NCBI GenBank assembly: GCA_016844935.1
Contig: JAERTK010000163.1
Span: 1-64,000 of the forward strand
Source: Desulfobacteraceae bacterium
GTDB lineage: Bacteria > Desulfobacterota > DSM-4660 > Desulfatiglandales > Desulfatiglandaceae
Length of the DNA: 64,000 bases
Direction of reading: 5' to 3'
Position numbers and translations under genes: made by a program
The notes under the pieces: generated by a model
Databases searched by the model: none
What the model saw: only the letters and a program-made list of their open reading frames with translations
Told to the model about the DNA's origin: nothing
Shown: one piece after another, positions 1-64,000 of the stretch
Position numbering within the stretch: position 1 is the first letter of the stretch
Layout: each line of letters opens with the position of its first letter

Positions 1-1
1 T

Positions 2-340
2 ATCAATACTGCCTCCGTTGCAGCCTATGAGGGCCAGATCGGTCAGACGGCCTATGCCGCTTCCAAAGCCGGGATCATCGGCGTGACCCTGCCGGCAGCC
101 CGGGAATTTGCGCCCCTGGGTATCCGTGTGATCACCATCGCTCCCGGGCTTTTTGAAACCCCCATGCTGTTGGGGCTGCCGGAAAAAGTCCAGGAGGCCC
201 TGGGCATGAGCGTACCGTTCCCCAGCCGTCTGGGCCGCCCCGATGAATATGCGGGCCTGGCGGAACACATTATTGTAAACCCAATGATCAATGGCGAAAC
301 CATCCGGCTGGACGGGGCTCTCCGTATGGCGCCCCGATAA
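2..340 (+). CDS. Short-chain dehydrogenase (HSD10-like), 5' partial
   Basis: The 5' end lies outside the window; reading starts in frame at base 2 and ends with TAA. The visible 112 residues are the C-terminal half of an SDR: an NTAS segment, the catalytic Tyr-x3-Lys as YAASK, and the [10 protein letters not shown] loop that follows the active site. The ending [10 protein letters not shown] resembles type-10 3-hydroxyacyl-CoA dehydrogenases, which oxidise 3-hydroxyacyl-CoA with NAD in beta-oxidation. That substrate assignment comes from family resemblance and fits the acyl-CoA genes nearby; the SDR fold itself is clear. The gene converges on pspC with a 25-base gap. Confidence 0.85.
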
Positions 341-365
341 AAGTAAATTTTCGTTCCAGACCCGC

Positions 366-749
366 TCAAGCGCCGAAACGACTTTCCCAGTCATAATCCC
401 GGGAGGTCACCGTATCCTCCATCCGCCGAATGCGTTGCTCAATGTGGTCATACCGACGTTTGAGGCGGTCCACGGCACGGGGTCTGGAATGAACATAACT
501 GTCGTAAAAATCGTGGGCGTCGTCGCTGTCAATGCGAAGAACGGGGGCCGGTTTCATGATCAGAGCCGCCAGGAAATAGAGCCCTGTGATGGGCCAGAAA
601 CCGCTTACCAGCAATAGGATTACAGCAATGGCTCTTGCCCAGAAAACGGAAAAATCAAAATATTCCGCCACACCCCGAATTACCCCAAGAATCATTCCGT
701 TTCGGGACCGGTAAAGGCCCCTTCGAAAACTCCGGTTCATCCATTTCAT
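366..749 (-). CDS. pspC: PspC-domain membrane protein
   Basis: 127 residues. The N-terminal part (about residues 8-65) is a PspC domain: an RGLYRSRNGMILGVIRGVAEYF segment (split: RGLYRSRNGM then ILGVIRGVAEYF), followed by a hydrophobic helix (about 36-64). The C-terminal third is charged and helical, with many Arg and Asp. In enterobacteria PspC is an inner-membrane sensor that, with PspB, draws PspA from PspF when the membrane is damaged. The gene overlaps pspB by 4 bases and is the last gene of pspABC. Family assignment is secure; the signalling role is by analogy. Confidence 0.88.
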   Translation of the reverse strand: MKWMNRSFRRGLYRSRNGMILGVIRGVAEYFDFSVFWARAIAVILLLVSGFWPITGLYFLAALIMKPAPVLRIDSDDAHDFYDSYVHSRPRAVDRLKRRYDHIEQRIRRMEDTVTSRDYDWESRFGA

Positions 750-994
750 GGTTCGCTATCCTTTCTCCGGCCTTTTAGAATAATGGTCTCCAGCGCTTCA
801 ATCCGCTTTTCCATCCGTTCAAGTCCCTGGTAAATCTCCTGGATCATCCGCGCGTCCTCCGTCTGGGACCGTTGATCCTTGCGAGACAGGCCGCCTTTTT
901 TGATTTTGATACCCATCAGGATCGTGCCGCCGATGATGGCCACGCACAATATCAGTCCGCCGAATATGATTGCAACAATCATTGCGCCATGCAT
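746..994 (-). CDS. pspB: PspB-like membrane protein
   Basis: 82 residues: one N-terminal transmembrane helix (about residues 4-28), then a basic KIKKGG stretch and a charged amphipathic C-terminal helix with MEKRIEALE. This is the PspB layout (E. coli PspB is about 74 residues). Its ATG shares one base with the pspA stop codon, and it overlaps pspC by 4 bases, so the three genes are translationally coupled. Sequence similarity to PspB is modest; position between pspA and pspC and the topology carry the call. Confidence 0.78.
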   Translation of the reverse strand: MHGAMIVAIIFGGLILCVAIIGGTILMGIKIKKGGLSRKDQRSQTEDARMIQEIYQGLERMEKRIEALETIILKGRRKDSEP

Positions 995-1674
995 TATTGT
1001 GAAACCCTTTCTTCCCCGCGATTCATGGATGTTTTAAGGCGGTTCAGATCATTTTCAATCTCATCATCCATCATCAGGCCCTCAAACTCCGCCTCCAGGG
1101 TCGGTTTTTTCCCGTAATTCACCAGGTCCGCCTCCGCCTCCATCCGTTCAATACGGTTTTCCAATGCCTCGAATTTCATCACCGCATCGGTGCTTTCAAT
1201 CCTCCGGATATCCTCCTGGGCGCGCTGTTTCCGAACGGCATGAATGTGCCGCTGGACCAGTATCCGCTGTTTTTCCCGGGCTTTTTGGAGCTTCTCTTCC
1301 AACTGCTCAATGTCGCCATGGTACTGCCCCACCAGCGTGTCCAGCTCGCCAAGCTCTTCCTCCAGGTCCTCAGCCCGGCCGGTGTATTTCCGCTTTTCCA
1401 TGAGGGCCTCTCTTGCCAGATCGTCGCGCCCTTTGTTAACCGCCAATTGGGCCCGACCTTCCCATACTTTGACGCGATCGTTGACTTCCTCCATTTGTCG
1501 ACGGGTTTTGGCTGCCCTGGCAATCACTCCGGCGCACGCGGCCTTCAACTCCACCAGGGTGTCTTCCATTTCACGGATCATAAGCTTGATCAGTTTTTCC
1601 GGATCCTCAGCCCCCTCCAGCATAACATTGATGTTTGAGCTGACAATATCCCGAAAGCGTGTAAAGATTCCCAT
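994..1674 (-). CDS. pspA: Phage shock protein A (PspA/IM30 family)
   Basis: 226 residues, almost entirely helical coiled coil, starting MGIFTRFRDIV, matching the E. coli PspA start MGIFSRF. An ATG two codons upstream (at 1680) is possible, but GGAGGA abuts it directly, whereas the chosen ATG sits 6 bases behind that ribosome site. PspA binds stressed inner membrane as oligomers and, when free, inhibits the AAA+ activator PspF. It is the first gene of pspABC, divergent from pspF, and is preceded by a sigma-54 promoter at 1733-1748. The N-terminal amphipathic helix and the LIRE/MEDTL region are conserved. Confidence 0.95.
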   Translation of the reverse strand: MGIFTRFRDIVSSNINVMLEGAEDPEKLIKLMIREMEDTLVELKAACAGVIARAAKTRRQMEEVNDRVKVWEGRAQLAVNKGRDDLAREALMEKRKYTGRAEDLEEELGELDTLVGQYHGDIEQLEEKLQKAREKQRILVQRHIHAVRKQRAQEDIRRIESTDAVMKFEALENRIERMEAEADLVNYGKKPTLEAEFEGLMMDDEIENDLNRLKTSMNRGEERVSQ

Positions 1675-1732
1675 GTTCATTCCTCCACATTAAAAAAATA
1701 TCCTGTTTCAGCAAATTCTGCCAGATTTATTG

Positions 1733-1748
1733 AGCAGAAATCATGCCA
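1733..1748 (-). promoter_or_regulatory. Sigma-54 promoter of pspABC
   Basis: On the minus strand the 16 bases read TGGCATGATTTCTGCT. The -24 GG and -12 GC are exactly 12 bases apart, as required, and five of the seven -24 bases fit TGGCACG. Transcription should start near 1721, leaving a leader of about 45 bases before pspA. A sigma-54 promoter is expected here because the divergent gene encodes PspF, a sigma-54 activator. A nearby TGGCA at 1719-1723 has wrong spacing and was not used. Confidence 0.75.
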
Positions 1749-1794
1749 AACCCGCATTTTTTAGAAATTCAAAGGGAATCAGCGGTTTAATAGA

Positions 1795-1823
1795 TTGACA
1801 ACTTTAACAGGATTGGCGATATT
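1795..1823 (+). promoter_or_regulatory. Sigma-70-type promoter of pspF
   Basis: TTGACA (1795-1800), a 17-base spacer, then GATATT (1818-1823). Predicted start near 1830. The perfect -35 and ideal spacing make it a good candidate for constitutive pspF expression, as in E. coli where pspF has its own sigma-70 promoter. It lies about 50 bases upstream of the sigma-54 promoter on the other strand, where PspF would be expected to bind and repress itself. Confidence 0.6.
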
Positions 1824-1842
1824 AGCCGATATCTAGTATTTC

Positions 1843-2919
1843 GTGCCATTTTTTGCGGTATTTTTCACCATGCCCCAGCACCGGATGTCCACACAAAATT
1901 CGCTTCCTCCCGAGTCCCTTTACAGGACCCACGAGGCCCTGGGACAATCAGAAGCGTTTCTTGATCTGCAGGAAAAGCTCTCCAGAGTGGCCCCCGTCGA
2001 TCGACCGGTGCTGCTTCTGGGGGAACGCGGCACCGGAAAGGAACTGGCCGCCGCCCGCATCCACTTTCTTTCGGGGCGCTGGAAAGGTCCCTATATTGCC
2101 TTGAATTGCTCGGCCCTGGCCCCGACCCTCATGGAATCCGAACTTTTCGGACATGAAAAAGGGGCTTTTACCGGGGCGGACCGGCGCCGGACCGGCAGGT
2201 TTGAAACGGCCCACCGGGGCACCCTCTTCCTGGATGAAATCGGCAACATGCCCCTGGAGGTGCAGGAGAAAACACTTCGACTGGTGGAATACGGCTCTTT
2301 TGAAAGGGTGGGTAGTTCGAGAAGCATTGAGGTGGATGTCCGCATTGTGGCAGCCACCAATTCGGATCTTATCCAACAAACAAAAGAAGGGTATTTCAAG
2401 GCCGACCTGCTGGACCGCCTCACCTTTGAAGTGGTTTTCCTGCCCCCTTTAAGGGAAAGGGCTGAAGACATCCCCCTTCTGGCCAACCACTTTGCATCCA
2501 GAATGGCCTTTGAGATGGAGCGCCAGGACACCCCGGTGTTTGCCCCTGAAACCATGACCCTTCTGGAAAACTACCCCTGGCCGGGAAACATCCGGGAACT
2601 CAAGAATGTTGTTGAGCGGGCCGTGTACCGAACCGATGATACGGTTATCAGAAAAATTACCTTTAGCCCTTTTGAGAAATTTCACATGGGTGGAGCCCTG
2701 CCTGCGACCTTGGATGCGCCCGTTGACCCGAAAGACCACCCCATGGACAAGCTTTTAAAAATGCCGCTTCAGGACGCCGTTCGGGAATTGAAGGTCCGCA
2801 TGCTGAACCACGCTCTCTCAAAGGCCCGGCACAACCAGAGAAAAGCAGCCGATACGCTGGGACTCACCTACCACCAGTTCCGAGGGCTTTATCGATCGTT
2901 CAAAAACGATATCCGTTAA
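1843..2919 (+). CDS. pspF: PspF, sigma-54-dependent AAA+ activator
   Basis: Up to 358 residues. Like PspF it has no N-terminal sensory domain: the AAA+ module begins at once with Walker A GERGTGKE, the sigma-54-contacting loop GAFTGADRR, Walker B TLFLDEIGNM and a PWPGNIRELKNVVERAVYR region very close to E. coli PspF. A C-terminal Fis-type helix-turn-helix (NQRKAADTLGLTYHQFRGL) binds DNA. It activates pspABC from the sigma-54 promoter at 1733-1748. The start is uncertain: GTG 1843, ATG 1870 or ATG 1885 all lack a clear ribosome site; alignment to PspF favours one of the later two. Confidence 0.92.
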   Translation: MPFFAVFFTMPQHRMSTQNSLPPESLYRTHEALGQSEAFLDLQEKLSRVAPVDRPVLLLGERGTGKELAAARIHFLSGRWKGPYIALNCSALAPTLMESELFGHEKGAFTGADRRRTGRFETAHRGTLFLDEIGNMPLEVQEKTLRLVEYGSFERVGSSRSIEVDVRIVAATNSDLIQQTKEGYFKADLLDRLTFEVVFLPPLRERAEDIPLLANHFASRMAFEMERQDTPVFAPETMTLLENYPWPGNIRELKNVVERAVYRTDDTVIRKITFSPFEKFHMGGALPATLDAPVDPKDHPMDKLLKMPLQDAVRELKVRMLNHALSKARHNQRKAADTLGLTYHQFRGLYRSFKNDIR

Positions 2920-3009
2920 GGGGTTCGGCAAAAAGAAACGTGGGTACAATCAATAAGATATCCCCCGGAACTGCAGGCCATGAACGGGGATCATTGTGGA
3001 GGTAATATC

Positions 3010-3774
3010 ATGACATACGAAATTCTTGCTTTTAAATACGCGGGACCCCTTGAAAGTTCCGGGGCCTTTGTGATGTGGTTTAAGGAGTGGGAGAAGACCG
3101 TCGAGCGCAACTGTTATTTCTGGCTCATAAGAGAGGGGTCAACCCAAATTATGGTGGATGCGGGCGCAACACCCGATCTGGCCGTGAAAAGGAATCTCAG
3201 CGGCTATATATCCCCCGAAAAATTGCTGCAGCAGGTGGGTCTGAATGCAGCGGATATAAAACACGTCATCCTGACCCACCTCCATTGGGATCACGCAGGG
3301 GGTTCATCGCTTTTCCCCAACGCACGATTTTACGTGCAGGAGGAGGAGTATCGTTTCTGGCTGGATGACCCCATATCCGAAAGACCCCCTTTCAAACTCG
3401 TCTCCGATAATGCCTGCAACGAATATCTCAGAAGCCTTGAAGACACGGACCGTCTGGTACTTCTCAAGGGGGATCGGGAAATATTCCCGGGTATCGAATG
3501 TTTAAAGGCCCCCGGGCACACACCGGCGCTTCAGGCTGTTTCCGTAAACACAGGGAAAGGAAAAGCCATACTCGGTTCCGACTGCGCCCACTTTTTCCGC
3601 AATTACCGGGAAGACTGGCCCAGTTCGCTCATAACGGACCTGGTGGCATGGATGAAAACCTATGATAAATTGAAAAGCAAAGTCAGTTCCCTTGACCTGC
3701 TCTTTCCCGGTCACGACCCTCTCATGACCACCCGTTATGAAAAAATAGCTGAAGGGTCAACAAAGTTGGCATAA
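3010..3774 (+). CDS. MBL-fold hydrolase, AHL-lactonase-like family
   Basis: 254 residues. The metal motif HLHWDHAGG (HxHxDH) is followed by a later GHTPAL histidine, a GSDCAH aspartate and a terminal FPGHDP histidine, so both zinc sites look complete. The order and length fit the group that includes N-acyl homoserine lactonases, but many members hydrolyse other esters or lactones, so the substrate is unknown. The ATG at 3010 has GGAGGT six bases upstream; the in-frame ATG at 2980 does not. It sits 90 bases behind pspF on the same strand, but a functional link is not evident. Confidence 0.82.
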   Translation: MTYEILAFKYAGPLESSGAFVMWFKEWEKTVERNCYFWLIREGSTQIMVDAGATPDLAVKRNLSGYISPEKLLQQVGLNAADIKHVILTHLHWDHAGGSSLFPNARFYVQEEEYRFWLDDPISERPPFKLVSDNACNEYLRSLEDTDRLVLLKGDREIFPGIECLKAPGHTPALQAVSVNTGKGKAILGSDCAHFFRNYREDWPSSLITDLVAWMKTYDKLKSKVSSLDLLFPGHDPLMTTRYEKIAEGSTKLA

Positions 3775-3836
3775 TTCTTTCTAAATTCCATTAGCTCGGA
3801 TCCTGCCCAATCTGATCTTCGGCAGGGAGATTTTTT

Positions 3837-4985
3837 CTAGATTTTACCCAGTAGCTGCCGGGCGATGGTGTTTTTCTCCATCTCTTTTGTGGCCTCGTAA
3901 ATTTCCACAATTTTAGCGTCCCGATAGAATCGTTCGATATCGTATTCATTAATGAACCCGTAGCCGCCGTGCAGTTGCAAGGCATCGTCGGTTACCCGTA
4001 CCCCGGTTTCCCCGGCCATCCATTTGGCCATGGCGATGAGTTTGGGATCAGTCCTCCCGTTATCCAGAAGCCATGCCGCCTGATAGGTCAAGACCCTTGC
4101 CGCTTCAACCTTTGTGGCCATCTCCGCCAGTTTGAATTGAATGGCCTGAAATTTCCCCACCGCCTGGCCAAAAGCCTCCCGCTTTTTCACATGCCCAATG
4201 GCCAGCTCCAGAGCGCCCTGGGCCACCCCCACACCCTGGGCGGCTGCCACCACCCGGTTGATGTTAAACAGTTCCATGGTCTGAGCAAATCCATTTCCCT
4301 CTTTCCCACCCACCAGATTTTCCCTGGGAACCCTCACGTTGTTAAACGACAACTCGGCCGTGTCCGAGGCCCTGATGCCCATCTTCCCGCGTATCTTGGA
4401 GGCCTCAAACCCGGGTCGATCCGTTTCCACCATGAGAATGGAATGCCGGTTGTAACGGCTTTTGGCATCCGGGTTTGTGACGCAGAAAACAGCCAGGTAT
4501 TTTGCAATACTACCGTTGGTGATGAATATTTTACTTCCGTTGATGACGTATTCATTCCCTTCCTTCACGGCTTCCGTTCTGGCGCCGAAAATATCACTGC
4601 CCGCATCCGGTTCGGTAATGGCAGCACCCATGATGGCCTCACCCGCGGGGATTGGCGGAAGATATTTCTTCTTTTGTTCGGGGGTCCCGTAATTTTGTAA
4701 ATACTCAGCCCCGAAAGCGGCCAGCAGCACACATCCGCAACCGGGATCCACCCGCCAGAATTCTTCCATAATCAGGCAGGTTTCAAAAAAACTCAACCCG
4801 GCACCCTCATATTCCTCTTTGATAAATCCACCCACGAACCCCAGTTCACAGGCCTTTTTCCAAAGCTTTTTGGGGAATTCTTCTTTCTGGTCATGCTCCT
4901 TGGCAATTTCCCGAATTTCACCCTCGGCGAATTCCCTGGCGGCCATTTTGATGTCCGTTTCTTCCTTGCTCAACTCGAAATTCAT
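3837..4985 (-). CDS. Acyl-CoA dehydrogenase
   Basis: 382 residues, the normal length for the family. Seen: an N-terminal helical domain, the FAD/substrate-binding TEPDAGSD loop, the KIFITNGSIA strand, and a C-terminal domain with LQLHGGYGFINEY and the IYEATKEM segment where the catalytic glutamate is expected. Such enzymes oxidise acyl-CoA to 2-enoyl-CoA and pass electrons to ETF. Chain-length or branched specificity cannot be read. The start at 4985 follows AAGGAGG by 9 bases; a GTG at 5003 overlaps that ribosome site and is rejected. It is separated from the liv operon by a terminator. Confidence 0.93.
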   Translation of the reverse strand: MNFELSKEETDIKMAAREFAEGEIREIAKEHDQKEEFPKKLWKKACELGFVGGFIKEEYEGAGLSFFETCLIMEEFWRVDPGCGCVLLAAFGAEYLQNYGTPEQKKKYLPPIPAGEAIMGAAITEPDAGSDIFGARTEAVKEGNEYVINGSKIFITNGSIAKYLAVFCVTNPDAKSRYNRHSILMVETDRPGFEASKIRGKMGIRASDTAELSFNNVRVPRENLVGGKEGNGFAQTMELFNINRVVAAAQGVGVAQGALELAIGHVKKREAFGQAVGKFQAIQFKLAEMATKVEAARVLTYQAAWLLDNGRTDPKLIAMAKWMAGETGVRVTDDALQLHGGYGFINEYDIERFYRDAKIVEIYEATKEMEKNTIARQLLGKI

Positions 4986-5099
4986 GCTGACTGCCTCCTT
5001 CACATCAACTGCAAAATTGTTCCATACTCAAAGCACATCCAGCACGGGACGACATCCCCCAGAGACGCTTTTCAGTGGGAACCACATCTCAACAATAAA

Positions 5100-5124
5100 G
5101 CCCCGGGGGTTTAAACCCCGGGGC
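5100..5124 (-). terminator. Rho-independent terminator after livK
   Basis: Perfect 9-bp stem GCCCCGGGG / CCCCGGGGC with a 7-base loop, followed on the minus strand by a CTTTATTGTTG T-rich run; four Ts also follow on the plus strand. It lies 42 bases behind the livK stop and upstream of the acyl-CoA dehydrogenase gene, which therefore needs its own promoter. Confidence 0.85.
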
Positions 5125-5165
5125 TTTTGCATACACTTTCACATTTCGAATCACCGAATAACGAA

Positions 5166-6362
5166 TCAGAGATCCTTGGGGCTGCGCCACCCGGTCAGAG
5201 GCACCAGGCACTTCTTTTCCACATCCGCCTTATAAAGCTTCACCTTTTTTGCCGGGGCATGGCTTTTGGGCGTATAGGTGACCAATGGAAAAATGCCGCC
5301 GGTGTCAAAATCCCGAAGGGTTTCCAGAGCATTTTTAAGGGTGTCGGGATTCAGATCTTTTCCAGCCCTCTTAATGGCTTCCGAAAACAGCATGGAAATG
5401 CCGACACCGCCGATATAGAGACTGGTCAGCTTCGGTTTCCGGTTGTTTTTCTTGGCGATCTCGCGGACCAGTTTGATGCCGGGAGTATCATCGGTCCAGC
5501 TTCCCACAAATCCGGAACCGATGTAATTCTTAGCAGCCGGACCGCACGCTTTCACCAGAAGATCGTCCGTTGCCCAGTTAAAGCCGAACACTTTGGGCCA
5601 GTAATTGTACTTTTCAGCGGTTTTCAGGAAGGAGATAATGGGCGGCAGCACATCACAGGTCACCACGATATTGGCGCCCGCCTTTTTCAGTGCCAGCACC
5701 TGGCTGGAGGCATCCACCGCGCCCGTGGGCAGCACCAGTTCTGCCACCACGGGGATATTGTATTTGGCGGCCCTTTTCTTGACAGCATTCAAACCTTTTT
5801 TTCCGTATTCCTTTTTGGTATAGACCACGCCAATCTTCTTGTCTTTCATCTTCATGTCATCATTGATGTAATCCACAATCACCTGGTATTGCCATTCATA
5901 AAGGGCGCCCAGGGCAAAAATATACGGGTGCAGCGGATCGAAGAACTCCAGGGCCATGGCATTGGGAATGTTGGCTATCTTGTAGCGTTTGATGTTTTTC
6001 ATGTTGGCGATGGTCTGATTGGTGCCGCCCGTGGTCATGACGGTCAGAACCTTGTCCCGACTGATGAGTTTCTTAACCGCAGCAACGGATTTGGGCGCCT
6101 GAAATCCATCATCTTCCCAGAGCATCTTTATTTTTCGGCCGTTGATGCCGCCCTTTTCATTGATGTAATTCATGTAATCAACCATGCCGTTTCCCTGGGG
6201 AATACCCAGGGCTGCTACCGGGCCGGTCTTTACCAACACAAACCCCATTTTCACCGAATCGTCTGTCACCCCCCGTCCGGCGGCCAATGCCAACCCGCCG
6301 CTCAAAAGCAATGCCATACAAACCAATGCCGCGATTCTTACCAATCCACCTTTGTTTCTCAT
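5166..6362 (-). CDS. livK: LIV-type ABC transporter substrate-binding protein
   Basis: 398 residues. A signal peptide (about residues 1-27, hydrophobic core ALVCMALLLSGGLALAA) precedes a periplasmic type I binding fold of the Leu/Ile/Val family: GFVLVKTGPVAALG, INEKGGINGRKI, and VYTKKEYGKKG. The family also binds other acids, amides and aromatic compounds, so the ligand is open; the acyl-CoA synthetase in the same operon points to a carboxylic acid. GGGAGGA lies six bases before the ATG. It is the last gene of the tetR-liv operon, 68 bases behind livM, and ends at the terminator 5100-5124. Confidence 0.9.
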   Translation of the reverse strand: MRNKGGLVRIAALVCMALLLSGGLALAAGRGVTDDSVKMGFVLVKTGPVAALGIPQGNGMVDYMNYINEKGGINGRKIKMLWEDDGFQAPKSVAAVKKLISRDKVLTVMTTGGTNQTIANMKNIKRYKIANIPNAMALEFFDPLHPYIFALGALYEWQYQVIVDYINDDMKMKDKKIGVVYTKKEYGKKGLNAVKKRAAKYNIPVVAELVLPTGAVDASSQVLALKKAGANIVVTCDVLPPIISFLKTAEKYNYWPKVFGFNWATDDLLVKACGPAAKNYIGSGFVGSWTDDTPGIKLVREIAKKNNRKPKLTSLYIGGVGISMLFSEAIKRAGKDLNPDTLKNALETLRDFDTGGIFPLVTYTPKSHAPAKKVKLYKADVEKKCLVPLTGWRSPKDL

Positions 6363-6430
6363 ACCTTATCCTCCCTTTTGTTTAGGTGCTCGAACTTTTT
6401 TTCGAAAAGCCCGCGCAGGTTTATAAACCG

Positions 6431-7483
6431 TTAGTATGTAAAAGGCCAGTTTTTGAATCCAATCTTAATCCGTTGCCAGATGGCATTCAAGCCGCCCGGT
6501 TCGAAAATCAGAAACAGCATGATCAGAAGACCGAATACGGCAATGTTCCACTCTTCATCATAACGGCCCTGCATGGCGGGAATAACAGCCTCGATTCCCT
6601 GGGCCAGCAGTTTGATGCCCTCCGGTACCACCACAATAAAAATGGCACCGAAGATGGAACCCAGGATGCTTCCCAGGCCCCCGATGACAATCATGGCCAT
6701 ATACTCCACCGAGGACATGAGGGTAAAGTGCTCCGGGTGAATGTGCCCCATGACATAGGCGTACATACCCCCCGCCACACCGGCGTAAAATGAGCTCAAA
6801 GCAAAAGCCGTCACCTTGTATCCCGTGAGGTTGACCCCCATGACTTCCGCTGCGATGTCACGATCCCTCACGGCGATGAACGCCCGTCCGATCCGGGTTC
6901 GGACAATATTCTTGGCCGCGATAATCATCAAAGCGGTTACGATCAGAAGAAAATAATACATGCTCTCGTCCGTATCCAGAACGAGACCCAGCACATTGAC
7001 TTCGGGCATGTACATGCCCCGCTCGCCGCCGGTCAGACTCCCCCAGGTAATGAGGACGTACTCCACCATCACCCCGAAACTCATGGTGGCCATAGCCAGA
7101 TAAAGGCCTTTTAGTCTCAAGCAGGGGATTCCCACCAGAATTCCGGCGCCGGCGCTGACCAGGCCCCCGGCGGGAAGGGTGATCCAGAAAGGCATGCCCA
7201 AGCCTTCTCCCAGCAGGGCGGCCGTATAGGCGCCGATGGCCAGAAAAGCGGCATGCCCCAGGGAAATCTGACCCGTAAACCCGGTGAGGATGTTGAGGCC
7301 CACGGAGGCCACCACCGCAATACAGGAAAGGTTCACCATATAGACAATGTAAGAATCCGAAATATAGGGCAGCATCAGTAAGCAGAGAATAAAGAGGCCC
7401 ATCCAGCATTTGCTCCAGATGGTATCCAGAAGTTTGATATCCTCATGGTAACTCTCACAAAATGTTTTGCTGCGTATGGCCAT
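6431..7483 (-). CDS. livM: LIV-type ABC transporter permease (LivM)
   Basis: 350 residues with about eight to ten hydrophobic helices. LivM hallmarks include GLNILTGFTGQISLGHAAF near residue 65, YLAMATMSFG, and the cytoplasmic AVRDRDIAAEVMGVNL loop that contacts the ATPases. It pairs with LivH to form the membrane channel for the LivK ligand. It begins 5 bases after livH, so the two are co-translated. Unusual for LivM, it carries about 35 extra N-terminal residues before the first membrane helix. Confidence 0.93.
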   Translation of the reverse strand: MAIRSKTFCESYHEDIKLLDTIWSKCWMGLFILCLLMLPYISDSYIVYMVNLSCIAVVASVGLNILTGFTGQISLGHAAFLAIGAYTAALLGEGLGMPFWITLPAGGLVSAGAGILVGIPCLRLKGLYLAMATMSFGVMVEYVLITWGSLTGGERGMYMPEVNVLGLVLDTDESMYYFLLIVTALMIIAAKNIVRTRIGRAFIAVRDRDIAAEVMGVNLTGYKVTAFALSSFYAGVAGGMYAYVMGHIHPEHFTLMSSVEYMAMIVIGGLGSILGSIFGAIFIVVVPEGIKLLAQGIEAVIPAMQGRYDEEWNIAVFGLLIMLFLIFEPGGLNAIWQRIKIGFKNWPFTY

Positions 7484-7488
7484 GATTT

Positions 7489-8367
7489 TTAGACCCTTTC
7501 CACTTCCTTGGTTCCGAACAGCCCATAGGGCCTTATCATCAATACCAGAAACAGTACCGCGAAAGGCGTCACGTCCTTAATGCCGCCCCCCACCATCTGG
7601 TCCAGATAACCGCCGGCCATATTTTCCAGGATACCGATGGCGAGCCCGCCGATAATAGCCCCTGGAATACTTTCAAGCCCTCCCAGGATCACTGCGGGAA
7701 AGGCGCTGATGGCCACAAAAGCGAGGCCAACATTCAACACCATGACATTGGCCAGGCCCACGCCGGCCAGCCCGGCCACCACAAAGGAGATCCCCCAGGT
7801 CAAGGCATACACCCGTTTGATGTTGATGCCCATGAGGGTTGCCGTGTCCTGATCATTGGCCGTGGCTCGCATGCCCAGGCCCAGGCGGGCGAACTTGAAA
7901 AAGCAAAAGAAGAGGATCATGAGGGTAAAGGAGATAATCATGCTCCAGAGATGATTGTGACTCAATACGATGCCCCCAAAATGGAGCGGTTCCACGGGAA
8001 AGGGACTGGGGAAAACATAATTGTGATGGCCGAAAACAATGCCGGCCATGGAGCGCAGGAATATGCTGAGACCGATGGTAATCATGACCACGGAAAAGAC
8101 CGGTTCTCCCAGCAGGGGCCGGATCACCAGACGTTCGGTGAGCGCTCCCAGAAGGGCAGACGCCACAAGGGTAAGGGGTACGGCCAGCCAGAAAGGAACC
8201 CCAAAGCCCACCAGGTAATAGGCAATAAACGCCGCCACCATAATGGCTTCACCCTGGGCGAAATTGATGACGCCGGTCCCTTTGTAAATGAGCACGAATC
8301 CCATGGCGATCAGCGCATAGAGGCTTCCCACGGCGATGCCACTGATCAGTAGTTCCAGGAAATACAT
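7489..8367 (-). CDS. livH: LIV-type ABC transporter permease (LivH)
   Basis: 292 residues, the typical LivH length, with eight predicted membrane helices. Family marks: SGIAVGSLYALIAMGFVLIY at the start, GVINFAQGE, the EAA-like MRATANDQDTATLMGINIKR loop (shown in part: ATANDQDTATLMGI), and AFPAVILGGLESIPGA. GGAGGCGAGG precedes the ATG. It follows the acyl-CoA synthetase by 25 bases and belongs to the tetR-liv operon. Confidence 0.94.
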   Translation of the reverse strand: MYFLELLISGIAVGSLYALIAMGFVLIYKGTGVINFAQGEAIMVAAFIAYYLVGFGVPFWLAVPLTLVASALLGALTERLVIRPLLGEPVFSVVMITIGLSIFLRSMAGIVFGHHNYVFPSPFPVEPLHFGGIVLSHNHLWSMIISFTLMILFFCFFKFARLGLGMRATANDQDTATLMGINIKRVYALTWGISFVVAGLAGVGLANVMVLNVGLAFVAISAFPAVILGGLESIPGAIIGGLAIGILENMAGGYLDQMVGGGIKDVTPFAVLFLVLMIRPYGLFGTKEVERV

Positions 8368-8392
8368 TTCCTCGCCTCCAAAAACGGGACGT

Positions 8393-10222
8393 TCACATCC
8401 CTAAATACAATGCGTCAATGATATCCTTGAATTTCTTTTCAACGGTGGAACGGCGAACCTTCATGGTAGCCGTTACTTCATCGTCGTCTTGATCAAGTTC
8501 TTTGGTGAGAATGGCAAATTTTCTAATTTTTTCCACCCGCGCCAGTTGTTCATTGACCGCATCCACCTCCCCCCGAACCAGTTTGTTCACCTCAGGGTTT
8601 TCAGCCAGACTTTTATACGTGGTGTAGGCGATGCGATTTTCCTGGGCCCAATCGGAAACATTGTCCAGCTCCAGTTGAATCATAGCCGAGAGATACGGGC
8701 GGCCATCTCCCACCACAATGCCCTCCTTGATAAAGGCGCTGAATTTCAGTTTGTTCTCTATTTCACTGGGGGCGATGTTTTTGCCATATGCATTGATGAT
8801 CAGATCCTTTTTTCGATCCACGATCTTTAGCTGACCCTCATGTGTGATTTCACCCACATCGCCCGTCAGGAGCCACCCTTCTTCGTCGTAAGACGTGGCA
8901 GACTGTTCGGGGTTGCCGTAATACCCTTTGAAAACAGAATCTCCCCGAAGCATGATCTCGCCATCGTCGGCCAGTTTCAGTTCTATTCCCGGGATCACTT
9001 CACCCACCTCGCCGGCGCGAATGTTATGTTCGCTGGGAATCACACTGATTCCCGCGCACTCCGTCATTCCAAAGCATTCCCGAACCGGTACGCCGATACC
9101 ATGATAAAAACGCAAAAGTTCTTTGCTCATGGGCGCAGCACCGCTCACAAAAATGCTGCCGTTTAGAAGGCCTATTGAATTTCTGAGGGCCCTGAACAAC
9201 AGCAGATAGCCGATTCCGTTTAGAATCTTCAGGAAAATGGGAACCGGCTTTCCCGATAATCTCAAGTCGGCCACTTTTTCCCCGATGGGCATCACAGCAT
9301 TAAAAACCCAGCGCTTGATGAAAATGGAGTCCTTTATTTTGATATTGATGTTGGAATGCATTTTTTCCCATATGCGGGGAACGGAGAGAAAAGCGGTGGG
9401 AGAAATCTCCCGCAGGTCTTCCTGAAGGGTGGCGACGCTTTCGGCAAAATTCACGGTGCATCCCGCCCACATGGGGAAAATCATGGAAAAACTTCTCTCT
9501 GCAATATGGCACAGGGGGAGCGCTGAAACAAAGGAGTCTTTCTGATTAAAAGGAATCACCCGGCTGAGGCCCTGAATCATGGCCACCATGTTGCGGTGGG
9601 TAATCATGGCGCCTTTGGGTTTCCCCGTGGTGCCGGACGTGTAAACCATCACCCCTACGTCGTCCGGTTCGACGGATTCCACCATGCGTTCAAAGCGTTC
9701 CCGGTCCTTTTCATGGCACGCAAACCCCAGCTTTTCCACCGCCTCAAAGCTGATGATAAAGGGGTCCTTATAGTTTCTGAGGCCCTTCATATCAATGACT
9801 ATAATCTGCTTCAGGCGGGGCAGGCGGTCCTTGATCTCAAGGATCTTGTCCACCTGTTCCTGATCCTTGCAGACCACCATGGAGGAATCGGAATTTTCCA
9901 GTACATAATGGCATTGCTCCGCCACATTGGTGGGATAGACACCGATGGAAATGGCGCGGCAGGCCTGTGCCGCAATGTCCGCATAGAGCCATTCCCGGCA
10001 GTTGTCCCCCAGGATGGAAACCTTTCCTTCCCGGTCTTCGAGGCCCAATTCTTTAAGACCCAGGGCGAAGTTGCGCACATGCTCCCAATACTGGTTCCAA
10101 CTGACCTTCTGCCAGATCCCAAGATCCTTTTCACGCAGGGCCGTGCGGTCCCCATAGCGGAGGCGATTGTTCTTGAGAAGCCTGGGGATTGTCAATTGTT
10201 GGAGATCGATTTCTTGCTTCAT
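8393..10222 (-). CDS. Long-chain-type acyl-CoA synthetase (AMP-forming)
   Basis: 609 residues, with all ANL-superfamily motifs: YTSGTTGKPKGA (P-loop A3), the FGMTE A5 motif, GWLLTGDVGE (A7) and DRKKDLIINAYGKNIAPSE (A8-A10). Length and the DRKKDLI motif place it with long-chain fatty acyl-CoA ligases, which make acyl-CoA from acid, ATP and CoA. It sits between livG and livH (gaps of 2 and 25 bases), so the imported ligand is probably an acid that is activated on entry. The substrate may be a fatty or an aromatic acid; sequence alone does not decide. Confidence 0.93.
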   Translation of the reverse strand: MKQEIDLQQLTIPRLLKNNRLRYGDRTALREKDLGIWQKVSWNQYWEHVRNFALGLKELGLEDREGKVSILGDNCREWLYADIAAQACRAISIGVYPTNVAEQCHYVLENSDSSMVVCKDQEQVDKILEIKDRLPRLKQIIVIDMKGLRNYKDPFIISFEAVEKLGFACHEKDRERFERMVESVEPDDVGVMVYTSGTTGKPKGAMITHRNMVAMIQGLSRVIPFNQKDSFVSALPLCHIAERSFSMIFPMWAGCTVNFAESVATLQEDLREISPTAFLSVPRIWEKMHSNINIKIKDSIFIKRWVFNAVMPIGEKVADLRLSGKPVPIFLKILNGIGYLLLFRALRNSIGLLNGSIFVSGAAPMSKELLRFYHGIGVPVRECFGMTECAGISVIPSEHNIRAGEVGEVIPGIELKLADDGEIMLRGDSVFKGYYGNPEQSATSYDEEGWLLTGDVGEITHEGQLKIVDRKKDLIINAYGKNIAPSEIENKLKFSAFIKEGIVVGDGRPYLSAMIQLELDNVSDWAQENRIAYTTYKSLAENPEVNKLVRGEVDAVNEQLARVEKIRKFAILTKELDQDDDEVTATMKVRRSTVEKKFKDIIDALYLGM

Positions 10223-10224
10223 GA

Positions 10225-10992
10225 CTATTGGTCGCCCTCCCCCAGGTATGCTTCGATGACGCGTGGATTCGCCTGAATCTGATCCGGCGTTCCATCGGCG
10301 ATCATCAAGCCGAAATCGAGCACCGTTACCCGGTCCGCGATATCCATGACCACGCCCATATCATGTTCAACCATCAGAATGGTCGTTCCCAGTTCTTCTT
10401 TCACATCCAGGACAAAGCGGGCGATATCTTCGGTTTCCTCCACATTCATGCCGGCCACCGGCTCATCTAAAAGCAGCAGGTTTGGATTGTTGGCCAGGGC
10501 CCGGCCCATTTCCACCCGTTTCTGAATGCCGTAGGGCAGTGACCCCACCGGCTTTTTTCGGACTTTTTCGATTTCGAGAAAATCGATAATCTCTTCGACT
10601 TTAAGCCGGTGAGCCGTTTCTTCCCTCAAGGCGCGGCCATAAAAAAGCGCACCGGTCAAAATACCAGTCCGCATGTGAAGGTGTCGCCCCAGGAGCAGGT
10701 TCTCGATCACGGTCATGTGTTGGAACAGTTCGATGTTCTGAAAGGTGCGGGCCACACCCAGGGCTGCGATGCGGTGGGGCTTCATTCTGTTCAAGACACG
10801 TCCTTCAAACAATGCCTCGCCGGAGCTAGGCCGATAGATGCCGCTGATCACATTGAACAAAGAGGTTTTTCCAGCACCGTTGGGACCGATCAAGGCATGG
10901 ATATGGCCCTGCTCAACCTCAAAATCCACATTGGAGAGAGCAGAAATCCCCCCGAACCGGACAGTGACGTCATTTATTTCCAACTGGGCCAT
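10225..10992 (-). CDS. livG: LIV-type ABC transporter ATPase (LivG)
   Basis: 255 residues. Walker A GPNGAGKTSLFNVI, the LivG-type signature LPYGIQKRVEMGRAL in place of LSGGQ, Walker B LLLLDEPVAGMN and the switch histidine in MVEHDMGVVMDI are all present. It powers transport together with LivF. The ATG at 10992 has AAGGGG about 8 bases upstream and lies 11 bases after the livF stop; an in-frame TTG at 11016 would overlap livF without benefit. The acyl-CoA synthetase follows after 2 bases. Confidence 0.94.
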   Translation of the reverse strand: MAQLEINDVTVRFGGISALSNVDFEVEQGHIHALIGPNGAGKTSLFNVISGIYRPSSGEALFEGRVLNRMKPHRIAALGVARTFQNIELFQHMTVIENLLLGRHLHMRTGILTGALFYGRALREETAHRLKVEEIIDFLEIEKVRKKPVGSLPYGIQKRVEMGRALANNPNLLLLDEPVAGMNVEETEDIARFVLDVKEELGTTILMVEHDMGVVMDIADRVTVLDFGLMIADGTPDQIQANPRVIEAYLGEGDQ

Positions 10993-11003
10993 GTTAATAC
11001 CCC

Positions 11004-11798
11004 TTAGGACAGCCAACGTTTTCGTCGTTTATAATGCTTTACCTGGGCGTAGTTCTTGCGATCCGTCTGGTCTGTTACGCCCAGATAAAATTCCTGCACG
11101 TCCTCATTCTCCCTGAGCTTATGACAGGGACCGTCCAACACAATGCGGCCGTTTTCCATGATGTACCCATAAGAAGCGAAATTGAGGGCCAGGTTCGCGT
11201 TCTGTTCCACCAGCAACAGGGTGGTGCGCTGGTTGTGGTTTATTTGTTTCAATATTTCAAAAATACTCTTCACCACCAGTGGCGCCAGACCCAGGGAAGG
11301 TTCATCCAGCATAATCAGACTGGGTTGGCTCATGAGGGCGCGCCCCACCGCGACCATCTGTTGCTCGCCGCCGGACAGATAAACCGCCCGCTGGTTACGG
11401 CGTTCCCTGAGAACCGGAAAATAGTTCAGGACTTTATCCAGATCCTTTTTTACCCGGCTGCGGTCAGAGCGGGTGAACGCCCCCACAACAAGGTTCTCAA
11501 TCACGGAAAGATCCGAAAATATGCGACGTCCCTCCGGAACCATGGAAATTCCATTCCGGACGATCCGGTCAGGGTCATCATCCTGAATTTCTTTTCCGTC
11601 AAAGGATATGCTTCCCCCTTCCAGTTCGCCATTCTGCAATCTGAGGACACCGCTGATAGCCTTTAATGTTGTGGTTTTCCCCGCACCGTTAGCACCTAAA
11701 AGCGCCACGATATCCCCTTTGGACACGGACAGGGATATGCCCTTCAACACGAGGATCACGTCGTTATAAACCACCTCAATGTTATTGACTTCAAGCAT
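11004..11798 (-). CDS. livF: LIV-type ABC transporter ATPase (LivF)
   Basis: 264 residues. Walker A GANGAGKTTTLKAI, signature YLSGGEQQMVAVGRAL, Walker B LIMLDEPSLGLAP and switch histidine-equivalent LLVEQNANLAL, as in LivF. A C-terminal extension of about 25 residues rich in basic and aromatic residues (KNYAQVKHYKRRKRW) goes beyond standard LivF. The ATG lies inside the tetR coding end (8-base overlap), which indicates that the regulator and transporter are one transcript. Confidence 0.94.
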   Translation of the reverse strand: MLEVNNIEVVYNDVILVLKGISLSVSKGDIVALLGANGAGKTTTLKAISGVLRLQNGELEGGSISFDGKEIQDDDPDRIVRNGISMVPEGRRIFSDLSVIENLVVGAFTRSDRSRVKKDLDKVLNYFPVLRERRNQRAVYLSGGEQQMVAVGRALMSQPSLIMLDEPSLGLAPLVVKSIFEILKQINHNQRTTLLLVEQNANLALNFASYGYIMENGRIVLDGPCHKLRENEDVQEFYLGVTDQTDRKNYAQVKHYKRRKRWLS

Positions 11799-12429
11799 CC
11801 TGCACTCCGTTTCTTGTCCTCAAGCCGTGAAATAGAAGTTCTCTGAAGGTTTTAACGAACATCTCCCCTTCAAGCACATCCCTGCTCCGCTGCCATTGTA
11901 AAAGAACCCCGTCGTGAAAAGCGATAATGGTGTAAGCCACTGTATGGGTATCCACTTCAGGGTCAATGAACCCCTGAAGCTTGCCCTCCTCCACAATCCG
12001 GCGAAGAAAACGGGCGTATTTAAAATAGATACGCCTGAATTCAGAATCGAAACGATCGTGTTCCGCTCCGGAAAACTCCGCTGAAATAATGGTGGCCAAT
12101 AGGCAGAGCTCACGGTTTTCTTCGGCAAAAGTGGCGGCAAAGTTGAAATAGTGATGGAGTTTATCGAGCGCGTTGCCTTTAACATCCTGAACCTTTTCTG
12201 TGAGTTGATCCAGAAACTCAACCTCAAATTTCTTAATGAGGGTCAGCAGCAGGTCTTCTTTACCGGAAAAATGGGCATACAGCGCCCCTTTGGTAAGGCC
12301 GGTGGCATTGGAAATGGCGGCGATGGAAGTGCCATGATATCCATGGGCCACAAACAAACGGGTACTCGCCTTTAGAATTCGGGCCACGGTTTCCTTACTT
12401 TGAATGGCTTTTGCGGTTAAAGGTGACAA
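11791..12429 (-). CDS. TetR/AcrR-family regulator of the liv/CoA-ligase operon
   Basis: 212 residues. The N-terminal helix-turn-helix (about 17-62) has the TetR pattern: RILKASTRLFVAHGYHGTSI, then ATGLTKGALYAHFSGKEDLL (given in two parts). The C-terminal ligand domain resembles regulators of fatty-acid metabolism, which sense acyl-CoA, though that is inference. The start shown is a TTG with a weak AGG upstream. It heads the livFG-ligase-livHMK operon. A 25-base motif upstream (12607-12631) recurs at the thiolase promoter (14006-14030), a likely binding site of this protein. Confidence 0.9.
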   Translation of the reverse strand: MSPLTAKAIQSKETVARILKASTRLFVAHGYHGTSIAAISNATGLTKGALYAHFSGKEDLLLTLIKKFEVEFLDQLTEKVQDVKGNALDKLHHYFNFAATFAEENRELCLLATIISAEFSGAEHDRFDSEFRRIYFKYARFLRRIVEEGKLQGFIDPEVDTHTVAYTIIAFHDGVLLQWQRSRDVLEGEMFVKTFRELLFHGLRTRNGVQDA

Positions 12430-12766
12430 TGGTTTCTACCTGAGCTGGCTTCAAAACGTCCCCTTTTGCCCGATCTCTGTGTCAGGCTCAAATTTTAATC
12501 CTCGAAATATTTAACATATTCCTGCGGTTAAAATTTATACCTTCCTTGATCTCGAACAAAATTGAACATTTTGAAACCGGCCCACTTTTTATGAAATTAC
12601 ATGTTTTATACATACCGGCCGTTCAGGATCTGTTCTGGGTTCGGATCACCTTTCATGGCGGTAAAACCCTTTTCCCGTCTTTTGCCCCAAATTTTTCTGC
12701 TCCACCAGTTCCCTCCCGAAAAGAATATCAATGGCCTTTAGCCGCCCGATTCAAGGACAGAAACTG
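12430..12766. other. Intergenic region upstream of tetR-liv operon
   Basis: 337 bases between the thiolase stop and the tetR start. No convincing gene on either strand. It is AT-rich toward tetR and holds the 25-base motif at 12607-12631, which suggests a leader of about 170 bases before tetR if transcription starts at the motif. I found no good -35/-10 pair for the operon. Confidence 0.6.
12607..12631 (-). promoter_or_regulatory. Candidate TetR operator (copy 1)
   Basis: On the plus strand it reads TATACATACCGGCC followed by GTTCAGGATCT. Twenty-one of 25 bases match the copy at 14006-14030 in front of the thiolase gene; the four differences are all transitions. The two sites are 1.4 kb apart in non-coding DNA, so the conservation suggests a protein-binding site. 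The TetR encoded just downstream is the obvious candidate. Confidence 0.6.
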
Positions 12767-13945
12767 TCAGCACCGTTCAAGCATCACAGCCGTACCAACG
12801 CCTCCTCCGGCGCAAAGGCCGGCAACCCCGATATTGAGCCCCTGCCGCTCTAACTCATAATAGAGTGTCACAATCAAACGGGCTCCCGTACAACCTATGG
12901 GATGGCCAAGAGAGATCCCGCTGCCATTGACATTGGTCTTTTCCCTGTCAAGGCCCAGCTCTTTTTCGCAGGCCAGGTAGTAGGAAGCAAAGGCTTCATT
13001 GACTTCAAAGAGATCCACGTCCGCCAGTACACGCCCAGTCTGTGACAACACATCCTTAATGGCGGGGACGGAAGCGATACCCACATAATGGGGGTCCACC
13101 GCCTTGGTACTGAAGGCTTTGATTTCGGCCAGGGGTTTCAGACCGAACTCTTTTACTTTATCCTCAGAAGCCAGCACCAGTGCCGCCGCCCCGTCATTGA
13201 GGCTGGAGGCATTACCCGCGGTGACGGAGCCGCCTTTTTGAAAGACGGGTTTCAATTTAGCCAATTTTTCCAAGCTGATATCCCGCCTGGGATTTTCATC
13301 GGCATCCACCACTTTCGGCGGTTTCTTTCCCTGGGGAACCTCAACCGGCACGATTTCCCGGACAAAACGCCCTTCATCCATGGCGCGGACGGCCCTTTCA
13401 TGGCTGTAGGCGGCAAGTTCATCCTGATCGTGGCGGCTCAGTTCATATTTTTCCGCCAGCCGCTCTGCCGCGATGCCCATACCGCCCCCCACCGGATACT
13501 CCTGCATGGCCTTCCACAGCAAATCCGTTGTTTCCATGTGCCTGAGCCGCTGTCCCCAACGTGCATTGTCCAGGATATAAGGGGCATTGGACATGGATTC
13601 AACCCCGCCCGCAACCACCACGCCGGCCATTCCCTGAAGGATGGTCATGGCACCGAGAATGGTCCCCTGCATGGCAGAGGAACATGCACAGTTAATGGTA
13701 TATCCGGGGATCTCATAGGGAAGTTCAGCCAGGAGTGATGCGACCCTGGCGATATTCTGTTCCAGGGGCGCCAGGCAGTTTCCCATGATCACCTGATCCA
13801 CCTTATCCTTTTGTAGATCAGCGCGGGAAATGGCATTTAAAATGACAAGCTGGGCCAGATCCAAAGGTTTGACACGCCGCATTGATCCGCCAAAAACGGT
13901 GATGGGCGTACGCACCGCACTTACTAGAAACAATTTTTGGGGCAT
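12767..13945 (-). CDS. Acetyl-CoA acetyltransferase / thiolase
   Basis: 392 residues from the ATG at 13945, which has GGGAGG about 9 bases upstream; a longer frame to 14080 crosses the promoter and is rejected. Catalytic residues are visible: the nucleophile Cys in NCACSSAMQG, the VNEAFA segment, the GHPIGCTGAR histidine and the second Cys in LCAGGGVGTA. Thiolases cleave 3-ketoacyl-CoA or condense two acetyl-CoA; both directions are plausible here (beta-oxidation or PHA precursor supply). It shares a regulatory motif with the tetR-liv operon. Confidence 0.95.
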   Translation of the reverse strand: MPQKLFLVSAVRTPITVFGGSMRRVKPLDLAQLVILNAISRADLQKDKVDQVIMGNCLAPLEQNIARVASLLAELPYEIPGYTINCACSSAMQGTILGAMTILQGMAGVVVAGGVESMSNAPYILDNARWGQRLRHMETTDLLWKAMQEYPVGGGMGIAAERLAEKYELSRHDQDELAAYSHERAVRAMDEGRFVREIVPVEVPQGKKPPKVVDADENPRRDISLEKLAKLKPVFQKGGSVTAGNASSLNDGAAALVLASEDKVKEFGLKPLAEIKAFSTKAVDPHYVGIASVPAIKDVLSQTGRVLADVDLFEVNEAFASYYLACEKELGLDREKTNVNGSGISLGHPIGCTGARLIVTLYYELERQGLNIGVAGLCAGGGVGTAVMLERC

Positions 13946-14005
13946 AATTAATCCTCCCTGATATTTTTCTGCCGCAAGGCAATTATCTGCTAAGAATGAG
14001 GCTTC

Positions 14006-14030
14006 TATACATACCAACCGTTTAGAATCT
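14006..14030 (-). promoter_or_regulatory. Candidate TetR operator at thiolase promoter (copy 2)
   Basis: Plus-strand TATACATACCAACC followed by GTTTAGAATCT; 21 of 25 bases equal copy 1 at 12607-12631. It overlaps the predicted transcription start (about 14021) and the end of the -10 element of the thiolase promoter, the position expected for repression. Confidence 0.65.
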
Positions 14031-14056
14031 TTAATAGAGGTTTTCTGGATTGTCAA
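14028..14056 (-). promoter_or_regulatory. Sigma-70-type promoter of thiolase
   Basis: On the minus strand: TTGACA (14056-14051), a 17-base spacer and TAAAGA (14033-14028). The -35 is perfect, the -10 moderate. Predicted start near 14021, giving a leader of about 75 bases before the ATG at 13945. Confidence 0.6.
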
Positions 14057-14108
14057 GAATTTTTTTTGGGGGGGTCTCAAAAAAAAGCGGAAAGTGGAGA
14101 GAGGAACG

Positions 14109-15593
14109 TCAGACCAGATTCTTTTCCCATCGTTTGATCATGAATTCAGGATTCATTTCCATCAAATGATTCCGGGCCAGAAATTCCGAAAGTGAGCCCT
14201 GGTTTCCCTGGCCCCACCAGCCCTTCAGGATTCGACCTGCCTCCGATTTAAACATCCAGCGGGTTCCAAGGCGTTCTCTCAGGTGGTTTTCAAGAACCGT
14301 TTCCGCCATCCAACCAAGAACATAGTCCAGACAATACAGCTCCGGAACCAGGTCAAAAAGATGGCTTTCCGGCTGATAATAGAAACCGGTATAGCGTGCC
14401 ATAATTCGCGCGTAGGGTTCTCCATTTGAAAGATCGCCCTTCATAAACATGTCATATTCCGAAATAAATTTCGCCGCATACCGCCTGAACATGGCGAGAT
14501 CCTTGAGGCTTTTGTGGTAGGACAGGGTTTTCGAATCCTCCGGGGAAAGCCCCATAAATTCTTCCAGAAAAGGGTTTGAAAGTGCCAGGTTCTGAACTAG
14601 AAAGGCAAAGGATTCAGACAGCGCAAAGGAGGTCCCCATATCCCGCATCACCATGGAGAGATCCGGCGAAGTAAAAACCGCCGAGAGCCCATGCCCCAAT
14701 TCATGCCACAGTGTCTCCAGGTCGCCCCATCCCCCTTCGGGACGCATCAAAACATAAATCTCTTCCGGTACCTGCAACATCAGGCAGATGGCCTGGGCGC
14801 TCTTGCCCGCAGCGCGGCCCAGTTCGAGGGTCAGCCCCGGAGTCTTTTCCGGATCAATGCCCCAGATTTTAAAGAAAGGGGTCAGCGCATCCAAACCTTT
14901 CCCGGGAAACAAATCATCGAATTGCTTGAGACTCAGCAGGTTTATGGCATCAAAACGTGTAACTTCCGAAAGGGAACGGGCGAATTTCTCACGAACCCAT
15001 CGTTCCATGGCACCAAAATAGAGTTCATCCGTTGCTTCAAGGAGTTGTTTTAATAGGCTATAATATAGCGTATAATCAATCCCTTTTTTCCTTTCACAAT
15101 ATGCCACGTAGTTATCGTAACCCAATTCGTCCGTGAGGATTTTCAGCAGGATCTTCCAGTAATTCAGTGCAAAAGGTTTTAAAAACTTGCAGAGGGGGCC
15201 GGTTTCTTTCTGAAGCACCTGCCGCTTTTCATAATTACTGAAGCTCTGACACCAGGGGATAATTTCCCTGAAGTAGATCTTTTCTTCATCCACTTGGGCG
15301 GCAGCGCCTCTCATCCAGGCGCGCATTTCGTTTTCGTGAGGCAACAGGGTCCGTTGCAGGTAATGGTCGATCAAGGCAAATTGCAATCGCTTTTTTTCCG
15401 GTTCTTTCGCAACATGATTAATGCCTGAAAGCGTGTCGAGGTTGATAAAATCGTCATATCCTTCGTACAACTCATAGGCCGTAAAAGGAATGCTGTCCCC
15501 ATTCCACAGGGAGAGGGCCTGCAAGTTCCATCTGTAATTAAGGTGATAAAGGATATTTTCGATCTCTGAAAGGCTGAACAGAGGTGGTTTCAT
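14109..15593 (-). CDS. M3-like zinc metallopeptidase
   Basis: 494 residues. A zinc site HELGHGLS (HExxH) lies near residue 300 and is followed 26 residues later by ALSESFAF, whose Glu is the expected third ligand in M3/oligoendopeptidase-type enzymes. The rest is helical, and Tyr/His-rich YYQPESHLFDL may line the active site. The protein is shorter than usual M3 enzymes (about 600-700) and similarity outside the zinc region is low, so it is a divergent member. No signal peptide: probably cytoplasmic. GAGG stands 6 bases upstream of the ATG. Function beyond peptide cleavage is unknown. Confidence 0.75.
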   Translation of the reverse strand: MKPPLFSLSEIENILYHLNYRWNLQALSLWNGDSIPFTAYELYEGYDDFINLDTLSGINHVAKEPEKKRLQFALIDHYLQRTLLPHENEMRAWMRGAAAQVDEEKIYFREIIPWCQSFSNYEKRQVLQKETGPLCKFLKPFALNYWKILLKILTDELGYDNYVAYCERKKGIDYTLYYSLLKQLLEATDELYFGAMERWVREKFARSLSEVTRFDAINLLSLKQFDDLFPGKGLDALTPFFKIWGIDPEKTPGLTLELGRAAGKSAQAICLMLQVPEEIYVLMRPEGGWGDLETLWHELGHGLSAVFTSPDLSMVMRDMGTSFALSESFAFLVQNLALSNPFLEEFMGLSPEDSKTLSYHKSLKDLAMFRRYAAKFISEYDMFMKGDLSNGEPYARIMARYTGFYYQPESHLFDLVPELYCLDYVLGWMAETVLENHLRERLGTRWMFKSEAGRILKGWWGQGNQGSLSEFLARNHLMEMNPEFMIKRWEKNLV

Positions 15594-15819
15594 AAGGGCC
15601 TCAGCAGTCAGTAATTGGGCAGGATTGCGCCATGTTGCTCAAGGATAACCCAATTGTTTGCGATAATCCAATGCCATTTAAAAATCCATACGTATTTCCC
15701 GCTCCCGCTTTAAATTTTCCATAGAATGCCAAAATGATCTGATTTTTTATGCGATTTTTTCGAAAATTTCTTGTATATTGCGTACCGTTGCGCTTAAATT
15801 CACTCGGGAGGGACAGAAA

Positions 15820-16626
15820 ATGGAAGATATTTTCAATCAAATCAAAGATATTCTCGCCATTTACGGTATTCGGGTCATTGCGGCTTTGGCCATATTCATC
15901 ATCGGCCGCTGGGTAGCCAAAGGGATTCGAAATCTGCTTCGTCGCGTGTTAAAACGCAACAAAGTGGATGGAACACTCATTTCATTCGTATGCAATCTCT
16001 CGTACGTGGTCCTCCTGATTTTTGTGATCATCGCCGCTTTGAACAAACTGGGAATTCAAACCACCTCCCTCATTGCGATCCTGGGCGCTGCAAGTTTGGC
16101 CATCGGCTTAGCGCTCCGAGGATCACTGTCCAACTTTGCCGCAGGCGTGATGATGATTATTTTCCGGCCCTTCAAGCTGGGAGACTTTATCGAGGGAGGG
16201 GGAACATCCGGCACGGTGGAAGAAATCCAGATTTTCAGCACACTGCTCAAAACTGCGGACAACAAGACCGTTATTGTCCCCAACTCAAAAATCTTCGGAG
16301 ACAAGATTGTCAATTATTCAACCAAGGGAACTCGACGTGTGGATATGACTTTCGGCATTGGTTATGATGACGATATCGACAAGGCGAGATCCGTCATTTT
16401 GGAAATCATCAATGGGGATGAGCGCACGCTCAAAGATCAGGCACCTGTGGTAGCCGTATCCGAACTGGCCGACAGCACCGTAAATTTCACAGTTCGGGCC
16501 TGGACAAAATCGAGCGATTACTGGGGATTTCTCTGGGATACCACGGAAGCCGTAAAAAAACGATTTGACGCCGAAGAGATTTCAATCCCATATCCTCAGC
16601 AGGATGTCCACCATTACCAGCACTAA
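15820..16626 (+). CDS. mscS: MscS-family mechanosensitive channel
   Basis: 268 residues, close to E. coli MscS (286). Three membrane helices: about 15-33, 55-77 and the pore helix TM3 with ILGAASLAIGLALRGSLSN and the kinked AAGVMMIIFRPFKLGDFI segment (given in parts). The cytoplasmic beta domain carries VIVPNSKIFGDKIVNYS. It opens on hypo-osmotic shock to release solutes. The ATG at 15820 has GGGAGGGA six bases upstream; an earlier in-frame ATG at 15778 lacks one. Confidence 0.95.
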   Translation: MEDIFNQIKDILAIYGIRVIAALAIFIIGRWVAKGIRNLLRRVLKRNKVDGTLISFVCNLSYVVLLIFVIIAALNKLGIQTTSLIAILGAASLAIGLALRGSLSNFAAGVMMIIFRPFKLGDFIEGGGTSGTVEEIQIFSTLLKTADNKTVIVPNSKIFGDKIVNYSTKGTRRVDMTFGIGYDDDIDKARSVILEIINGDERTLKDQAPVVAVSELADSTVNFTVRAWTKSSDYWGFLWDTTEAVKKRFDAEEISIPYPQQDVHHYQH

Positions 16627-16851
16627 TCGTAGTCTTTCATATGCACCTTTCACAGTGAAGAGGTCCTAAAACCCCTATAAGTCGGTTACTGGATATATGA
16701 GGAGGGCTCCCCGCCGGGAAGGCTGAACACCTTTTCACTTGTTGGTTTGGACTGCTCCTGGTGGTTATGGAAAGCGTTGGGCATATGCGAAGCAGGAAGT
16801 ATTGATGTCAATACCGTGCGGATCAAAATCCACGCAAAAATGGGGTCGGCG

Positions 16852-17244
16852 TCACACTGCCCTTATCATTCGATCCTCGATATCGTTCAATATATCATTG
16901 ATGTTTTTGGATAAAGATTCTGCAATCGAATCGGGTGGCAAATGAACATGATGTGGAAAAGATGGAAGGTTTCTGGCTCTCGGATCGGGAGCGTTGTCAT
17001 ACCGGAAAATCAAATTGTCATGCTTCCGATAATTGTAGGCATATTTATATTTATCAATTTCGTTTCCGACAGCTGTAACAAACTCCTTAAAATCAAGCGT
17101 AGATCCGTCTGAAAAACCTATCTTACCGTTAATGTAGACGATATCCTCCGTTTTACGGTCAATGTGGAGTTCATACGTTCCAATAAGAGGCGATGATTGA
17201 ATAGTATTCTCAAAATGGCGTATATATTCATTCAATTTCGACAC
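16852..17244 (-). CDS. TumE-family (DUF6516) toxin-like protein
   Basis: 130 residues. The LIFRYDNAPDP and LPSFPHHVHLPPD segments match the DUF6516/TumE family pattern (FDNAPHH...TFPHHKH). TumE proteins are toxins of type II TA systems. The GTG at 17244 is chosen because GAGGAA lies about 6 bases upstream, inside the end of the preceding gene; a TTG at 17256 would start within that ribosome site. Overlap with the upstream partner is 17 bases, which suggests translational coupling. The toxin target is unknown. Confidence 0.72.
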   Translation of the reverse strand: MSKLNEYIRHFENTIQSSPLIGTYELHIDRKTEDIVYINGKIGFSDGSTLDFKEFVTAVGNEIDKYKYAYNYRKHDNLIFRYDNAPDPRARNLPSFPHHVHLPPDSIAESLSKNINDILNDIEDRMIRAV

Positions 17245-17506
17245 GGACTTCCTCAAAGGCAGCTAGTTTTTTTTCCAAACGCGCAAGCGTCTCCAATTCT
17301 CCTTCCCATTCGATCAACTCCATATCATCCACCTTGCCGTATAGATGGCCCACGGTTTCCGATAAGCCATACTTTTCTTCGAATGCTCTGATTTTGGCCT
17401 TGACATTTTGAGTCGTTTTTCTCAATAGATACGCCTCGTTGTGCACCATGACGCCTATTCTTTCCGCAACCGATTGATCACTGGTTTCAATGATAACCCG
17501 CGTCAT
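17228..17506 (-). CDS. Putative antitoxin partner of TumE-like toxin
   Basis: 92 residues starting MTRVIIETSDQSVAE. The second half (IRAFEEKYGL...ELIEWEGELETL) is a charged helical segment of the kind that recurs in small genes directly upstream of DUF6516 toxins. It is not the HTH-type TumA antitoxin. The ATG at 17506 has AAGGAGGG upstream; an earlier ATG at 17530 is less likely. Its N-terminal 27 residues recur in the broken copy at 17683-17901. Role as antitoxin is inferred from position and overlap. Confidence 0.6.
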   Translation of the reverse strand: MTRVIIETSDQSVAERIGVMVHNEAYLLRKTTQNVKAKIRAFEEKYGLSETVGHLYGKVDDMELIEWEGELETLARLEKKLAAFEEVRVEIE

Positions 17507-17682
17507 AATAGCCCTCCTTATAAAAAACAAAATTTGATTTGGATTCCACTATTTTAACGCCAAGGACTTCACAAGTCAATTACAGGAAATAATTCAGCTT
17601 TCGACATAAGCCGAATGTGGGCACATTGGGAACTTCCGGTCTCGGCCAAATTAATCCATACAGCAAGTTAACAATTCGGCTT

Positions 17683-17901
17683 TCAAGCAGATGATCCTTT
17701 ATAATGATTTTCCCTCGTTCCAATGCTCCGCGTGGGAACGCACTGTGGACGCTCAGCGTCCGTTCTCTGTTCCCACGCAGAGCATGGGAACAAGGGAGTC
17801 GTAGTGGGTAAAAACGAGGATAATAGATACACCTCGTTCTGTATCATAACGCCTATTTCCGCGATCGCCTGATCACTGGTCTCGATGATAACCCGTGTCA
17901 C
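17683..17901 (-). pseudogene. Truncated duplicate of the TumE partner gene
   Basis: The open frame begins MTRVIIETSDQ, continues AEIGVMIQNEVYLL, and so copies the first 27 residues of the intact gene at 17228-17506 with one residue deleted and several replaced. After YLL similarity stops; the frame then runs through a palindromic repeat (17711-17797) and ends without the helical domain. No toxin gene follows. It appears to be a duplicated antitoxin disrupted by insertion of the repeat or left at a rearrangement point. Confidence 0.7.
17711..17797. repeat. Palindromic intergenic repeat (MITE/REP-like)
   Basis: 87 bases with long inverted arms: left TCCCTCGTTCCAATGCTCCG then CGTGGGAAC, right arm the complement with three mismatches (ending GAGCATGGGAACAAGGGA). 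The centre is a second perfect stem, GGACGCT-C-AGCGTCC. Elements with CGTTCCCACGC...GCGTGGGAACG arms are widespread, non-autonomous repeats in proteobacterial genomes. It interrupts the duplicate antitoxin gene. Confidence 0.8.
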
Positions 17902-18157
17902 ATTGTCTTCCTATTAGAAACAACAAAGCCAAATGCACCCTAAACATCATTAAATTTAGCTGCACAACCATTACAACTCAATTGCGGAATACATCGAGCG
18001 GGTCTGGCGCATTAGGGCAACTATTTTACCCGACGTTTTCGCCTTGGTTTTGGGATCTCCCACCGTCTTCTCGATTTTCATGTTCTCAACAGAAAGGCTT
18101 TTCGAAGCCAATAATGGCTGGAAAAAAATACCTATATTCGGCAAAGTCGGGTTGCAT
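17902..18157. other. Intergenic DNA between antitoxin remnant and FGase gene
   Basis: 256 bases. I see no coding frame with family features, no hairpin with a T-run and no clear promoter. A minus-strand frame of 79 codons (17971-18210) overlaps the 3' end of the amidohydrolase gene and has no recognisable content. Confidence 0.5.
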
Positions 18158-18919
18158 TCATTCCTTTCCGCATCGTATTTGGAACTTACTGAATGAAGAG
18201 AGAAGAGCACCTATTTGCTTCTTGATGAGTACGAATTCGGATCTTTTCACACCCTTTATCTCGTCCATATAAAGGCTGCGGTTGATTTCGATCATTATTG
18301 ATGACACACGAAGATTCTTCTTATAGTAGGCTATAGGAACGATTGATCCGCTATAGGGTCGGTTGAGTGTGGGAACGTGCCCCAACTTCATGAGGGTCTG
18401 CTCGGCTAATTGGACCAAGGAATCCGGTGTATGAAAAGCATCGCTTCCAATGCAGAAGTCCGACCTCGGAGTTGACCGGTCGGCGTCACAAGGCAAAGGG
18501 CTGCTCGGGAAACTGTGACAATCGACAATCAGGGCGTTACCCCACGTTTCCAGTTCCTTCTTCACTGTTTCATGAAGTTCCCGGTGGTGTGGCTCATAAT
18601 ACCGGGATACGATAATTTCCCTTTCCTGTAGCTGAAGCTCCCGTTTGAGTTGTTTTCCATGGGAAGTAGAAGTATAAATCACACCCATACCAACCCTGCT
18701 CATCGGCTCTGCGGCATCGTCGGAAAAGCGCTCAACATCTACCAGAAGCCTTGAAATTGGGAACTGAACTATAGAAGCGTCTGGGTAGACAAAGAGTTCA
18801 TCAGTATGCCAATCCGTCATCAACAACAGCTCCGCAAGCAGATCTTCATCGGACAGGACTATTTGATCCCTGAAGTTTTCCGGAATTACAGGAGATGAGT
18901 GTGGAATATGAAGGATCAT
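18158..18919 (-). CDS. N-formylglutamate amidohydrolase-family protein
   Basis: 253 residues. Family marks: ILHIPHSSPVIP at the start, TDWHTDELF, the RLLVDVERFSDD motif and VDCHSFPSSPLP; the histidines and acidic residues form the expected zinc site. The family contains HutG (last step of one histidine degradation route) and many enzymes of unknown substrate. No other hut gene is present, so the histidine role is doubtful. It lies 69 bases downstream of the type IIG restriction enzyme on the same strand and may be co-transcribed with it. AAGGA precedes the ATG. Confidence 0.85.
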   Translation of the reverse strand: MILHIPHSSPVIPENFRDQIVLSDEDLLAELLLMTDWHTDELFVYPDASIVQFPISRLLVDVERFSDDAAEPMSRVGMGVIYTSTSHGKQLKRELQLQEREIIVSRYYEPHHRELHETVKKELETWGNALIVDCHSFPSSPLPCDADRSTPRSDFCIGSDAFHTPDSLVQLAEQTLMKLGHVPTLNRPYSGSIVPIAYYKKNLRVSSIMIEINRSLYMDEIKGVKRSEFVLIKKQIGALLSSFSKFQIRCGKE

Positions 18920-18988
18920 GTCAAGATCCTTTCTCTACGAATTCCGCAGCCAAGCATCTGGAGTGAAAATCGCGTCGTTCCCGATCAA

Positions 18989-21900
18989 TCATAGATCCGC
19001 TTCCACAATTGCAATTTCTTCTTTGGTGAGACCATAGAGACCGTACACGAGTTCGTTCATGGCATTTTCAGCGGCGGCAATCTGCTTATCCAGAGCGACA
19101 ATTTCAGCGTCGAGGGAAACAAGACGGTCCTTGAGTAGTGAATGACTGGTTTTCCGAAGCGCCAACAATTTCGAAGCCAGTTTTTTGGCCGTGAATTTTT
19201 CTGTAATGTTCAAATCACGTGTGGCAAGACGCCATTGAGCAGCAATAAAAGGCGTGTCAGGTTCGTCGAAGAGTTCCAAAACCAAAATGTCGTCAATCTT
19301 CAATCGAAGCTCATCATCCGTATGTTCCACGCTGATGGATGCACCGGGGTGAAGCCTGGCATTCCATTTTTCATAATAGTCCCGGCGCTTTGCGGCCGCC
19401 ATTTCTTTGGCCCATGCGGTTAGTGACGCCCCTTTGAAGTCAGGAGCTTGTGGTGATTTTTTCCAGGATGCGGTTGTGCCCACATCGGCCCAGAGCCACG
19501 TTTCGTTCCGCTTAGCACCCTCTGTCTGCGAGCTGTTCAGCCTCTTGACGCATTTCACAACCAGATCACGGCGTTTTGTGTGCAGTTCCTGCAATTGCAC
19601 GGCGTATTCCGAAACCTTCGATTTTTGTCCCTTTGTGACTTTGGGGATGGGGAGAGGCGCTATGAATTGTTTGTTGGCTGATCGATAATCGTTTTGAAAC
19701 GGCTTTGAAATACGTCGCCACACGAAATTGCAGACCGGTGAATTGAGCATCGCTGCCAAAAATGGCAAATCTGTGTCTCTCGAAACCAAAACCCCGCCAA
19801 CATCTACATTATCCAAATAGAAGTCTCCCCGAAGATCAATAGCACAGAACAGGTTTAGCACAAGTCGGGGGACCATCAATTTAGGCGACTCCTGTTTGTC
19901 TAAGTTTTTTGGATAGTTATATGCCCACCAGTTTTTGTCATTATTCATTTTCCCTTTTTCTCTGTTTCTTAAAACCTTTTCATGGCTTTTAAGATAATCC
20001 CATGCGTTCGGGAATTTGACCGCCATTTCGTCCTGAGTGAAAAGTTTGGGTTTTTCTCCAGCCAAATCGTACGGAAATAGAAGATACGTGTTTGTGATCG
20101 GTTCTTGATAGCGTTTTGCTTCCGGCCCGGAGACCAAGGGATGCATGATGGCGTCTTCGATTTCAACCTCGTCGCCACCTTTGTTTCGATATCTCCCAGC
20201 CCCTATCCGGGTGAGGTGATAGATGTAATCAGCGCTTGTTTGAATGCCTACAGTTATCCCTTTGCTGGATTCAGCAAGTGTTGGAAGTGTTTCTTTCAAC
20301 CTGCTGATCAATTTCCCTTCAACATCCGGCAGGAGGACCCATGCTTCGTCTTTCGGCAACTCCATCCATGGGATTTTCGCATGCGGCACATCCCAATCTA
20401 CCCCGGAAATATCGCCATCCGGTACAAAAGCACATTTGACGGCTTCAGTCTTTTCGCCCTTAAAAAATTGCAGAGCAGTATAGGTAATCGCCTCCTCAAA
20501 CACCTGGAAACTCTTGAAATCAATCCACCGGTCCAGCTGCCGGGTGCGTTTGAGTTTAGCGCGAAGACCACGGCCATATTCGTTCATCATCCAGAGGCTC
20601 GGCGCGATATATCCCATGCGCCCCTTTTCTTTGATCAGTTCAACTCCCTTTTCAATGAAGAGCAAGTACAAATCAAAATTTCCGGTCTGAGCACTTTCAT
20701 AAAGCGGCGATCCATCGGCACGAACTGCCCCCGTCAGATACTCGGCAACCGAACTCTGAACCCGACGAAAATGTTGAAGCTTCACATAGGGCGGATTGCC
20801 GATCACACAATCGAATTTCCCAAAATTAAAGACTCCCGGAAAAGCCTCTTTCCAGTCAAATGTATTGATCTGTTCTCTTTGTTCATCACTGAACAGATCC
20901 TGTTGCTGATTTTTGTAGAAATCAGACCCCACCAGGCTATTGCCGCATTGAATATTGCGGTCCAGGTCCGACAAGGGTTTGCCGGGAGATGCAGTGTGCA
21001 TCCACAGGGCCAATTTGGCGATTTCAACTGACTCCGGATTGATATCAACGCCGTAGATATTGTTGGCAAGAATGGCGTTAATAACTTGTTCCACATCCCA
21101 CAATTCCGCCTGTCCCGTAACGCGCACTGTTTCTTCAATGGCCCACCGGTGTTCTTGTTTCAGGTACTCAAGGGTCTGAATAAGAAAGGCACCGCTGCCA
21201 CAGGCGGGATCGACTACTTTCAGTTGATTCAAGCGAAACCGGTATTTTTTGAGTGCATCGACCCAGCTTCCTGCAACCTTTGCGGTTCTTCGTCTGTCAT
21301 GAAGAAAAGCGCGGTATTGGTCGATTGCCTCGTCATCAGGGCGCAACAGCGGGTCCAGGCCCAGATCTTCTTTCATGTCCTCGAGACGGGCGCCGACGGT
21401 CTCCTTTACAATGTATGACGTAACCCATTCCGGCGTATAATAGACGCCGTCCCGTTTTCGTTTTGAAAGAAGATTCACGGAGGGACGACTATCCGCTTCC
21501 GCCTCCATGATTTCCAGTTCGGTTATGGACTGTTCGAAGATGCGTCCCAGCGCATACAGATCAATCATTCGTTCATGGCCGGCGTTTTTGATACCGAAAT
21601 TGTATTTGGCGGTGAAAAAAAGCAATGTGAGCGGATGTTTAAGCAGGGTTTCCATGCCGCCTGCGCCCTGGTTCTTGGCACAGAATACCCTGGCGGGGAT
21701 TTTCAGTTGTTCAAGTTCCGGGAATTCCTGAAACAGACCGCCGTTAAACCGATTGATGGGGAATTCCCCAAAACGACCGCCCTCGTCCATGACCCGGAAA
21801 AGGTTTTTGAGTCGCTCCCATGGGATATTGTCCTCGGAGTTAAAATAGAGATCCCTGCTGTAGGTGATTAGAATGTCTCTCAACAGATTATCGGGAAAAT

Positions 21901-22813
21901 CCAGAGATTTTCCCATATCTTCACAGAACAGCAGGAAAAGACAGCGATCCAGAAGCCGTTGCGTCAAGCGCACCAGACTTCCTTTGGTTCCGGTAAATTG
22001 TGGATTGCTTTCCACGATGGTTCTGTAGAGAAATTCGCGATAAGCCTTGTATTCGAGATAGAAATCCTTTTCAAGGGCGCTTTCGTGGATCAGCTGATCT
22101 TTGAGGAGTTTCTTGAGATAGGGGTCACCCTGTTCAGCCAACAAAGAAGAACGATGAAAGATTTTGCTGAATAGAAACCGAAGGAACGTACCGGTTTCTG
22201 AATCCGACAGCAACGATTCATCATCTTCTTCGGCCACCGGCGAAATGACAAAACGCTGACATTGGGTGTCCCCTTTTGTCCGGCAATAAAGGCGGAACTC
22301 ATTCATATCCGTGACAATTCCCCAGAACGGCTCCACCAGCTCATTACCCGTCAGATCATTTCCGGCTTCCCGGAGATAATCCATACATTGCCGTACCGGC
22401 GAACGGGTATTCCCTTTGCGGTGTTGTTCATAATCCAGACGGGATCGAATGTCTTTGAATTCGCATAAGGTCTGCGGGATATTCGGTTCGCCTCCCGGCA
22501 ACCCGAAGTAGCCCAATGCCAGGTCCGCTGCGCCGGTCCCGCCACCCCGGCCGGCACGGGCAATCGGAAACTGCGGATAGCATTGGTAAAGACCGTCAGA
22601 ACTGTCGCCCTGCTGCGCATACTCCCATATATCATAGAAAAATGCCTTGATGAATGCCGCCTCTGTTGCGGTTTCTTTTAACTGGCATCTGGCCGCCCAG
22701 CTTTGAAGTCGATCCAGCAGATTCCGGGCTTCATCCGATTCCTTAAATGCTTGATACTCGGCCTCCCATTTGGAAGCCAGAAAAGACACATTAAATAAAG
22801 GTTGGACTTGCAT
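18989..22813 (-). CDS. Type IIG (Eco57I-like) restriction-modification enzyme
   Basis: 1274 residues in one chain. N-terminal nuclease candidate: GTGAADLAL (Asp97) and LCEFKDIR (Glu118-x-Lys120), a PD-(D/E)xK arrangement. Then a helical spacer, GVYYTPEWVTSYIV (about 456-470), the SAM-binding DPACGSGAF (535-543), and the N6-adenine catalytic NPPY (673-676). The C-terminal third should hold the target-recognition domain, followed by a coiled coil. Such enzymes methylate and cut the same site and need no partner subunits. PglX of BREX is a possible confusion, but no other BREX genes are in view. AGGAG precedes the ATG. Confidence 0.9.
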   Translation of the reverse strand: MQVQPLFNVSFLASKWEAEYQAFKESDEARNLLDRLQSWAARCQLKETATEAAFIKAFFYDIWEYAQQGDSSDGLYQCYPQFPIARAGRGGGTGAADLALGYFGLPGGEPNIPQTLCEFKDIRSRLDYEQHRKGNTRSPVRQCMDYLREAGNDLTGNELVEPFWGIVTDMNEFRLYCRTKGDTQCQRFVISPVAEEDDESLLSDSETGTFLRFLFSKIFHRSSLLAEQGDPYLKKLLKDQLIHESALEKDFYLEYKAYREFLYRTIVESNPQFTGTKGSLVRLTQRLLDRCLFLLFCEDMGKSLDFPDNLLRDILITYSRDLYFNSEDNIPWERLKNLFRVMDEGGRFGEFPINRFNGGLFQEFPELEQLKIPARVFCAKNQGAGGMETLLKHPLTLLFFTAKYNFGIKNAGHERMIDLYALGRIFEQSITELEIMEAEADSRPSVNLLSKRKRDGVYYTPEWVTSYIVKETVGARLEDMKEDLGLDPLLRPDDEAIDQYRAFLHDRRRTAKVAGSWVDALKKYRFRLNQLKVVDPACGSGAFLIQTLEYLKQEHRWAIEETVRVTGQAELWDVEQVINAILANNIYGVDINPESVEIAKLALWMHTASPGKPLSDLDRNIQCGNSLVGSDFYKNQQQDLFSDEQREQINTFDWKEAFPGVFNFGKFDCVIGNPPYVKLQHFRRVQSSVAEYLTGAVRADGSPLYESAQTGNFDLYLLFIEKGVELIKEKGRMGYIAPSLWMMNEYGRGLRAKLKRTRQLDRWIDFKSFQVFEEAITYTALQFFKGEKTEAVKCAFVPDGDISGVDWDVPHAKIPWMELPKDEAWVLLPDVEGKLISRLKETLPTLAESSKGITVGIQTSADYIYHLTRIGAGRYRNKGGDEVEIEDAIMHPLVSGPEAKRYQEPITNTYLLFPYDLAGEKPKLFTQDEMAVKFPNAWDYLKSHEKVLRNREKGKMNNDKNWWAYNYPKNLDKQESPKLMVPRLVLNLFCAIDLRGDFYLDNVDVGGVLVSRDTDLPFLAAMLNSPVCNFVWRRISKPFQNDYRSANKQFIAPLPIPKVTKGQKSKVSEYAVQLQELHTKRRDLVVKCVKRLNSSQTEGAKRNETWLWADVGTTASWKKSPQAPDFKGASLTAWAKEMAAAKRRDYYEKWNARLHPGASISVEHTDDELRLKIDDILVLELFDEPDTPFIAAQWRLATRDLNITEKFTAKKLASKLLALRKTSHSLLKDRLVSLDAEIVALDKQIAAAENAMNELVYGLYGLTKEEIAIVEADL

Positions 22814-23216
22814 TCAAATCAGGCTCCTGTTGTTCAATTTCTAATCTCCGGATTTTGCTAACGCTTGGGCTTCGTCAAACATTGAACTCCCTGTTCAGAT
22901 GAAAAAAAGAAAAATACCTGTGCGCAAACGGTGTGCCCTTGAAATTGTGGGGAAACAATTACCACAATTCCGTATAAAAGTCATCAAAAGCGTTGTTTCG
23001 ATCCGGATATATTCGACTTTTCCCTCCGTCAATACAAATGTCGATCAATCCTTACGGATCATTTTGACCGGAGTTGTCACAACAGAGTGCAGGCAAACAG
23101 AAAAATTTCCGCGAATAGACAGCCAGCACATGATTCAGAACTCACATTTTTCTTCTTTACACAACAAAAATATTGGCCTATAGGGGTATTATAAGGTGCC
23201 TAAAAAGGAGATATTT
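22814..23216. other. Intergenic region between RM gene and Phd/PIN pair
   Basis: 403 bases between divergent genes. A plus-strand frame of 94 codons (22899-23183) has no ribosome site and no familiar motif and is not called. A TATTAT at 23186-23191 could be the -10 of the Phd/PIN operon, but no fitting -35 was found. A weak TTGACG with 17-base spacing to AAATCC lies upstream of the RM gene. Confidence 0.5.
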
Positions 23217-23495
23217 ATGGGCTATTTAGCTGTAAAAGATTTGAAGAAGACACGGTTCCTGCGCGAAAGGCTTGAAAAGGAACGTGAATTGATACTGACA
23301 AAAGACGGACAACCTTTTGCTTTGATCATTGGAATTGCACCTGAAAACGTTGAAAAATCGCTCGCTGAAATACGGCGGGCCAAGTTTTCCGCCGCTGTTA
23401 TGGGAGCACGGCAGAAGGCTGTTTCAAACCCACCGGAACAAAGGAATATGGATGATGAAATTTTAGAGAGCCGAAAGAAGCGTGGAATAAGATGA
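23217..23495 (+). CDS. Phd/YefM-like antitoxin
   Basis: 92 residues. The N-terminal LAVKDLKKTRFLRERLEKE and LTKDGQPFALII match the DNA-binding domain of Phd/YefM antitoxins (KTKRPLVIVRNGKPVAVL-type). The C-terminal half is charged and probably folds on the toxin. The ATG at 23217 has AAGGAG upstream; an earlier in-frame start at 23196 has not. Overlap of 4 bases (ATGA) with the PIN gene marks a TA operon, normally repressed by the antitoxin-toxin complex. Confidence 0.8.
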   Translation: MGYLAVKDLKKTRFLRERLEKERELILTKDGQPFALIIGIAPENVEKSLAEIRRAKFSAAVMGARQKAVSNPPEQRNMDDEILESRKKRGIR

Positions 23496-23923
23496 AAATC
23501 GTCATGGATACCAATGTACTGATTTCGGGTATGTTGAATCCTTCGGGTCCGCCTGGAAGGATCGTCGATTTATTAAGATCTGGTGCTTTGGAAATGGTTG
23601 TTGATGATCGAATTTTAGGCGAGTATACGGATGTTCTTCAGAGAGAATATTTCCTCCAATATTTTACAGCATCCGAACGTGAGGATGTTATTGACTATCT
23701 GATCAAGAATTCCCATTACACCCTATCAACCGTCATGGCACGCAACATGCCTGACGAAGGCGATGCGCCTTTTCTGGAAATCGCCTTGAGCGAAGAGGTT
23801 CCCCTCGTCACCGGGAATCTTAAACATTATCCCGAGGCGGCGAGAATGGGGTGTCGCATCGTAACACCCCGGCAGTTTATCGATATCTATCCGGAAACGG
23901 AAAATCCCCCTTTTATCCTCTAA
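23492..23923 (+). CDS. PIN-domain toxin (COG1569 type)
   Basis: 143 residues. PIN acidic residues are seen: VMDTNVLISGM (first Asp), the Glu of ILGEYTDVL, PDEGDAPFLEIAL and LVTGNLKHYPEA. PIN toxins are Mg-dependent RNases. The gene overlaps the Phd-like antitoxin by 4 bases. A short hairpin TGCGGC-ATA-GCCGCA followed by GTTTTCAG begins directly after the stop and may be a weak terminator. The RNA target is not known. Confidence 0.88.
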   Translation: MKIVMDTNVLISGMLNPSGPPGRIVDLLRSGALEMVVDDRILGEYTDVLQREYFLQYFTASEREDVIDYLIKNSHYTLSTVMARNMPDEGDAPFLEIALSEEVPLVTGNLKHYPEAARMGCRIVTPRQFIDIYPETENPPFIL

Positions 23924-23943
23924 TGCGGCATAGCCGCAGTTTT

Positions 23944-24070
23944 CAGTTGTCAGTTTTCAGGACTGGAGGTTATTTTGAAAGCAGAAGGGCTCGAACGGCA
24001 TTCAGAAGCCTTCTTCAGAGAATTGAGAATAGATTGATACCAACAGGCTTTTACTGATAACTGACGACTG
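23944..24070. repeat. Inverted-repeat-flanked segment downstream of PIN gene
   Basis: A 17-base arm CAGTTGTCAGTTTTCAG (23944-23960) is repeated inverted at 24054-24070 with two mismatches; the 93 bases between hold no gene. Such CAGTTGTCAG-type arms are seen around small mobile or remnant sequences in this group of bacteria. No target-site duplication is evident, so mobility is only suggested. Confidence 0.45.
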
Positions 24071-24148
24071 ATAACTTTCTCGTTTTTTGCGGCAGAAAAC
24101 CAAGAGATGAGGTACTAAATAATCCCTTTCAGATACGAAGGAGAAAGA

Positions 24149-24523
24149 ATGGACCATTCAAGTACGGAAAAAAAGGAGCTCTTTGAGAGTATCCTGGATC
24201 ACATGAAGATCGCTGTAACCTATGTTGATGCGGATGGACAGATCCTCTATGCCAACAACGCCGCCAGAAAACGCCCCGCCAAAGCGCCGCGTGATATGGG
24301 CGTCAACATTCGGGATTGCCATAAAGAGGCAAGCAACGAAAAAATCGTGGAGATTTTCGGAGATTTCCGAAATGGTCGGACAAAACCCCATCATTACGTT
24401 TCAACCATCACGGGGAAAAAGGATCTGGTCACCATGATTCCCGTGTTTGATGGAGGTGTCTTTTCAGGCTGTTTGAGCCACGTTCATCCACTGAACCTTG
24501 AAGGCCCTGAGAGAACCTTTTAG
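24149..24523 (+). CDS. Small PAS-domain protein
   Basis: 124 residues and little more than one PAS domain: VTYVDADGQILYANNAA, then NIRDCHKEASNEKIVEIF, a segment typical of PAS domains in DUF438-like proteins where Cys-His may bind a ligand. There is no output domain, so it may act by binding a partner, or be a stand-alone sensor. GAAGGAGAAAGA precedes the ATG. It converges on the alpha/beta hydrolase gene with 6 bases between stops. Its ligand is unknown. Confidence 0.7.
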   Translation: MDHSSTEKKELFESILDHMKIAVTYVDADGQILYANNAARKRPAKAPRDMGVNIRDCHKEASNEKIVEIFGDFRNGRTKPHHYVSTITGKKDLVTMIPVFDGGVFSGCLSHVHPLNLEGPERTF

Positions 24524-24529
24524 CTGTTT

Positions 24530-25402
24530 TCAGGTGCTGTCTAACGCCAGATCCGCAAGGATGTTGTTGAACTCTTCCGGCTGTTCGTAAAAAGGCAGGT
24601 GGCCGCTGTCATCAAGGATCTCAAGTCGGCACTCCGGGATCTGGTCCGCCACATACCGGCCGGTTTCAGCGCCGAAACAGAGGTGATTTGAATTCCCGAA
24701 AATGGCCAGGCTTGGAATGGAAACACCCTTGAGCACCTCGGTATAGTCCCCCATCACATAATCGGAGTAGACCGCCACGGCCGCGGACGTCGGGGTTTTC
24801 AGGTGTTCCTGAAGCATCCAGTTGTGAGCCTCCGAAGGCGCCTTCCCTTTCTTAAACATGTTGTGAACAAACCTTCCCCCAAAACCGGTTCTGTCTTCCT
24901 GCACAGCTCGAAATGAAGCATGCATACCGTCAAAATCATACCCTTTCAGGGCGTGGGTGTTCCATTTTTCGGGCGAAAACGGGAACGGCGTCATTTCCAC
25001 CAGCGCCAGACCGGAAAGCTTTTCACCGCCAAAACGGCGCCAGTATTCCAGAACCACGGGCCCCGCCAGAGACCAGCCCGCCAGGACAACATTCTTGAGG
25101 TTCAGGGCAGTTATGACCGCTTGAACATCCTCCGAATAGCAGACCATGCTATGCCCTTCAAGGGTTTTTGCGGAATTACCGTGGGCCCGCAAATCCATGG
25201 TCACCACCTGGCACCTGTCGGACAACCCGGTCATTTGGTGAAGCCAGAATCTACCGCTCATGGTCCAGCCATGGACGAGCAGGATGGGGATTCCGCTTCC
25301 TGCCGTTTCCACATAAATCCGCGCGCCATCGGGGCATACCACCCAACCCGTCCTTTTCCCCTCTCCGCCCTGGTGGATTGGTTGATACTCACTTTTTCCC
25401 AT
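24530..25402 (-). CDS. Alpha/beta hydrolase
   Basis: 290 residues. Oxyanion segment LVHGWTMSG, nucleophile elbow AGWSLAGPV (Ser about 121), an Asp before the last strand and DSGHLPFYEQPEEF with the catalytic His. This is a complete Ser-Asp-His set of the cytoplasmic esterase/haloperoxidase type. The substrate cannot be read. It lies downstream of pckG on the same strand, but a terminator (25423-25458) separates them. Confidence 0.85.
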   Translation of the reverse strand: MGKSEYQPIHQGGEGKRTGWVVCPDGARIYVETAGSGIPILLVHGWTMSGRFWLHQMTGLSDRCQVVTMDLRAHGNSAKTLEGHSMVCYSEDVQAVITALNLKNVVLAGWSLAGPVVLEYWRRFGGEKLSGLALVEMTPFPFSPEKWNTHALKGYDFDGMHASFRAVQEDRTGFGGRFVHNMFKKGKAPSEAHNWMLQEHLKTPTSAAVAVYSDYVMGDYTEVLKGVSIPSLAIFGNSNHLCFGAETGRYVADQIPECRLEILDDSGHLPFYEQPEEFNNILADLALDST

Positions 25403-25422
25403 AATGATGTCCTCAATTCAAA

Positions 25423-25458
25423 AAAAGGGCAGCACGCAAAAAGACGCCCTGCCCTTTT
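25423..25458 (-). terminator. Rho-independent terminator after pckG
   Basis: Arms AAAAGGGCAG (25423-25432) and CTGCCCTTTT (25449-25458) with a 16-base loop; on the minus strand the stem runs into TTTTTTGAATTG. It lies 48 bases behind the pckG stop. Confidence 0.75.
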
Positions 25459-25506
25459 CATCAAATACGCTTCATGTTGCGCCCGATGGAACCGGAGCAA
25501 AAGCCC

Positions 25507-27468
25507 TTATGCCATGAGTTGGGCAGGGGTGACAATGGCACCGAATTTTTCCCGGAGCGCCATCAATCCCTGACGCTGTTCGTCCAGGATCTCAAAGAGG
25601 CGTACCGGAACATTGCTCTCTTTTCCGTAAGCTTCTTTCTGAAGGTCGATGCGGGCAACGATGTTGTCGATGTAGAGGGAGAATTGTTTGACGTAAAGAT
25701 CTTCGGAGTATTCTTTGTTAATAATATCCTTGAACAGCTTTTTCAAATCCTCATATTTCGGAAGAAAGCCCACGGGGGTCATAATGGCATCCACATCACC
25801 GTGAAACCGTCTCTCCAACCAACCCAACCATACTTTCACGTCCCGCTTTTCACCCAGCAGTTTTTTGGACTCCCCGCCCCTGGCTTCATGGGTCAGGAAG
25901 TAGTTGAGCCCGGCGAGTAATGGTCGTTTCTTATCATCAATCTTCTTGCTGTTGAAAAACTTGAACTGAGCATCCATATAGTCCGCCAGGGCCCCCGGAA
26001 TAAAGGGGGCATTGGCCCAGGGGGCACGCTTGACACCCGTGGCCCCCACTTCGGTTGCCGTCGCCGCGGATACAATGGACGCGCCGATGACCACCCCATG
26101 ATCCGGTGTGACGGCCAGCCAGACCGGCGGCATGGTATCACTGTCCCGGCCGCTGTAGGTAACAACGCTGGTCACCGCACCTGCCGGATCTTCGAATCGT
26201 TCCGAGCAATTGGCCAGTGCCGTTGCCTTCAGGGTACATCTTGAATTGGGGTGGCTCATGGGCACCGGCTTGCCGTTTTCATCTACCATCCCCTCTTCCC
26301 ACGGTCCCTGGAAGTTGAATCCCTTTTTGGGCGGCGTCTCACCATTACCCACCCAATGGGGGACCTTGTCGTCATCAATCAGGACGTTGGACCAGATCAC
26401 CTCGGTGCCGGGCTTTCGCAGACAATCCATCAGAAGCGGGTCCCCTTCCCGGTTCACGTCTTCCACAATCCCGAAAATACCCGCTTCCGGATTGATGGAC
26501 CGGACGCTACCGTCATCTTCAATCCACATCTGGGCCAGATCGTCCCCCAGAAAGTGGGCGCCGGCCATGGCGGTAGTGGTCTTGCCACAGCCACTGGGGG
26601 CCGCCCCCGCGAACCAGGTCACCCGCTTTTTGTCAGGGCCATCGATTCCCGTGATAAACATGTGCTCGGCCAGTTCATTGCCCCGGTTGGTATAGACGGC
26701 CTTGTCCACTGAAAAGCGGTGATTCCCCTTTTTCAGCAGCAGGGTATTGCCGGCATAGGTGCAGTTCATGCTGTAAGTGGTCTGGAAACTTCGATCCATG
26801 AAAACCCGGGCATTGGGCAGGTCCTCGGCGCGATTGAGGCCTTCGCTGTGAATATTGGCATAGAAATGGCCCTGCCGCTCCACTTCCGCATCAAAGTGAT
26901 CAAAAACATTCCGGTAGAGGAGTTCGGCGCTGTGAGACACATACAGGGAACTGGTCACTTCAATGGCCGGATTGGAACCCTTGGAACCCACAGGCCCGCG
27001 ATTGTAAAACCCGATGATCATGGTTTTGCCCTTCATGATGCCGCCCATCACGTCCTGTACCTCTTTAAAGGCATCATCCCGATCCATTCGGTTGGCAAGG
27101 GAACTGATCTCTTCATCCGGGTTGGCAATGTAAAAGGTTCGGTCGATAATCCGTCCCTGCTCGGCTGCCAGATCATAGTGAATGGTATGATCTTCCATGG
27201 CCAGCGCGGCTTCTTCGCCCTTTTCCAGAGACATCTGCCTCACCCTTTGGACATCTTCATCCGATCCGGTATTCACAAAAATGTCATCGGGACGGCACAT
27301 GACTATGGCGTTGGCGATTTTCAAAAGGGCGTCAGCATTTTTGATTTTCTGAATTCTGGCCAGATTAACGGCATCCATCTGTTTTTCAAAAATCCCGAGG
27401 GCCTCTTCAGCGGTTGATACGCCGCCGATTTTCTGGATAATATCGTATCCTACCTTGTTCTGCACCAT
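25507..27468 (-). CDS. pckG: Phosphoenolpyruvate carboxykinase (GTP-type, divergent)
   Basis: 653 residues, longer than the usual 590-620. Interconverts oxaloacetate and PEP for gluconeogenesis. Seen: RMDRDDAFKEV, FYNRGPVGSKGS, a MFITGIDGPDKKR segment, P-loop GAAPSGCGKTTTAM, the metal-binding LGDDLAQMW and INPEAGIFGIVEDVN, all in the order of GTP-type PEPCK. The P-loop deviates from the classical PSACGKTN of GTP enzymes. GGAG precedes the ATG by 9 bases. Acetate- or fatty-acid-oxidising anaerobes need this enzyme for sugar synthesis. Confidence 0.9.
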   Translation of the reverse strand: MVQNKVGYDIIQKIGGVSTAEEALGIFEKQMDAVNLARIQKIKNADALLKIANAIVMCRPDDIFVNTGSDEDVQRVRQMSLEKGEEAALAMEDHTIHYDLAAEQGRIIDRTFYIANPDEEISSLANRMDRDDAFKEVQDVMGGIMKGKTMIIGFYNRGPVGSKGSNPAIEVTSSLYVSHSAELLYRNVFDHFDAEVERQGHFYANIHSEGLNRAEDLPNARVFMDRSFQTTYSMNCTYAGNTLLLKKGNHRFSVDKAVYTNRGNELAEHMFITGIDGPDKKRVTWFAGAAPSGCGKTTTAMAGAHFLGDDLAQMWIEDDGSVRSINPEAGIFGIVEDVNREGDPLLMDCLRKPGTEVIWSNVLIDDDKVPHWVGNGETPPKKGFNFQGPWEEGMVDENGKPVPMSHPNSRCTLKATALANCSERFEDPAGAVTSVVTYSGRDSDTMPPVWLAVTPDHGVVIGASIVSAATATEVGATGVKRAPWANAPFIPGALADYMDAQFKFFNSKKIDDKKRPLLAGLNYFLTHEARGGESKKLLGEKRDVKVWLGWLERRFHGDVDAIMTPVGFLPKYEDLKKLFKDIINKEYSEDLYVKQFSLYIDNIVARIDLQKEAYGKESNVPVRLFEILDEQRQGLMALREKFGAIVTPAQLMA

Positions 27469-27748
27469 CTCATATTTCTCCTTTTTGGGAAGGGACTTAA
27501 AAAATGGATATGTGTTTGAAAGATGAGATTTTATGAGAATCGGGGTGATGAGTCAAGGGGTAAAAGGCAGCCATCCCGCTAAAATTTATCAATAATTAAT
27601 TTAAAATGATTTGAAATTTGAAATCACTATTGATTTTTCGCTTGTGTGCACTATTTTTAAGAGCTTAAAATTTATCAACAAACTTATTGTGGTGCTCTTG
27701 CAGCGCACTGTCGGATTCAAACAAACAAGAGGTTAAAGGTTTATTTTT

Positions 27749-29551
27749 ATGGATTTTGAAACATTAGGCTTAGAGCCGCACCTGGTCAGAGCCGTTCAAA
27801 AATTGGGTTTCGTGGAGCCTACCCCCATACAGGAAAAGGCCATCCCGGCCATTATTGAAGGACAACAAGACCTGGTGGGCCTGGCGCAGACAGGCACCGG
27901 GAAAACAGCGGCATACGGCCTGCCCTTGCTCCAGTTAATCGATTTTTCAAGGTCACAGGTTCAGGGTCTGATCCTGTGTCCCACCCGTGAATTGTGCGTG
28001 CAGATCTCAAAGGATTTGGTCCGGTTCAGCCGATACGTCAAGAACGCCAAAATTGTCGCCGTCTACGGGGGCGCCGGCATGGAACCGCAGATCCGGCAAA
28101 TCAAAAAAGGCGCTCAGATTATTGCGGCCACGCCGGGTAGGCTCCTGGACCTGATTAAAAGAGGAATCGTCAACTTGAAACACGTGGACTATGTGGTTCT
28201 GGATGAGGCCGATGAAATGCTTACCATGGGGTTCCTTGAAGACCTGGACGAAATTCTTTCCAAAACCCCTTCCGAAAAAAGAACCTGGCTTTTTTCAGCC
28301 ACCATGACGGCACCGGTTGCCAGGATTTCCCAAAATTACATGAAAGACCAGGTGGAAATCACCATCGGACGAAAAAACAGCGGCGCTGGAAACATCTCCC
28401 ATTTCAAATATGTGGTCATGGAAAAGGACCGGTATCCGGCCCTCAAACGGATCATCGACTACCACCCCAACATTTTCAGCCTGGTCTTCTGCAGAACCCG
28501 AAAAGAAACCCAGGCTGTGGCCGAAAAACTGATCAAGGACGGTTATAATGCGGAAAGCCTGCACGGGGATCTATCACAGACCCAGCGCGATTACGTCATG
28601 CGGCGGTTTCGGGAAAAGAGCCTGCAGATTCTGGTGGCCACGGACGTGGCAGCACGCGGCCTGGATGTGGATGATATCAGCCATGTGATCCAGTACAACC
28701 TCCCCGATGAGCCGGGCGCCTACACGCACCGAAGCGGCCGAACCGCAAGGGCCGGAAAATCAGGGACTTCCATTGTTCTCATCAACACCCGGGAAAATCG
28801 AAAACTGGCTTATGTGGAACAGGTAACCGGGGTCCGGTTTCAACACCAGAAAGTCCCCAGCGGACGCGCCATCTGCGAAAAACAGCTCTACGGCATGGTG
28901 GAAAGACTGGTGGCCACCGACGTTAACCATGAAGAAATTGCAGCCTTTCTCCCCCCCGTCTACAATACGCTGGCGGGGCTTTCAAAAGAAGAGCTGATCC
29001 AGCATTTCGTATCCATCGAATTCAACCGGTTCCTGGATTACTACAAAGACGCCGGGGATATCAATGCCCGAACCCCTCAGAAGAAGGGGTTTCAAAAGAA
29101 GGGATCAAAGGGAAAAAGAGCTGCCGTTAAAAAGAAAGCCTCAAAGGGTTTTCGAGAAAACCCGGCCCAGATCCGGAAGCTGTTCCTCAATATGGGACAG
29201 CTGGACGATATTCAAAAGGGGGCCATCACGCGACTGGTGTGCGACAGATCCGGCATTCGTTCCAATCAAATTGGAAAAATAGAGGTGATGAGAGAATTTT
29301 CTTTTCTGGAGGTGGATGCTGATTCGGCACCGCACGTCATGAAATCCATGAAAGGTGCCAGCCTGGACGGCAAAAAGGTTTCCATGGGATATGCGGAAAA
29401 AAAGGCCGAAAAATCGGGCAGATCGGGTAAAAAACGGGGGGCTAAGAAAAAGTGGACGGCCAAAAAAGGAAAGACATCAAGCGGGGGGCGCAAGTTTCCA
29501 TCGTCAAGAAATCGGACCAGCGCTCGGGCAAACGAACGGTGGGGATCGTAA
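27749..29551 (+). CDS. DEAD-box RNA helicase with DbpA-like RNA-binding domain
   Basis: 600 residues. All helicase motifs are present: Q motif (PTPIQEKAIP), I (AQTGTGKTAA), Ia (PTRELC), Ib (TPGRLLD), II (DEAD), III (SAT), IV (VFCRTRKE), V (ATDVAARGLDV) and VI (HRSGRTARAG). After a Lys-rich linker, residues about 470-545 resemble the DbpA C-terminal RNA-binding domain. DeaD/CsdA-like enzymes remodel structured RNA and ribosome precursors. The basic tail (about 568-600) is encoded in a stretch that overlaps ywbE in another frame. A non-coding leader of up to 280 bases lies upstream. Confidence 0.95.
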   Translation: MDFETLGLEPHLVRAVQKLGFVEPTPIQEKAIPAIIEGQQDLVGLAQTGTGKTAAYGLPLLQLIDFSRSQVQGLILCPTRELCVQISKDLVRFSRYVKNAKIVAVYGGAGMEPQIRQIKKGAQIIAATPGRLLDLIKRGIVNLKHVDYVVLDEADEMLTMGFLEDLDEILSKTPSEKRTWLFSATMTAPVARISQNYMKDQVEITIGRKNSGAGNISHFKYVVMEKDRYPALKRIIDYHPNIFSLVFCRTRKETQAVAEKLIKDGYNAESLHGDLSQTQRDYVMRRFREKSLQILVATDVAARGLDVDDISHVIQYNLPDEPGAYTHRSGRTARAGKSGTSIVLINTRENRKLAYVEQVTGVRFQHQKVPSGRAICEKQLYGMVERLVATDVNHEEIAAFLPPVYNTLAGLSKEELIQHFVSIEFNRFLDYYKDAGDINARTPQKKGFQKKGSKGKRAAVKKKASKGFRENPAQIRKLFLNMGQLDDIQKGAITRLVCDRSGIRSNQIGKIEVMREFSFLEVDADSAPHVMKSMKGASLDGKKVSMGYAEKKAEKSGRSGKKRGAKKKWTAKKGKTSSGGRKFPSSRNRTSARANERWGS

Positions 29552-29643
29552 AAGACATCCTGACCAAATCACCCACCCATCCTCACGGCATTAAGGTACG
29601 ACTCGAGGATGGTCAGGTGGGTCGGGTCAAAGAAATAACTTAG
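29452..29643 (+). CDS. ywbE: YwbE-family protein (DUF2196)
   Basis: 63 residues from a GTG start: KRKDIKRGAQVSIV, DQRSGKRTVGIVKDIL and SPTHPHGIKVRLEDGQVGRV (parts given) match the small YwbE family almost throughout its length. Function is unknown; it has a KOW/SH3-like look. Its first 100 bases lie inside the DEAD-box helicase gene in a different frame. A GGGGGG run stands about 10 bases before the GTG. A bidirectional terminator follows 20 bases after the stop. Confidence 0.85.
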   Translation: MDGQKRKDIKRGAQVSIVKKSDQRSGKRTVGIVKDILTKSPTHPHGIKVRLEDGQVGRVKEIT

Positions 29644-29662
29644 AATTGTATGGCGAAAAAAA

Positions 29663-29690
29663 AGCGCCCACCTAAAATCAGGGGGGCGCT
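29663..29690. terminator. Bidirectional terminator between ywbE and sat
   Basis: Arms AGCGCCCACCT (29663-29673) and AGGGGGGCGCT (29680-29690), 11 bp with one mismatch, 6-base loop. Seven Ts follow on the plus strand and eight As precede it, so it can stop both the helicase-ywbE transcript and the convergent sat transcript. Confidence 0.9.
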
Positions 29691-29725
29691 TTTTTTGGTT
29701 TACATCAGATCCCTATGGATCACAA

Positions 29726-30916
29726 CTACTTGGCGGCTTCGGACTGATAGTAACCCATCAGAATCTTGGCCACTTCCGGGCGCGCAAATTCTGGCGGCAG
29801 ATCCTCACCGGCAGCCAGCATCTCGCGAACCTTGGTACCTGACAGGAAGACCCAGTCATCCTTGGTGTGATCGGTCACGCTACCCATCATGATCACCTTG
29901 CCCAATTTCTTGGAGTAGGCGGTATGATCGCCGCGGTAGATGTCGATCAGCAGATCGTCTTTGGTGATGTCGTCAAAAATGGTCTGAGCGTCAAAACCAC
30001 CGTAATAGTCACCCACACCGGCATGGTCACGCCCAACGATCAAATGGGTGCAGCCCATGTTCTGGCGGAAGACCGCATGGAGCACGGCTTCTTTGGGTCC
30101 GGCGTAGAGCATGTCAAAGCCGTATCCCGTAATCATGCAAGTGTTGGGCTTGAAGTACAACTCAACCATCTTACGGATGGCGGCATCACGAACGTCAGCG
30201 GGAATATCACCCTTTTTCAGTTTACCCAGCAGCATGTGGATGACGGCGCCATCAGCGTTGACCGCTTCCATGGCCATCTTGGTCAGGCCCTCATGGGCGC
30301 GGTGCATGGGGTTACGGGTCTGGAAAGCCACGACCGTTTCCCAACCCAACTTACCGATTTCGTCGCGGATCTGCACGGCGGTCCTGAAGGTTTCAGGGAA
30401 TTCCTTGTCAAAGTAGGAGTAGTTGAGCACCTGGATGGGACCGGCAATACCGGTTTTACCGACGGTGTTAAAAGCGTTGACACCGGGATGATCCATGTCG
30501 AGGGTGCGGAAGATGCTCTCGGTCATGGCTTTCATTTCGTCATCGGTGTACTCTTCGATGGCTTCCACATCCTGAATGGCGATCACGGGATTGCCTTCCA
30601 CGTTGGGGTCCAGAAGGGCAATACGTTTGGCATCTTTAATGGCGCTTGCGTCTTCCACCATGTTGAGCACGGGTGTGGGCCAGAAAAAACCGTCTGCCAT
30701 GTGCATGTCTTTGGCCACGGCCATGGCGTCGGCTTTGTTCATGTAACCGGTCAACGGATTGAAGTATCCGGAGCCCAGCATCACGGCATTACCCGCGGCT
30801 GCAGAACTGATGACGATTGAGGGCAGCCCTGCGGCTTCCTTTATCAGCTCGGCACGTTTGGCGTCGTCTTCGACGTACAAAGGATTTAGGGTATCGGATC
30901 CATGGGGTTTAATCAT
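29726..30916 (-). CDS. sat: Sulfate adenylyltransferase (ATP sulfurylase)
   Basis: 396 residues, the size of the dissimilatory single-domain enzyme. Active-site motifs: QTRNPMHRAHE (QxRNP and HxxH), the GRDHAGVGDYYG loop and VFLSGTKVREML. It activates sulfate to APS with ATP, the first step of dissimilatory sulfate reduction, or runs in reverse in sulfur oxidisers. No aprAB or qmo genes are in the window. AGGAG precedes the ATG. It stands alone between a terminator and the ABC-transporter operon. Heavy use of GCC/AAG-type codons fits high expression. Confidence 0.97.
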   Translation of the reverse strand: MIKPHGSDTLNPLYVEDDAKRAELIKEAAGLPSIVISSAAAGNAVMLGSGYFNPLTGYMNKADAMAVAKDMHMADGFFWPTPVLNMVEDASAIKDAKRIALLDPNVEGNPVIAIQDVEAIEEYTDDEMKAMTESIFRTLDMDHPGVNAFNTVGKTGIAGPIQVLNYSYFDKEFPETFRTAVQIRDEIGKLGWETVVAFQTRNPMHRAHEGLTKMAMEAVNADGAVIHMLLGKLKKGDIPADVRDAAIRKMVELYFKPNTCMITGYGFDMLYAGPKEAVLHAVFRQNMGCTHLIVGRDHAGVGDYYGGFDAQTIFDDITKDDLLIDIYRGDHTAYSKKLGKVIMMGSVTDHTKDDWVFLSGTKVREMLAAGEDLPPEFARPEVAKILMGYYQSEAAK

Positions 30917-31096
30917 TTCTTTTTCTCCTATTTCTAATCACTGGGTTAACAAAAAACATCACGCTTCCAACAGCATGGCTGCATTATTATGCAGTCCATC
31001 GAATTCCCAAAGGTCATACGATACAGGCGATACACCACCCGCACCTATAAACCAGGTGTCAAGTAGCATGTTCTAAAATACATGTCAATAATAACT

Positions 31097-31127
31097 TTGT
31101 GCAATTATTCACGTTGTGCAATTATTC
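31097..31127. repeat. Tandem direct repeat upstream of sat
   Basis: Two perfect 14-base copies of TTGTGCAATTATTC with starts 17 bases apart (31097-31110 and 31114-31127). The second copy covers the stop codon of the ABC permease gene. It is about 180 bases upstream of the sat start. A TTGACA at 31087-31082 (minus strand) with TACTTG 17 bases on could be a sat promoter just downstream of the repeats. Confidence 0.5.
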
Positions 31128-31916
31128 TCGCCACGGGAGCAGTATCCGTTCCAGCTTTTCGAGGCCCCATGCAAAGGACACCCCCATACCCGAAAGGACC
31201 ATAATGCCAAACAAGAGGCGGCTGGTCTGCATGAGGTCCGCGGAGGACAGGATCAGGAACCCGATCCCTTTGTCGGCGGCAATCATTTCAGCTGTCACCA
31301 CCAGCAGAAGTGCGATGCCGATACCCAGTTTGAGGCCCGCAAAAATCATGGGGAGGCTCATGGGCAGGATGACTTTTCGAATTACGTTGAAAGGACCGGA
31401 ACCTAAGGAAAGGGCCGCCTTGATGAGCAACGGGTCCACATTCCTGACGCCTGCCCGCACATTAATCACCACCGGAAAAAAAACCCCCAGCATGATCACC
31501 GCCACTTTTGAACCTTCCCCGATACCCAGCCATAATATCAACAATGGCAGAATTGCAATTTTCGGAATGGGGTAGGTGGCCGCCACCAGGGGACGGGCCG
31601 CATCATCTGCCAATTGAAAGTATCCGACCACAATACCGGTAAGAATCCCTGCACCGGCCCCCAGGAAAAACCCCCAGCCAATCCGCCACAGACTGGCGAA
31701 CAGGTGGGCGAAGATTTCACCATTGGCCACCATCTGGTACCCCGATGTCAGCACCGCCGAAAAACTGGGTAGAAAGAGCGGCGGCACAAGCCCAAGGCGA
31801 CCCACACCCTCCCACAGCCCTAAAATGACAATCACCGATATCCAACTCACATAGGGGTTTTGACGCCGGACCAAAAAGCCCGTCTTGTCCTTTACCACCC
31901 TTCGATTGAGGGTCAT
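31122..31916 (-). CDS. ABC transporter permease (SsuC/TauC type)
   Basis: 264 residues, six predicted membrane helices. The cytoplasmic EAA loop [18 protein letters not shown] and the later [18 protein letters not shown] are typical of permeases for nitrate, sulfonate and taurine transporters. An N-terminal segment [18 protein letters not shown] is likewise family-typical. It is the third gene of the operon and overlaps the ATPase gene by 4 bases. The substrate is unknown: this group also carries thiamine precursors and aromatic compounds. Confidence 0.92.
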
Positions 31917-32689
31917 GGATCAGCACCGAATTCTTGAGATTTTCCTCGAACCTCGCTCCAGATTCGATCCAGGTACTCCACAAATTCCGGGGATACTTTG
32001 ACCTTTTCCTCGCGGGGTCGGGGCAGATCAATGGAAACGATGGACTGGATCGTGCCGGGCCGCCCCCCCATGACCACCACGCGATCCGCCAGGAATACGG
32101 CCTCGGGAATGTAGTGGGTGATGTACAGAAAGCTCTGGCCGGTGGTCTCATAGATTCGGGAAAGTTCAATCTGCATATCCATGCGGATCTGAGCATCCAG
32201 GGCGGAAAAGGGTTCATCCATGAGCAACAGTTCAGGATTCACCGCCAGGGCCCGGGCAATGGCCGCCCGCTGCTTCATACCGCCGGATAGCTGATGGGGA
32301 TAGTGTGCCTCAAATCCCTCAAGACCCACCAGTTGGATCAGTTCTTCGGCCCTTTGATCCTGTTTTCCCGATGACACTTTCTGCTCTTCCAGGCCGTAGG
32401 TAATATTTTTATTGACGGTCCGCCATGGGAATAAGGCCAGATCCTGAAATACCACCGATGTGAGCGGTCGATCATCAGACGCAAGATCCTCAAAAACCAC
32501 CTCGCCATGGGTTGCGGAGAGAAGGCCCGCTACAATGTTGAGCAGGGTCGATTTCCCGCATCCGGATCGACCCACCACCGCCACGAACTCCCCCTCTGAA
32601 ATGGTCAGGCTGATACTTCGAAGGGCATTAAAAATTGTTCCATCCGGGTTTTCAAAGCTTTTTGAGATATTGTTGATGACGGCTTTCAT
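31913..32689 (-). CDS. ABC transporter ATPase (SsuB/TauB type)
   Basis: 258 residues. Walker [19 protein letters not shown], the Q-loop [13 protein letters not shown], signature [15 protein letters not shown], Walker [13 protein letters not shown] and switch His [10 protein letters not shown] are all there. It is overlapped by 4 bases on both sides by its operon partners, so the three proteins should be made in step. Confidence 0.95.
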
Positions 32690-33726
32690 CTGTCCCGATC
32701 AAGGCTGTCGAGGGCTTTCTGCCAGATTTCCATGTTGATGATTTGTTGCGCATCCAATCTTTTCCCCACCATTTTGTGCTTATGATACCAGTCGATCTGC
32801 CGCTGAATATCCCCGGCAAAGAGTTTGCCGTCTCGGTCATTGTAATTGAGCCCGAGAGCGATCAACGATGGTTTTCGGGACGTGTACTTGGCAATATAGC
32901 CGATGACCTCATTAAAACCCGGGCCCTTTACCAGAACCCCATCCTTTTTTGTGAGGCAGTTGTCATAATAGAACCGGCAGGCGCGGATATAGGCCCGCAT
33001 AAATTTCAGGCTGAGCGCTTCATTTTTTGCCATTTTCCCGGAGATGAAGATAGCAGCTATCTGATACCGCATCTCATTGCCGGCCCACAGCATCACATGC
33101 CCCATTTTCTTTTTTTCCATCACCGTGCAGAAAGGCTGTACCATGAAAGCGGTTTCGATGCGATTGGCGGCCACTGCATCCATCATGCTTTTGACACCCC
33201 CTAGAGGCGTGGGTTTCACATCTTTGAGATCCATGCCATTTTTTGTCAGGATATTGCCCAGCATGTAGTGAAAGGTGGATCCCACCTGGGTAATGCCTAC
33301 CCGTTTTCCCTTGAGATCGCCAAGCGTCCTGACCCCTTTTTCCCAGGCATCATTGCTCACCATGAGCCCCACCAGTTTGTACCCCGGCCAGACGCGACCC
33401 TTATCTGCCACGATACTGACCTTCAAACCGTTGGCCGCCGCGTTGTAAAGGCCGGCGGTCAACCCGGTGGCCCCCACATCAATATCGCCGGCTGCCAGGG
33501 CCATGGCCACCGGTTGAGCCGATCTCATGAATTTCAATTCCACCTCCAGGCCTTCATCGGCGAAATATCCCTTCTCCGCGGCAATAAACAGGGGCGCGGA
33601 TGACGTCAGCCGGAGAGCCCCGACCCGAAGTTTCGTTTCCGCCCATGCGGGCCCCACAGCCAGGCTGACAAAAAGCACCGCCAAGGCTAACAACCTATAA
33701 ACAATACTGAAATTTTGAAACCTCAT
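32686..33726 (-). CDS. ABC transporter substrate-binding protein (NMT1/SsuA type)
   Basis: 346 residues. A signal peptide of about 29 residues ends at PAWAETKL. The mature protein begins [29 protein letters not shown] (in parts: [20 protein letters not shown]), typical of NMT1/THI5-like type II binding proteins that bind sulfonates, nitrate, pyrimidines or aromatic acids. The ligand cannot be assigned. GGGGGGAG precedes the ATG. It is first in its operon; its promoter (33782-33810) holds a palindrome also found in front of the menaquinone genes. Confidence 0.9.
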
Positions 33727-33781
33727 GCTCCCCCCTCAATCTTTCTCAAGAAAATTTTTGTTAATTGAAAACGAAACATGT

Positions 33782-33810
33782 ATTGTTGACCAGGTGGTCA
33801 CCTATGTCAA
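33782..33810 (-). promoter_or_regulatory. Promoter of NMT1-type ABC operon with embedded operator
   Basis: On the minus strand: TTGACA (33810-33805), a 17-base spacer and AACAAT (33787-33782). The palindrome TGACCAGGTGGTCA (33787-33800) fills the spacer, an ideal position to block RNA polymerase. The same 14 bases, plus flanks (21 of 22 identical), occur at the mqn promoter (39813-39834). Transcription should start near 33775, 50 bases before the substrate-binding protein gene. The divergent maoC-like gene may also be affected. Confidence 0.7.
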
Positions 33811-33973
33811 GGCAAAATTGGGTAAGCATTCTGAATCTCACGTCCGGTAACCGGTTTCTCATTCCCACTCCCTTCCCGCTTTCAGTATTAACTTCCTTCC
33901 CTTGTTGTGTTATCTTCCGGCACCAATATCTCTTCGCTGAAGAGAATTTGTGTTAAACGTGGAAGGGAGAATC

Positions 33974-34468
33974 ATGGAAACCATCGGTCTTGGACGATGT
34001 TGGGAAGATATGCCCGTGGGGTTCAAATTCAAAACGGTGGGGCGAACCATTACGGAAACAGACCTGGTCAACTTTGTTGGAAACACCGGCATGGTGGAAG
34101 TGCTCTTCACCGATACCCGTTATGCCCGACAACACGCCCCCGGCGGAGGTCGCATTGTTCCGGCGGCATTGCTGCTCAGTATTGCGGAAGGCCTGACCAT
34201 TCAGGCGACCCTTCAGGGGACCGGTCTGGCGTTTATCCAGATGGAACTTGAGGTGAAAGGCCCCTCCTTCGCAAATGATACCATCCACGTGGAAGCGGAA
34301 GTCATTGAATCCCGCCCGTCATCAAAAGGCCCTCGTCGCGGTCTGGTCCGAACCCGTAACCAAATCGTCAACCAGACAGGCGAAACAATCATCATCTATA
34401 CACCCCTTCGCCTCATGGTGGGAAAAGCGCTATTGAAATCTCACTGGGAACCGGGAGGGTCTTCATGA
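33974..34468 (+). CDS. MaoC-like (hotdog-fold) dehydratase-family protein
   Basis: 164 residues. Pattern of the MaoC/R-hydratase group: WEDMPVGFKFKTVGRTITETDLVNFV (in parts: EDMPVGFKF, TITETDLVNFV), then IVPAALLLSIAEGL and the GPSFANDTIHVEAEVIE strand. The usual hydratase motif is (Y/F)xxDxNPxHxD; here that position reads VGNTGMVEVLFTD, so the catalytic Asp/His pair is not evident and thioester hydrolysis or mere binding is possible. AAGGGAG precedes the ATG at 33974; an earlier start at 33950 lacks one. Overlaps the aldo-keto reductase gene by 4 bases. Confidence 0.78.
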   Translation: METIGLGRCWEDMPVGFKFKTVGRTITETDLVNFVGNTGMVEVLFTDTRYARQHAPGGGRIVPAALLLSIAEGLTIQATLQGTGLAFIQMELEVKGPSFANDTIHVEAEVIESRPSSKGPRRGLVRTRNQIVNQTGETIIIYTPLRLMVGKALLKSHWEPGGSS

Positions 34469-35301
34469 AAATACCGTTGAGAAAACTTGGGAAAACAGAA
34501 GCCCGGGTGACCATGATGGGCCTCGGTGGAGAAGGGGTACTCAGAACCCATGGCCATGAGAAGGAAGCCTACGACCTCATCAATCATGCCATCGATCTGG
34601 GGATCGGATATTTTGAATCAGCAAGGGCTTATGACGGCAGCGAGTCCTATTACGGCCTGGCGCTCAAGGAGCGAAGAGACGACATATTCCTGGCGAGCAA
34701 GTCCCATGCCAGGGACAGGGCCGGTGCCCTGGCGCATTTGCAGGAAACACTCGGGAACATGCATACGGACCACCTGGATCTCTGGCAGGTCCATGATGTG
34801 AGAACCAAAGGGGATATGGCTGAGATATTCGGCCCCGGCGGTGCCATGGAAGCTTTCGCGGAAGCGAAAATGAACGGGTTCACGAGGTTTGTGGGCATAA
34901 CGGGACACCATGACCCATTCATTTTGAAGCGATGCATCGAGATGTATGACTTCGATACGGTATTGCTCCCGGTCAATCCGGCCGAACCTGCCGACCGAAG
35001 CTTCATTGATGTGGTCCTGCCGGCTGCACTTGACAAGGGAATGGGAGTAATTGGAATGAAAGTCTATTTCAGGGGATTTGCTTCGAAGGTCCCCGGATTT
35101 ACGAGCATGGCTCCCTATTTCCGTTTTGCACTGTCGCATCCCGTCAGTACGATTGTCATCGGTTGTGACAACATTCGGCAGTTGGAAGAGAACATTGGTT
35201 TTGCCAAGTCATTTCAGCCCATGAGCGAAAAAGAGATGCAAGGGCTCATAGCCGACATATCACCCTATGCCAAACAGTTAATGTATTACAAACCGTCTTG
35301 A
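34465..35301 (+). CDS. Aldo/keto reductase-family protein
   Basis: 278 residues with the TIM-barrel AKR layout: RKLGKTEARVTMMGLGG at the start, IGYFESARAYDGSESYYG, LASKSHARD (catalytic Lys), DLWQVHD (His) and the NADPH-binding VIGCDNIRQLEEN near the end. The catalytic Asp of the usual FDTA motif is replaced by Glu (FESA), so activity may be altered. ATGA overlap with the MaoC-like gene shows one operon. Substrate unknown; with MaoC it may act on an acyl or carbonyl intermediate. Confidence 0.85.
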   Translation: MKIPLRKLGKTEARVTMMGLGGEGVLRTHGHEKEAYDLINHAIDLGIGYFESARAYDGSESYYGLALKERRDDIFLASKSHARDRAGALAHLQETLGNMHTDHLDLWQVHDVRTKGDMAEIFGPGGAMEAFAEAKMNGFTRFVGITGHHDPFILKRCIEMYDFDTVLLPVNPAEPADRSFIDVVLPAALDKGMGVIGMKVYFRGFASKVPGFTSMAPYFRFALSHPVSTIVIGCDNIRQLEENIGFAKSFQPMSEKEMQGLIADISPYAKQLMYYKPS

Positions 35302-35512
35302 CAAGAAAAACTGGAAGTATCCATTCATGAAATTTTCCCTCGATTAGACTGGCGGCTGGAGGGACGGGTATTGTCACAACCCACGGCCAGCCAAACGGTA
35401 AACGGGGCGAAAAAATCGTGAAAGAAAAACAACCCAAGATGACGGGTCGATCTATATCAATAACCGAATTCCGGGGATTGGGGTCGGAAAAATTCAATCA
35501 ATCCAAGGGGGT

Positions 35513-36424
35513 CTACGTTCCACTTTCCATTAAGATATCGGCAATTCCATTTCGATAGTCAATGCTCTCATCATCGGCTGAGATTATATTGATGTTTTCA
35601 GGTGATGATACCCCTAAACCAATTTCAGCAGCTCTGGCAATTTGCTCCTGGTGAAAAATTTTCCTGTCCATAATCTGTTTATTGCTGCCCAGAAATTTCA
35701 GAATGGCGACTCCAACTGCATCAATTGCCACCCGATCCGTTGATGCTATGAAAACATCGCCTCTGGCAACTGTGCCGGTTGCCGGTCCTCCGTCTACAAA
35801 TGCATCAATGCCGTCCAGCACAATCAAATCGGGTTTAAAAGGCTGGTTTATTTCCGCAATCAGCTTGCACTGGTGCGGTGAGCCATGCAGTTCCGCCATG
35901 TAGCCGTAACCATGCCGGGTTGTGGGAACGACGCCAACGTGGAGCTTTAGGGACATGGTAAAAACACCGCCGAACTGATGTGTTTTGAGACACCCTGTGG
36001 AAATCAGACATTCGGACTCGATGATGGGACGGGCAATGCGAAAACCGTTTTGCCAATGAGAACCCTCAGGCTTAAACGCCAACCAGTCTTTGGCGTTCAA
36101 ATCATCAAAATCGATAACGTTAACATCCAGTTTTTCCAAAAGGGGAAGAATACCTTTTGCTTCCATAACGCCCCGGGTGGGTGGGTAACTGCGTTCTCCC
36201 ACACTGACAGAACTGGCGCCCATCTTCCAGATTTCCTGCACCAGTGCAACAAGGGTGTCATTGTGGGTTGACCCGGGGGTAGTATCCGCCGTATTGAAAT
36301 TGGGTTTGATCAGAACGTCTTTGTTTTTTACCGGGTTTATTCCCAGTGAATTGATTGAAGATGAAACGCCTTTTTGGCGGTCATTTGTGCTGACCAGAGA
36401 TACCTGAGTCATTATATTCGCCAT
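35513..36424 (-). CDS. DUF362-domain protein
   Basis: 303 residues. DUF362 features: VLIKPNFNTADTTPGSTHND, SVGERSYPP, CLKTHQFGGVFTMSLKLHVG and DGIDAFVDGGPATG (parts given), with Cys and His residues that could bind metal. There is no ferredoxin domain attached, unlike many DUF362 proteins. No signal peptide. Function of the family is unknown. GGAG lies 6 bases before the ATG. It follows the DUF998 gene's strand but a gap of about 86 bases with a small GGGGTCTGTCCCC hairpin separates them. Confidence 0.8.
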   Translation of the reverse strand: MANIMTQVSLVSTNDRQKGVSSSINSLGINPVKNKDVLIKPNFNTADTTPGSTHNDTLVALVQEIWKMGASSVSVGERSYPPTRGVMEAKGILPLLEKLDVNVIDFDDLNAKDWLAFKPEGSHWQNGFRIARPIIESECLISTGCLKTHQFGGVFTMSLKLHVGVVPTTRHGYGYMAELHGSPHQCKLIAEINQPFKPDLIVLDGIDAFVDGGPATGTVARGDVFIASTDRVAIDAVGVAILKFLGSNKQIMDRKIFHQEQIARAAEIGLGVSSPENINIISADDESIDYRNGIADILMESGT

Positions 36425-36510
36425 TTAAAATCTCCATGATGCCCCTGTTTCGAGTAATTCATAATCGGTCGTTCCAATGGGACAAAAAAAGGGGTCTGTC
36501 CCCGATTACA

Positions 36511-37179
36511 CTATTGTTCGCTTTGCCCTTTTGTAGAGATGATGGGTAAATCCAGATTTCTATAGGCCAGGATAGATACTACAAAAATCCAGAAATACGA
36601 ACTTCCCAGAGATAATCGTTGAAACAAACCTGTACCCGCTCTTGTTTCATCAGAAATCATCATCGCAATATATGAAATCAACCCAATGATACCACACGCA
36701 TAGCTGAATACCTTGACTTTGTTTGTCCATTCTTCACTCGATTTGCTGAAAACGTATCCCCATGTCATTATACCAACAGGTAAAATAAATATGGTTATCG
36801 CCCCAAAGAAATCATGCAGATTTTGGTCAGGCGTAGGGTTTGCCGGTGAACACCCAGGGTCACAAGAAAAAACCCCTGCTCCATTCAAGAATATGGCATG
36901 AGTCAGCAGGGTAAAGAAAGCAATAGTTTTAGCTTTCCCCTTATATTCAATGGTAGTTGGAAAAGTAATAGAATATATAATGAGCATGATGCTTGTAATG
37001 AAAAAACCACCAAGTTTCATCACATACGCATGATGTAAGCCTGTCGCGCCCAGTTCACTCATATAGTTGGTGCAGTGACTATATCCATCCTGTAATGAAG
37101 CAGCCAATAGGACTGATGTAAAAAAAATAACTGGCGCCAAAATTCCACACAGGATTCCCCATTTTTTTTGTGTTAGCAT
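36511..37179 (-). CDS. DUF998 membrane protein
   Basis: 222 residues, about six membrane helices. The start WGILCGILAPVIFF, then YSHCTNYMSELGATG and the NGAGVFSCDPGC loop are typical of DUF998 (PF06197). The ATG at 37179 has AAGGAGAACA just upstream; a longer frame to 37242 would cross it. AT-richer than its neighbours, it may be a later acquisition. The family has no known biochemical role. Confidence 0.82.
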   Translation of the reverse strand: MLTQKKWGILCGILAPVIFFTSVLLAASLQDGYSHCTNYMSELGATGLHHAYVMKLGGFFITSIMLIIYSITFPTTIEYKGKAKTIAFFTLLTHAIFLNGAGVFSCDPGCSPANPTPDQNLHDFFGAITIFILPVGIMTWGYVFSKSSEEWTNKVKVFSYACGIIGLISYIAMMISDETRAGTGLFQRLSLGSSYFWIFVVSILAYRNLDLPIISTKGQSEQ

Positions 37180-37382
37180 ATGTTCTCCTTCAACTCCCGG
37201 ATGGACACCCTTTCGAGCCGGTCCTCGTTGTGGGATATCCAACCGTCAACGTCCTTCAAGCTTGCAAACTGCGCCTCGACGATGGGTTCGCACAAAAATG
37301 GCATTTCGATCTCCCCGGGTCATTTACCGTTTTGCCTGGTTTAAGAAATACAAAACCCCGTTCTCCATCTGTTTGGAAGTAA

Positions 37383-37544
37383 CAGTACAATCCATGGGAC
37401 GCCCATAATTTCCTTGCAGCTGCTCTGGACGCAAAAGCGAATCTCATCGTCAGTGGCGACCGGCACCTTCTCGATTTGGGTGAATACAAAGCCATCCCCA
37501 TCTTCACTGTCCGGCAGTTTCTGGAATTCCTGGAAAAGCAATAG
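37383..37544 (+). pseudogene. C-terminal remnant of a PIN-domain toxin gene
   Basis: In frame before the TAG at 37542: WDAHNFLAAALDAKANLIVS, then GDRHLLDLGEYK and FTVRQFLEFLEKQ. This is the C-terminal third of a COG1569-type PIN toxin, with two of its acidic residues (WD and SGD). A stop at 37380 closes the frame upstream and no N-terminal MDTN segment was found, so the gene is broken. Together with the intact PIN gene at 23492 it shows repeated gain and loss of such modules. The remainder of the 37180-37610 gap holds nothing I can name. Confidence 0.75.
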
Positions 37545-37610
37545 GTTCTTGATACCGGAAGGCCGTGTGCATTATAAAATGGGGTCAGGCCCTGTTTCAC
37601 TCAATATGCG

Positions 37611-38705
37611 TTACCGTTCAATACCTTCCCACCATGGTCTATTTATAATTGGTTTCTCCAAATCCACCAACACCCCGATTTCCGGTGTCGTTATGGCCAC
37701 ACCGTTCTCTTCAGCCGCTTTGACAGCCCGGATAACCGGTTCATCCCAGGGATGAATCGCCAGATTAAATACCCCCCAATGAACCGGGAGAAAAACCTCG
37801 CCCCTCGCGTCCAGATGCCCCTGAACGGCCTGCTCCGGATCAACGTGAATATCCGGCCAGTCTTTATTATAGGCACCGATCTTTATCATCGTCAGGTCAA
37901 AGGGGCCATATTTATCGCCAATTACCTTGAAATGATCGGCGTATCCCGTATCCCCACTGAAGTAAATACCCTTGCCACCGCCCCGGATCACCCAACCGGC
38001 CCACAGCGTTTCGTCTCGATTAAAAAGACCCCTTCCGGAAAAATGCCTGGCCGGTACGCAAATCACTTCCAGGTCTTTAAATCCGGTTTGCTGCCACCAG
38101 GTCAGTTCTTCAATGCGATGGGACGGAATTCCCCAGTCCGTTAGATATTTCTTAACCCCTTTGGTCACGAAGAACCGGGTATTCTGAGGTACAAACGCTT
38201 TGATAACCGCTTCGTCTAAATGATCGTAATGATCATGGGAAATGACAACCAGATCGATATTTGGCAATTCATCCAAAGAGATGGGAGAATCGCTGAACCG
38301 CTTCACAAACAGCGGTACCGGCGAAGCATATTTGGTAAATACGGGATCAAACATAATCCGATAACCGCCCATCTCAACCATGACGCTGGAATGGCCCAAC
38401 CATCTGAAACTCAAGCCGTCGGCAGGCGTTTCGGCAAAAGACGCCCGATCCAGATGATTCACCGGAATCTTCCCCTCGGGTACGGTCCTTTCTCCCCCTT
38501 TTATCCAATCCCAGGTTGCGGACAACATGCTCCCTTTGGCCACCACCCCGGTCGGAAGCCAGTTTTGAAACTTCTTATCCAACTTCTCCACACCGATACC
38601 CCCAGTTTTTATGGATGTCACCTCCACCGGTTCAACAGCATTTGAAAAACCACAATTGATTGATATTAACGTTAACAGGAGGAATAGTCCTCTTTTCATG
38701 AGCAT
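37611..38705 (-). CDS. MBL-fold hydrolase, NAPE-PLD/UlaG-like, exported
   Basis: 364 residues from the ATG at 38705 (GGGGAG 8 bases upstream). A signal peptide (MLMKRGLFLLLTLISIN, Cys next) precedes the core. Metal motifs: LGHSSVMVEMGG, ISHDHYDHLDE (HxHxDH), PARHFSGRG, YFSGDTGYADH and PVHWGVFNL. The motif set with FRWLGHSS fits the group with N-acyl-phosphatidylethanolamine phospholipase D-like enzymes, so a lipid phosphodiester substrate is possible but unproven. The location would be periplasmic. Confidence 0.85.
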   Translation of the reverse strand: MLMKRGLFLLLTLISINCGFSNAVEPVEVTSIKTGGIGVEKLDKKFQNWLPTGVVAKGSMLSATWDWIKGGERTVPEGKIPVNHLDRASFAETPADGLSFRWLGHSSVMVEMGGYRIMFDPVFTKYASPVPLFVKRFSDSPISLDELPNIDLVVISHDHYDHLDEAVIKAFVPQNTRFFVTKGVKKYLTDWGIPSHRIEELTWWQQTGFKDLEVICVPARHFSGRGLFNRDETLWAGWVIRGGGKGIYFSGDTGYADHFKVIGDKYGPFDLTMIKIGAYNKDWPDIHVDPEQAVQGHLDARGEVFLPVHWGVFNLAIHPWDEPVIRAVKAAEENGVAITTPEIGVLVDLEKPIINRPWWEGIER

Positions 38706-39016
38706 CCGTCTATCTCCCCATTTGTACGTATGGGCGTATTTGGAAGGCATCAGGGGATGTCCTCGAACCCACAGCATTATCCTCACGGAAGATTATACCC
38801 AGAATGGACAAAAGAAAAGGTTGTTTTGTAAAAAGTGCTGGAGAGGGACGCTGTGGAGAGGAAATCCGCCACAAATCCACCATTTCCAAAAATTCGCTCA
38901 TCACTTTTCACGTCAAGTTACTAAGTTAACAGCCTCTACTGCAAAAAAAAATTGATTGTCGCACTCGAAACAGGTAGAAGACGGAACATGCATTCGTTCT
39001 CGCAGGGGGTCCCCAA
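38706..39016. other. Intergenic region before HEPN/MNT pair
   Basis: 311 bases between divergent genes. A plus-strand frame with LFCKKCW resembles half a zinc ribbon, but has no start, no family match I recognise, and runs antisense into the MBL gene, so it is not called. No terminator or operator was recognised. Confidence 0.5.
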
Positions 39017-39442
39017 ATGGAAGATATCCGCTGGAAGCAACGCTTTGACAATTTTACCCGTGCGCTTAAGACACTTCGCAGTGCGGTGGGGCTGTCCGAA
39101 CAGCGCGATTTGTCGGATCTAGAGCAGCAGGGTCTGATCCAGGGATTCGAATTTACGCACGAGCTTGGCTGGAATGTACTGAAGGATTATCTGGAAGCAC
39201 AGGGATTTGTCGGTATCATCGGCTCCAAGAATGCGGCAAGAGAGGCTTTCAAAAACGGCCTGATAAACGACGGAGAAGCCTGGATGGATATGATCAGAGC
39301 CAGAAATCTGACCTCTCACACCTATAACACAGAAATTGCTTCCGGCATTGTGAAAGATATACTCACGCGTTTTTATCCCGCTTTTACCGAATTGGAACAG
39401 CATTTTGAATATCTTTTCGACCAGGAGGAGACCCGGAATTGA
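39017..39442 (+). CDS. HEPN-type (HI0074-like) partner of nucleotidyltransferase
   Basis: 141 residues, all helical. LIQGFEFTHELGWNVLKDYL and IRARNLTSHTYN match the HI0074/nucleotidyltransferase substrate-binding family; RNLTSH gives the HEPN RNase motif R-x4-H. In HEPN/MNT TA pairs this protein is the toxin (HepT) and is neutralised when the MNT partner adds AMP to it. Here the HEPN gene comes first, overlapping the MNT gene by 4 bases. GGGGGT precedes the ATG. Confidence 0.85.
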   Translation: MEDIRWKQRFDNFTRALKTLRSAVGLSEQRDLSDLEQQGLIQGFEFTHELGWNVLKDYLEAQGFVGIIGSKNAAREAFKNGLINDGEAWMDMIRARNLTSHTYNTEIASGIVKDILTRFYPAFTELEQHFEYLFDQEETRN

Positions 39443-39768
39443 ATCACGGACTGTCCAGCGCAACCGTGGCGGCCATATGCGGCGTATTCGCCCGGTTTCC
39501 TTCCGTTGAAAAGGCGGTCCTCTATGGCTCGCGTGCCAAAGGCAATTATAAACCGGGATCAGATATCGATTTAACACTGGTGGGGCGGCATCTCACATGG
39601 GCTGAACTGGGAGCCATTGCAGACGCACTGGATGAACTGCTGCTGCCCTACCAGATAGATCTCTCTATTTTAGAGAAGATCGAGCACGAAGCGCTGAGGG
39701 AACATATTAAACGGGTTGGGCGGCCGTTCTATGTGCGGAATGCGCCGGAGGCTCAGCAAAGCGTCTGA
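39439..39768 (+). CDS. MNT-domain nucleotidyltransferase (HI0073-like)
   Basis: 109 residues. Catalytic motif GSRAKGNYKPGSDIDL, with both Asp residues, and a third acidic residue in YQIDLSILE. Minimal nucleotidyltransferases of this kind are antitoxins that AMPylate the HEPN partner. It starts at TTG 39439, sharing TTGA with the stop of the HEPN gene; AGGAGG lies about 10 bases upstream. Confidence 0.87.
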   Translation: MNHGLSSATVAAICGVFARFPSVEKAVLYGSRAKGNYKPGSDIDLTLVGRHLTWAELGAIADALDELLLPYQIDLSILEKIEHEALREHIKRVGRPFYVRNAPEAQQSV

Positions 39769-39784
39769 AGGTGGGTTTTGACGG

Positions 39785-39813
39785 TTGCCAATTTGAATGG
39801 GAATGCGTATGGT
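39785..39813 (+). promoter_or_regulatory. Promoter of the mqnE-mqnC-mqnX-ubiD-ubiA operon
   Basis: TTGCCA (39785-39790), a 17-base spacer and TATGGT (39808-39813). Predicted start near 39820, inside the palindrome at 39814-39827; leader of about 66 bases before mqnE. Confidence 0.6.
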
Positions 39814-39827
39814 TGACCAGGTGGTCA
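39814..39827. promoter_or_regulatory. Palindromic operator at the mqn promoter
   Basis: TGACCAGGTGGTCA, with 6-base arms around GG. It lies directly behind the -10 element, over the predicted transcription start. The identical palindrome is in the spacer of the NMT1-type ABC operon promoter at 33787-33800, and the identity extends into the flanks. The TGACCA/TGGTCA arms resemble GntR- or TetR-type sites; the regulator is not identified. Confidence 0.7.
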
Positions 39828-39885
39828 CCCATGCTGAAGTTAATGTCAAAATCAAATGTTCACGGTTCACAGATCCACATAATCC

Positions 39886-41022
39886 ATGAAAACACACCCA
39901 TCGATCACCCCCTTTTTACCCGATAACGTCCTCAGCCGAATCGCGGACCCGGCTGTTCAGGCCATGGGCGAAAAACTTCTCAAAGGAGAACGCCTTGAGC
40001 CGAACGACGGCCTCGCCTGTTTCAACACACAGGATCTCATCGGCCTGGGGCAGATCGCATCCGCCGTTAAACAATCGCGGTATGGCGACAAGGCCTTTTT
40101 CATCTCCAACCATCACCTCAATTACACCAATGTGTGCGAAAACAAGTGCCGCTTCTGCGCCTTTCACAGAGACCCCCATTCAGAAGACGCATACACCTTT
40201 TCACCATCGGAAGCGGCAGAGCTGATCGCCCGGAGCCCTGTGGCAGATCTGAGAGAAATCCATCTTGTGGGGGGATGCCATCCCGATCTTGGGCTCGATT
40301 ACTACACTGACCTGCTGAAAGCCCTGACCCGGGAAAAATCTGCCCTGAAACTCAAAGCCTTTACTGCGGTTGAAATCGACCATATGGCATCAAAGGCCGG
40401 CCTTTCTTCCCTTGACTGCCTGAAACGGTTGAAAGAGGCCGGACTGTCGGCCATGCCGGGGGGCGGCGCCGAAGTCTTCTCGGAACGGGTCAGAAAAGCG
40501 CTTTTTCCTAATAAAATTTCTGCGGACCATTGGCTTCGGATTCATGGAGAAGCCCATGGCTTGGGTGTTGGTACCAATGCAACGCTCCTCTTCGGTCACA
40601 TGGAAACCGTGGAAGAGCGGGTCACGCACCTGTTCCGGCTGCGGGATCAGCAGGATATTACGAAAGGTTTCAGAGCCTTTATCGCCCTCCCCTTTCATCC
40701 GGATAATACGCCTATGAGTCATTTACCCGGACCTACCGGCGTGGACATATTAAAAACAATCGCAACAGCCAGGCTGGTTCTGGATAACATTGACCATATC
40801 AAGGCCTACTGGGTAATGCTCGGGCCAAAGCTGACCCAGACGGCCCTTCACTTTGGCGCCGATGATCTGGAAGGGACCATTGTAAAAGAACGCATCGCCC
40901 ACCAGGCAGGCGCCGCCACCGCCTCGGGATTAACCCGGAAACGATTGATAGAACTCATCGAAGAAGCGGGGTTGGTGCCCGGGCAACGGGATACGTTCCA
41001 CAAACCGATACAAGAATCTTAA
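39886..41022 (+). CDS. mqnE: Aminofutalosine synthase (radical SAM)
   Basis: 378 residues. Radical-SAM cluster C84-x3-C88-x2-C91 in NVCENKCRFCAF, then MPGGGAEVFSERVRK and the TNATLLFGHMET segment that recur in the MqnE/MqnC/CofH family. MqnE joins 3-enolpyruvyl-benzoate (from MqnA) to SAM, giving 6-amino-6-deoxyfutalosine, step two of the futalosine menaquinone route. It heads a five-gene operon under the promoter at 39785 and palindrome at 39814, and precedes mqnC by 3 bases. Confidence 0.93.
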   Translation: MKTHPSITPFLPDNVLSRIADPAVQAMGEKLLKGERLEPNDGLACFNTQDLIGLGQIASAVKQSRYGDKAFFISNHHLNYTNVCENKCRFCAFHRDPHSEDAYTFSPSEAAELIARSPVADLREIHLVGGCHPDLGLDYYTDLLKALTREKSALKLKAFTAVEIDHMASKAGLSSLDCLKRLKEAGLSAMPGGGAEVFSERVRKALFPNKISADHWLRIHGEAHGLGVGTNATLLFGHMETVEERVTHLFRLRDQQDITKGFRAFIALPFHPDNTPMSHLPGPTGVDILKTIATARLVLDNIDHIKAYWVMLGPKLTQTALHFGADDLEGTIVKERIAHQAGAATASGLTRKRLIELIEEAGLVPGQRDTFHKPIQES

Positions 41023-41025
41023 AAA

Positions 41026-42111
41026 ATGACCTCATCCTCGCTGAAAGAAACCATTGAAAAAGCATCACAGGGGGACCGTCTGAACCCGGATCAGGCCCTC
41101 GGGTTATACGAAGGGGCAGACCTGCTCACCCTGGGACGCCTCGCCCAGAACGCCCGGTTCAGACATAACCCGCAACCGGTGGTCACCTACGCCGTGGACC
41201 GGAACATCAATTATACCAATATCTGTGTGTCCGGATGCGCTTTCTGCGCCTTCTACAAAGAAAAGGAGGCCCCGGAAGCCTATGTGATGGACCGGAACAC
41301 ACTCAATGCCAAATGCGACGAAACCGTTTCATTGGGCGGCACCCAGATACTCTATCAGGGGGGACTCAACCCGGACCTGGATATTTCCTGGCACGAACAG
41401 CAGGTGGCCTACATGAAAAGCAAAGGCCTACATGTGCACGGGTATTCCCCACCGGAGATCGTGTTCATGGCTCAAAAGGAAGGACTCCCGATCCATGATG
41501 TCATAGAACGGCTCAAGGAAGCGGGCCTTGGCTCCATACCGGGGGGCGGCGCGGAGATCCTGGTGGATCGCGTACGACAGAAGATATCCCCCAACAAGGC
41601 ATCCACCTCCCAATGGCTTGAAGTCATGCGCAGTGCCCACCACCTGGGCCTCAAAACCACCGCCACCATGATGTTCGGTCATGTTGAGACCCTGGAAGAA
41701 AGAATTCTGCACCTATCAGCCATCCGTGAACTGCAGGACGAAACCGGCGGCTTTACCGCCTTCATCCCCTGGCCCTACCAGCCGGGAAAAAACACCCTGT
41801 CAGGCCAAGCCGCCGGCGGCACCACCTATCTGCGAACCCTGGCCATATCCCGGATTTTCCTGGACAATGTGCCTCACATCCAGGCTTCCTGGGTCACCCA
41901 GGGCCACCATATCGGGCAGATCGCCCTTCATTTCGGCGCTGACGACATGGGATCCACCATGATCGAAGAGAATGTGGTGGCATCGGCAGGTGTACGAAAC
42001 GCCATGACCCAAAAGCAAATCATCCGGCTCATTGAGACCGCCGGTTTTGAAGCTGCCCAGCGCAACACCCTGTATCAACCCGTGGAAAAGGGAAGAAAGG
42101 CCACCCCATGA
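41026..42111 (+). CDS. mqnC: Cyclic dehypoxanthinyl futalosine synthase (radical SAM)
   Basis: 361 residues. Cluster motif C67-x3-C71-x2-C74 in NICVSGCAFCAFYKEKEA, then QGGLNPDL, the SIPGGGAEILVDRVR segment and TTATMMFGHVET. MqnC cyclises dehypoxanthine futalosine to the spiro product used by MqnD. MqnE and MqnC are paralogues and lie side by side. Its stop overlaps the ATG of the amidohydrolase gene by 4 bases. Confidence 0.94.
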   Translation: MTSSSLKETIEKASQGDRLNPDQALGLYEGADLLTLGRLAQNARFRHNPQPVVTYAVDRNINYTNICVSGCAFCAFYKEKEAPEAYVMDRNTLNAKCDETVSLGGTQILYQGGLNPDLDISWHEQQVAYMKSKGLHVHGYSPPEIVFMAQKEGLPIHDVIERLKEAGLGSIPGGGAEILVDRVRQKISPNKASTSQWLEVMRSAHHLGLKTTATMMFGHVETLEERILHLSAIRELQDETGGFTAFIPWPYQPGKNTLSGQAAGGTTYLRTLAISRIFLDNVPHIQASWVTQGHHIGQIALHFGADDMGSTMIEENVVASAGVRNAMTQKQIIRLIETAGFEAAQRNTLYQPVEKGRKATP

Positions 42112-43277
42112 CCCCCACCAATCATCGGGCCCGCTGGATCATGACCGAGCCGGGCCAATGGCTTGAAAACGGCTGGGTGACGATCAGGGATCACCGGATC
42201 CATGAAGTGGGGCGAAGCAGCGGCTCCACTCGTGCCGGCCACCGGATCATGGACCATGGGGACGGGGTACTCATGCCCGCCCTGGTGAACGCCCACACCC
42301 ATGTGGCCCTCTCGGATTCGGCCAGATCCCATGCAGCGAAAGGGTTTGTCCCATGGGTTCAGGCCCTGATGTCAGAACGTAACCGTCAAGGCCCGGAAAG
42401 CACCACCCGGACAGTTCGGGACGGAGTAATGACTTTAAAGAATACGGGTACGGGTCTGGTGGGGGAGTTCGGGCCGCATATCCCGGTGGCCAAGGCCTTT
42501 GAATCGGCCGGTCTTCACGCAACGCTTTGGCTCGAATGCCTCGGGAATGACCGGGACCTGCCGCCGTTGCCGGAAAACCTTGAAACCGTCCGCCACGCCT
42601 ATGCGGGGCACGCCCCCCACACCACCAGCCCTGCCCTGCTCAAACGGGTTCAGGCGGCCGATCATCTTCTGGGGCGGCGATTCTGCCTTCACCTGGCAGA
42701 ATCCCGGGAGGAAGCGACGTTCCTCCAGACTGGACGGGGCGCCTGGGCCGATTTCATGACCCATATGGACATCGATTTTTCAACGTGGGGCTGTTTTGGA
42801 AAGCGGCCCGTTCAGATGGCCATTGAAAGGGGGTTGCTGGATCAAAACACGCTGGCCGTTCATCTCCTTCAAATCAACACCAGTGAAATGGCGGAATTTG
42901 CCCAAACCGGCGCTCAAGTGTGCCTCTGCCCCCGATCCAACCGAAGATTGCACCGGCAACTGCCGGACATCCGGGGGTTTTTGAAAGCGGGGATCAGACC
43001 GGCCCTTGGCACCGACTCACTGGCCTCGGTTTCCACACTCAGCCTCTTTGATGAAATGCGGTTTATTGTTGAACATTACCCTGGCCTGGACCCGGATGTC
43101 ATATTGGAGTTTGGCACGGTAAACGGCGCCGCAGCCCTGGGTTATCCGGACCTGGGATCCCTCCAACCGGGAAACCGGAGCAACATGATTTATGTGGACC
43201 TGGAGGCCATGAACCCGAAACAAGCAGCGGAAGCGCTGGTCTCAACAGAAAACCTGCAGATACACCCTATTGATTGA
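42108..43277 (+). CDS. mqnX: Amidohydrolase, probable aminodeoxyfutalosine deaminase
   Basis: 389 residues. Metal ligands of the TrzA/adenosine-deaminase-like amidohydrolases: H63-x-H65 in VNAHTHVAL, a His in CLHLAESREE, the AVHLLQINTSE His and the GTDSLASVS Asp. In the mqn operon this fits MqnX, which deaminates aminofutalosine to futalosine before MqnB removes hypoxanthine. That means the deaminase branch is used rather than direct hydrolysis of aminofutalosine. Coupled to mqnC by ATGA. Confidence 0.85.
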   Translation: MTPTNHRARWIMTEPGQWLENGWVTIRDHRIHEVGRSSGSTRAGHRIMDHGDGVLMPALVNAHTHVALSDSARSHAAKGFVPWVQALMSERNRQGPESTTRTVRDGVMTLKNTGTGLVGEFGPHIPVAKAFESAGLHATLWLECLGNDRDLPPLPENLETVRHAYAGHAPHTTSPALLKRVQAADHLLGRRFCLHLAESREEATFLQTGRGAWADFMTHMDIDFSTWGCFGKRPVQMAIERGLLDQNTLAVHLLQINTSEMAEFAQTGAQVCLCPRSNRRLHRQLPDIRGFLKAGIRPALGTDSLASVSTLSLFDEMRFIVEHYPGLDPDVILEFGTVNGAAALGYPDLGSLQPGNRSNMIYVDLEAMNPKQAAEALVSTENLQIHPID

Positions 43278-43300
43278 TCACCCGCCGTCTGGAGGACACG

Positions 43301-44740
43301 ATGCCCTTTAAAAATCTTCAAGACCTGGTAAAGCACCTGGAGTCCCAAAAACAACTGGTTCAAATAAATGAACCGGTCAGCCCTGACCTGGAAATCGCCG
43401 AAATTACCGATCGGGTTGTCAAAAAAAAGGGCCCCGCCCTCCTCTTCAAAAATCCCACGGACACCCTTTTTCCGGTACTCACCAACCAGTATGGCAGCCT
43501 TGGGAGAATACAGGCCATCTTTGACATTCAAGAGCTGGATGACCTGGGCAAAGGGTTTGCCCGCCTCCTGGAGATTGCTCCCCCCAAAGGATGGGTGGAA
43601 AAGCTGAAACTGCTGCCCAAGCTCAAAGAAGCGGCCAACATATTCCCCAAGTCCGTAAAAAGCGCTCCCTGCCAGGAGGTCATTAACACAGACAGTCCGG
43701 ATCTGACCACTCTTCCCGTCCTCACCTGCTGGCCGGAGGATGGCGGCCCGTTTATCACCCTTCCGGTGGTCATCACCCGTCATCCGGAAACGCGGAAACG
43801 GAACCTGGGGATGTACCGCATGCAGGTCTACGACAAAACCACCGCCGGTCTTCACTGGCATGTGCATAAGGACGGGGCTGACCATTACCGTCAGAGTTCT
43901 CCCGACGAACCCTTTCCCGTGGCCGTAGCCCTGGGTCCGGACCCCATCACCACCTATTGCGCCACGGCGCCCCTACCCGACGGAGTGGATGAACTGTTTC
44001 TTTCCGGCTTCCTGCGCCAGAAACCCGTCGAATTGGTCAAATGCGTCACCTGCGACCTGGAGGTCCCCGCTGAAAGCCAGTTTGTGCTGGAAGGTTATGT
44101 CACACGAGGTGAACTGAGGACCGAAGGCCCTTTCGGAGACCATACGGGCTATTACTCACCGGCGGACAAATACCCGGTCTTTCACCTCACCGCCATCACC
44201 CACCGGAAAGACCCCATCTACCCCGCAACGCTCGTGGGATACCCTCCCATGGAGGACCAGTGGCTGGGCAAGGTCACCGAACGGCTCTTTCTGCCCCTGA
44301 TCAAGCAGCAACTGCCCGAAATCGTGGACATGAATCTGCCGGTGGAAGGATGTTTTCACAACTTGTGTTTTGTGAGCATTCAAAAGCGATATCCGGGGCA
44401 CGCCCAGAAGGTGATGCAGGCCATATGGGGGCTGGGACAGATGATGTTCAGCAAGATGATTTTTGTCTTTGACAAAGACGTGGATGTTCAGGATATCTCG
44501 CAGGTATTGTTTCACCTGGGCGGTAATGTGGATCCGGGCCGTGACATCACCATGGTCAAGGGGCCGGTGGATGCGCTGGATCATGCCTCCACCCTGCCTC
44601 ACCTGGGAAGCAAAATGGGTGTGGACTGCACCGCCAAATGGCCCGCCGAAGGGTATGAGCGGGGGTGGCCGGAATTGCTGCGAATGTCTCCCGGTGTCGT
44701 CAGCAAGATCGACAAAATCTGGAACAGGCTGGGGCTCTGA
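43301..44740 (+). CDS. mqnL: UbiD-family decarboxylase of menaquinone synthesis
   Basis: 479 residues from the ATG at 43301 (GGAGG 5 bases before). UbiD features: QLVQINEPVSPDLEIAEI, the LGMYRMQVYDKTTAGLHWH region (parts given) with prenylated-FMN/metal ligands, GEL-like EGPFGDHTGYYS, and a final PDKIWNRLGL-like tail. UbiD enzymes use prenyl-FMN from a UbiX partner, which is not in the window. In the futalosine pathway such a protein removes the carboxylate of the naphthoate. UbiA follows after 2 bases. Confidence 0.9.
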   Translation: MPFKNLQDLVKHLESQKQLVQINEPVSPDLEIAEITDRVVKKKGPALLFKNPTDTLFPVLTNQYGSLGRIQAIFDIQELDDLGKGFARLLEIAPPKGWVEKLKLLPKLKEAANIFPKSVKSAPCQEVINTDSPDLTTLPVLTCWPEDGGPFITLPVVITRHPETRKRNLGMYRMQVYDKTTAGLHWHVHKDGADHYRQSSPDEPFPVAVALGPDPITTYCATAPLPDGVDELFLSGFLRQKPVELVKCVTCDLEVPAESQFVLEGYVTRGELRTEGPFGDHTGYYSPADKYPVFHLTAITHRKDPIYPATLVGYPPMEDQWLGKVTERLFLPLIKQQLPEIVDMNLPVEGCFHNLCFVSIQKRYPGHAQKVMQAIWGLGQMMFSKMIFVFDKDVDVQDISQVLFHLGGNVDPGRDITMVKGPVDALDHASTLPHLGSKMGVDCTAKWPAEGYERGWPELLRMSPGVVSKIDKIWNRLGL

Positions 44741-44742
44741 TC

Positions 44743-45579
44743 TTGAAAACCCTTTTTTCGCTCATTAAAATTGAGCATACCCTCTTCGCGCTGCCCCTGG
44801 CCTTTACAGGCGCCGTTTTAGGCGCCCGCGGGATGCCTGCCGTTTCTGTTCTGCTTCTCATGGCAGTGGCCTTTACGGCTGCCCGGGCCTCGGCCATGGC
44901 CTTTAACCGCATCGCCGACCGTCACCTGGACGCGCAGAACCCGCGCACATCCGACAGGGAGATCCCCTCGGGGGCCTTGTCCACCAGCCAGGTGTGGGGT
45001 CTGGTCATTGTTTCCATTGTGGTTTTTCTGGCAGCTTCCTGGGCCATCAATCCCCTGTGCGGGAAACTGGCGCCCTTTGCGCTGGTGGTGCTCCTGGGGT
45101 ACTCTTATACCAAGCGGTTCACATCCCTCTGCCACTACCTGCTCGGCCTGGCCCTGGGCATGGCCCCCGTGGCCGGCTGGATCGCCGTAACCGGTACGGT
45201 GGCGTCGGCACCGATCATATTGGGTCTGGGCGTCATCTTCTGGACCGCGGGCTTTGACACCCTTTACGCCTGCCAGGACGTTGAATTTGATCGAAACATG
45301 GGGCTTCATTCCATTCCTGCTAAACTGGGAACAAAAAAAGCCCTGAAAGTAGCGGCAATGAGCCACGTGGCAGCATTTCTATTGTTTATTCTGGCGGGCG
45401 CCCTGGCGTCTTTGGGGGTGGGATTTTATCTCTTCTCAATTATCACGGGAGCACTCCTGGTCTGGGAACACCGGCTCATCACACCCGATGACCTGACGCA
45501 TCTGGATATGGCCTTTTTCAAGGTCAACAGTCTGGTGTCGGGGAGTCTTCTGCTGGCGGTTATTGCGGGGTTGTTCTAA
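44743..45579 (+). CDS. mqnP: UbiA-family prenyltransferase of menaquinone synthesis
   Basis: 278 residues, eight or so membrane helices. Prenyl-diphosphate sites: NRIADRHLDAQNPRT (NxxxDxxxD) and DVEFDRNMGLHSIP (DxxxD). It attaches the isoprenoid chain to the naphthoate ring in the membrane. The TTG at 44743 is chosen: it gives the usual MKTLFSLIKIEHTLFALP start and has GGGG 8 bases upstream; a longer frame from 44665 lies inside the UbiD gene. Last gene of the operon. Confidence 0.92.
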   Translation: MKTLFSLIKIEHTLFALPLAFTGAVLGARGMPAVSVLLLMAVAFTAARASAMAFNRIADRHLDAQNPRTSDREIPSGALSTSQVWGLVIVSIVVFLAASWAINPLCGKLAPFALVVLLGYSYTKRFTSLCHYLLGLALGMAPVAGWIAVTGTVASAPIILGLGVIFWTAGFDTLYACQDVEFDRNMGLHSIPAKLGTKKALKVAAMSHVAAFLLFILAGALASLGVGFYLFSIITGALLVWEHRLITPDDLTHLDMAFFKVNSLVSGSLLLAVIAGLF

Positions 45580-45674
45580 TTTACGCCTGTTTTGTGTTCT
45601 TCAGGATTTCGTTCACAAGACCTGCAAGTCTTCTAATACCTTCGCCGCATATTGCCCGATGGTTCCTTGTATCT

Positions 45675-46073
45675 TCAGGCCCCGCTGTTGATGAGCGACA
45701 CCTGATCATTGAGGGTCCAGAGGTCATAGAGATACCCAAGACCAAAGATGCCGCCCGTTAGCAGGTACACCAATCCGGAGAGCCACTTTCCCATGTAAAA
45801 CCGATGGATACCGAATAATCCGAGAAAGGTGAGCAGAATCCAGGTAACGGTGTAGTCGAGCTCTCCTTTTTGGTACCTGAAATCCGCCAGGCGGTCCATG
45901 GAGGGGATCAAAAAAAGATCGACAATCCAGCCGATAAGAAAGAGCCCCAGGGTGAAGAACCAGATGGTTCCTGTAACGGGTTTACCGTAGTAAAACCGAT
46001 GGGAGCCGGTGAAACCGAAAATCCAAAGGATGTAGCCGATTGACTTGAGGTGTGTGTCGTTTGACTGCTCCAT
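45675..46073 (-). CDS. TM2-domain protein with two tandem copies
   Basis: 132 residues. Two related TM2 units: GYILWIFGFTGSHRFYYGK (about 13-31) with LFLIGWIVDLFLIPS, and TWILLTFLGLFGIHRFYMGK (about 76-95) with GIFGLGYLYDLWTL. Each has two membrane helices linked by the GxHRFYxGK turn. The family is widespread and its job is unknown. It lies 42 bases behind the response-regulator gene on the same strand and could be its operon partner. Confidence 0.85.
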   Translation of the reverse strand: MEQSNDTHLKSIGYILWIFGFTGSHRFYYGKPVTGTIWFFTLGLFLIGWIVDLFLIPSMDRLADFRYQKGELDYTVTWILLTFLGLFGIHRFYMGKWLSGLVYLLTGGIFGLGYLYDLWTLNDQVSLINSGA

Positions 46074-46115
46074 GCGGTTTTCTCCTTATTTAAAAGTTCA
46101 TTTGTCCTGAACCCA

Positions 46116-46874
46116 TCACCCCTGCACTTCAGGATCATGGTTAAAAAGATACCCCACCGATCGAAGGCTTTTAAAATAAATCGGTTTTCTGGGGTTATCT
46201 TCAAAATACTTTCGAAACCGAACAATGAAATTATCCACGGTGCGGGTGGAGGTTCCCTTTTCATATCCCCAGCCGGTTTCCAGAAGTTCGCTTCTCGAAA
46301 GGGGCTTGCCGCGATGGGCGATGAAAATTTTCAGGAGCTTGACCTCCTGCTCGGTCAGGTCGATCCGGCCAGCCGGGCCATGGGCGATGAGGGCCTCAAA
46401 ATCGATGCTGTTAGGGCCGAATTTGTAAATTTTCGGCGATGGTGAAATTCCATTCCCATGGGGATTCGTCTCACCCCGGGACCAGGTCCCCCGGGTCAAC
46501 AGGCGCTCCACCCGAAGCAGAAACTCCTCCAGATTAAAGGGTTTGGCAAGATAATCGTCCACCCCGAATGAAAAGCCCTTGATCTTGTCATCAGAGTCCC
46601 CCCTGGCGGACAGGATCAAAACCGGAAGCCGTTCGTCTTCCACGCGGATATGCCGCAACACCGACAATCCGTCAAGCTCAGGAAGCATGATATCCAGGAC
46701 AATCAGATCCGGCTGCCACGCCTTCCACTTCTCAAGGGCTGTAACACCGTCCCCAGCCACCCTGGCATCATATCCCTTAAGGGACAAGTTGAGTTTCAGT
46801 CCCTCAGCCAGGTGGTCCTCGTCTTCCACCACCAGTATCTTTTTTATTCCTTTGCTCTCCCGTAAATTCGTCAT
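46116..46874 (-). CDS. OmpR/PhoB-family response regulator
   Basis: 252 residues. Receiver domain (about 12-125): KKILVVEDEDHLAEGL acidic pair, phospho-acceptor Asp in LIVLDIMLPELDG, LSARGDSDDKIKGF and the Lys in YLAKPFNLEEF. Winged-helix domain (about 150-245) with LTEQEVKLLKIF and GYEKGTSTRTVDNFIVRFRKY (parts). It overlaps the kinase gene by 4 bases. The 11-bp direct repeats at 47859-47880 upstream of the kinase gene have the spacing OmpR/PhoB regulators bind, so autoregulation is likely. Confidence 0.93.
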   Translation of the reverse strand: MTNLRESKGIKKILVVEDEDHLAEGLKLNLSLKGYDARVAGDGVTALEKWKAWQPDLIVLDIMLPELDGLSVLRHIRVEDERLPVLILSARGDSDDKIKGFSFGVDDYLAKPFNLEEFLLRVERLLTRGTWSRGETNPHGNGISPSPKIYKFGPNSIDFEALIAHGPAGRIDLTEQEVKLLKIFIAHRGKPLSRSELLETGWGYEKGTSTRTVDNFIVRFRKYFEDNPRKPIYFKSLRSVGYLFNHDPEVQG

Positions 46875-47854
46875 TTCATACCCGTCCTGGACAGTTTTGA
46901 AGGCAGAATCACCGTGAAAACGGACCCTTTTTCCCCTTCCCTGGGTTCGGCCGAGACCTTCCCTTTATGAATTCGAATGATGCTTTCAACCAGATACAGA
47001 CCGAGGCCGGTCCCTTTGGCCGACATGTTGCCGGATCGACCAATCTGGTAGAATTTTTTGAAAATTTTCTTGATTTCAGACTTTGGAATACCGATGCCGT
47101 TGTCTTCAAAACGAATACGCAACGCCTTGTTGTTACGTTCAAAATAGATGTCCAATTGCGGAATCTCCGATTCATTATATTTGACGGCATTGGTGAACAG
47201 ATTCATCAGAAGGACCTCAAACAGGGAAATATTGATAAGATACAAAAGGGCGCCTTCAGATGGACGGTGTATGTTGATGTGGCAATTTACAAAAAGGTGA
47301 CGGCTCTTTTTGTAAAATCGCTCAACCACCCCCACCAGGTCCTCGGTGGCAAATTTCCCGCCATAAGTCTTGCTCTCAACCTTTGCCAGATTGAATATCC
47401 GATTGATATTGTCACTCATCCGGTCTGCGTCCTGAACCATGTACCCGATGTATTTGAGCTGATCCTCCCGGGAAAACTCATATTTTCGAAATGTCTCCAG
47501 ATACAGTTTCAACGAGGTGACCGGGGTCTTCAGTTCGTGGGTGAAATTGTTGATGAAATTCCGCTGGAGTCGGTAAAGCTGCAATGTTTTCTGGTTGTAA
47601 ACAAAGATAATGAATATCCCGATCAGAATGCTCCCCACAAGGATGGAAAGTACCATAATCACCACCCAGGTCTGTGATGCCAGGACATGATCCGGATCCA
47701 GGTTGGCCTTTTGTATAACATTTTTGAGCCCGGCGCTGACCTCCACATACCAATAGATGTACAAAAAGAGGGACAAAACCACCGCCCCCACAGAGAAAAT
47801 GAATATCAGGATGGGATGAAAAAACCACTTGGACTGTTTCACTGGAGAATTCAT
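46871..47854 (-). CDS. Membrane sensor histidine kinase
   Basis: 327 residues. Two membrane helices (about 12-33 and 63-86) enclose a short periplasmic loop of about 30 residues, too small for a classic ligand domain. H-box NFTHELKTPVTSLKLYLE, N-box NLFTNAVKYNE, G1 DNGIGIP and G2 GTGLGLYLVES are present. It phosphorylates the response regulator encoded next. The ATG at 47854 is used although no ribosome site is seen; an upstream TTG at 47929 would place coding sequence over the promoter and the direct repeats. Confidence 0.9.
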   Translation of the reverse strand: MNSPVKQSKWFFHPILIFIFSVGAVVLSLFLYIYWYVEVSAGLKNVIQKANLDPDHVLASQTWVVIMVLSILVGSILIGIFIIFVYNQKTLQLYRLQRNFINNFTHELKTPVTSLKLYLETFRKYEFSREDQLKYIGYMVQDADRMSDNINRIFNLAKVESKTYGGKFATEDLVGVVERFYKKSRHLFVNCHINIHRPSEGALLYLINISLFEVLLMNLFTNAVKYNESEIPQLDIYFERNNKALRIRFEDNGIGIPKSEIKKIFKKFYQIGRSGNMSAKGTGLGLYLVESIIRIHKGKVSAEPREGEKGSVFTVILPSKLSRTGMK

Positions 47855-47858
47855 ACAG

Positions 47859-47880
47859 TTTTGTAAAACTTTTGTAAAAC
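47859..47880. promoter_or_regulatory. Two perfect 11-bp direct repeats (OmpR/PhoB-type site)
   Basis: TTTTGTAAAAC occurs twice head to tail (47859-47869 and 47870-47880). Eleven-base tandem spacing places both half-sites on one face of the helix, as for PhoB- and OmpR-type regulators. The site is just upstream of the kinase start and about 90 bases upstream of the divergent radical SAM gene. Confidence 0.7.
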
Positions 47881-47909
47881 GTACCAGCCGGCCTTTAACC
47901 TTCCATTTT

Positions 47910-47938
47910 ATTGTACTAGCGTAACACAATTACTTCAA
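47910..47938 (-). promoter_or_regulatory. Promoter of the two-component operon
   Basis: On the minus strand: TTGAAG (47938-47933), 17-base spacer, TACAAT (47915-47910). Predicted start near 47903; the direct repeats at 47859-47880 then lie at about +23 to +44 in the leader, a position compatible with repression by a roadblock. Confidence 0.6.
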
Positions 47939-47971
47939 CCGACAAAAACTCTTGAACGAAGACGGAGAATC

Positions 47972-49747
47972 ATGATGTTACAAAATCAACCTGTTCACAG
48001 ACTCGGAACCCGGGCAAAAGTGCTGTTGTCAAGCGTTTTTGGGCCTTATGCCCAAGACGACGACTATGGAAGCCGCAAGATTAACCCAATGGAACTTTAT
48101 CAGAATCAGGTGACACGTACCCAGGGTCCATTTTCCCTTCGTATGTTTCATCGGTCCTTTGGGTTGATGCTGCTTCAAGCGAATATTGATGCCCCCTGCA
48201 CCCTCCTGGACTTTCCCTCGGAAGACCGGTTTATGGAAGAGCTTCAAAATTCTTCTTATGACATTGTGGGCATCAGTGCCATTATCCCGAATATTTTGAA
48301 GCTCAAAAGAATGTGCAGTCTTGTCAGAAAATGCCAGCCCAATGCAACGGTTGTTGTGGGCGGGCATGTGGCCAACAAGGAAGACGTCCATGAAATAATT
48401 GATGCGGACCATATCGTTAAAGGAGATGGCATCCAATGGTTTAGAACGTTTCTCGGGCAGGACGAGACGGCACCGGTCAGGCATCCGGTTACGCCTTCGG
48501 CGAACGGAACCCGGATCATGGGCGTTCCCCTGAGCGAAAAATCCGAAGATACAGCCGCCATCCTGATCCCTTCCGTGGGTTGCCCCATGGGCTGTAATTT
48601 CTGTTCCACTTCCGCCATGTTCGGGGGGAAGGGAAAACATCTCAATTTTTACGAAACCGGCGACGAGCTGTTTGGTGTAATGCAGGGAATTGAAACAAAA
48701 CTCAAAACCCAATCCTTTTTTGTCCTGGATGAGAATTTCCTCATGCATCGCAAAAGAGCGCTTCGATTGCTCGAGCTGATGGAAAAGAACCAGAAAAGCT
48801 GGTCCCTTTATGTCTTCAGTTCCGCCCGGGTGTTAAAAAGTTATACCGTCGAGCAACTGGTGGGTTTGGGAGTTTCCTGGGTCTGGACCGGATTGGAAGG
48901 CGAAGACAGCCGGTATCAGAAGCTTAAAAAGGTGGACACCCACGCCTTTGTCCAACATTTACAATCCCACGGCATTTGCGTCCTGGGTTCATCCATTATC
49001 GGGATGGAAAACCACACCCCCGAAAATATCGATCAAATCATCGATCATGCCATCAGCCATGATGCGGATTTCCACCAATTCATGCTTTACACCCCGATCC
49101 CCGGAACGCCACTGCATGCGCAGCACAAGGCTGACGGAACCCTGCTGCCCGAATCGGAGTTTACGGCCTCGGATACCCATGGGCAATACCGCTTCAATTA
49201 TAAGCATCAACACATCCGTAACGGCCGGGAAGGAGAATACCTTCTCAACGCCTTTCGCCGGGATTTCGAGGTCAACGGCCCCAGCCTTGCCCGCCTGATT
49301 CGGACCACGCTCAAGGGCTGGCAGAAATATAATAATCACCCGGATAAGCGGATTCGAAGCCGTTTTTTATTAAAGGCAAAAACGCTTCGAACCACCTACG
49401 CAGGCGCGGTGTGGGCCATGAAAAAATGGTCCCGGGGCAACGAACCGGTTGGGGCAAAAATGGATACACTTCTCAAAAAACTTTACCGGGAGTTTGGCTG
49501 GAAGACAAGGCTGTTTGCCCCATTGGCCGGAAGGTATCTTTACCACAACCTGAAAAAAGAAGAAATCCGGCTTCAGAATGGATGGTCATATGAACCTGAG
49601 GCATTTTATGAAAAAAATACAGCTGCTCTGGCACTTGAGCATCAGCGAAAAGGCGAAAAGACTATAAAATCCACGGTTCCCTGGGTAACCGGGGATCTCT
49701 CGCCTGTTTTCGGCCGGATTCAGGCCGGCGCATGGGTGTCAAAGTAG
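47972..49747 (+). CDS. Radical SAM protein with B12-binding-like N-terminus
   Basis: 591 residues. The first 200 residues look like the fold of cobalamin-binding domains (DIVGISAIIPNILKLKRM, VVVGGHVANKED) but the His-containing DxHxxG loop is not evident. The cluster motif is C-x3-C-x2-C in GCPMGCNFCSTSAMFGG. A C-terminal helical region of about 200 residues follows. Known relatives act on lipids or other large substrates, often by methyl transfer or oxidation; the reaction here is unknown. GGAG precedes the ATG. Divergent from the two-component operon. Confidence 0.85.
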   Translation: MMLQNQPVHRLGTRAKVLLSSVFGPYAQDDDYGSRKINPMELYQNQVTRTQGPFSLRMFHRSFGLMLLQANIDAPCTLLDFPSEDRFMEELQNSSYDIVGISAIIPNILKLKRMCSLVRKCQPNATVVVGGHVANKEDVHEIIDADHIVKGDGIQWFRTFLGQDETAPVRHPVTPSANGTRIMGVPLSEKSEDTAAILIPSVGCPMGCNFCSTSAMFGGKGKHLNFYETGDELFGVMQGIETKLKTQSFFVLDENFLMHRKRALRLLELMEKNQKSWSLYVFSSARVLKSYTVEQLVGLGVSWVWTGLEGEDSRYQKLKKVDTHAFVQHLQSHGICVLGSSIIGMENHTPENIDQIIDHAISHDADFHQFMLYTPIPGTPLHAQHKADGTLLPESEFTASDTHGQYRFNYKHQHIRNGREGEYLLNAFRRDFEVNGPSLARLIRTTLKGWQKYNNHPDKRIRSRFLLKAKTLRTTYAGAVWAMKKWSRGNEPVGAKMDTLLKKLYREFGWKTRLFAPLAGRYLYHNLKKEEIRLQNGWSYEPEAFYEKNTAALALEHQRKGEKTIKSTVPWVTGDLSPVFGRIQAGAWVSK

Positions 49748-49779
49748 CCCGGTAAATTTTCTCATTCGTGAAACACTTG

Positions 49780-50877
49780 CTATTTAAAACGTACTTTTGG
49801 ATGTGTGATTTCAGGTGAATCGATGGTTTGCAGTCTTGCGCGAAATTCGTGATCGGTTACGGAACTTTTCCAGTGCCCGGTAATGCCGGCAGTATACACC
49901 ATCATGATATATATCCCGATGATAACAGTGCCCACCCGGGTCGCATTCCAGAAAATTTTCCCTGTGCCTTTCGTTTTTAACGCCAGCGTATTTTCGGCCG
50001 GACAGACCCGCGTACATTCCATGCATCCGTTGCATTCCGGGCTGCGAATATAAAGCTTGCTATCCACCGGCAGGTCATAAGGACACGCTTCGGAACAGCT
50101 TTTACAACCGATACAGGTGTCGGGATTGCGCTGAATCCGTGTGGGGCTGCATAAGGCCAGCAACCCCATCAGTCCTCCATAGGGGCACAGGTACCGGCAC
50201 CAGGCATTGCGAACAAAGAGAGACGATAAAACCAAAACCGTTAATACGATCATTGTCAGCATGGTCATCCGTGTGAAAAAATGGAGCATCTTGACATCGG
50301 ATATTTTATAATAAGGACTTTCCAGAAATCCTAGAATGTCAGGGCTGCTCATGGAAAATATAATGACTACAAAAAACCCAAGCAGCAGGTATTTGAGACT
50401 TCGTAAAGGAAAATCCAGCCAGACGGGCAGCTTATAGTTTTTCCCGAAGAGACCTCTTCCCAATTTCCAGAGCCATTCGGAAAAGGTTCCAACCGGACAG
50501 AACCACCCACAAAACGATTTACGCAGTGCAAGGGAAATAAAACCGGCAAATCCCAATAATACCATGGCGGCCGGGTGAACCGAATCCCAGATACCGGTTT
50601 GAACAAACAGTTTCCATCCCATCAGCGCTCCGATGGGAAGGAAGCCTTCAACACCCGGCGGCCTCAGGACAGTGATCACACCGTTTCCCGAGGCCTGGTG
50701 AACATAGATGAAAAATTGAACCCCTATTCCGATGGTTGCGAGAAATACGCCCAATTGAAACCAATTTCGTTTTCCCCAGCTATGGGGTTCTCTGCGCTCC
50801 TCACGCTGCGGACGAGAATTGTCTGGAACTAATGTATTTTCAGATTCTTTCAACACTTTATGATTTAATATTACCAA
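49780..50877 (-). CDS. Membrane polyferredoxin (NapH/CcoG-like)
   Basis: 365 residues. About five or six membrane helices, two internal cysteine motifs FCGWFCPVG and CRYLCPYGG, then two 4Fe-4S clusters: CIGCKSCSEACPYDLP and CNGCMECTRVCPAE. This is the layout of NapH/MauN/RdxA-type proteins that pass electrons from the quinone pool or across the membrane. The partner enzyme is not visible. A CRP/FNR-type palindrome (50968-50985) lies 91 bases upstream, which would suit redox control. Confidence 0.88.
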   Translation of the reverse strand: MVILNHKVLKESENTLVPDNSRPQREERREPHSWGKRNWFQLGVFLATIGIGVQFFIYVHQASGNGVITVLRPPGVEGFLPIGALMGWKLFVQTGIWDSVHPAAMVLLGFAGFISLALRKSFCGWFCPVGTFSEWLWKLGRGLFGKNYKLPVWLDFPLRSLKYLLLGFFVVIIFSMSSPDILGFLESPYYKISDVKMLHFFTRMTMLTMIVLTVLVLSSLFVRNAWCRYLCPYGGLMGLLALCSPTRIQRNPDTCIGCKSCSEACPYDLPVDSKLYIRSPECNGCMECTRVCPAENTLALKTKGTGKIFWNATRVGTVIIGIYIMMVYTAGITGHWKSSVTDHEFRARLQTIDSPEITHPKVRFK

Positions 50878-50967
50878 AATCTTCTGTTCGTTTATAACTT
50901 TTTGATTTCACCCAAGACCACTTCTTCGTATTTCCTGTGGTTTTCTACTGGAAAATGGATCACTGGT

Positions 50968-50985
50968 AATTGACCTAAGTCAATT
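50968..50985. promoter_or_regulatory. CRP/FNR-family palindrome
   Basis: AATTGAC-CTAA-GTCAATT: perfect 7-base arms and a 4-base centre. TTGAC-N4-GTCAA resembles FNR/DNR-type sites (TTGAT-N4-ATCAA) rather than classic CRP sites. It lies between the divergent polyferredoxin gene (start 50877) and MoaD-like gene (start 51065) and could control both. Confidence 0.65.
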
Positions 50986-51064
50986 CATTCGGTTTCCGTT
51001 CGTGTTTTATATACGAGGGGAAAAGATATTGGCTGGTGAAAGCATAAATTTAAAGGAGGTATGA

Positions 51065-51334
51065 ATGGGAACCTATACCGAACTGGTCTTATTTGGATCG
51101 TTGAAGAAAGAAACGGCGGGTGCTGGCGAGGATTCAATCCGATTTGAGCTTGAAGATCCCACACCGCTGCTCGAGGTTTTACACACGTATGAAATTCCTG
51201 AAAACAGGGTACAACTGGCCATGGTCAACCACGGTGCCGTTCCCAAGAATTCTATTATTCATCCGGGCGATCGCCTGGCGCTGTTTCCCAAGGAATATGC
51301 CATTTTTGCCGATTGGCACGACTTGAAATTCTGA
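51065..51334 (+). CDS. MoaD/ThiS-like ubiquitin-fold protein
   Basis: 89 residues. LVLFGSLKKETAG, PTPLLEVLHTYEIP and the MVNHGAVPKNSIIHPGDRLALFP region (parts given) match the beta-grasp MoaD/ThiS fold. Sulfur carriers end in Gly-Gly, which becomes a thiocarboxylate; this protein ends FADWHDLKF and lacks it. It may therefore be a non-carrier or bind a partner differently. GGAGGT lies 4 bases before the ATG. It is convergent with mqnD. Confidence 0.8.
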   Translation: MGTYTELVLFGSLKKETAGAGEDSIRFELEDPTPLLEVLHTYEIPENRVQLAMVNHGAVPKNSIIHPGDRLALFPKEYAIFADWHDLKF

Positions 51335-51362
51335 TCCGGGAGATGTGGCCCTGCTCGATGTT

Positions 51363-52193
51363 TCAACAGGCCATCAACGGCAGCACGCATGGCCCCAGTA
51401 ACCCGACCGCCTCCGCCCGGTCCAGTAAAACCGTCACGGCGTCCTGCCCTTCATGGCCCAGGTTCCTGCTGAACCGGTTCACGTAAAGGTCGATATGCTG
51501 CTGAATCACTGGACGCGCCATCTCCTGGGCATGGGATCTGACGTAATCCATGACCACCGACGATCCGCTCTCCGCCAGCAAAAGGGATTGACGAATCCGA
51601 TGGTCCACCATCCGCGCCGTGCTCTCCCCCAGATCCCTGCGGATGCCAATACCGCCCAGGGGGATGGGAAGTCCGGTTTCTTCCTCCCACCACTGGCCCA
51701 GATCAAGGATTCCCTCTAGGCCATAGGCATCCAGTGTAAACCGCCCTTCATGAATAACGAGCCCAAAATCCGCTTCACCAACTTTCACCGCCGGCATAAT
51801 TTCGGAAAACACCATTTGCCGGAATCGCGGCTCATATCCCAGGTAGAGGGTCAGGAGCAACCGGGCCGTTGTCAGATTTCCGGGTGCTGCAATGACCGCG
51901 TCTTTGAGGTCTTTCAGGTCCGTCCCGCTCCGGGCCACCAGAATCGGGCCGCAACCCCGCCCCAACGCGCCCCCGGAATGAAGCAAAGCATACTGATCCC
52001 TCACCCTGCCGAAGGCAAAAAATGAAAGCTTGGTAACATCCAGCCTCCCCTCCAAAGCCCATCCGTTCAAAGTCTCCACATCAGCCAGTACCGGATCAAA
52101 GGAGAGAAATTCATCTTCGTTATAGGCCGAAAGACCCCCGAAGATGTAGGTGTCATTGGGGCATGTAGAGTAGCCTAACTTCAGCTTTTTCAA
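51363..52193 (-). CDS. mqnD: 1,4-dihydroxy-6-naphthoate synthase
   Basis: 276 residues. Begins KLKLGYSTCPNDTYIFGGL, the MqnD signature, with DVTKLSFFAFG, the GCGPILVAR segment and DFGLVIHEGRFT. The fold is that of a periplasmic binding protein adapted to catalysis. It converts the cyclic futalosine product to 1,4-dihydroxy-6-naphthoate. It overlaps mqnB by 4 bases and is the last gene of tetR-mqnB-mqnD. Confidence 0.95.
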   Translation of the reverse strand: MKKLKLGYSTCPNDTYIFGGLSAYNEDEFLSFDPVLADVETLNGWALEGRLDVTKLSFFAFGRVRDQYALLHSGGALGRGCGPILVARSGTDLKDLKDAVIAAPGNLTTARLLLTLYLGYEPRFRQMVFSEIMPAVKVGEADFGLVIHEGRFTLDAYGLEGILDLGQWWEEETGLPIPLGGIGIRRDLGESTARMVDHRIRQSLLLAESGSSVVMDYVRSHAQEMARPVIQQHIDLYVNRFSRNLGHEGQDAVTVLLDRAEAVGLLGPCVLPLMAC

Positions 52194-52885
52194 TAATTTT
52201 TCCTTAAATGTTCAAGTAACACTTTTTGTGGTGGGACGATGGCCTTTTCAAAATCCCAGTTGGATTTATCGCGGTCACCGGCGCGATTGCTGATGCCTCT
52301 GATTTCAGCGGTTCTGCATCCAAACCGATGCCCCGCCAGGGCCAGGGCATACCCTTCCATATTTTCGGCCACAACGTTGAACTTAGCACCCCTGGCGCGG
52401 GCATGGTCTTCATTGGCGGAAACCCCGGCTACCGTAAGGGTCCTGCCGCAGGTCGCCTTCCCAATATGCATGGCGTGACACAGCAAAAGGGAAGAAGATC
52501 CTCTATCCAGGGGAATTTCCTGCATAACGCCCGGCAGGTTCATCCGGCGGGTATCACCAATACCGGCGCCCGACACCACGCCCAGTTCTGACAGGATCTC
52601 TGTTTCTGCTACCACCATATCCCCCGGCGCCAGCCCGGAATCGGGCAATGACCCGGCGGAGCCCACCATCACCATAAAATCCGGTCGAGCCATGCTGCAA
52701 AAGGCGCCCAGCGTCGTACAGGCAGAAGCAACGCCCACCCCTGTGATCCCGAGATTGACAACACAATCCCCCATGGTGCCCGCAAACCACGGAAAACCAC
52801 CCACACGCCCTTTCAGACAGGCGCCCGTTGCTTCAGACAACAGTGCCAGTTCCTCTTCCATTGACGCAACAATCCAAAGGTTCAT
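52190..52885 (-). CDS. mqnB: Futalosine hydrolase
   Basis: 231 residues of the nucleoside phosphorylase/MTAN fold: IVASMEEELALL, VGSAGSLPDSGL, and VVAENMEGYALAL with the catalytic Glu and RGISNRAGDRD near the end. It removes hypoxanthine from futalosine. Its ATG shares a base with the stop of the TetR gene and it overlaps mqnD by 4 bases. Together with mqnX this points to the futalosine, not aminofutalosine, branch. Confidence 0.93.
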   Translation of the reverse strand: MNLWIVASMEEELALLSEATGACLKGRVGGFPWFAGTMGDCVVNLGITGVGVASACTTLGAFCSMARPDFMVMVGSAGSLPDSGLAPGDMVVAETEILSELGVVSGAGIGDTRRMNLPGVMQEIPLDRGSSSLLLCHAMHIGKATCGRTLTVAGVSANEDHARARGAKFNVVAENMEGYALALAGHRFGCRTAEIRGISNRAGDRDKSNWDFEKAIVPPQKVLLEHLRKNY

Positions 52886-53565
52886 TATTTTACCTGTTCC
52901 GCCGAAGGCTTTGAGCCGGTCATACCTTGTTTCAGAATGTCAATGATATCTTTGATCTCCCGGTGTGGATCCATTTGAGGGGCCCGGATGCCACTCCCGT
53001 GCTGACCCTGGAACTGCGCGTGATGGGCATGAACAAAACGATCCACCACCGCTTCCACCATAAACGCTGAAATTTTCGAGTTCAGATCGGGGCTCAATTC
53101 ACCTCTGTCAATCCCCTTTTGTATGAGAGACTCTATAAATTCAAGGGATTCCCCTTGAACTTCCGCAACGATCTCCCGTTTGTAGGGAGAATCCCCGGTG
53201 AACACAATGCGGTAATAAATGGCAGCCAGTCCCGGATGGGCATGTATGAAATCAAGACCGGCCAGCATGACTTTTTCAAGACGCGTGAAAAAATCCTCCG
53301 CCTCACTTTCATCGCGCACTTTTTTTAGATAATCTTTCACCCGGCCCAGTGCCATCCGGTATACAAACGCAAAAAGGCCCGCTTTGCTCTTGAAATATTT
53401 AAAAAGCGCGCCTTTTGAAATACCGGCCGCCTTCACCACCACATTCATACTGGCGTTGTTATAGTTTTTGTCCGCGAACTCGTTGATGGCGGCGCTCAGA
53501 ACCCTTTCCCGCTTCGCTTCATCCAGTTTCAGGAACATCTTTGTAACCGTGGTTTGAATACCCAT
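52885..53565 (-). CDS. TetR/AcrR-family regulator heading mqnB-mqnD
   Basis: 226 residues from the ATG at 53565 (GGAAG about 8 bases upstream; a TTG at 53580 is possible). HTH: RERVLSAAINEFADKNYNNAS and VVKAAGISKGALFKYFKSKA (in parts). The large C-terminal domain is unlike the first TetR in the window. Its stop is fused to the mqnB start, so it may adjust menaquinone synthesis or respond to a lipid, but the effector is unknown. The palindrome seen at the mqnE promoter was not found in its own upstream region. Confidence 0.88.
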   Translation of the reverse strand: MGIQTTVTKMFLKLDEAKRERVLSAAINEFADKNYNNASMNVVVKAAGISKGALFKYFKSKAGLFAFVYRMALGRVKDYLKKVRDESEAEDFFTRLEKVMLAGLDFIHAHPGLAAIYYRIVFTGDSPYKREIVAEVQGESLEFIESLIQKGIDRGELSPDLNSKISAFMVEAVVDRFVHAHHAQFQGQHGSGIRAPQMDPHREIKDIIDILKQGMTGSKPSAEQVK

Positions 53566-53800
53566 TCGTGACACTTCCAAAAAAGCTAAGAACGATTATT
53601 ACCATTTTTCATGTGGTTAACATAATTCATCACTTTCATCAAGAATTCACCCCGGTGATAATATTCCGAGGAGAGTCGTCTAAGGTATCTCCCGGTACTG
53701 AAAAATCGATCATGTGCTTGATTAAATGATTGATTTATGATAGGAAAAGCATATTTGAAAGCGCTTTATGACCTTAGCCGGATTTTACAGGAGATCCCAA

Positions 53801-54118
53801 ATGGCAAATAAGGACCAGAAAGAGTGGTACAAAAAGTTTTATGAGGGAACATTTCTGGTTAAAGGCTGGAAATCCCGCATCAACGATATTCTGAGAGGCG
53901 TTTCACCCGAGGACAAAGGTGAAATGGGCGAACTTTTGGAAACCCTCGGGAAAAAGATCGGAATGGAGTGGGCCAAGGACAATGCTGTTCGGAAGATCGA
54001 CACTGCCCAACTTCAACAGTGGGGCAAGGACCTTCAAGACGCCAGCAAAAAAGGCCCTGAAGCGCTGGCTGGCCGGATTCAGAAACTGAATGCGGAAGTG
54101 GATAAAAAACTTGCCTGA
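53801..54118 (+). CDS. Small helical protein near PHA genes
   Basis: 105 residues from the ATG at 53801 (AGGAGA 7 bases before). Highly charged with EWYKKFYEGTFLVKGWKSRI and LQDASKKGPEALAGRI, predicted all helix; no membrane segment, no known catalytic motif. I do not recognise a named family. Lying upstream of the AarF-like kinase, lipase, phasin-like and phaR genes, it may be a granule-associated or regulatory protein, but this rests on position only. Confidence 0.7.
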   Translation: MANKDQKEWYKKFYEGTFLVKGWKSRINDILRGVSPEDKGEMGELLETLGKKIGMEWAKDNAVRKIDTAQLQQWGKDLQDASKKGPEALAGRIQKLNAEVDKKLA

Positions 54119-54168
54119 TGAGAACCTGCAGGCGCGGCTCTCCCCCGCACCCGGCCCTTAAGACGTCA

Positions 54169-54196
54169 TTGACAAAATGACGCCATGCGTTATATT
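54169..54196 (+). promoter_or_regulatory. Promoter of AarF-like gene with inverted repeat
   Basis: TTGACA (54169-54174), 16-base spacer, TATATT (54191-54196). Over spacer and -10 lies ATGACGC-CAT-GCGTTAT (54177-54193), a near-perfect inverted repeat. The same promoter and repeat, differing only in the central bases, stands before the phasin-like gene (57028-57055). Predicted start about 54203. Confidence 0.75.
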
Positions 54197-54232
54197 CCAA
54201 GCTGAACTTAAACCCTTGATAAAATAATCTTG

Positions 54233-56035
54233 ATGAAAACAGAACAAAATCACAACAAACACCCGGAAAAGCCTGTCTCCACCCCCGATTCCCGCAAGAA
54301 AAACAATCCAGCCCATGAGCCCCATGATGCCGTAATGACAAATGAAGTGATCATGCTGGCATTGATGGGTATAAAAAAACCCCATAAGGGTCGAAAAGCA
54401 ACCCTCCCGAGGATGCGACAGCGGGCCATGAAGCTGCTTAAGGAAGCCAAATCCGGGGGAATGCTGGAAGACCTGGTTCGACAGGTGGTCCTGTCCACTG
54501 GAATCGAGTCTTTCCTGCCCCTGCGTTATGCCAAATATCAGCCGGTGGTGAGGGAGGGCATGGTTTTCATGATGTCATCCATGCCCCTCTCGCGACTGGC
54601 CCCTAAAATTGTCGATCAACTGCTTCTCCCTGAAAACGCCTCATTCGGTAAACGTCTTTTTACGTTGATCAAAGACATGCCCACGCTCCAGAAACTGGGG
54701 CAGATCATCTGCCGAAGTCCGGGGCTGGAACCGGCCTTTAAAAATGAACTCATTGATCTGGAAGACAACATTCAGACGCTTTCCTACGCCCGAATTCGTC
54801 CTTCCCTCTTGAAGGAGATTGCCAAACATCCTCCCGATTCGATCACACCTGAAAACCGCATCCTGGCAGAGGCATCGGTCTGCGCAGTGGTGCCGGCACA
54901 GATCACTTCAGACAAGGGCAAAAAGACATCTGATGCCGTATTGAAAATCGTCAAACCAAAAGTCAGGAAAAACATGGCCGCGGACCTGGTCCTTCTGGAT
55001 CAACTCATGGTCTTCCTGGACCGCAATAAAGCTGCCTGGGACCTGGGGGATTTCAATTTCAGCGCCACCCTTGCCCAGGTGGGCACCATTTTGGCCAATG
55101 AGATAAACCTCGAATCCGAGCAGAAGAATCTTGATCGGATGGGTTTTCATTTCAAAAACAACAAGACGGTCGTGGTCCCTGAAAAACTTGCCGTATCCAC
55201 CCCCGGCATGACCGTCATGAGCCGGGTGGAAGGTAGAAAAATTACGGATGTGGCCGGTCTCAGGAAAAAAGAGCGCCGAAAACTGGCGGGTGCACTGGCA
55301 AAGACGTGCATCCTGCGCCCCATTCAGGATATTCGGGAGGGGGGGCTTTTCCACGGAGATCCGCACGCCGGGAACATCGCCTACACATTTAAAAAAGGCC
55401 GTCCCCGCCTCATCTTTTACGACTGGGGGATGCTCGGGCATTTGAATAAGCTTGAACGATTTGCCATGATCCTGCTCACCCTTGGACTCATGACGAACAG
55501 TTCAAATCTGGTCTTCTATACGGCCGACATCATCACAAAGGGACAGCTTTCCACCCGTACCCCCATGCGTAAGGCCGCCAAGCGCATCATCGCCGAAGGG
55601 ATTCAGATGCAGGGTCAGGGAACCAGCGGAATGCTCTCTGCCATCGAATACCTCTTTGAAAAATTCACCCATGAGGGGGTGGTTTTCTCAGCGGATCTCA
55701 TGATGTACGAAAAGGCCATGGTTACCCTGAGAGGGGTGCTTTCAGACGTGGATCCCACCTTCAACCGGGATGCTTACATGACCTGGGCCGCCGTTACATC
55801 CCTGGTGGATGATGCAATTCGTTTCCGTCTCCTGAAGCTTTTCCTGAAAGAGGCCTGGTCACTCTATCATCACAGCCTGGTGCTTTTCCTGGATATGCAA
55901 AAGGTGGTATTCTGGTTTCTAAAAGACCTGGCGCGGGTCTCCCTGAAATCCCCCCACGTGTTTTCCAACATACCGGCGCCGGTTTACAGTTCCCTCGATG
56001 GCATTCACAGGTCATTTCCCCCTTCGAGACTCTAA
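54233..56035 (+). CDS. AarF/ABC1 (UbiB-like) atypical kinase
   Basis: 600 residues. Kinase-like motifs: AEASVCAVVPAQI (Ala-rich loop, replacing the usual KxGQ), VLKIVKPKVRKNM with the Lys, NEINLESEQKNLDRM, catalytic HGDPHAGNI and YDWGMLG. A long helical N-terminus of about 200 residues precedes it. ABC1 proteins are ATPases/kinases tied to quinone biosynthesis and lipid handling. Here it shares a promoter element with the phasin-like gene, which links it to PHA granules or lipid metabolism. No ribosome site precedes the ATG (a TTG lies one codon upstream). Confidence 0.85.
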   Translation: MKTEQNHNKHPEKPVSTPDSRKKNNPAHEPHDAVMTNEVIMLALMGIKKPHKGRKATLPRMRQRAMKLLKEAKSGGMLEDLVRQVVLSTGIESFLPLRYAKYQPVVREGMVFMMSSMPLSRLAPKIVDQLLLPENASFGKRLFTLIKDMPTLQKLGQIICRSPGLEPAFKNELIDLEDNIQTLSYARIRPSLLKEIAKHPPDSITPENRILAEASVCAVVPAQITSDKGKKTSDAVLKIVKPKVRKNMAADLVLLDQLMVFLDRNKAAWDLGDFNFSATLAQVGTILANEINLESEQKNLDRMGFHFKNNKTVVVPEKLAVSTPGMTVMSRVEGRKITDVAGLRKKERRKLAGALAKTCILRPIQDIREGGLFHGDPHAGNIAYTFKKGRPRLIFYDWGMLGHLNKLERFAMILLTLGLMTNSSNLVFYTADIITKGQLSTRTPMRKAAKRIIAEGIQMQGQGTSGMLSAIEYLFEKFTHEGVVFSADLMMYEKAMVTLRGVLSDVDPTFNRDAYMTWAAVTSLVDDAIRFRLLKLFLKEAWSLYHHSLVLFLDMQKVVFWFLKDLARVSLKSPHVFSNIPAPVYSSLDGIHRSFPPSRL

Positions 56036-56919
56036 AAACCTGCACCCTCCTCCATATACGACAAAACACGCTCGAATGTGGGTCCATGGTATAAACAGGC
56101 CACATGGCCCATGGGCACGGTCTGTTCACCTTTCCATCCCGCAGGCGGCATCAGGGATTCCGCGGGAAGCACCATATTGTCCACCGGGGAATAGAACGCC
56201 ACGCACGGCAGTTGGGTTGCGGGCTGAAAATTTTGCAATTCCCCCACAAGAGGTCCCTGATAACAGAGGCTCTTCGCCAATGGACCCAGGCCCACCACCG
56301 CCATTTTGCTCCCCTTGAAGGGCGATACCAGGGTAATCACCCGTCGAATCCGGGAAGAAGAGGATCCGTCCAGATTACCCGCGTAGGTCTTGGCCAGAAG
56401 CCCGCCGAGGCTGTGCCCCACCATCACCACATCTCCACCGGGGAAATCCCTTTCAACCTGTTTCATCCATGTTTCAAATTTTTCGTAAATACCCCAGAAG
56501 GTAGTGTTCCGACTGCTGTAGGAAAAAGCATAAATTCGGTTGTATCCTTTGCGCTTGAGCCGCCAGCGATAATAGGTCCATGCGCTGGCATTGTGATAGA
56601 TGCCGTGAATCAGAACCACGGTCGTATGGACTCTGATGTCGGTTTGGGGATGGATTGGGGTAAGGCGTCTTATGCGATCGTGATCCGGCTTCCACAATCT
56701 TTTCACAAACCCCAGCGGAAAAAGGCACACCACCAGGATATTGCTGCAGGTACTGGACAAAATTCCCCTGAACAACCACACAAACGGCTTGCCGTTTGAC
56801 TGCCGATCCAGCGTCATACCATAGGAGGAATTGGCGGCCTCATACCAGAAAATCAGGTAGGTGAACACCGGTAAAACCAAAAAAACAACGATCAGAACGA
56901 GAAGAATCAAGTTCCACAT
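56032..56919 (-). CDS. Membrane-anchored lipase/esterase-like hydrolase
   Basis: 295 residues. An N-terminal membrane helix (about 3-24) is followed by a cytoplasmic or periplasmic alpha/beta hydrolase: VVLIHGIYHNASAW, nucleophile elbow MVGHSLGGLLAKTYAG (Ser in GHSLGG), and a later VACLYHGP with the His. It resembles lipases of the acylglycerol type. In this neighbourhood a PHA depolymerase or lipid-droplet hydrolase is conceivable. It converges on the AarF-like gene (4-base overlap of ends). Confidence 0.82.
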   Translation of the reverse strand: MWNLILLVLIVVFLVLPVFTYLIFWYEAANSSYGMTLDRQSNGKPFVWLFRGILSSTCSNILVVCLFPLGFVKRLWKPDHDRIRRLTPIHPQTDIRVHTTVVLIHGIYHNASAWTYYRWRLKRKGYNRIYAFSYSSRNTTFWGIYEKFETWMKQVERDFPGGDVVMVGHSLGGLLAKTYAGNLDGSSSSRIRRVITLVSPFKGSKMAVVGLGPLAKSLCYQGPLVGELQNFQPATQLPCVAFYSPVDNMVLPAESLMPPAGWKGEQTVPMGHVACLYHGPTFERVLSYMEEGAGF

Positions 56920-57027
56920 AAGGGTTTCTCATCACGTCTTATAAAGTATTTACAATTGCTTAACTCTATTTCAAAAAATACAGCCAGAAGTACCGGGAAA
57001 AGATTCAAGAAAAAAATCACATAACCC

Positions 57028-57055
57028 TTGACAAAATGACGCACCGCGTTATATT
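57028..57055 (+). promoter_or_regulatory. Promoter of phasin-like gene with inverted repeat
   Basis: TTGACA (57028-57033), 16-base spacer, TATATT (57050-57055), with ATGACGC-ACC-GCGTTAT at 57036-57052. Apart from the three bases of the loop (CAT versus ACC) it equals the AarF promoter at 54169-54196. Predicted start near 57062; leader of about 65 bases. Confidence 0.78.
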
Positions 57056-57127
57056 TATGGCCAACACCACATGGGAATAAGAAAAAAAACGAACACCATG
57101 GAAATATTTTTCAGGAGGAATTTAAAG

Positions 57128-57736
57128 ATGGCCACAAAAAAGCAGACTACCAAAGCAAAAGCCAAAAAAACAGAGAAAAAGACTGAATCCAATTTTCACG
57201 CGATCCGCTCCCTCCACAAAACCAGGGAAAACTGGGTCGACACAGCTAAAGACTACAACGAAAAGTACATCACAAAACCCTTTGAAAGCGGCAAAGATTT
57301 TGTCGTGGACATGAAAAACGAACCCAAAAAGACCTTTGGCGATATTTTTGATAATGGCAAAAGTTTTGTGGAAGATGCCAAAAAAGACCCGAAGAAGGTA
57401 TGGACCGATCTGGTGGAGGGCAGCAAGGATCTGGCTCAGGACACCAGCGAAGATTTTTTCAAGGCAGTGGAAACCATCCTTGACGGCGGCAAGGATTTTT
57501 ATGCCGGCATGGAAAAAGACACCCGTAAAGCACTGGATGATATGCTTGATCGCGGCAAAAAATTCACCGACCAGATTCCCGGCAAAGAAACCGTGGAAAA
57601 AGGGATATCCAGGAGCCTTGAGTCCATTCCCGACCGCCTGAACCTGCCCAGCAAAAAGGACATGGACAAGCTTGCAAAAACCGTTCGCACCCTGAATACC
57701 AAACTCAACACCCTGAGCAAGCAATGTGCCGCCTGA
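57128..57736 (+). CDS. Phasin-like protein with five 22-residue repeats
   Basis: 202 residues from the ATG at 57128 (AGGAGG 10 bases before). After a Lys/Thr-rich N-terminus, residues 55-164 are five consecutive 22-residue units, each beginning GK(D/S/K)F or SKDL: 55-76, 77-98, 99-120, 121-142 and 143-164. The units alternate charged and hydrophobic positions and should form amphipathic helices like apolipoprotein or perilipin repeats, suitable for coating a PHA granule. It is followed by phaR. No similarity to the classical phasin (PF09361) motif is evident. Confidence 0.78.
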   Translation: MATKKQTTKAKAKKTEKKTESNFHAIRSLHKTRENWVDTAKDYNEKYITKPFESGKDFVVDMKNEPKKTFGDIFDNGKSFVEDAKKDPKKVWTDLVEGSKDLAQDTSEDFFKAVETILDGGKDFYAGMEKDTRKALDDMLDRGKKFTDQIPGKETVEKGISRSLESIPDRLNLPSKKDMDKLAKTVRTLNTKLNTLSKQCAA

Positions 57737-57749
57737 TACCCCTCCCAAA

Positions 57750-57783
57750 TTCCAGGCCGACGCTTTAAGAGCTCGGCCTGGAA
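57750..57783 (+). terminator. Strong hairpin between phasin-like and phaR genes
   Basis: TTCCAGGCCGA (57750-57760) and TCGGCCTGGAA (57773-57783) form a perfect 11-bp stem with a 12-base loop. No T-run follows (ACGGTAAATTA), so it is a weak terminator, a transcript stabiliser of the phasin message, or an attenuator for phaR. Confidence 0.6.
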
Positions 57784-57842
57784 ACGGTAAATTAAAAATT
57801 TCATGAATATCCCTGAACACTCAGTGAACCCCGGAGGCAACC

Positions 57843-58538
57843 ATGCACAAAATCAAACGATACGCAAATCGTAAATTGTACGACACCAAAACCAAGAAAT
57901 ACATCACCCTTGACAAAATCGCAAAGCTTCTCAAAGCGGGCGAAGAGGTATCGGTTCTGGACAATAAAACCGGGGAAGACATCACGGCTGCCACGGTTTC
58001 CCAAATCCTTGCGCGATCCAAAAGAACGCAGACAGATAATGGCGCATCGAACGTCATGATTCAGCTCCTTCGAAAAGGCCCGGGTACCCTGGTAGACTAT
58101 GGAAGAAAATATATCTCATTGTGGGACCGGGCACTGACCATGGCCGATGAAGAGATCGACAGACTCGTGGAAAGGCTCGTTAATGAAAAAGAAATCACCC
58201 CCAGCGAGGGCAACAGGCTCAAAAAAGATATGTTGAACCGTGCCGAGGACCTGAAGAGATGGATTGCGGAAAAAACCGATCAGCGGGTCAATGAGGCCCT
58301 TGATCTCATGAACCTGGCCAGCCGGGAACAAGTTTTTCAGCTCACGGAAAAGATCGACAAACTGACCCGGAAAGTACAAAATCTGGAAAAAAAGCTGGCC
58401 AAAAAAGCCAAGGAAGAGGCCGCCCGAAAAGCGGCCGAGCGCCGCGCACAAGAACCCAGGGCAAAGGTGATTCCCATGCCAACAAACGACGTCACACCGG
58501 CAGACCCGCCTGAAAACCAAGGGGCGGAAACCCTGTAG
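57843..58538 (+). CDS. phaR: PHA synthesis regulator PhaR
   Basis: 231 residues. Starts HKIKRYANRKLYDTKTKKYI, the PF07879 DNA-binding signature of PhaR, followed by LDKIAKLLKAGEEVSVLDNKTGEDIT. The C-terminal half is coiled coil with an Ala/Lys-rich stretch. PhaR binds PHA granules and DNA; it represses phasin genes until granules form. GGAGG lies 6 bases before the ATG. The inverted repeat shared by the AarF and phasin promoters is the natural candidate target. Confidence 0.93.
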   Translation: MHKIKRYANRKLYDTKTKKYITLDKIAKLLKAGEEVSVLDNKTGEDITAATVSQILARSKRTQTDNGASNVMIQLLRKGPGTLVDYGRKYISLWDRALTMADEEIDRLVERLVNEKEITPSEGNRLKKDMLNRAEDLKRWIAEKTDQRVNEALDLMNLASREQVFQLTEKIDKLTRKVQNLEKKLAKKAKEEAARKAAERRAQEPRAKVIPMPTNDVTPADPPENQGAETL

Positions 58539-58579
58539 CCTTCAACAACACCCTATCACCCAGAAGGAGGGTTATCATT

Positions 58580-60151
58580 TTAGCCGGCGGTTTCTTTCAG
58601 GACGGCTTTCGGAGGTTGAAGGAAGAGAACGAGGAGAGCCCCAACGGCCGGGATCAGCGCAAGGTATCCCAGGGTCGTTCGAAAGGCTAAAGCGTTGGCA
58701 TTGGCATGGACCCACCGCGCCATCAACACCCTGGCCTGTTTTTTCCCGGCAGCCGGATGGCTGCCGCGTTCTGCAAAATGGTTTTCCATTCGCTCGTAAG
58801 TTTCGCTCACCGTCGGGCGGTTGTAGGTGATGTCAAGTCTCAGCCGGTCGAAATGAAAATCCGTCGACTGGGCCATCACCGCCAGCAGCAAAGCACCGAT
58901 TGCAAATGCCGGAAGGGTCCGCATGATGTTGAAGACCCCCGCGGCATCAGCGAGCCGGGAAGACTCAAGTCCGTAAAATATCGTCAACATGGCCGGTCCC
59001 ACGACGAAACCGGCTCCGGCAGCCCACAGGACAAAGGCGATCGCCAGCTGGATCTTGCTCCAGTACAGATCCACATGGACGGCCATATATCCGGTCATGA
59101 TGGCCATGGCCGCCATACCGGCAAACATGCGTGTCCTTCGGTTACAATCCCTTCCCCAGTGGGCCCCCATGAGCATGGTGCTCAGCATACCCACAAATCC
59201 CGGTAGAAAAACCAATGCACCCTGCCACCACTGATAGCCTCGCAGATTGATCATGTAGTTCGAAAGAAACCCCACCAGAAGATAAAGATTGACCGCAAAA
59301 AGGGCCTTGACCGCAAGCCCCAGGCCGAAGTTTCGCACAGAAAGATGCTTGAGGTTTATGAGTGGATTTCGGGCCAGGACACCCCACAAAACGAATCCTG
59401 CAAAAACCACTGAAAATGCCATAAACCAGCAGGCAAAAAAGGGTGAGCAAAACCACCCCCAGTATTGACCCATGACCACCACAACCATCATGGTCAACAC
59501 CCAGCCTTCGAAGAGCAGGAAGCCCATCGGATCAAATGGTTTGGGTGCAGCGGAGGGTCTGGTAAACCGGAGAGGTATTTGGCAACCCAAAAGTAAAACC
59601 AGGCCGCCCAAAGGAAAGATGATCAGAAAGAGGCTTCGCCACGACATGAAATGGACCAGAAATCCCCCAAGTGCAGATCCCATCAAGGCACCCAGGTATA
59701 AACCGATCCCATAAACAGCCATTGCCAGTTCATGATCCGTCGGAAATTGGTGCCATATGAGCACCATGGCCGCAGAAATCACAAGCCCCGTGCCATATCC
59801 GGACAAAAGCCGCAGGGGAACCATCTGAAGCGTATCATTCACCAGGCCACAAGAACCGCCTGCCACCACGAATAGCAGTAAAGCAGAAAAATAACACCCG
59901 TAAAGGCCCAATCGCCCGCTCCAGAAACCGGTCATGGCCATCCCCGTTGCCGCGCCGAATAGATAACTTCCGATAATCCAGTAAATACGGTAATGGTCGC
60001 TGTCCATGGCATCGATGATATCTGCTTTCGGCAGATCGAGCATGGTGGCGTGAAGCGCCGTCAGAATCACGCCGGGAAGCACAGCCGCCACAAACTTCCA
60101 GCGATCTTCATCAAGGTGCAGGTCATGCCCGGCAAGTTTAGCGGTTCTCAT
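58580..60151 (-). CDS. MFS drug-efflux transporter (DHA2/EmrB type)
   Basis: 523 residues, about 14 membrane helices, as in EmrB. Family features include LTALHATMLDLPKADI, YWIIGSYLFGAATGMAMTG and the GLYLGALMGSALGGFLV motif C-like stretch. It exports hydrophobic compounds with H+ and works with a periplasmic adaptor (the next upstream gene) and TolC. It overlaps the adaptor gene by 4 bases. Substrate unknown. Confidence 0.92.
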   Translation of the reverse strand: MRTAKLAGHDLHLDEDRWKFVAAVLPGVILTALHATMLDLPKADIIDAMDSDHYRIYWIIGSYLFGAATGMAMTGFWSGRLGLYGCYFSALLLFVVAGGSCGLVNDTLQMVPLRLLSGYGTGLVISAAMVLIWHQFPTDHELAMAVYGIGLYLGALMGSALGGFLVHFMSWRSLFLIIFPLGGLVLLLGCQIPLRFTRPSAAPKPFDPMGFLLFEGWVLTMMVVVVMGQYWGWFCSPFFACWFMAFSVVFAGFVLWGVLARNPLINLKHLSVRNFGLGLAVKALFAVNLYLLVGFLSNYMINLRGYQWWQGALVFLPGFVGMLSTMLMGAHWGRDCNRRTRMFAGMAAMAIMTGYMAVHVDLYWSKIQLAIAFVLWAAGAGFVVGPAMLTIFYGLESSRLADAAGVFNIMRTLPAFAIGALLLAVMAQSTDFHFDRLRLDITYNRPTVSETYERMENHFAERGSHPAAGKKQARVLMARWVHANANALAFRTTLGYLALIPAVGALLVLFLQPPKAVLKETAG

Positions 60152-61467
60152 GGCGCATAGGCCCCCAGATTTTCAATGGCGGACGCTTTCAGAAGCGTCT
60201 CACGGACCCACTCCGGATCACCCGAACCGTGATTGATAGACGCCTTTACGGACAACCCGGGCCTGAGCAAATGCCATCGGTCGTCCCGCTCAATCCAGAT
60301 TCGCACCGGCACCCGCTGAACAATGTATGTAAACTCCCCGGAAGAAACATCCCGTGGAATCAGGGAAAATTTGGCATCGGTTGTGCTGCCGATCCAAAGC
60401 ACACGCCCTCGAAACGAACCACCAAAGGCAATCACATCAAGGCTTACTTCGTTTCCCGGGTGCACCCCTTTGAGAAGCGTCTCCTCCAGGTTCACGGTAA
60501 CATACAACAGGTCTTGATTGTACATGGCGAAAACAGGCTCTCCTGCGTGGGCATAATCACCCGCATGCCGCCATTTCTTGGAGATCACGCCGTCGCAGGG
60601 CGCCAGGATTTGCGTATAAGACAGATTGACTTCTGACAGCAGGAATTCCTGACGCGCCGCTGCCACGCGGCGGGCTTTTTCGGCCACACCCAAACGTCCT
60701 GCTTCAATTTCGAGGTTCCCCATTTTTGCCAGTTCCCATTCCGATCGGGCCTGATTGACGGCATGTCGGGCTGTATTGAGATCCTGTCGGGCGATTCTGA
60801 TTTCATCCCGGGCGGCTTTCGCAATGCCCTGTCTGGCCTCCGCAACCTTTAATTCCGACCGGCACACGTCATAAGCCCTTGTAGCTTCCTGAAAGCGACG
60901 GACCGGTACCGACCGCGCTTTGCTGAGCGCTTCGTAGCGCTTGTAGTCCGCTTCCGCCATACGGAGTTTCGCAACGGCCGCTTTTACGGTATGGGCAGCC
61001 GCAGTGATTCCCTTATCCACATCCCGCGTAACCATACCGACGCGATCCTCGGCGGATATCTCGGCATCCCCGGCGATGGAGAGGTCCTGTTTGGCAATAC
61101 GGATCCTGACAGGCACAGTTTTTTCCAGCAGGTCCAGATCGACCTTCGCTCGGTGAAGACTCTCCGTCGCCACTTCAAGCCGCGCTTTCGCCGTTTCCGC
61201 CTTTCGTTCATATATGGAGGGGTCCACCACAGCCAGCACCTGCCCTTTGGACACCACCGTCTGTTCCATAACCCGCATCTCAACAATGGCGCCGGAAACC
61301 TGGGGGGAGACATTGATCAGATGGGAGTCCACAAAAGCATCACGGGTGATGGAATGGGTAAAACGATCGACAACCCAGTATATCCCCCAAAGGACCCCCA
61401 GAACAGCGAGCGCGATCAGAATGATCCTTCCGCCCCTTTTAAGGAATGTTCCATGATTCCCCTTCAC
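60148..61467 (-). CDS. EmrA/HlyD-type membrane fusion protein
   Basis: 439 residues from the GTG at 61467, which has AAGGGAGGT about 7 bases upstream; the in-frame ATG at 61500 overlaps the tolC-like gene and has no ribosome site. One membrane helix (about 15-35), then a lipoyl half SPQVSGAIVEMRV, a very long coiled coil (about 80-270) and the second lipoyl/beta-barrel half ILAPCDGVISKKW. It bridges the MFS pump to the outer-membrane channel. Middle gene of a three-gene operon. Confidence 0.92.
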   Translation of the reverse strand: MKGNHGTFLKRGGRIILIALAVLGVLWGIYWVVDRFTHSITRDAFVDSHLINVSPQVSGAIVEMRVMEQTVVSKGQVLAVVDPSIYERKAETAKARLEVATESLHRAKVDLDLLEKTVPVRIRIAKQDLSIAGDAEISAEDRVGMVTRDVDKGITAAAHTVKAAVAKLRMAEADYKRYEALSKARSVPVRRFQEATRAYDVCRSELKVAEARQGIAKAARDEIRIARQDLNTARHAVNQARSEWELAKMGNLEIEAGRLGVAEKARRVAAARQEFLLSEVNLSYTQILAPCDGVISKKWRHAGDYAHAGEPVFAMYNQDLLYVTVNLEETLLKGVHPGNEVSLDVIAFGGSFRGRVLWIGSTTDAKFSLIPRDVSSGEFTYIVQRVPVRIWIERDDRWHLLRPGLSVKASINHGSGDPEWVRETLLKASAIENLGAYAP

Positions 61468-61486
61468 GTCCGATACCTCCCTTTTT

Positions 61487-63076
61487 TCACCTCGCCCCAT
61501 TTACAACGGGTGAAGATTCAGCCGCGGGGGCGCCCACGGCATAATCGAGCTGAGCAAGCGCCATCCGGTACTGGTAAAGACTTTTGTAGTAATGCTCTTC
61601 GGCGCGGAGCAACGCCCATTCTGCATCAATCACATCGGTTGCCGTAGCATCTCCCTGGTCAAACATGTGACGCAGTACCTTCAGGTTTTCTTTGCCCCGA
61701 TTTACGGCAGTTTCAGAGTAGGTGATGCCTTCACGGGCTTCCTGAATGCCCACATACGCCACAATCACTTCAAAGGCAATGCCATCGGCCACCTCTTCGG
61801 CGCGTGCCATGGTCTCCCGTACCTCCGCCCTGCTTTTCTCCAGTTCACCGTAACGCCTTGTACCCTCGAAAAGCGACAACTCGATTTTTACGCCACCCGC
61901 AAAAAGATATGTATCGTTGGACGTCTGGCCACCATGGCGTGCCCCGGTGCCACCGGCAATAATTCTGGGTAGAAAGCGGGCCTTGCTTGCCGCCAGTCCC
62001 CATTGGGAACTTGAGATGGCTTTTAGGACGGAACGAAACTCGTCACGGAAATCCACAGCCTGCTGGAGACACGTCTCCAGTGACAGGGAAAAGGCCGGCG
62101 TGGCGGTTACATCTACAATTTCCGTGTGCGAACTCACATGAACTCCCATGATGCGGTTGAGGTTTGCCAGCGCGATCATTTCGGCGGTCCTGGCGCTCAC
62201 CAGCACAAGCTGCATCTCAGCCAACAGGACTTCCGCCTGCAAAACATCGTTTTGAACCGCCGTGCCCTGTTCACGAAAGTTTCGCGCATCCCTCAAAAGT
62301 GACTCGGCCCGCCGCACCGACTCTTCTGCCACGCGGCCCATTGCCTTTTTCTGAAGCAGGGTGAAATAGGCCGATGTCGTATTGAAAACCACTGTCTGTA
62401 TCCCTCTGTTATACTGAAGTTCGGCCATGTCCCGTGCGGCCCGGGCCTGTTCATACCGTCCCGGCGTTTGCCCGAAGTCCCATAGAACCCATTGCAGGTT
62501 GAGCTCAGCGCTTCGAAAACGGTCGGCCGTTTCCCCGTAAGCCATATTCCCCACAAGGGAAGGAACCGTGGGAAGTGCAAATTTGTCCGATCCCCAGAGG
62601 GTCCGGTATGAAAACATGGCTTCGGGCAGAAAGGCCGAAAAAGCAATCTGTTTTCCTGCGTGCGCCTGCTTCACACGCTCCCGCAGAACACGCAGCCGAG
62701 GATTGTATTTTTTTGCATAGAGAATGGAATGTCCCAGAGATAGCGCCGCGGAAGGCGGAAAAGGTGCGCTCAGCCGGGGCGCTCCTTTTGGCTGATTCTT
62801 TAGGGTTTGCGTGGCCGTTGAATGGCCGGGAAAATCCTTCTGAACGGACGATTTGAGGTCGGTTGAAGAGGGGGCTGCCGATATTTTTTCCGGCATGCTT
62901 GGAGGGGCCGGTACCGCTGGAACAATGCGCCGGCGCAACTCATTTTCCGGGACTTTCCGGACGGGAGTGGTACACCCGAAAGATACCATTGTCACAACGA
63001 AAAAAAATAGCCCTAAAAGGGTGCCATGACGCATGAACCGGCGGGGGCTTATGTATCGACCTCCCATTTTCCTCAT
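61487..63076 (-). CDS. TolC-family outer-membrane efflux lipoprotein
   Basis: 529 residues. A signal sequence with lipobox VSFGC (Cys about 35), then a Pro/Ser-rich linker and two helical OEP repeats, e.g. SLGHSILYAKKYNPRLRVLRERV-like (in parts) and DVIDAEWALLRAEEHYYKSLYQYR-like stretches. It forms the outer-membrane exit duct of the EmrAB-type pump. It is the first gene of the operon and its end overlaps the frame of the adaptor gene. The linker before the first helical repeat is longer than normal. Confidence 0.9.
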   Translation of the reverse strand: MRKMGGRYISPRRFMRHGTLLGLFFFVVTMVSFGCTTPVRKVPENELRRRIVPAVPAPPSMPEKISAAPSSTDLKSSVQKDFPGHSTATQTLKNQPKGAPRLSAPFPPSAALSLGHSILYAKKYNPRLRVLRERVKQAHAGKQIAFSAFLPEAMFSYRTLWGSDKFALPTVPSLVGNMAYGETADRFRSAELNLQWVLWDFGQTPGRYEQARAARDMAELQYNRGIQTVVFNTTSAYFTLLQKKAMGRVAEESVRRAESLLRDARNFREQGTAVQNDVLQAEVLLAEMQLVLVSARTAEMIALANLNRIMGVHVSSHTEIVDVTATPAFSLSLETCLQQAVDFRDEFRSVLKAISSSQWGLAASKARFLPRIIAGGTGARHGGQTSNDTYLFAGGVKIELSLFEGTRRYGELEKSRAEVRETMARAEEVADGIAFEVIVAYVGIQEAREGITYSETAVNRGKENLKVLRHMFDQGDATATDVIDAEWALLRAEEHYYKSLYQYRMALAQLDYAVGAPAAESSPVVNGAR

Positions 63077-63172
63077 ATCTCTTTATGAAACATCGATTAA
63101 TCATCCCGGATTATTCCGCAAGTGACGTTTCTGAAGACAGATGCACGTCCAGCTGTGGGAACGTAATATCGA

Positions 63173-64000
63173 CTACGGGTCCAGAACCTGCCGTATGGTA
63201 CTCAATAAATTGCTGATGGAGAAAGGTTTCGCCACAAACCCGGAGGCCCCGGAGGACATAATATCCTTCAAAGGGCCATCCAGTGAGTAGCCACTGGAGA
63301 TGATAACCCTGGCCCCGGGGTTGATTTTCAGGAGTTCGGTGAGGCATTTACCGCCCCCCATACCGGGCATGCTCACATCCAGAAGCACCAGATCAATGAC
63401 TTCCTGCTGCCTGTAAATCTCCAGCGCTTCCTCCCCGCTTGACGCCAGCAAAACCTGGTAGCCATAGAGGGAAAGAATCTCCTGTCCCAGATCTCTGAGT
63501 GATGCTTCGTCGTCCACCAGCAGGATCACCTCGTCCCCTCCCGGAACCACACTCCCGGGGGTAACAGGGACCGCCGTCTCCGGTTTAAGGGGTAAATCCA
63601 GGGCAGGGAGATAAATTTTGAAGGTAGTACCCTCTCCCGACTTGCTGTCGCAGATGATAACGCCATCATGGCTCTTTACAATGCCATAGACCACGCTCAG
63701 ACCCAGACCGGTGCCCTGCCCCACCTCCTTGCGGGTATAGAAGGGATCGAAGATATGCTCCTTTGTAGCCTTGTCCATACCGTGCCCGGTGTCTGAAACC
63801 GTCAAAAGCACATATTTCCCGGGCGTTGCATTAAAAAGACGCTGGGCCGCATGGCGATCCAACGTCATATTCTCCGTCTGAAAAACGAGTCTTCCGCCCT
63901 CGGGCATGGCATCGCTGGCATTGCTTCCCAGATTCATGAGAAGCTGGTTTAACTGAACAGCGTCTGCATTCACTGAATGAAGATTTTCAGCCAGGTTCAG
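63173..64000 (-). CDS. Hybrid histidine kinase, C-terminal part (5' partial)
   Basis: The gene runs off the right edge; the open frame continues to base 64000 without a start. Seen from the N-terminal side: N-box QLLMNLGSNASDAM, G1 DTGHGMD, G2 GQGTGLGLSVVYG, then a receiver domain with ILLVDDEASLRDL, LVLLDVSMPGMGG (phospho-Asp) and VAKPFS. This is the kinase-ATPase plus C-terminal receiver of a PAS-type hybrid sensor. Its input domain is not visible. Confidence 0.9.
   Translation of the reverse strand: MNLAENLHSVNADAVQLNQLLMNLGSNASDAMPEGGRLVFQTENMTLDRHAAQRLFNATPGKYVLLTVSDTGHGMDKATKEHIFDPFYTRKEVGQGTGLGLSVVYGIVKSHDGVIICDSKSGEGTTFKIYLPALDLPLKPETAVPVTPGSVVPGGDEVILLVDDEASLRDLGQEILSLYGYQVLLASSGEEALEIYRQQEVIDLVLLDVSMPGMGGGKCLTELLKINPGARVIISSGYSLDGPLKDIMSSGASGFVAKPFSISNLLSTIRQVLDP

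Follow-up and report, generated by a model that had tools for sequence, protein, structure and literature searches.

The closest described counterpart of the locus reported here is the alpha-proteobacterial PhaR/AniA regulon, in which a regulator with a PHB_acc_N domain governs phasin genes through sites that have the core YGC-RNY-GCR, occur in pairs at phasin promoters and overlap promoter elements. In B. diazoefficiens the PhaR site has been given as TGCRNYGCASMA (PMC6201568) and as NGCN3GC[GA] (PMC10888616); in Sinorhizobium meliloti it is a palindrome with the core YGCRNYGCR and AT-rich arms, present in two copies at phaP1 and phaP2 (PMC12542648). The present locus resembles these systems in the regulator domain, the phasin genes, the core, the pairing of sites and their overlap with promoter elements, and the S. 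meliloti sites also in the AT-rich arms. It differs in a core fixed as CGC...GCG between ATGA and TTAT arms, in a regulator (PhaR2) that has Lys11 and a long, helical, phasin-like C-terminal region, and in its predicted targets, which comprise an ABC1 kinase gene and, in relatives, genes for wax-ester synthase/DGAT (WS/DGAT). It lies in a window (the whole stretch of 64,000 nucleotides that was analysed) with the following features:

52885-53580, minus strand: TetR-family regulator (PF00440, 52.0 bits)
53801-54118, plus strand: small conserved gene before the kinase, of no known family (about 58-74% identity in G001, G002, G003, G004 and G045)
54169-54196, plus strand: promoter of the ABC1 kinase gene, with -35 TTGACA at 54169-54174, -10 TATATT at 54191-54196 and a 16-nt spacer (from the sequence)
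54177-54193: operator 1, a PhaR-type CGC box, ATGACGCCATGCGTTAT, over spacer and -10, conserved before orthologous kinase genes
54230-56035, plus strand: ABC1 atypical kinase (PF03109, 97.9 bits against a cut-off of 22.9; first in-frame ATG at 54233)
56032-56919, minus strand: alpha/beta hydrolase, divergent from the phasin-like gene (PF12697, 47.4 bits)
57028-57055, plus strand: promoter of the phasin-like/phaR operon, with -35 TTGACA at 57028-57033, -10 TATATT at 57050-57055 and a 16-nt spacer (from the sequence)
57036-57052: operator 2, a PhaR-type CGC box, ATGACGCACCGCGTTAT, conserved in relatives
57128-57736, plus strand: phasin-like granule-coat protein (PF05597, 23.0 bits, below the cut-off of 28.8)
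57843-58538, plus strand: PhaR-like regulator PhaR2, 231 aa, Lys11 type (PF07879, PHB_acc_N, 82.7 bits against 25)

Here and below, G, L and C numbers denote genomes, loci and contigs. By profile scores the gene neighbours are those named in the preliminary description of this DNA (ABC1 kinase, phasin-like, PhaR-like). Counterparts of the phasin-like protein in other genomes, encoded downstream of a CGC box, pass PF05597 with 32.7-41.0 bits. Against the NCBIfam PhaR equivalog TIGR01848, the regulator reaches 66.4 bits, over residues 4-78 only, and stays below the cut-off of 109.45; it is thus named PhaR-like (PhaR2) and not canonical PhaR. The alpha/beta hydrolase gene sits between the kinase and phasin genes in G002, G045 and G027 as well, and its co-regulation is likely, since only 117 bp separate its start from operator 2. 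The TetR gene belongs to a run (window 51363-53580) with a futalosine hydrolase gene and a menaquinone-biosynthesis gene, a block conserved in relatives, and its product may regulate menaquinone synthesis.

Direct reading of the sequence bears out both promoters as they had been described, TTGACA-N16-TATATT with the inverted repeat ATGACGC-N3-GCGTTAT laid over spacer and -10, and also their identity outside the loop: the two 28-mers agree in 25 of 28 positions, and all three differences make up the 3-base loop of the repeat. In a search of the window that allowed three mismatches, operators 1 and 2 are the only perfect copies; they are also the only exact ones in the 6.09-Mb genome, where base counts predict about 0.05, so that the pair is far beyond chance. 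Elsewhere in this genome each strand has about 170 near matches with two or three mismatches, modestly more than the 100-116 counted for the reversed pattern; the places with two mismatches may include additional weak targets.

The core of operator 2, CGC-ACC-GCG, fits YGC-RNY-GCR, and that of operator 1, CGC-CAT-GCG, is one base off RNY (CAT); both operators have CGC...GCG half-sites and not the TGC...GCA type of B. diazoefficiens. The motif had been taken for a new consensus, different from the published ones. Its core, CGC-N3-GCG, is a form of both YGC-RNY-GCR and NGCN3GC[GA]; what is new is the strict CGC form with ATGA and TTAT arms, and its tie to PhaR proteins of the Lys11 type.

A search with relatives of PhaR2 gave 80 named loci, and 27 from among the nearest, all of Desulfobacterota and Candidatus Wallbacteria, were compared. 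Of these 27 phaR/phasin loci, 21 have the exact pattern ATRACGC-N3-GCGTYAT no further than 1.9 kb upstream of phaR, whereas for 1000 palindromes permuted at constant composition the number averaged 0.009 and never exceeded 4. Over whole genomes, 25 of 32 contain the exact pattern and 0 of 32 the reversed control; genomes from unrelated clades (Balneolales, Rhodothermia and an unclassified bacterium) have one copy each, directly before phaR. The box precedes the phasin-phaR operon in G002, G027, G045 and G089, phaR in G021, and the kinase gene in G002, G003, G005 and G045. Fifty-five sites at phaR, phasin, kinase and WS/DGAT loci yield the consensus ATGACGC-RNY-GCGTYAT, the central triplet starting with R at 51 of them and ending with Y at 54. 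A TTGAC is found within 16 nt of 39 of these 55 assigned sites (and of 1 of 17 unassigned ones); it usually stands 8-9 nt upstream, which places the box over the spacer and the -10 element.

The agreement of the kinase and phasin-like promoters at 25 positions could also reflect the copying of a strong promoter that contains no operator. In the relatives, however, the spacing between box and -35 varies by one base, the box occurs in both orientations, and many phaR loci have paired boxes 26-29 bp apart; the shifting spacing and the two orientations fit an operator and not a copied promoter, and we regard copying as extremely improbable.

Some exact sites were set aside. The extra ones in G101 and G102, some with shared flanks and most without TTGAC, were classed as dispersed palindromes or left unassigned, and the sites in G119 and G120 other than those at phaR lie inside GC-rich ORFs and were taken as chance. 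The perfect palindromes of G101 (L213, L218, L219), ATGACGCAATGCGTCAT, which share their flanks and are dispersed away from promoters, look like small repeats or decoy sites. In the related genomes G105 and G106 (L236, L238), a box or box pair lies at the 3' side of an FKBP-type isomerase gene, where the target could be a small RNA or an unrecognised gene.

As the best explanation of the operators, PhaR2 (57843-58538) very probably binds both and represses from them until nascent granules titrate it off. An oligomer of PhaR2 on the palindrome ATRACGC-RNY-GCGTYAT, over spacer and -10, would block RNA polymerase; a storage granule, as it forms, would draw PhaR2 away from the operators, and its release would allow joint production of the phasin-like protein, the ABC1 kinase and PhaR2 itself, and probably of the divergent alpha/beta hydrolase as well. 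For PhaR2 itself we infer binding, repression, granule titration and granule content; titration by granules is known for the PhaR family and is carried over to it. That PhaR regulates both sites, as had been proposed, is strongly supported at the sequence level by the conservation of the box, by natural deletions and by single-site genomes, and PhaR2 is the common neighbour of the box across phyla. Regulation by PhaR would thereby be extended to further phyla, Desulfobacterota among them, and have a clear candidate operator there.

Two further proteins come into question as the binder. The TetR-family protein encoded at 52885-53580 could bind both palindromes: its gene is about 0.6 kb from operator 1, and a palindrome at the -10 would suit a TetR dimer, such operators being usual for TetR repressors. 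Yet there is no site near its own promoter, an ortholog (E<=1e-10) is absent from the box-bearing genomes G005 and G027, the G021 ortholog (50%) lies with menaquinone genes on another contig without a box, and four more homologues have loci without any site. In the congener G004 (80% complete assembly), moreover, the module is cut to a 28-aa PhaR remnant and zero sites are left, while the TetR gene is intact; we therefore give the TetR protein next to no chance. Alternatively, some other conserved regulator could bind the box, phaR being merely one of its targets, since conservation of the box marks a shared target set and says nothing of the binder; in G005 (94% complete assembly) the kinase gene has a near-perfect box and no PhaR was found. 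This is quite unlikely, given that phaR is the recurrent neighbour of the box across phyla, that the type of box follows the type of residue 11 in PhaR (see below), and that the core fits the published PhaR footprints.

In G004 (L250, G004:C255) the interval from the small gene to the next gene has lost the kinase, hydrolase and phasin genes and the greater part of phaR, the TetR and small genes being intact. In the congener G001 the box stands directly before the apparent last codons of the kinase (an internal deletion; L249, G001:C264:6493; L046), and its PhaR reads NRELYN in place of NRKLYD; the PhaR2 module of this genome may be decaying.

The kinase at 54230-56035 shares with UbiB, Coq8 and ABC1K the ABC1 domain and its KxGQ and HGDxHxGN motifs, and has the catalytic motifs (KLGQ, AEASVCAV, VLKIVKP, HGDPHAGN, DWG); it differs from them as a divergent subclade tied by position and operator to the phasin/PhaR module. 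It scores 140 bits against the UbiB equivalog TIGR01982, far below the cut-off of 487.55. Its orthologs form a distinct group: with the window protein as query they score about 300 bits or higher, ordinary ABC1 proteins less than 92, and three intermediates lie near 245 bits. A box precedes 7 of the 11 testable genes of this subclade (G000, G002, G003, G005, G045, G104, G106; three with one mismatch) and none of 22 ABC1 genes outside it (P=8e-5, kinship ignored); the kinase genes of G021, G027 and G112 show no box in the stretch examined. In G099 a WS/DGAT gene, phaR and the kinase gene, here interrupted by a frameshift, are consecutive and have two boxes. Kinase and PhaR2 also co-occur among 99 relatives (P=6e-6, kinship ignored).

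Membership of the kinase in a PhaR-like regulon is well supported by these comparisons. The preliminary description had placed it in the PHA regulon; the regulon membership holds and is conserved in several genera, and PHA as the stored material does not follow. For ABC1/UbiB in combination with phasin or PhaR, searches of the accessible literature gave no relevant hit. In plastoglobules, the lipid droplets of plastids, six ABC1K are among 30 core proteins (PMC4915526), which by analogy may hint at the role of the window kinase. An orphan ABC1 subclade would be tied to storage granules by shared promoter control, and the ABC1 kinases of bacteria would gain a new context, open to direct testing, apart from the synthesis of quinones.

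As to what is stored, the box stands before WS/DGAT genes in six genomes, often as one of two boxes between them and a divergent phasin-like gene. G103 has a box before a patatin-like gene, and in G002 and G003 the WS/DGAT genes lack one. An association of the motif with phasin, phaR and phaC genes had been expected, and it is found for phaR/phasin loci and at 0 of 12 phaC loci. Among the targets of PhaR, phaC is frequently missing. The contrast between WS/DGAT and phaC in having a box (P=0.065 by gene, P=0.014 by genome) is suggestive only. Several PhaR2 genomes, including those of the culturable Desulfatibacillum alkenivorans DSM 16219 and of G021 (98% complete), showed no PHA synthase, and these two also lack PF03007; in D. 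alkenivorans PhaR2 comes with a one-mismatch box, and no kinase of the window subclade was identified. The window genome encodes a PHA synthase, with PF03007 giving no match. Because the box fronts WS/DGAT genes and none of the phaC genes, and because some PhaR2 genomes are without phaC, the term PHA regulon is too narrow, and the set of CGC boxes is read here, from sequence comparisons, as a putative storage-granule regulon under a specialised PhaR paralogue. Its store is likely wax ester or TAG in some relatives and possibly PHA in the window genome.

The window genome also encodes a second, shorter PhaR (PhaR1), on contig C12, which carries a class III PHA synthase gene as well. PhaR1 resembles PhaR2 in the family of its DNA-binding domain and in the layout of the box before its own gene; it differs in Arg11, in boxes of the TGC type (TGCATTGCA and TGCAATGCA) and in the place of the second box, which precedes a PHB depolymerase gene. 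The PhaR1 loci of G000, G002 and G003 each have two AT-armed TGC boxes, one before phaR1 and one at the far side of the cluster. The PHA-linked PhaR of the window genome thus appears to be PhaR1, not PhaR2. A CAC-type palindrome in G002:C57, located 3' of phaR1, was given up and the TGC boxes preferred.

When box type was compared with PhaR sequence across 117 PhaR loci, PhaR with Lys11 (window numbering) was found with CGC boxes at 24 loci and a TGC box at 1, and PhaR with Arg11 with TGC boxes at 14 loci and a CGC box at 1; shuffled upstream regions gave about 0.5 per cell of this table. Residue 11 alone separates the sets of PhaR sorted by box, 31 to 17 (sorted by hand, with L135 left out). 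Among the exceptions are L135, which combines Arg11 with a CGC box, and G001, which has Glu11; 26 of 50 Lys-type loci have no AT-armed box within 1 kb. On a poorly resolved tree both labels are clustered, the Lys/Arg one needing 6 changes and the CGC/TGC one 4, and only one independent pair falls on well-supported branches; a single origin is possible. Arg-type PhaR is not strictly confined to TGC, because C is likewise allowed at this position in the motif published for S. meliloti. In view of the exceptions, the clustering on the tree and the S. meliloti motif, we put forward the pairing of Lys11 with CGC and Arg11 with TGC as a hypothesis.

In the model of the PhaR2 N-terminal domain (pLDDT 95.9), residue 11 immediately precedes a short strand in the N-terminal sheet. 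Sequence and fold searches for solved relatives of this domain returned only coiled coils or weak, unrelated matches; the pairing would be a candidate one-residue code for a DNA-binding domain with no solved relative found. It is conceivable, if rather doubtful, that the genome runs two insulated PhaRs, an Arg11/TGC one for PHA and a Lys11/CGC one for wax-ester/TAG droplets including the ABC1 kinase, with residue 11 as the switch; the kinase would then be a droplet kinase and the bacterial equivalent of plastoglobule ABC1K.

Some loci encode further proteins beside phaR. In L121 (5153-5707) a degenerate PhaR-like protein (IKQYANGRYFDEVNKKY) is encoded between the phasin and phaR genes, and the exceptional PhaR of L135 (YANGRLYDT) resembles it. 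In L120 a gene at 6792-7430 with a box of its own encodes a protein with an FFLEELY motif (NF047641; only the L120 protein was scored); similar ORFs recur beside phaR in L121, L118 and L115, and in L118 and L115 they are followed by a patatin-like ORF with a GGGARG motif.
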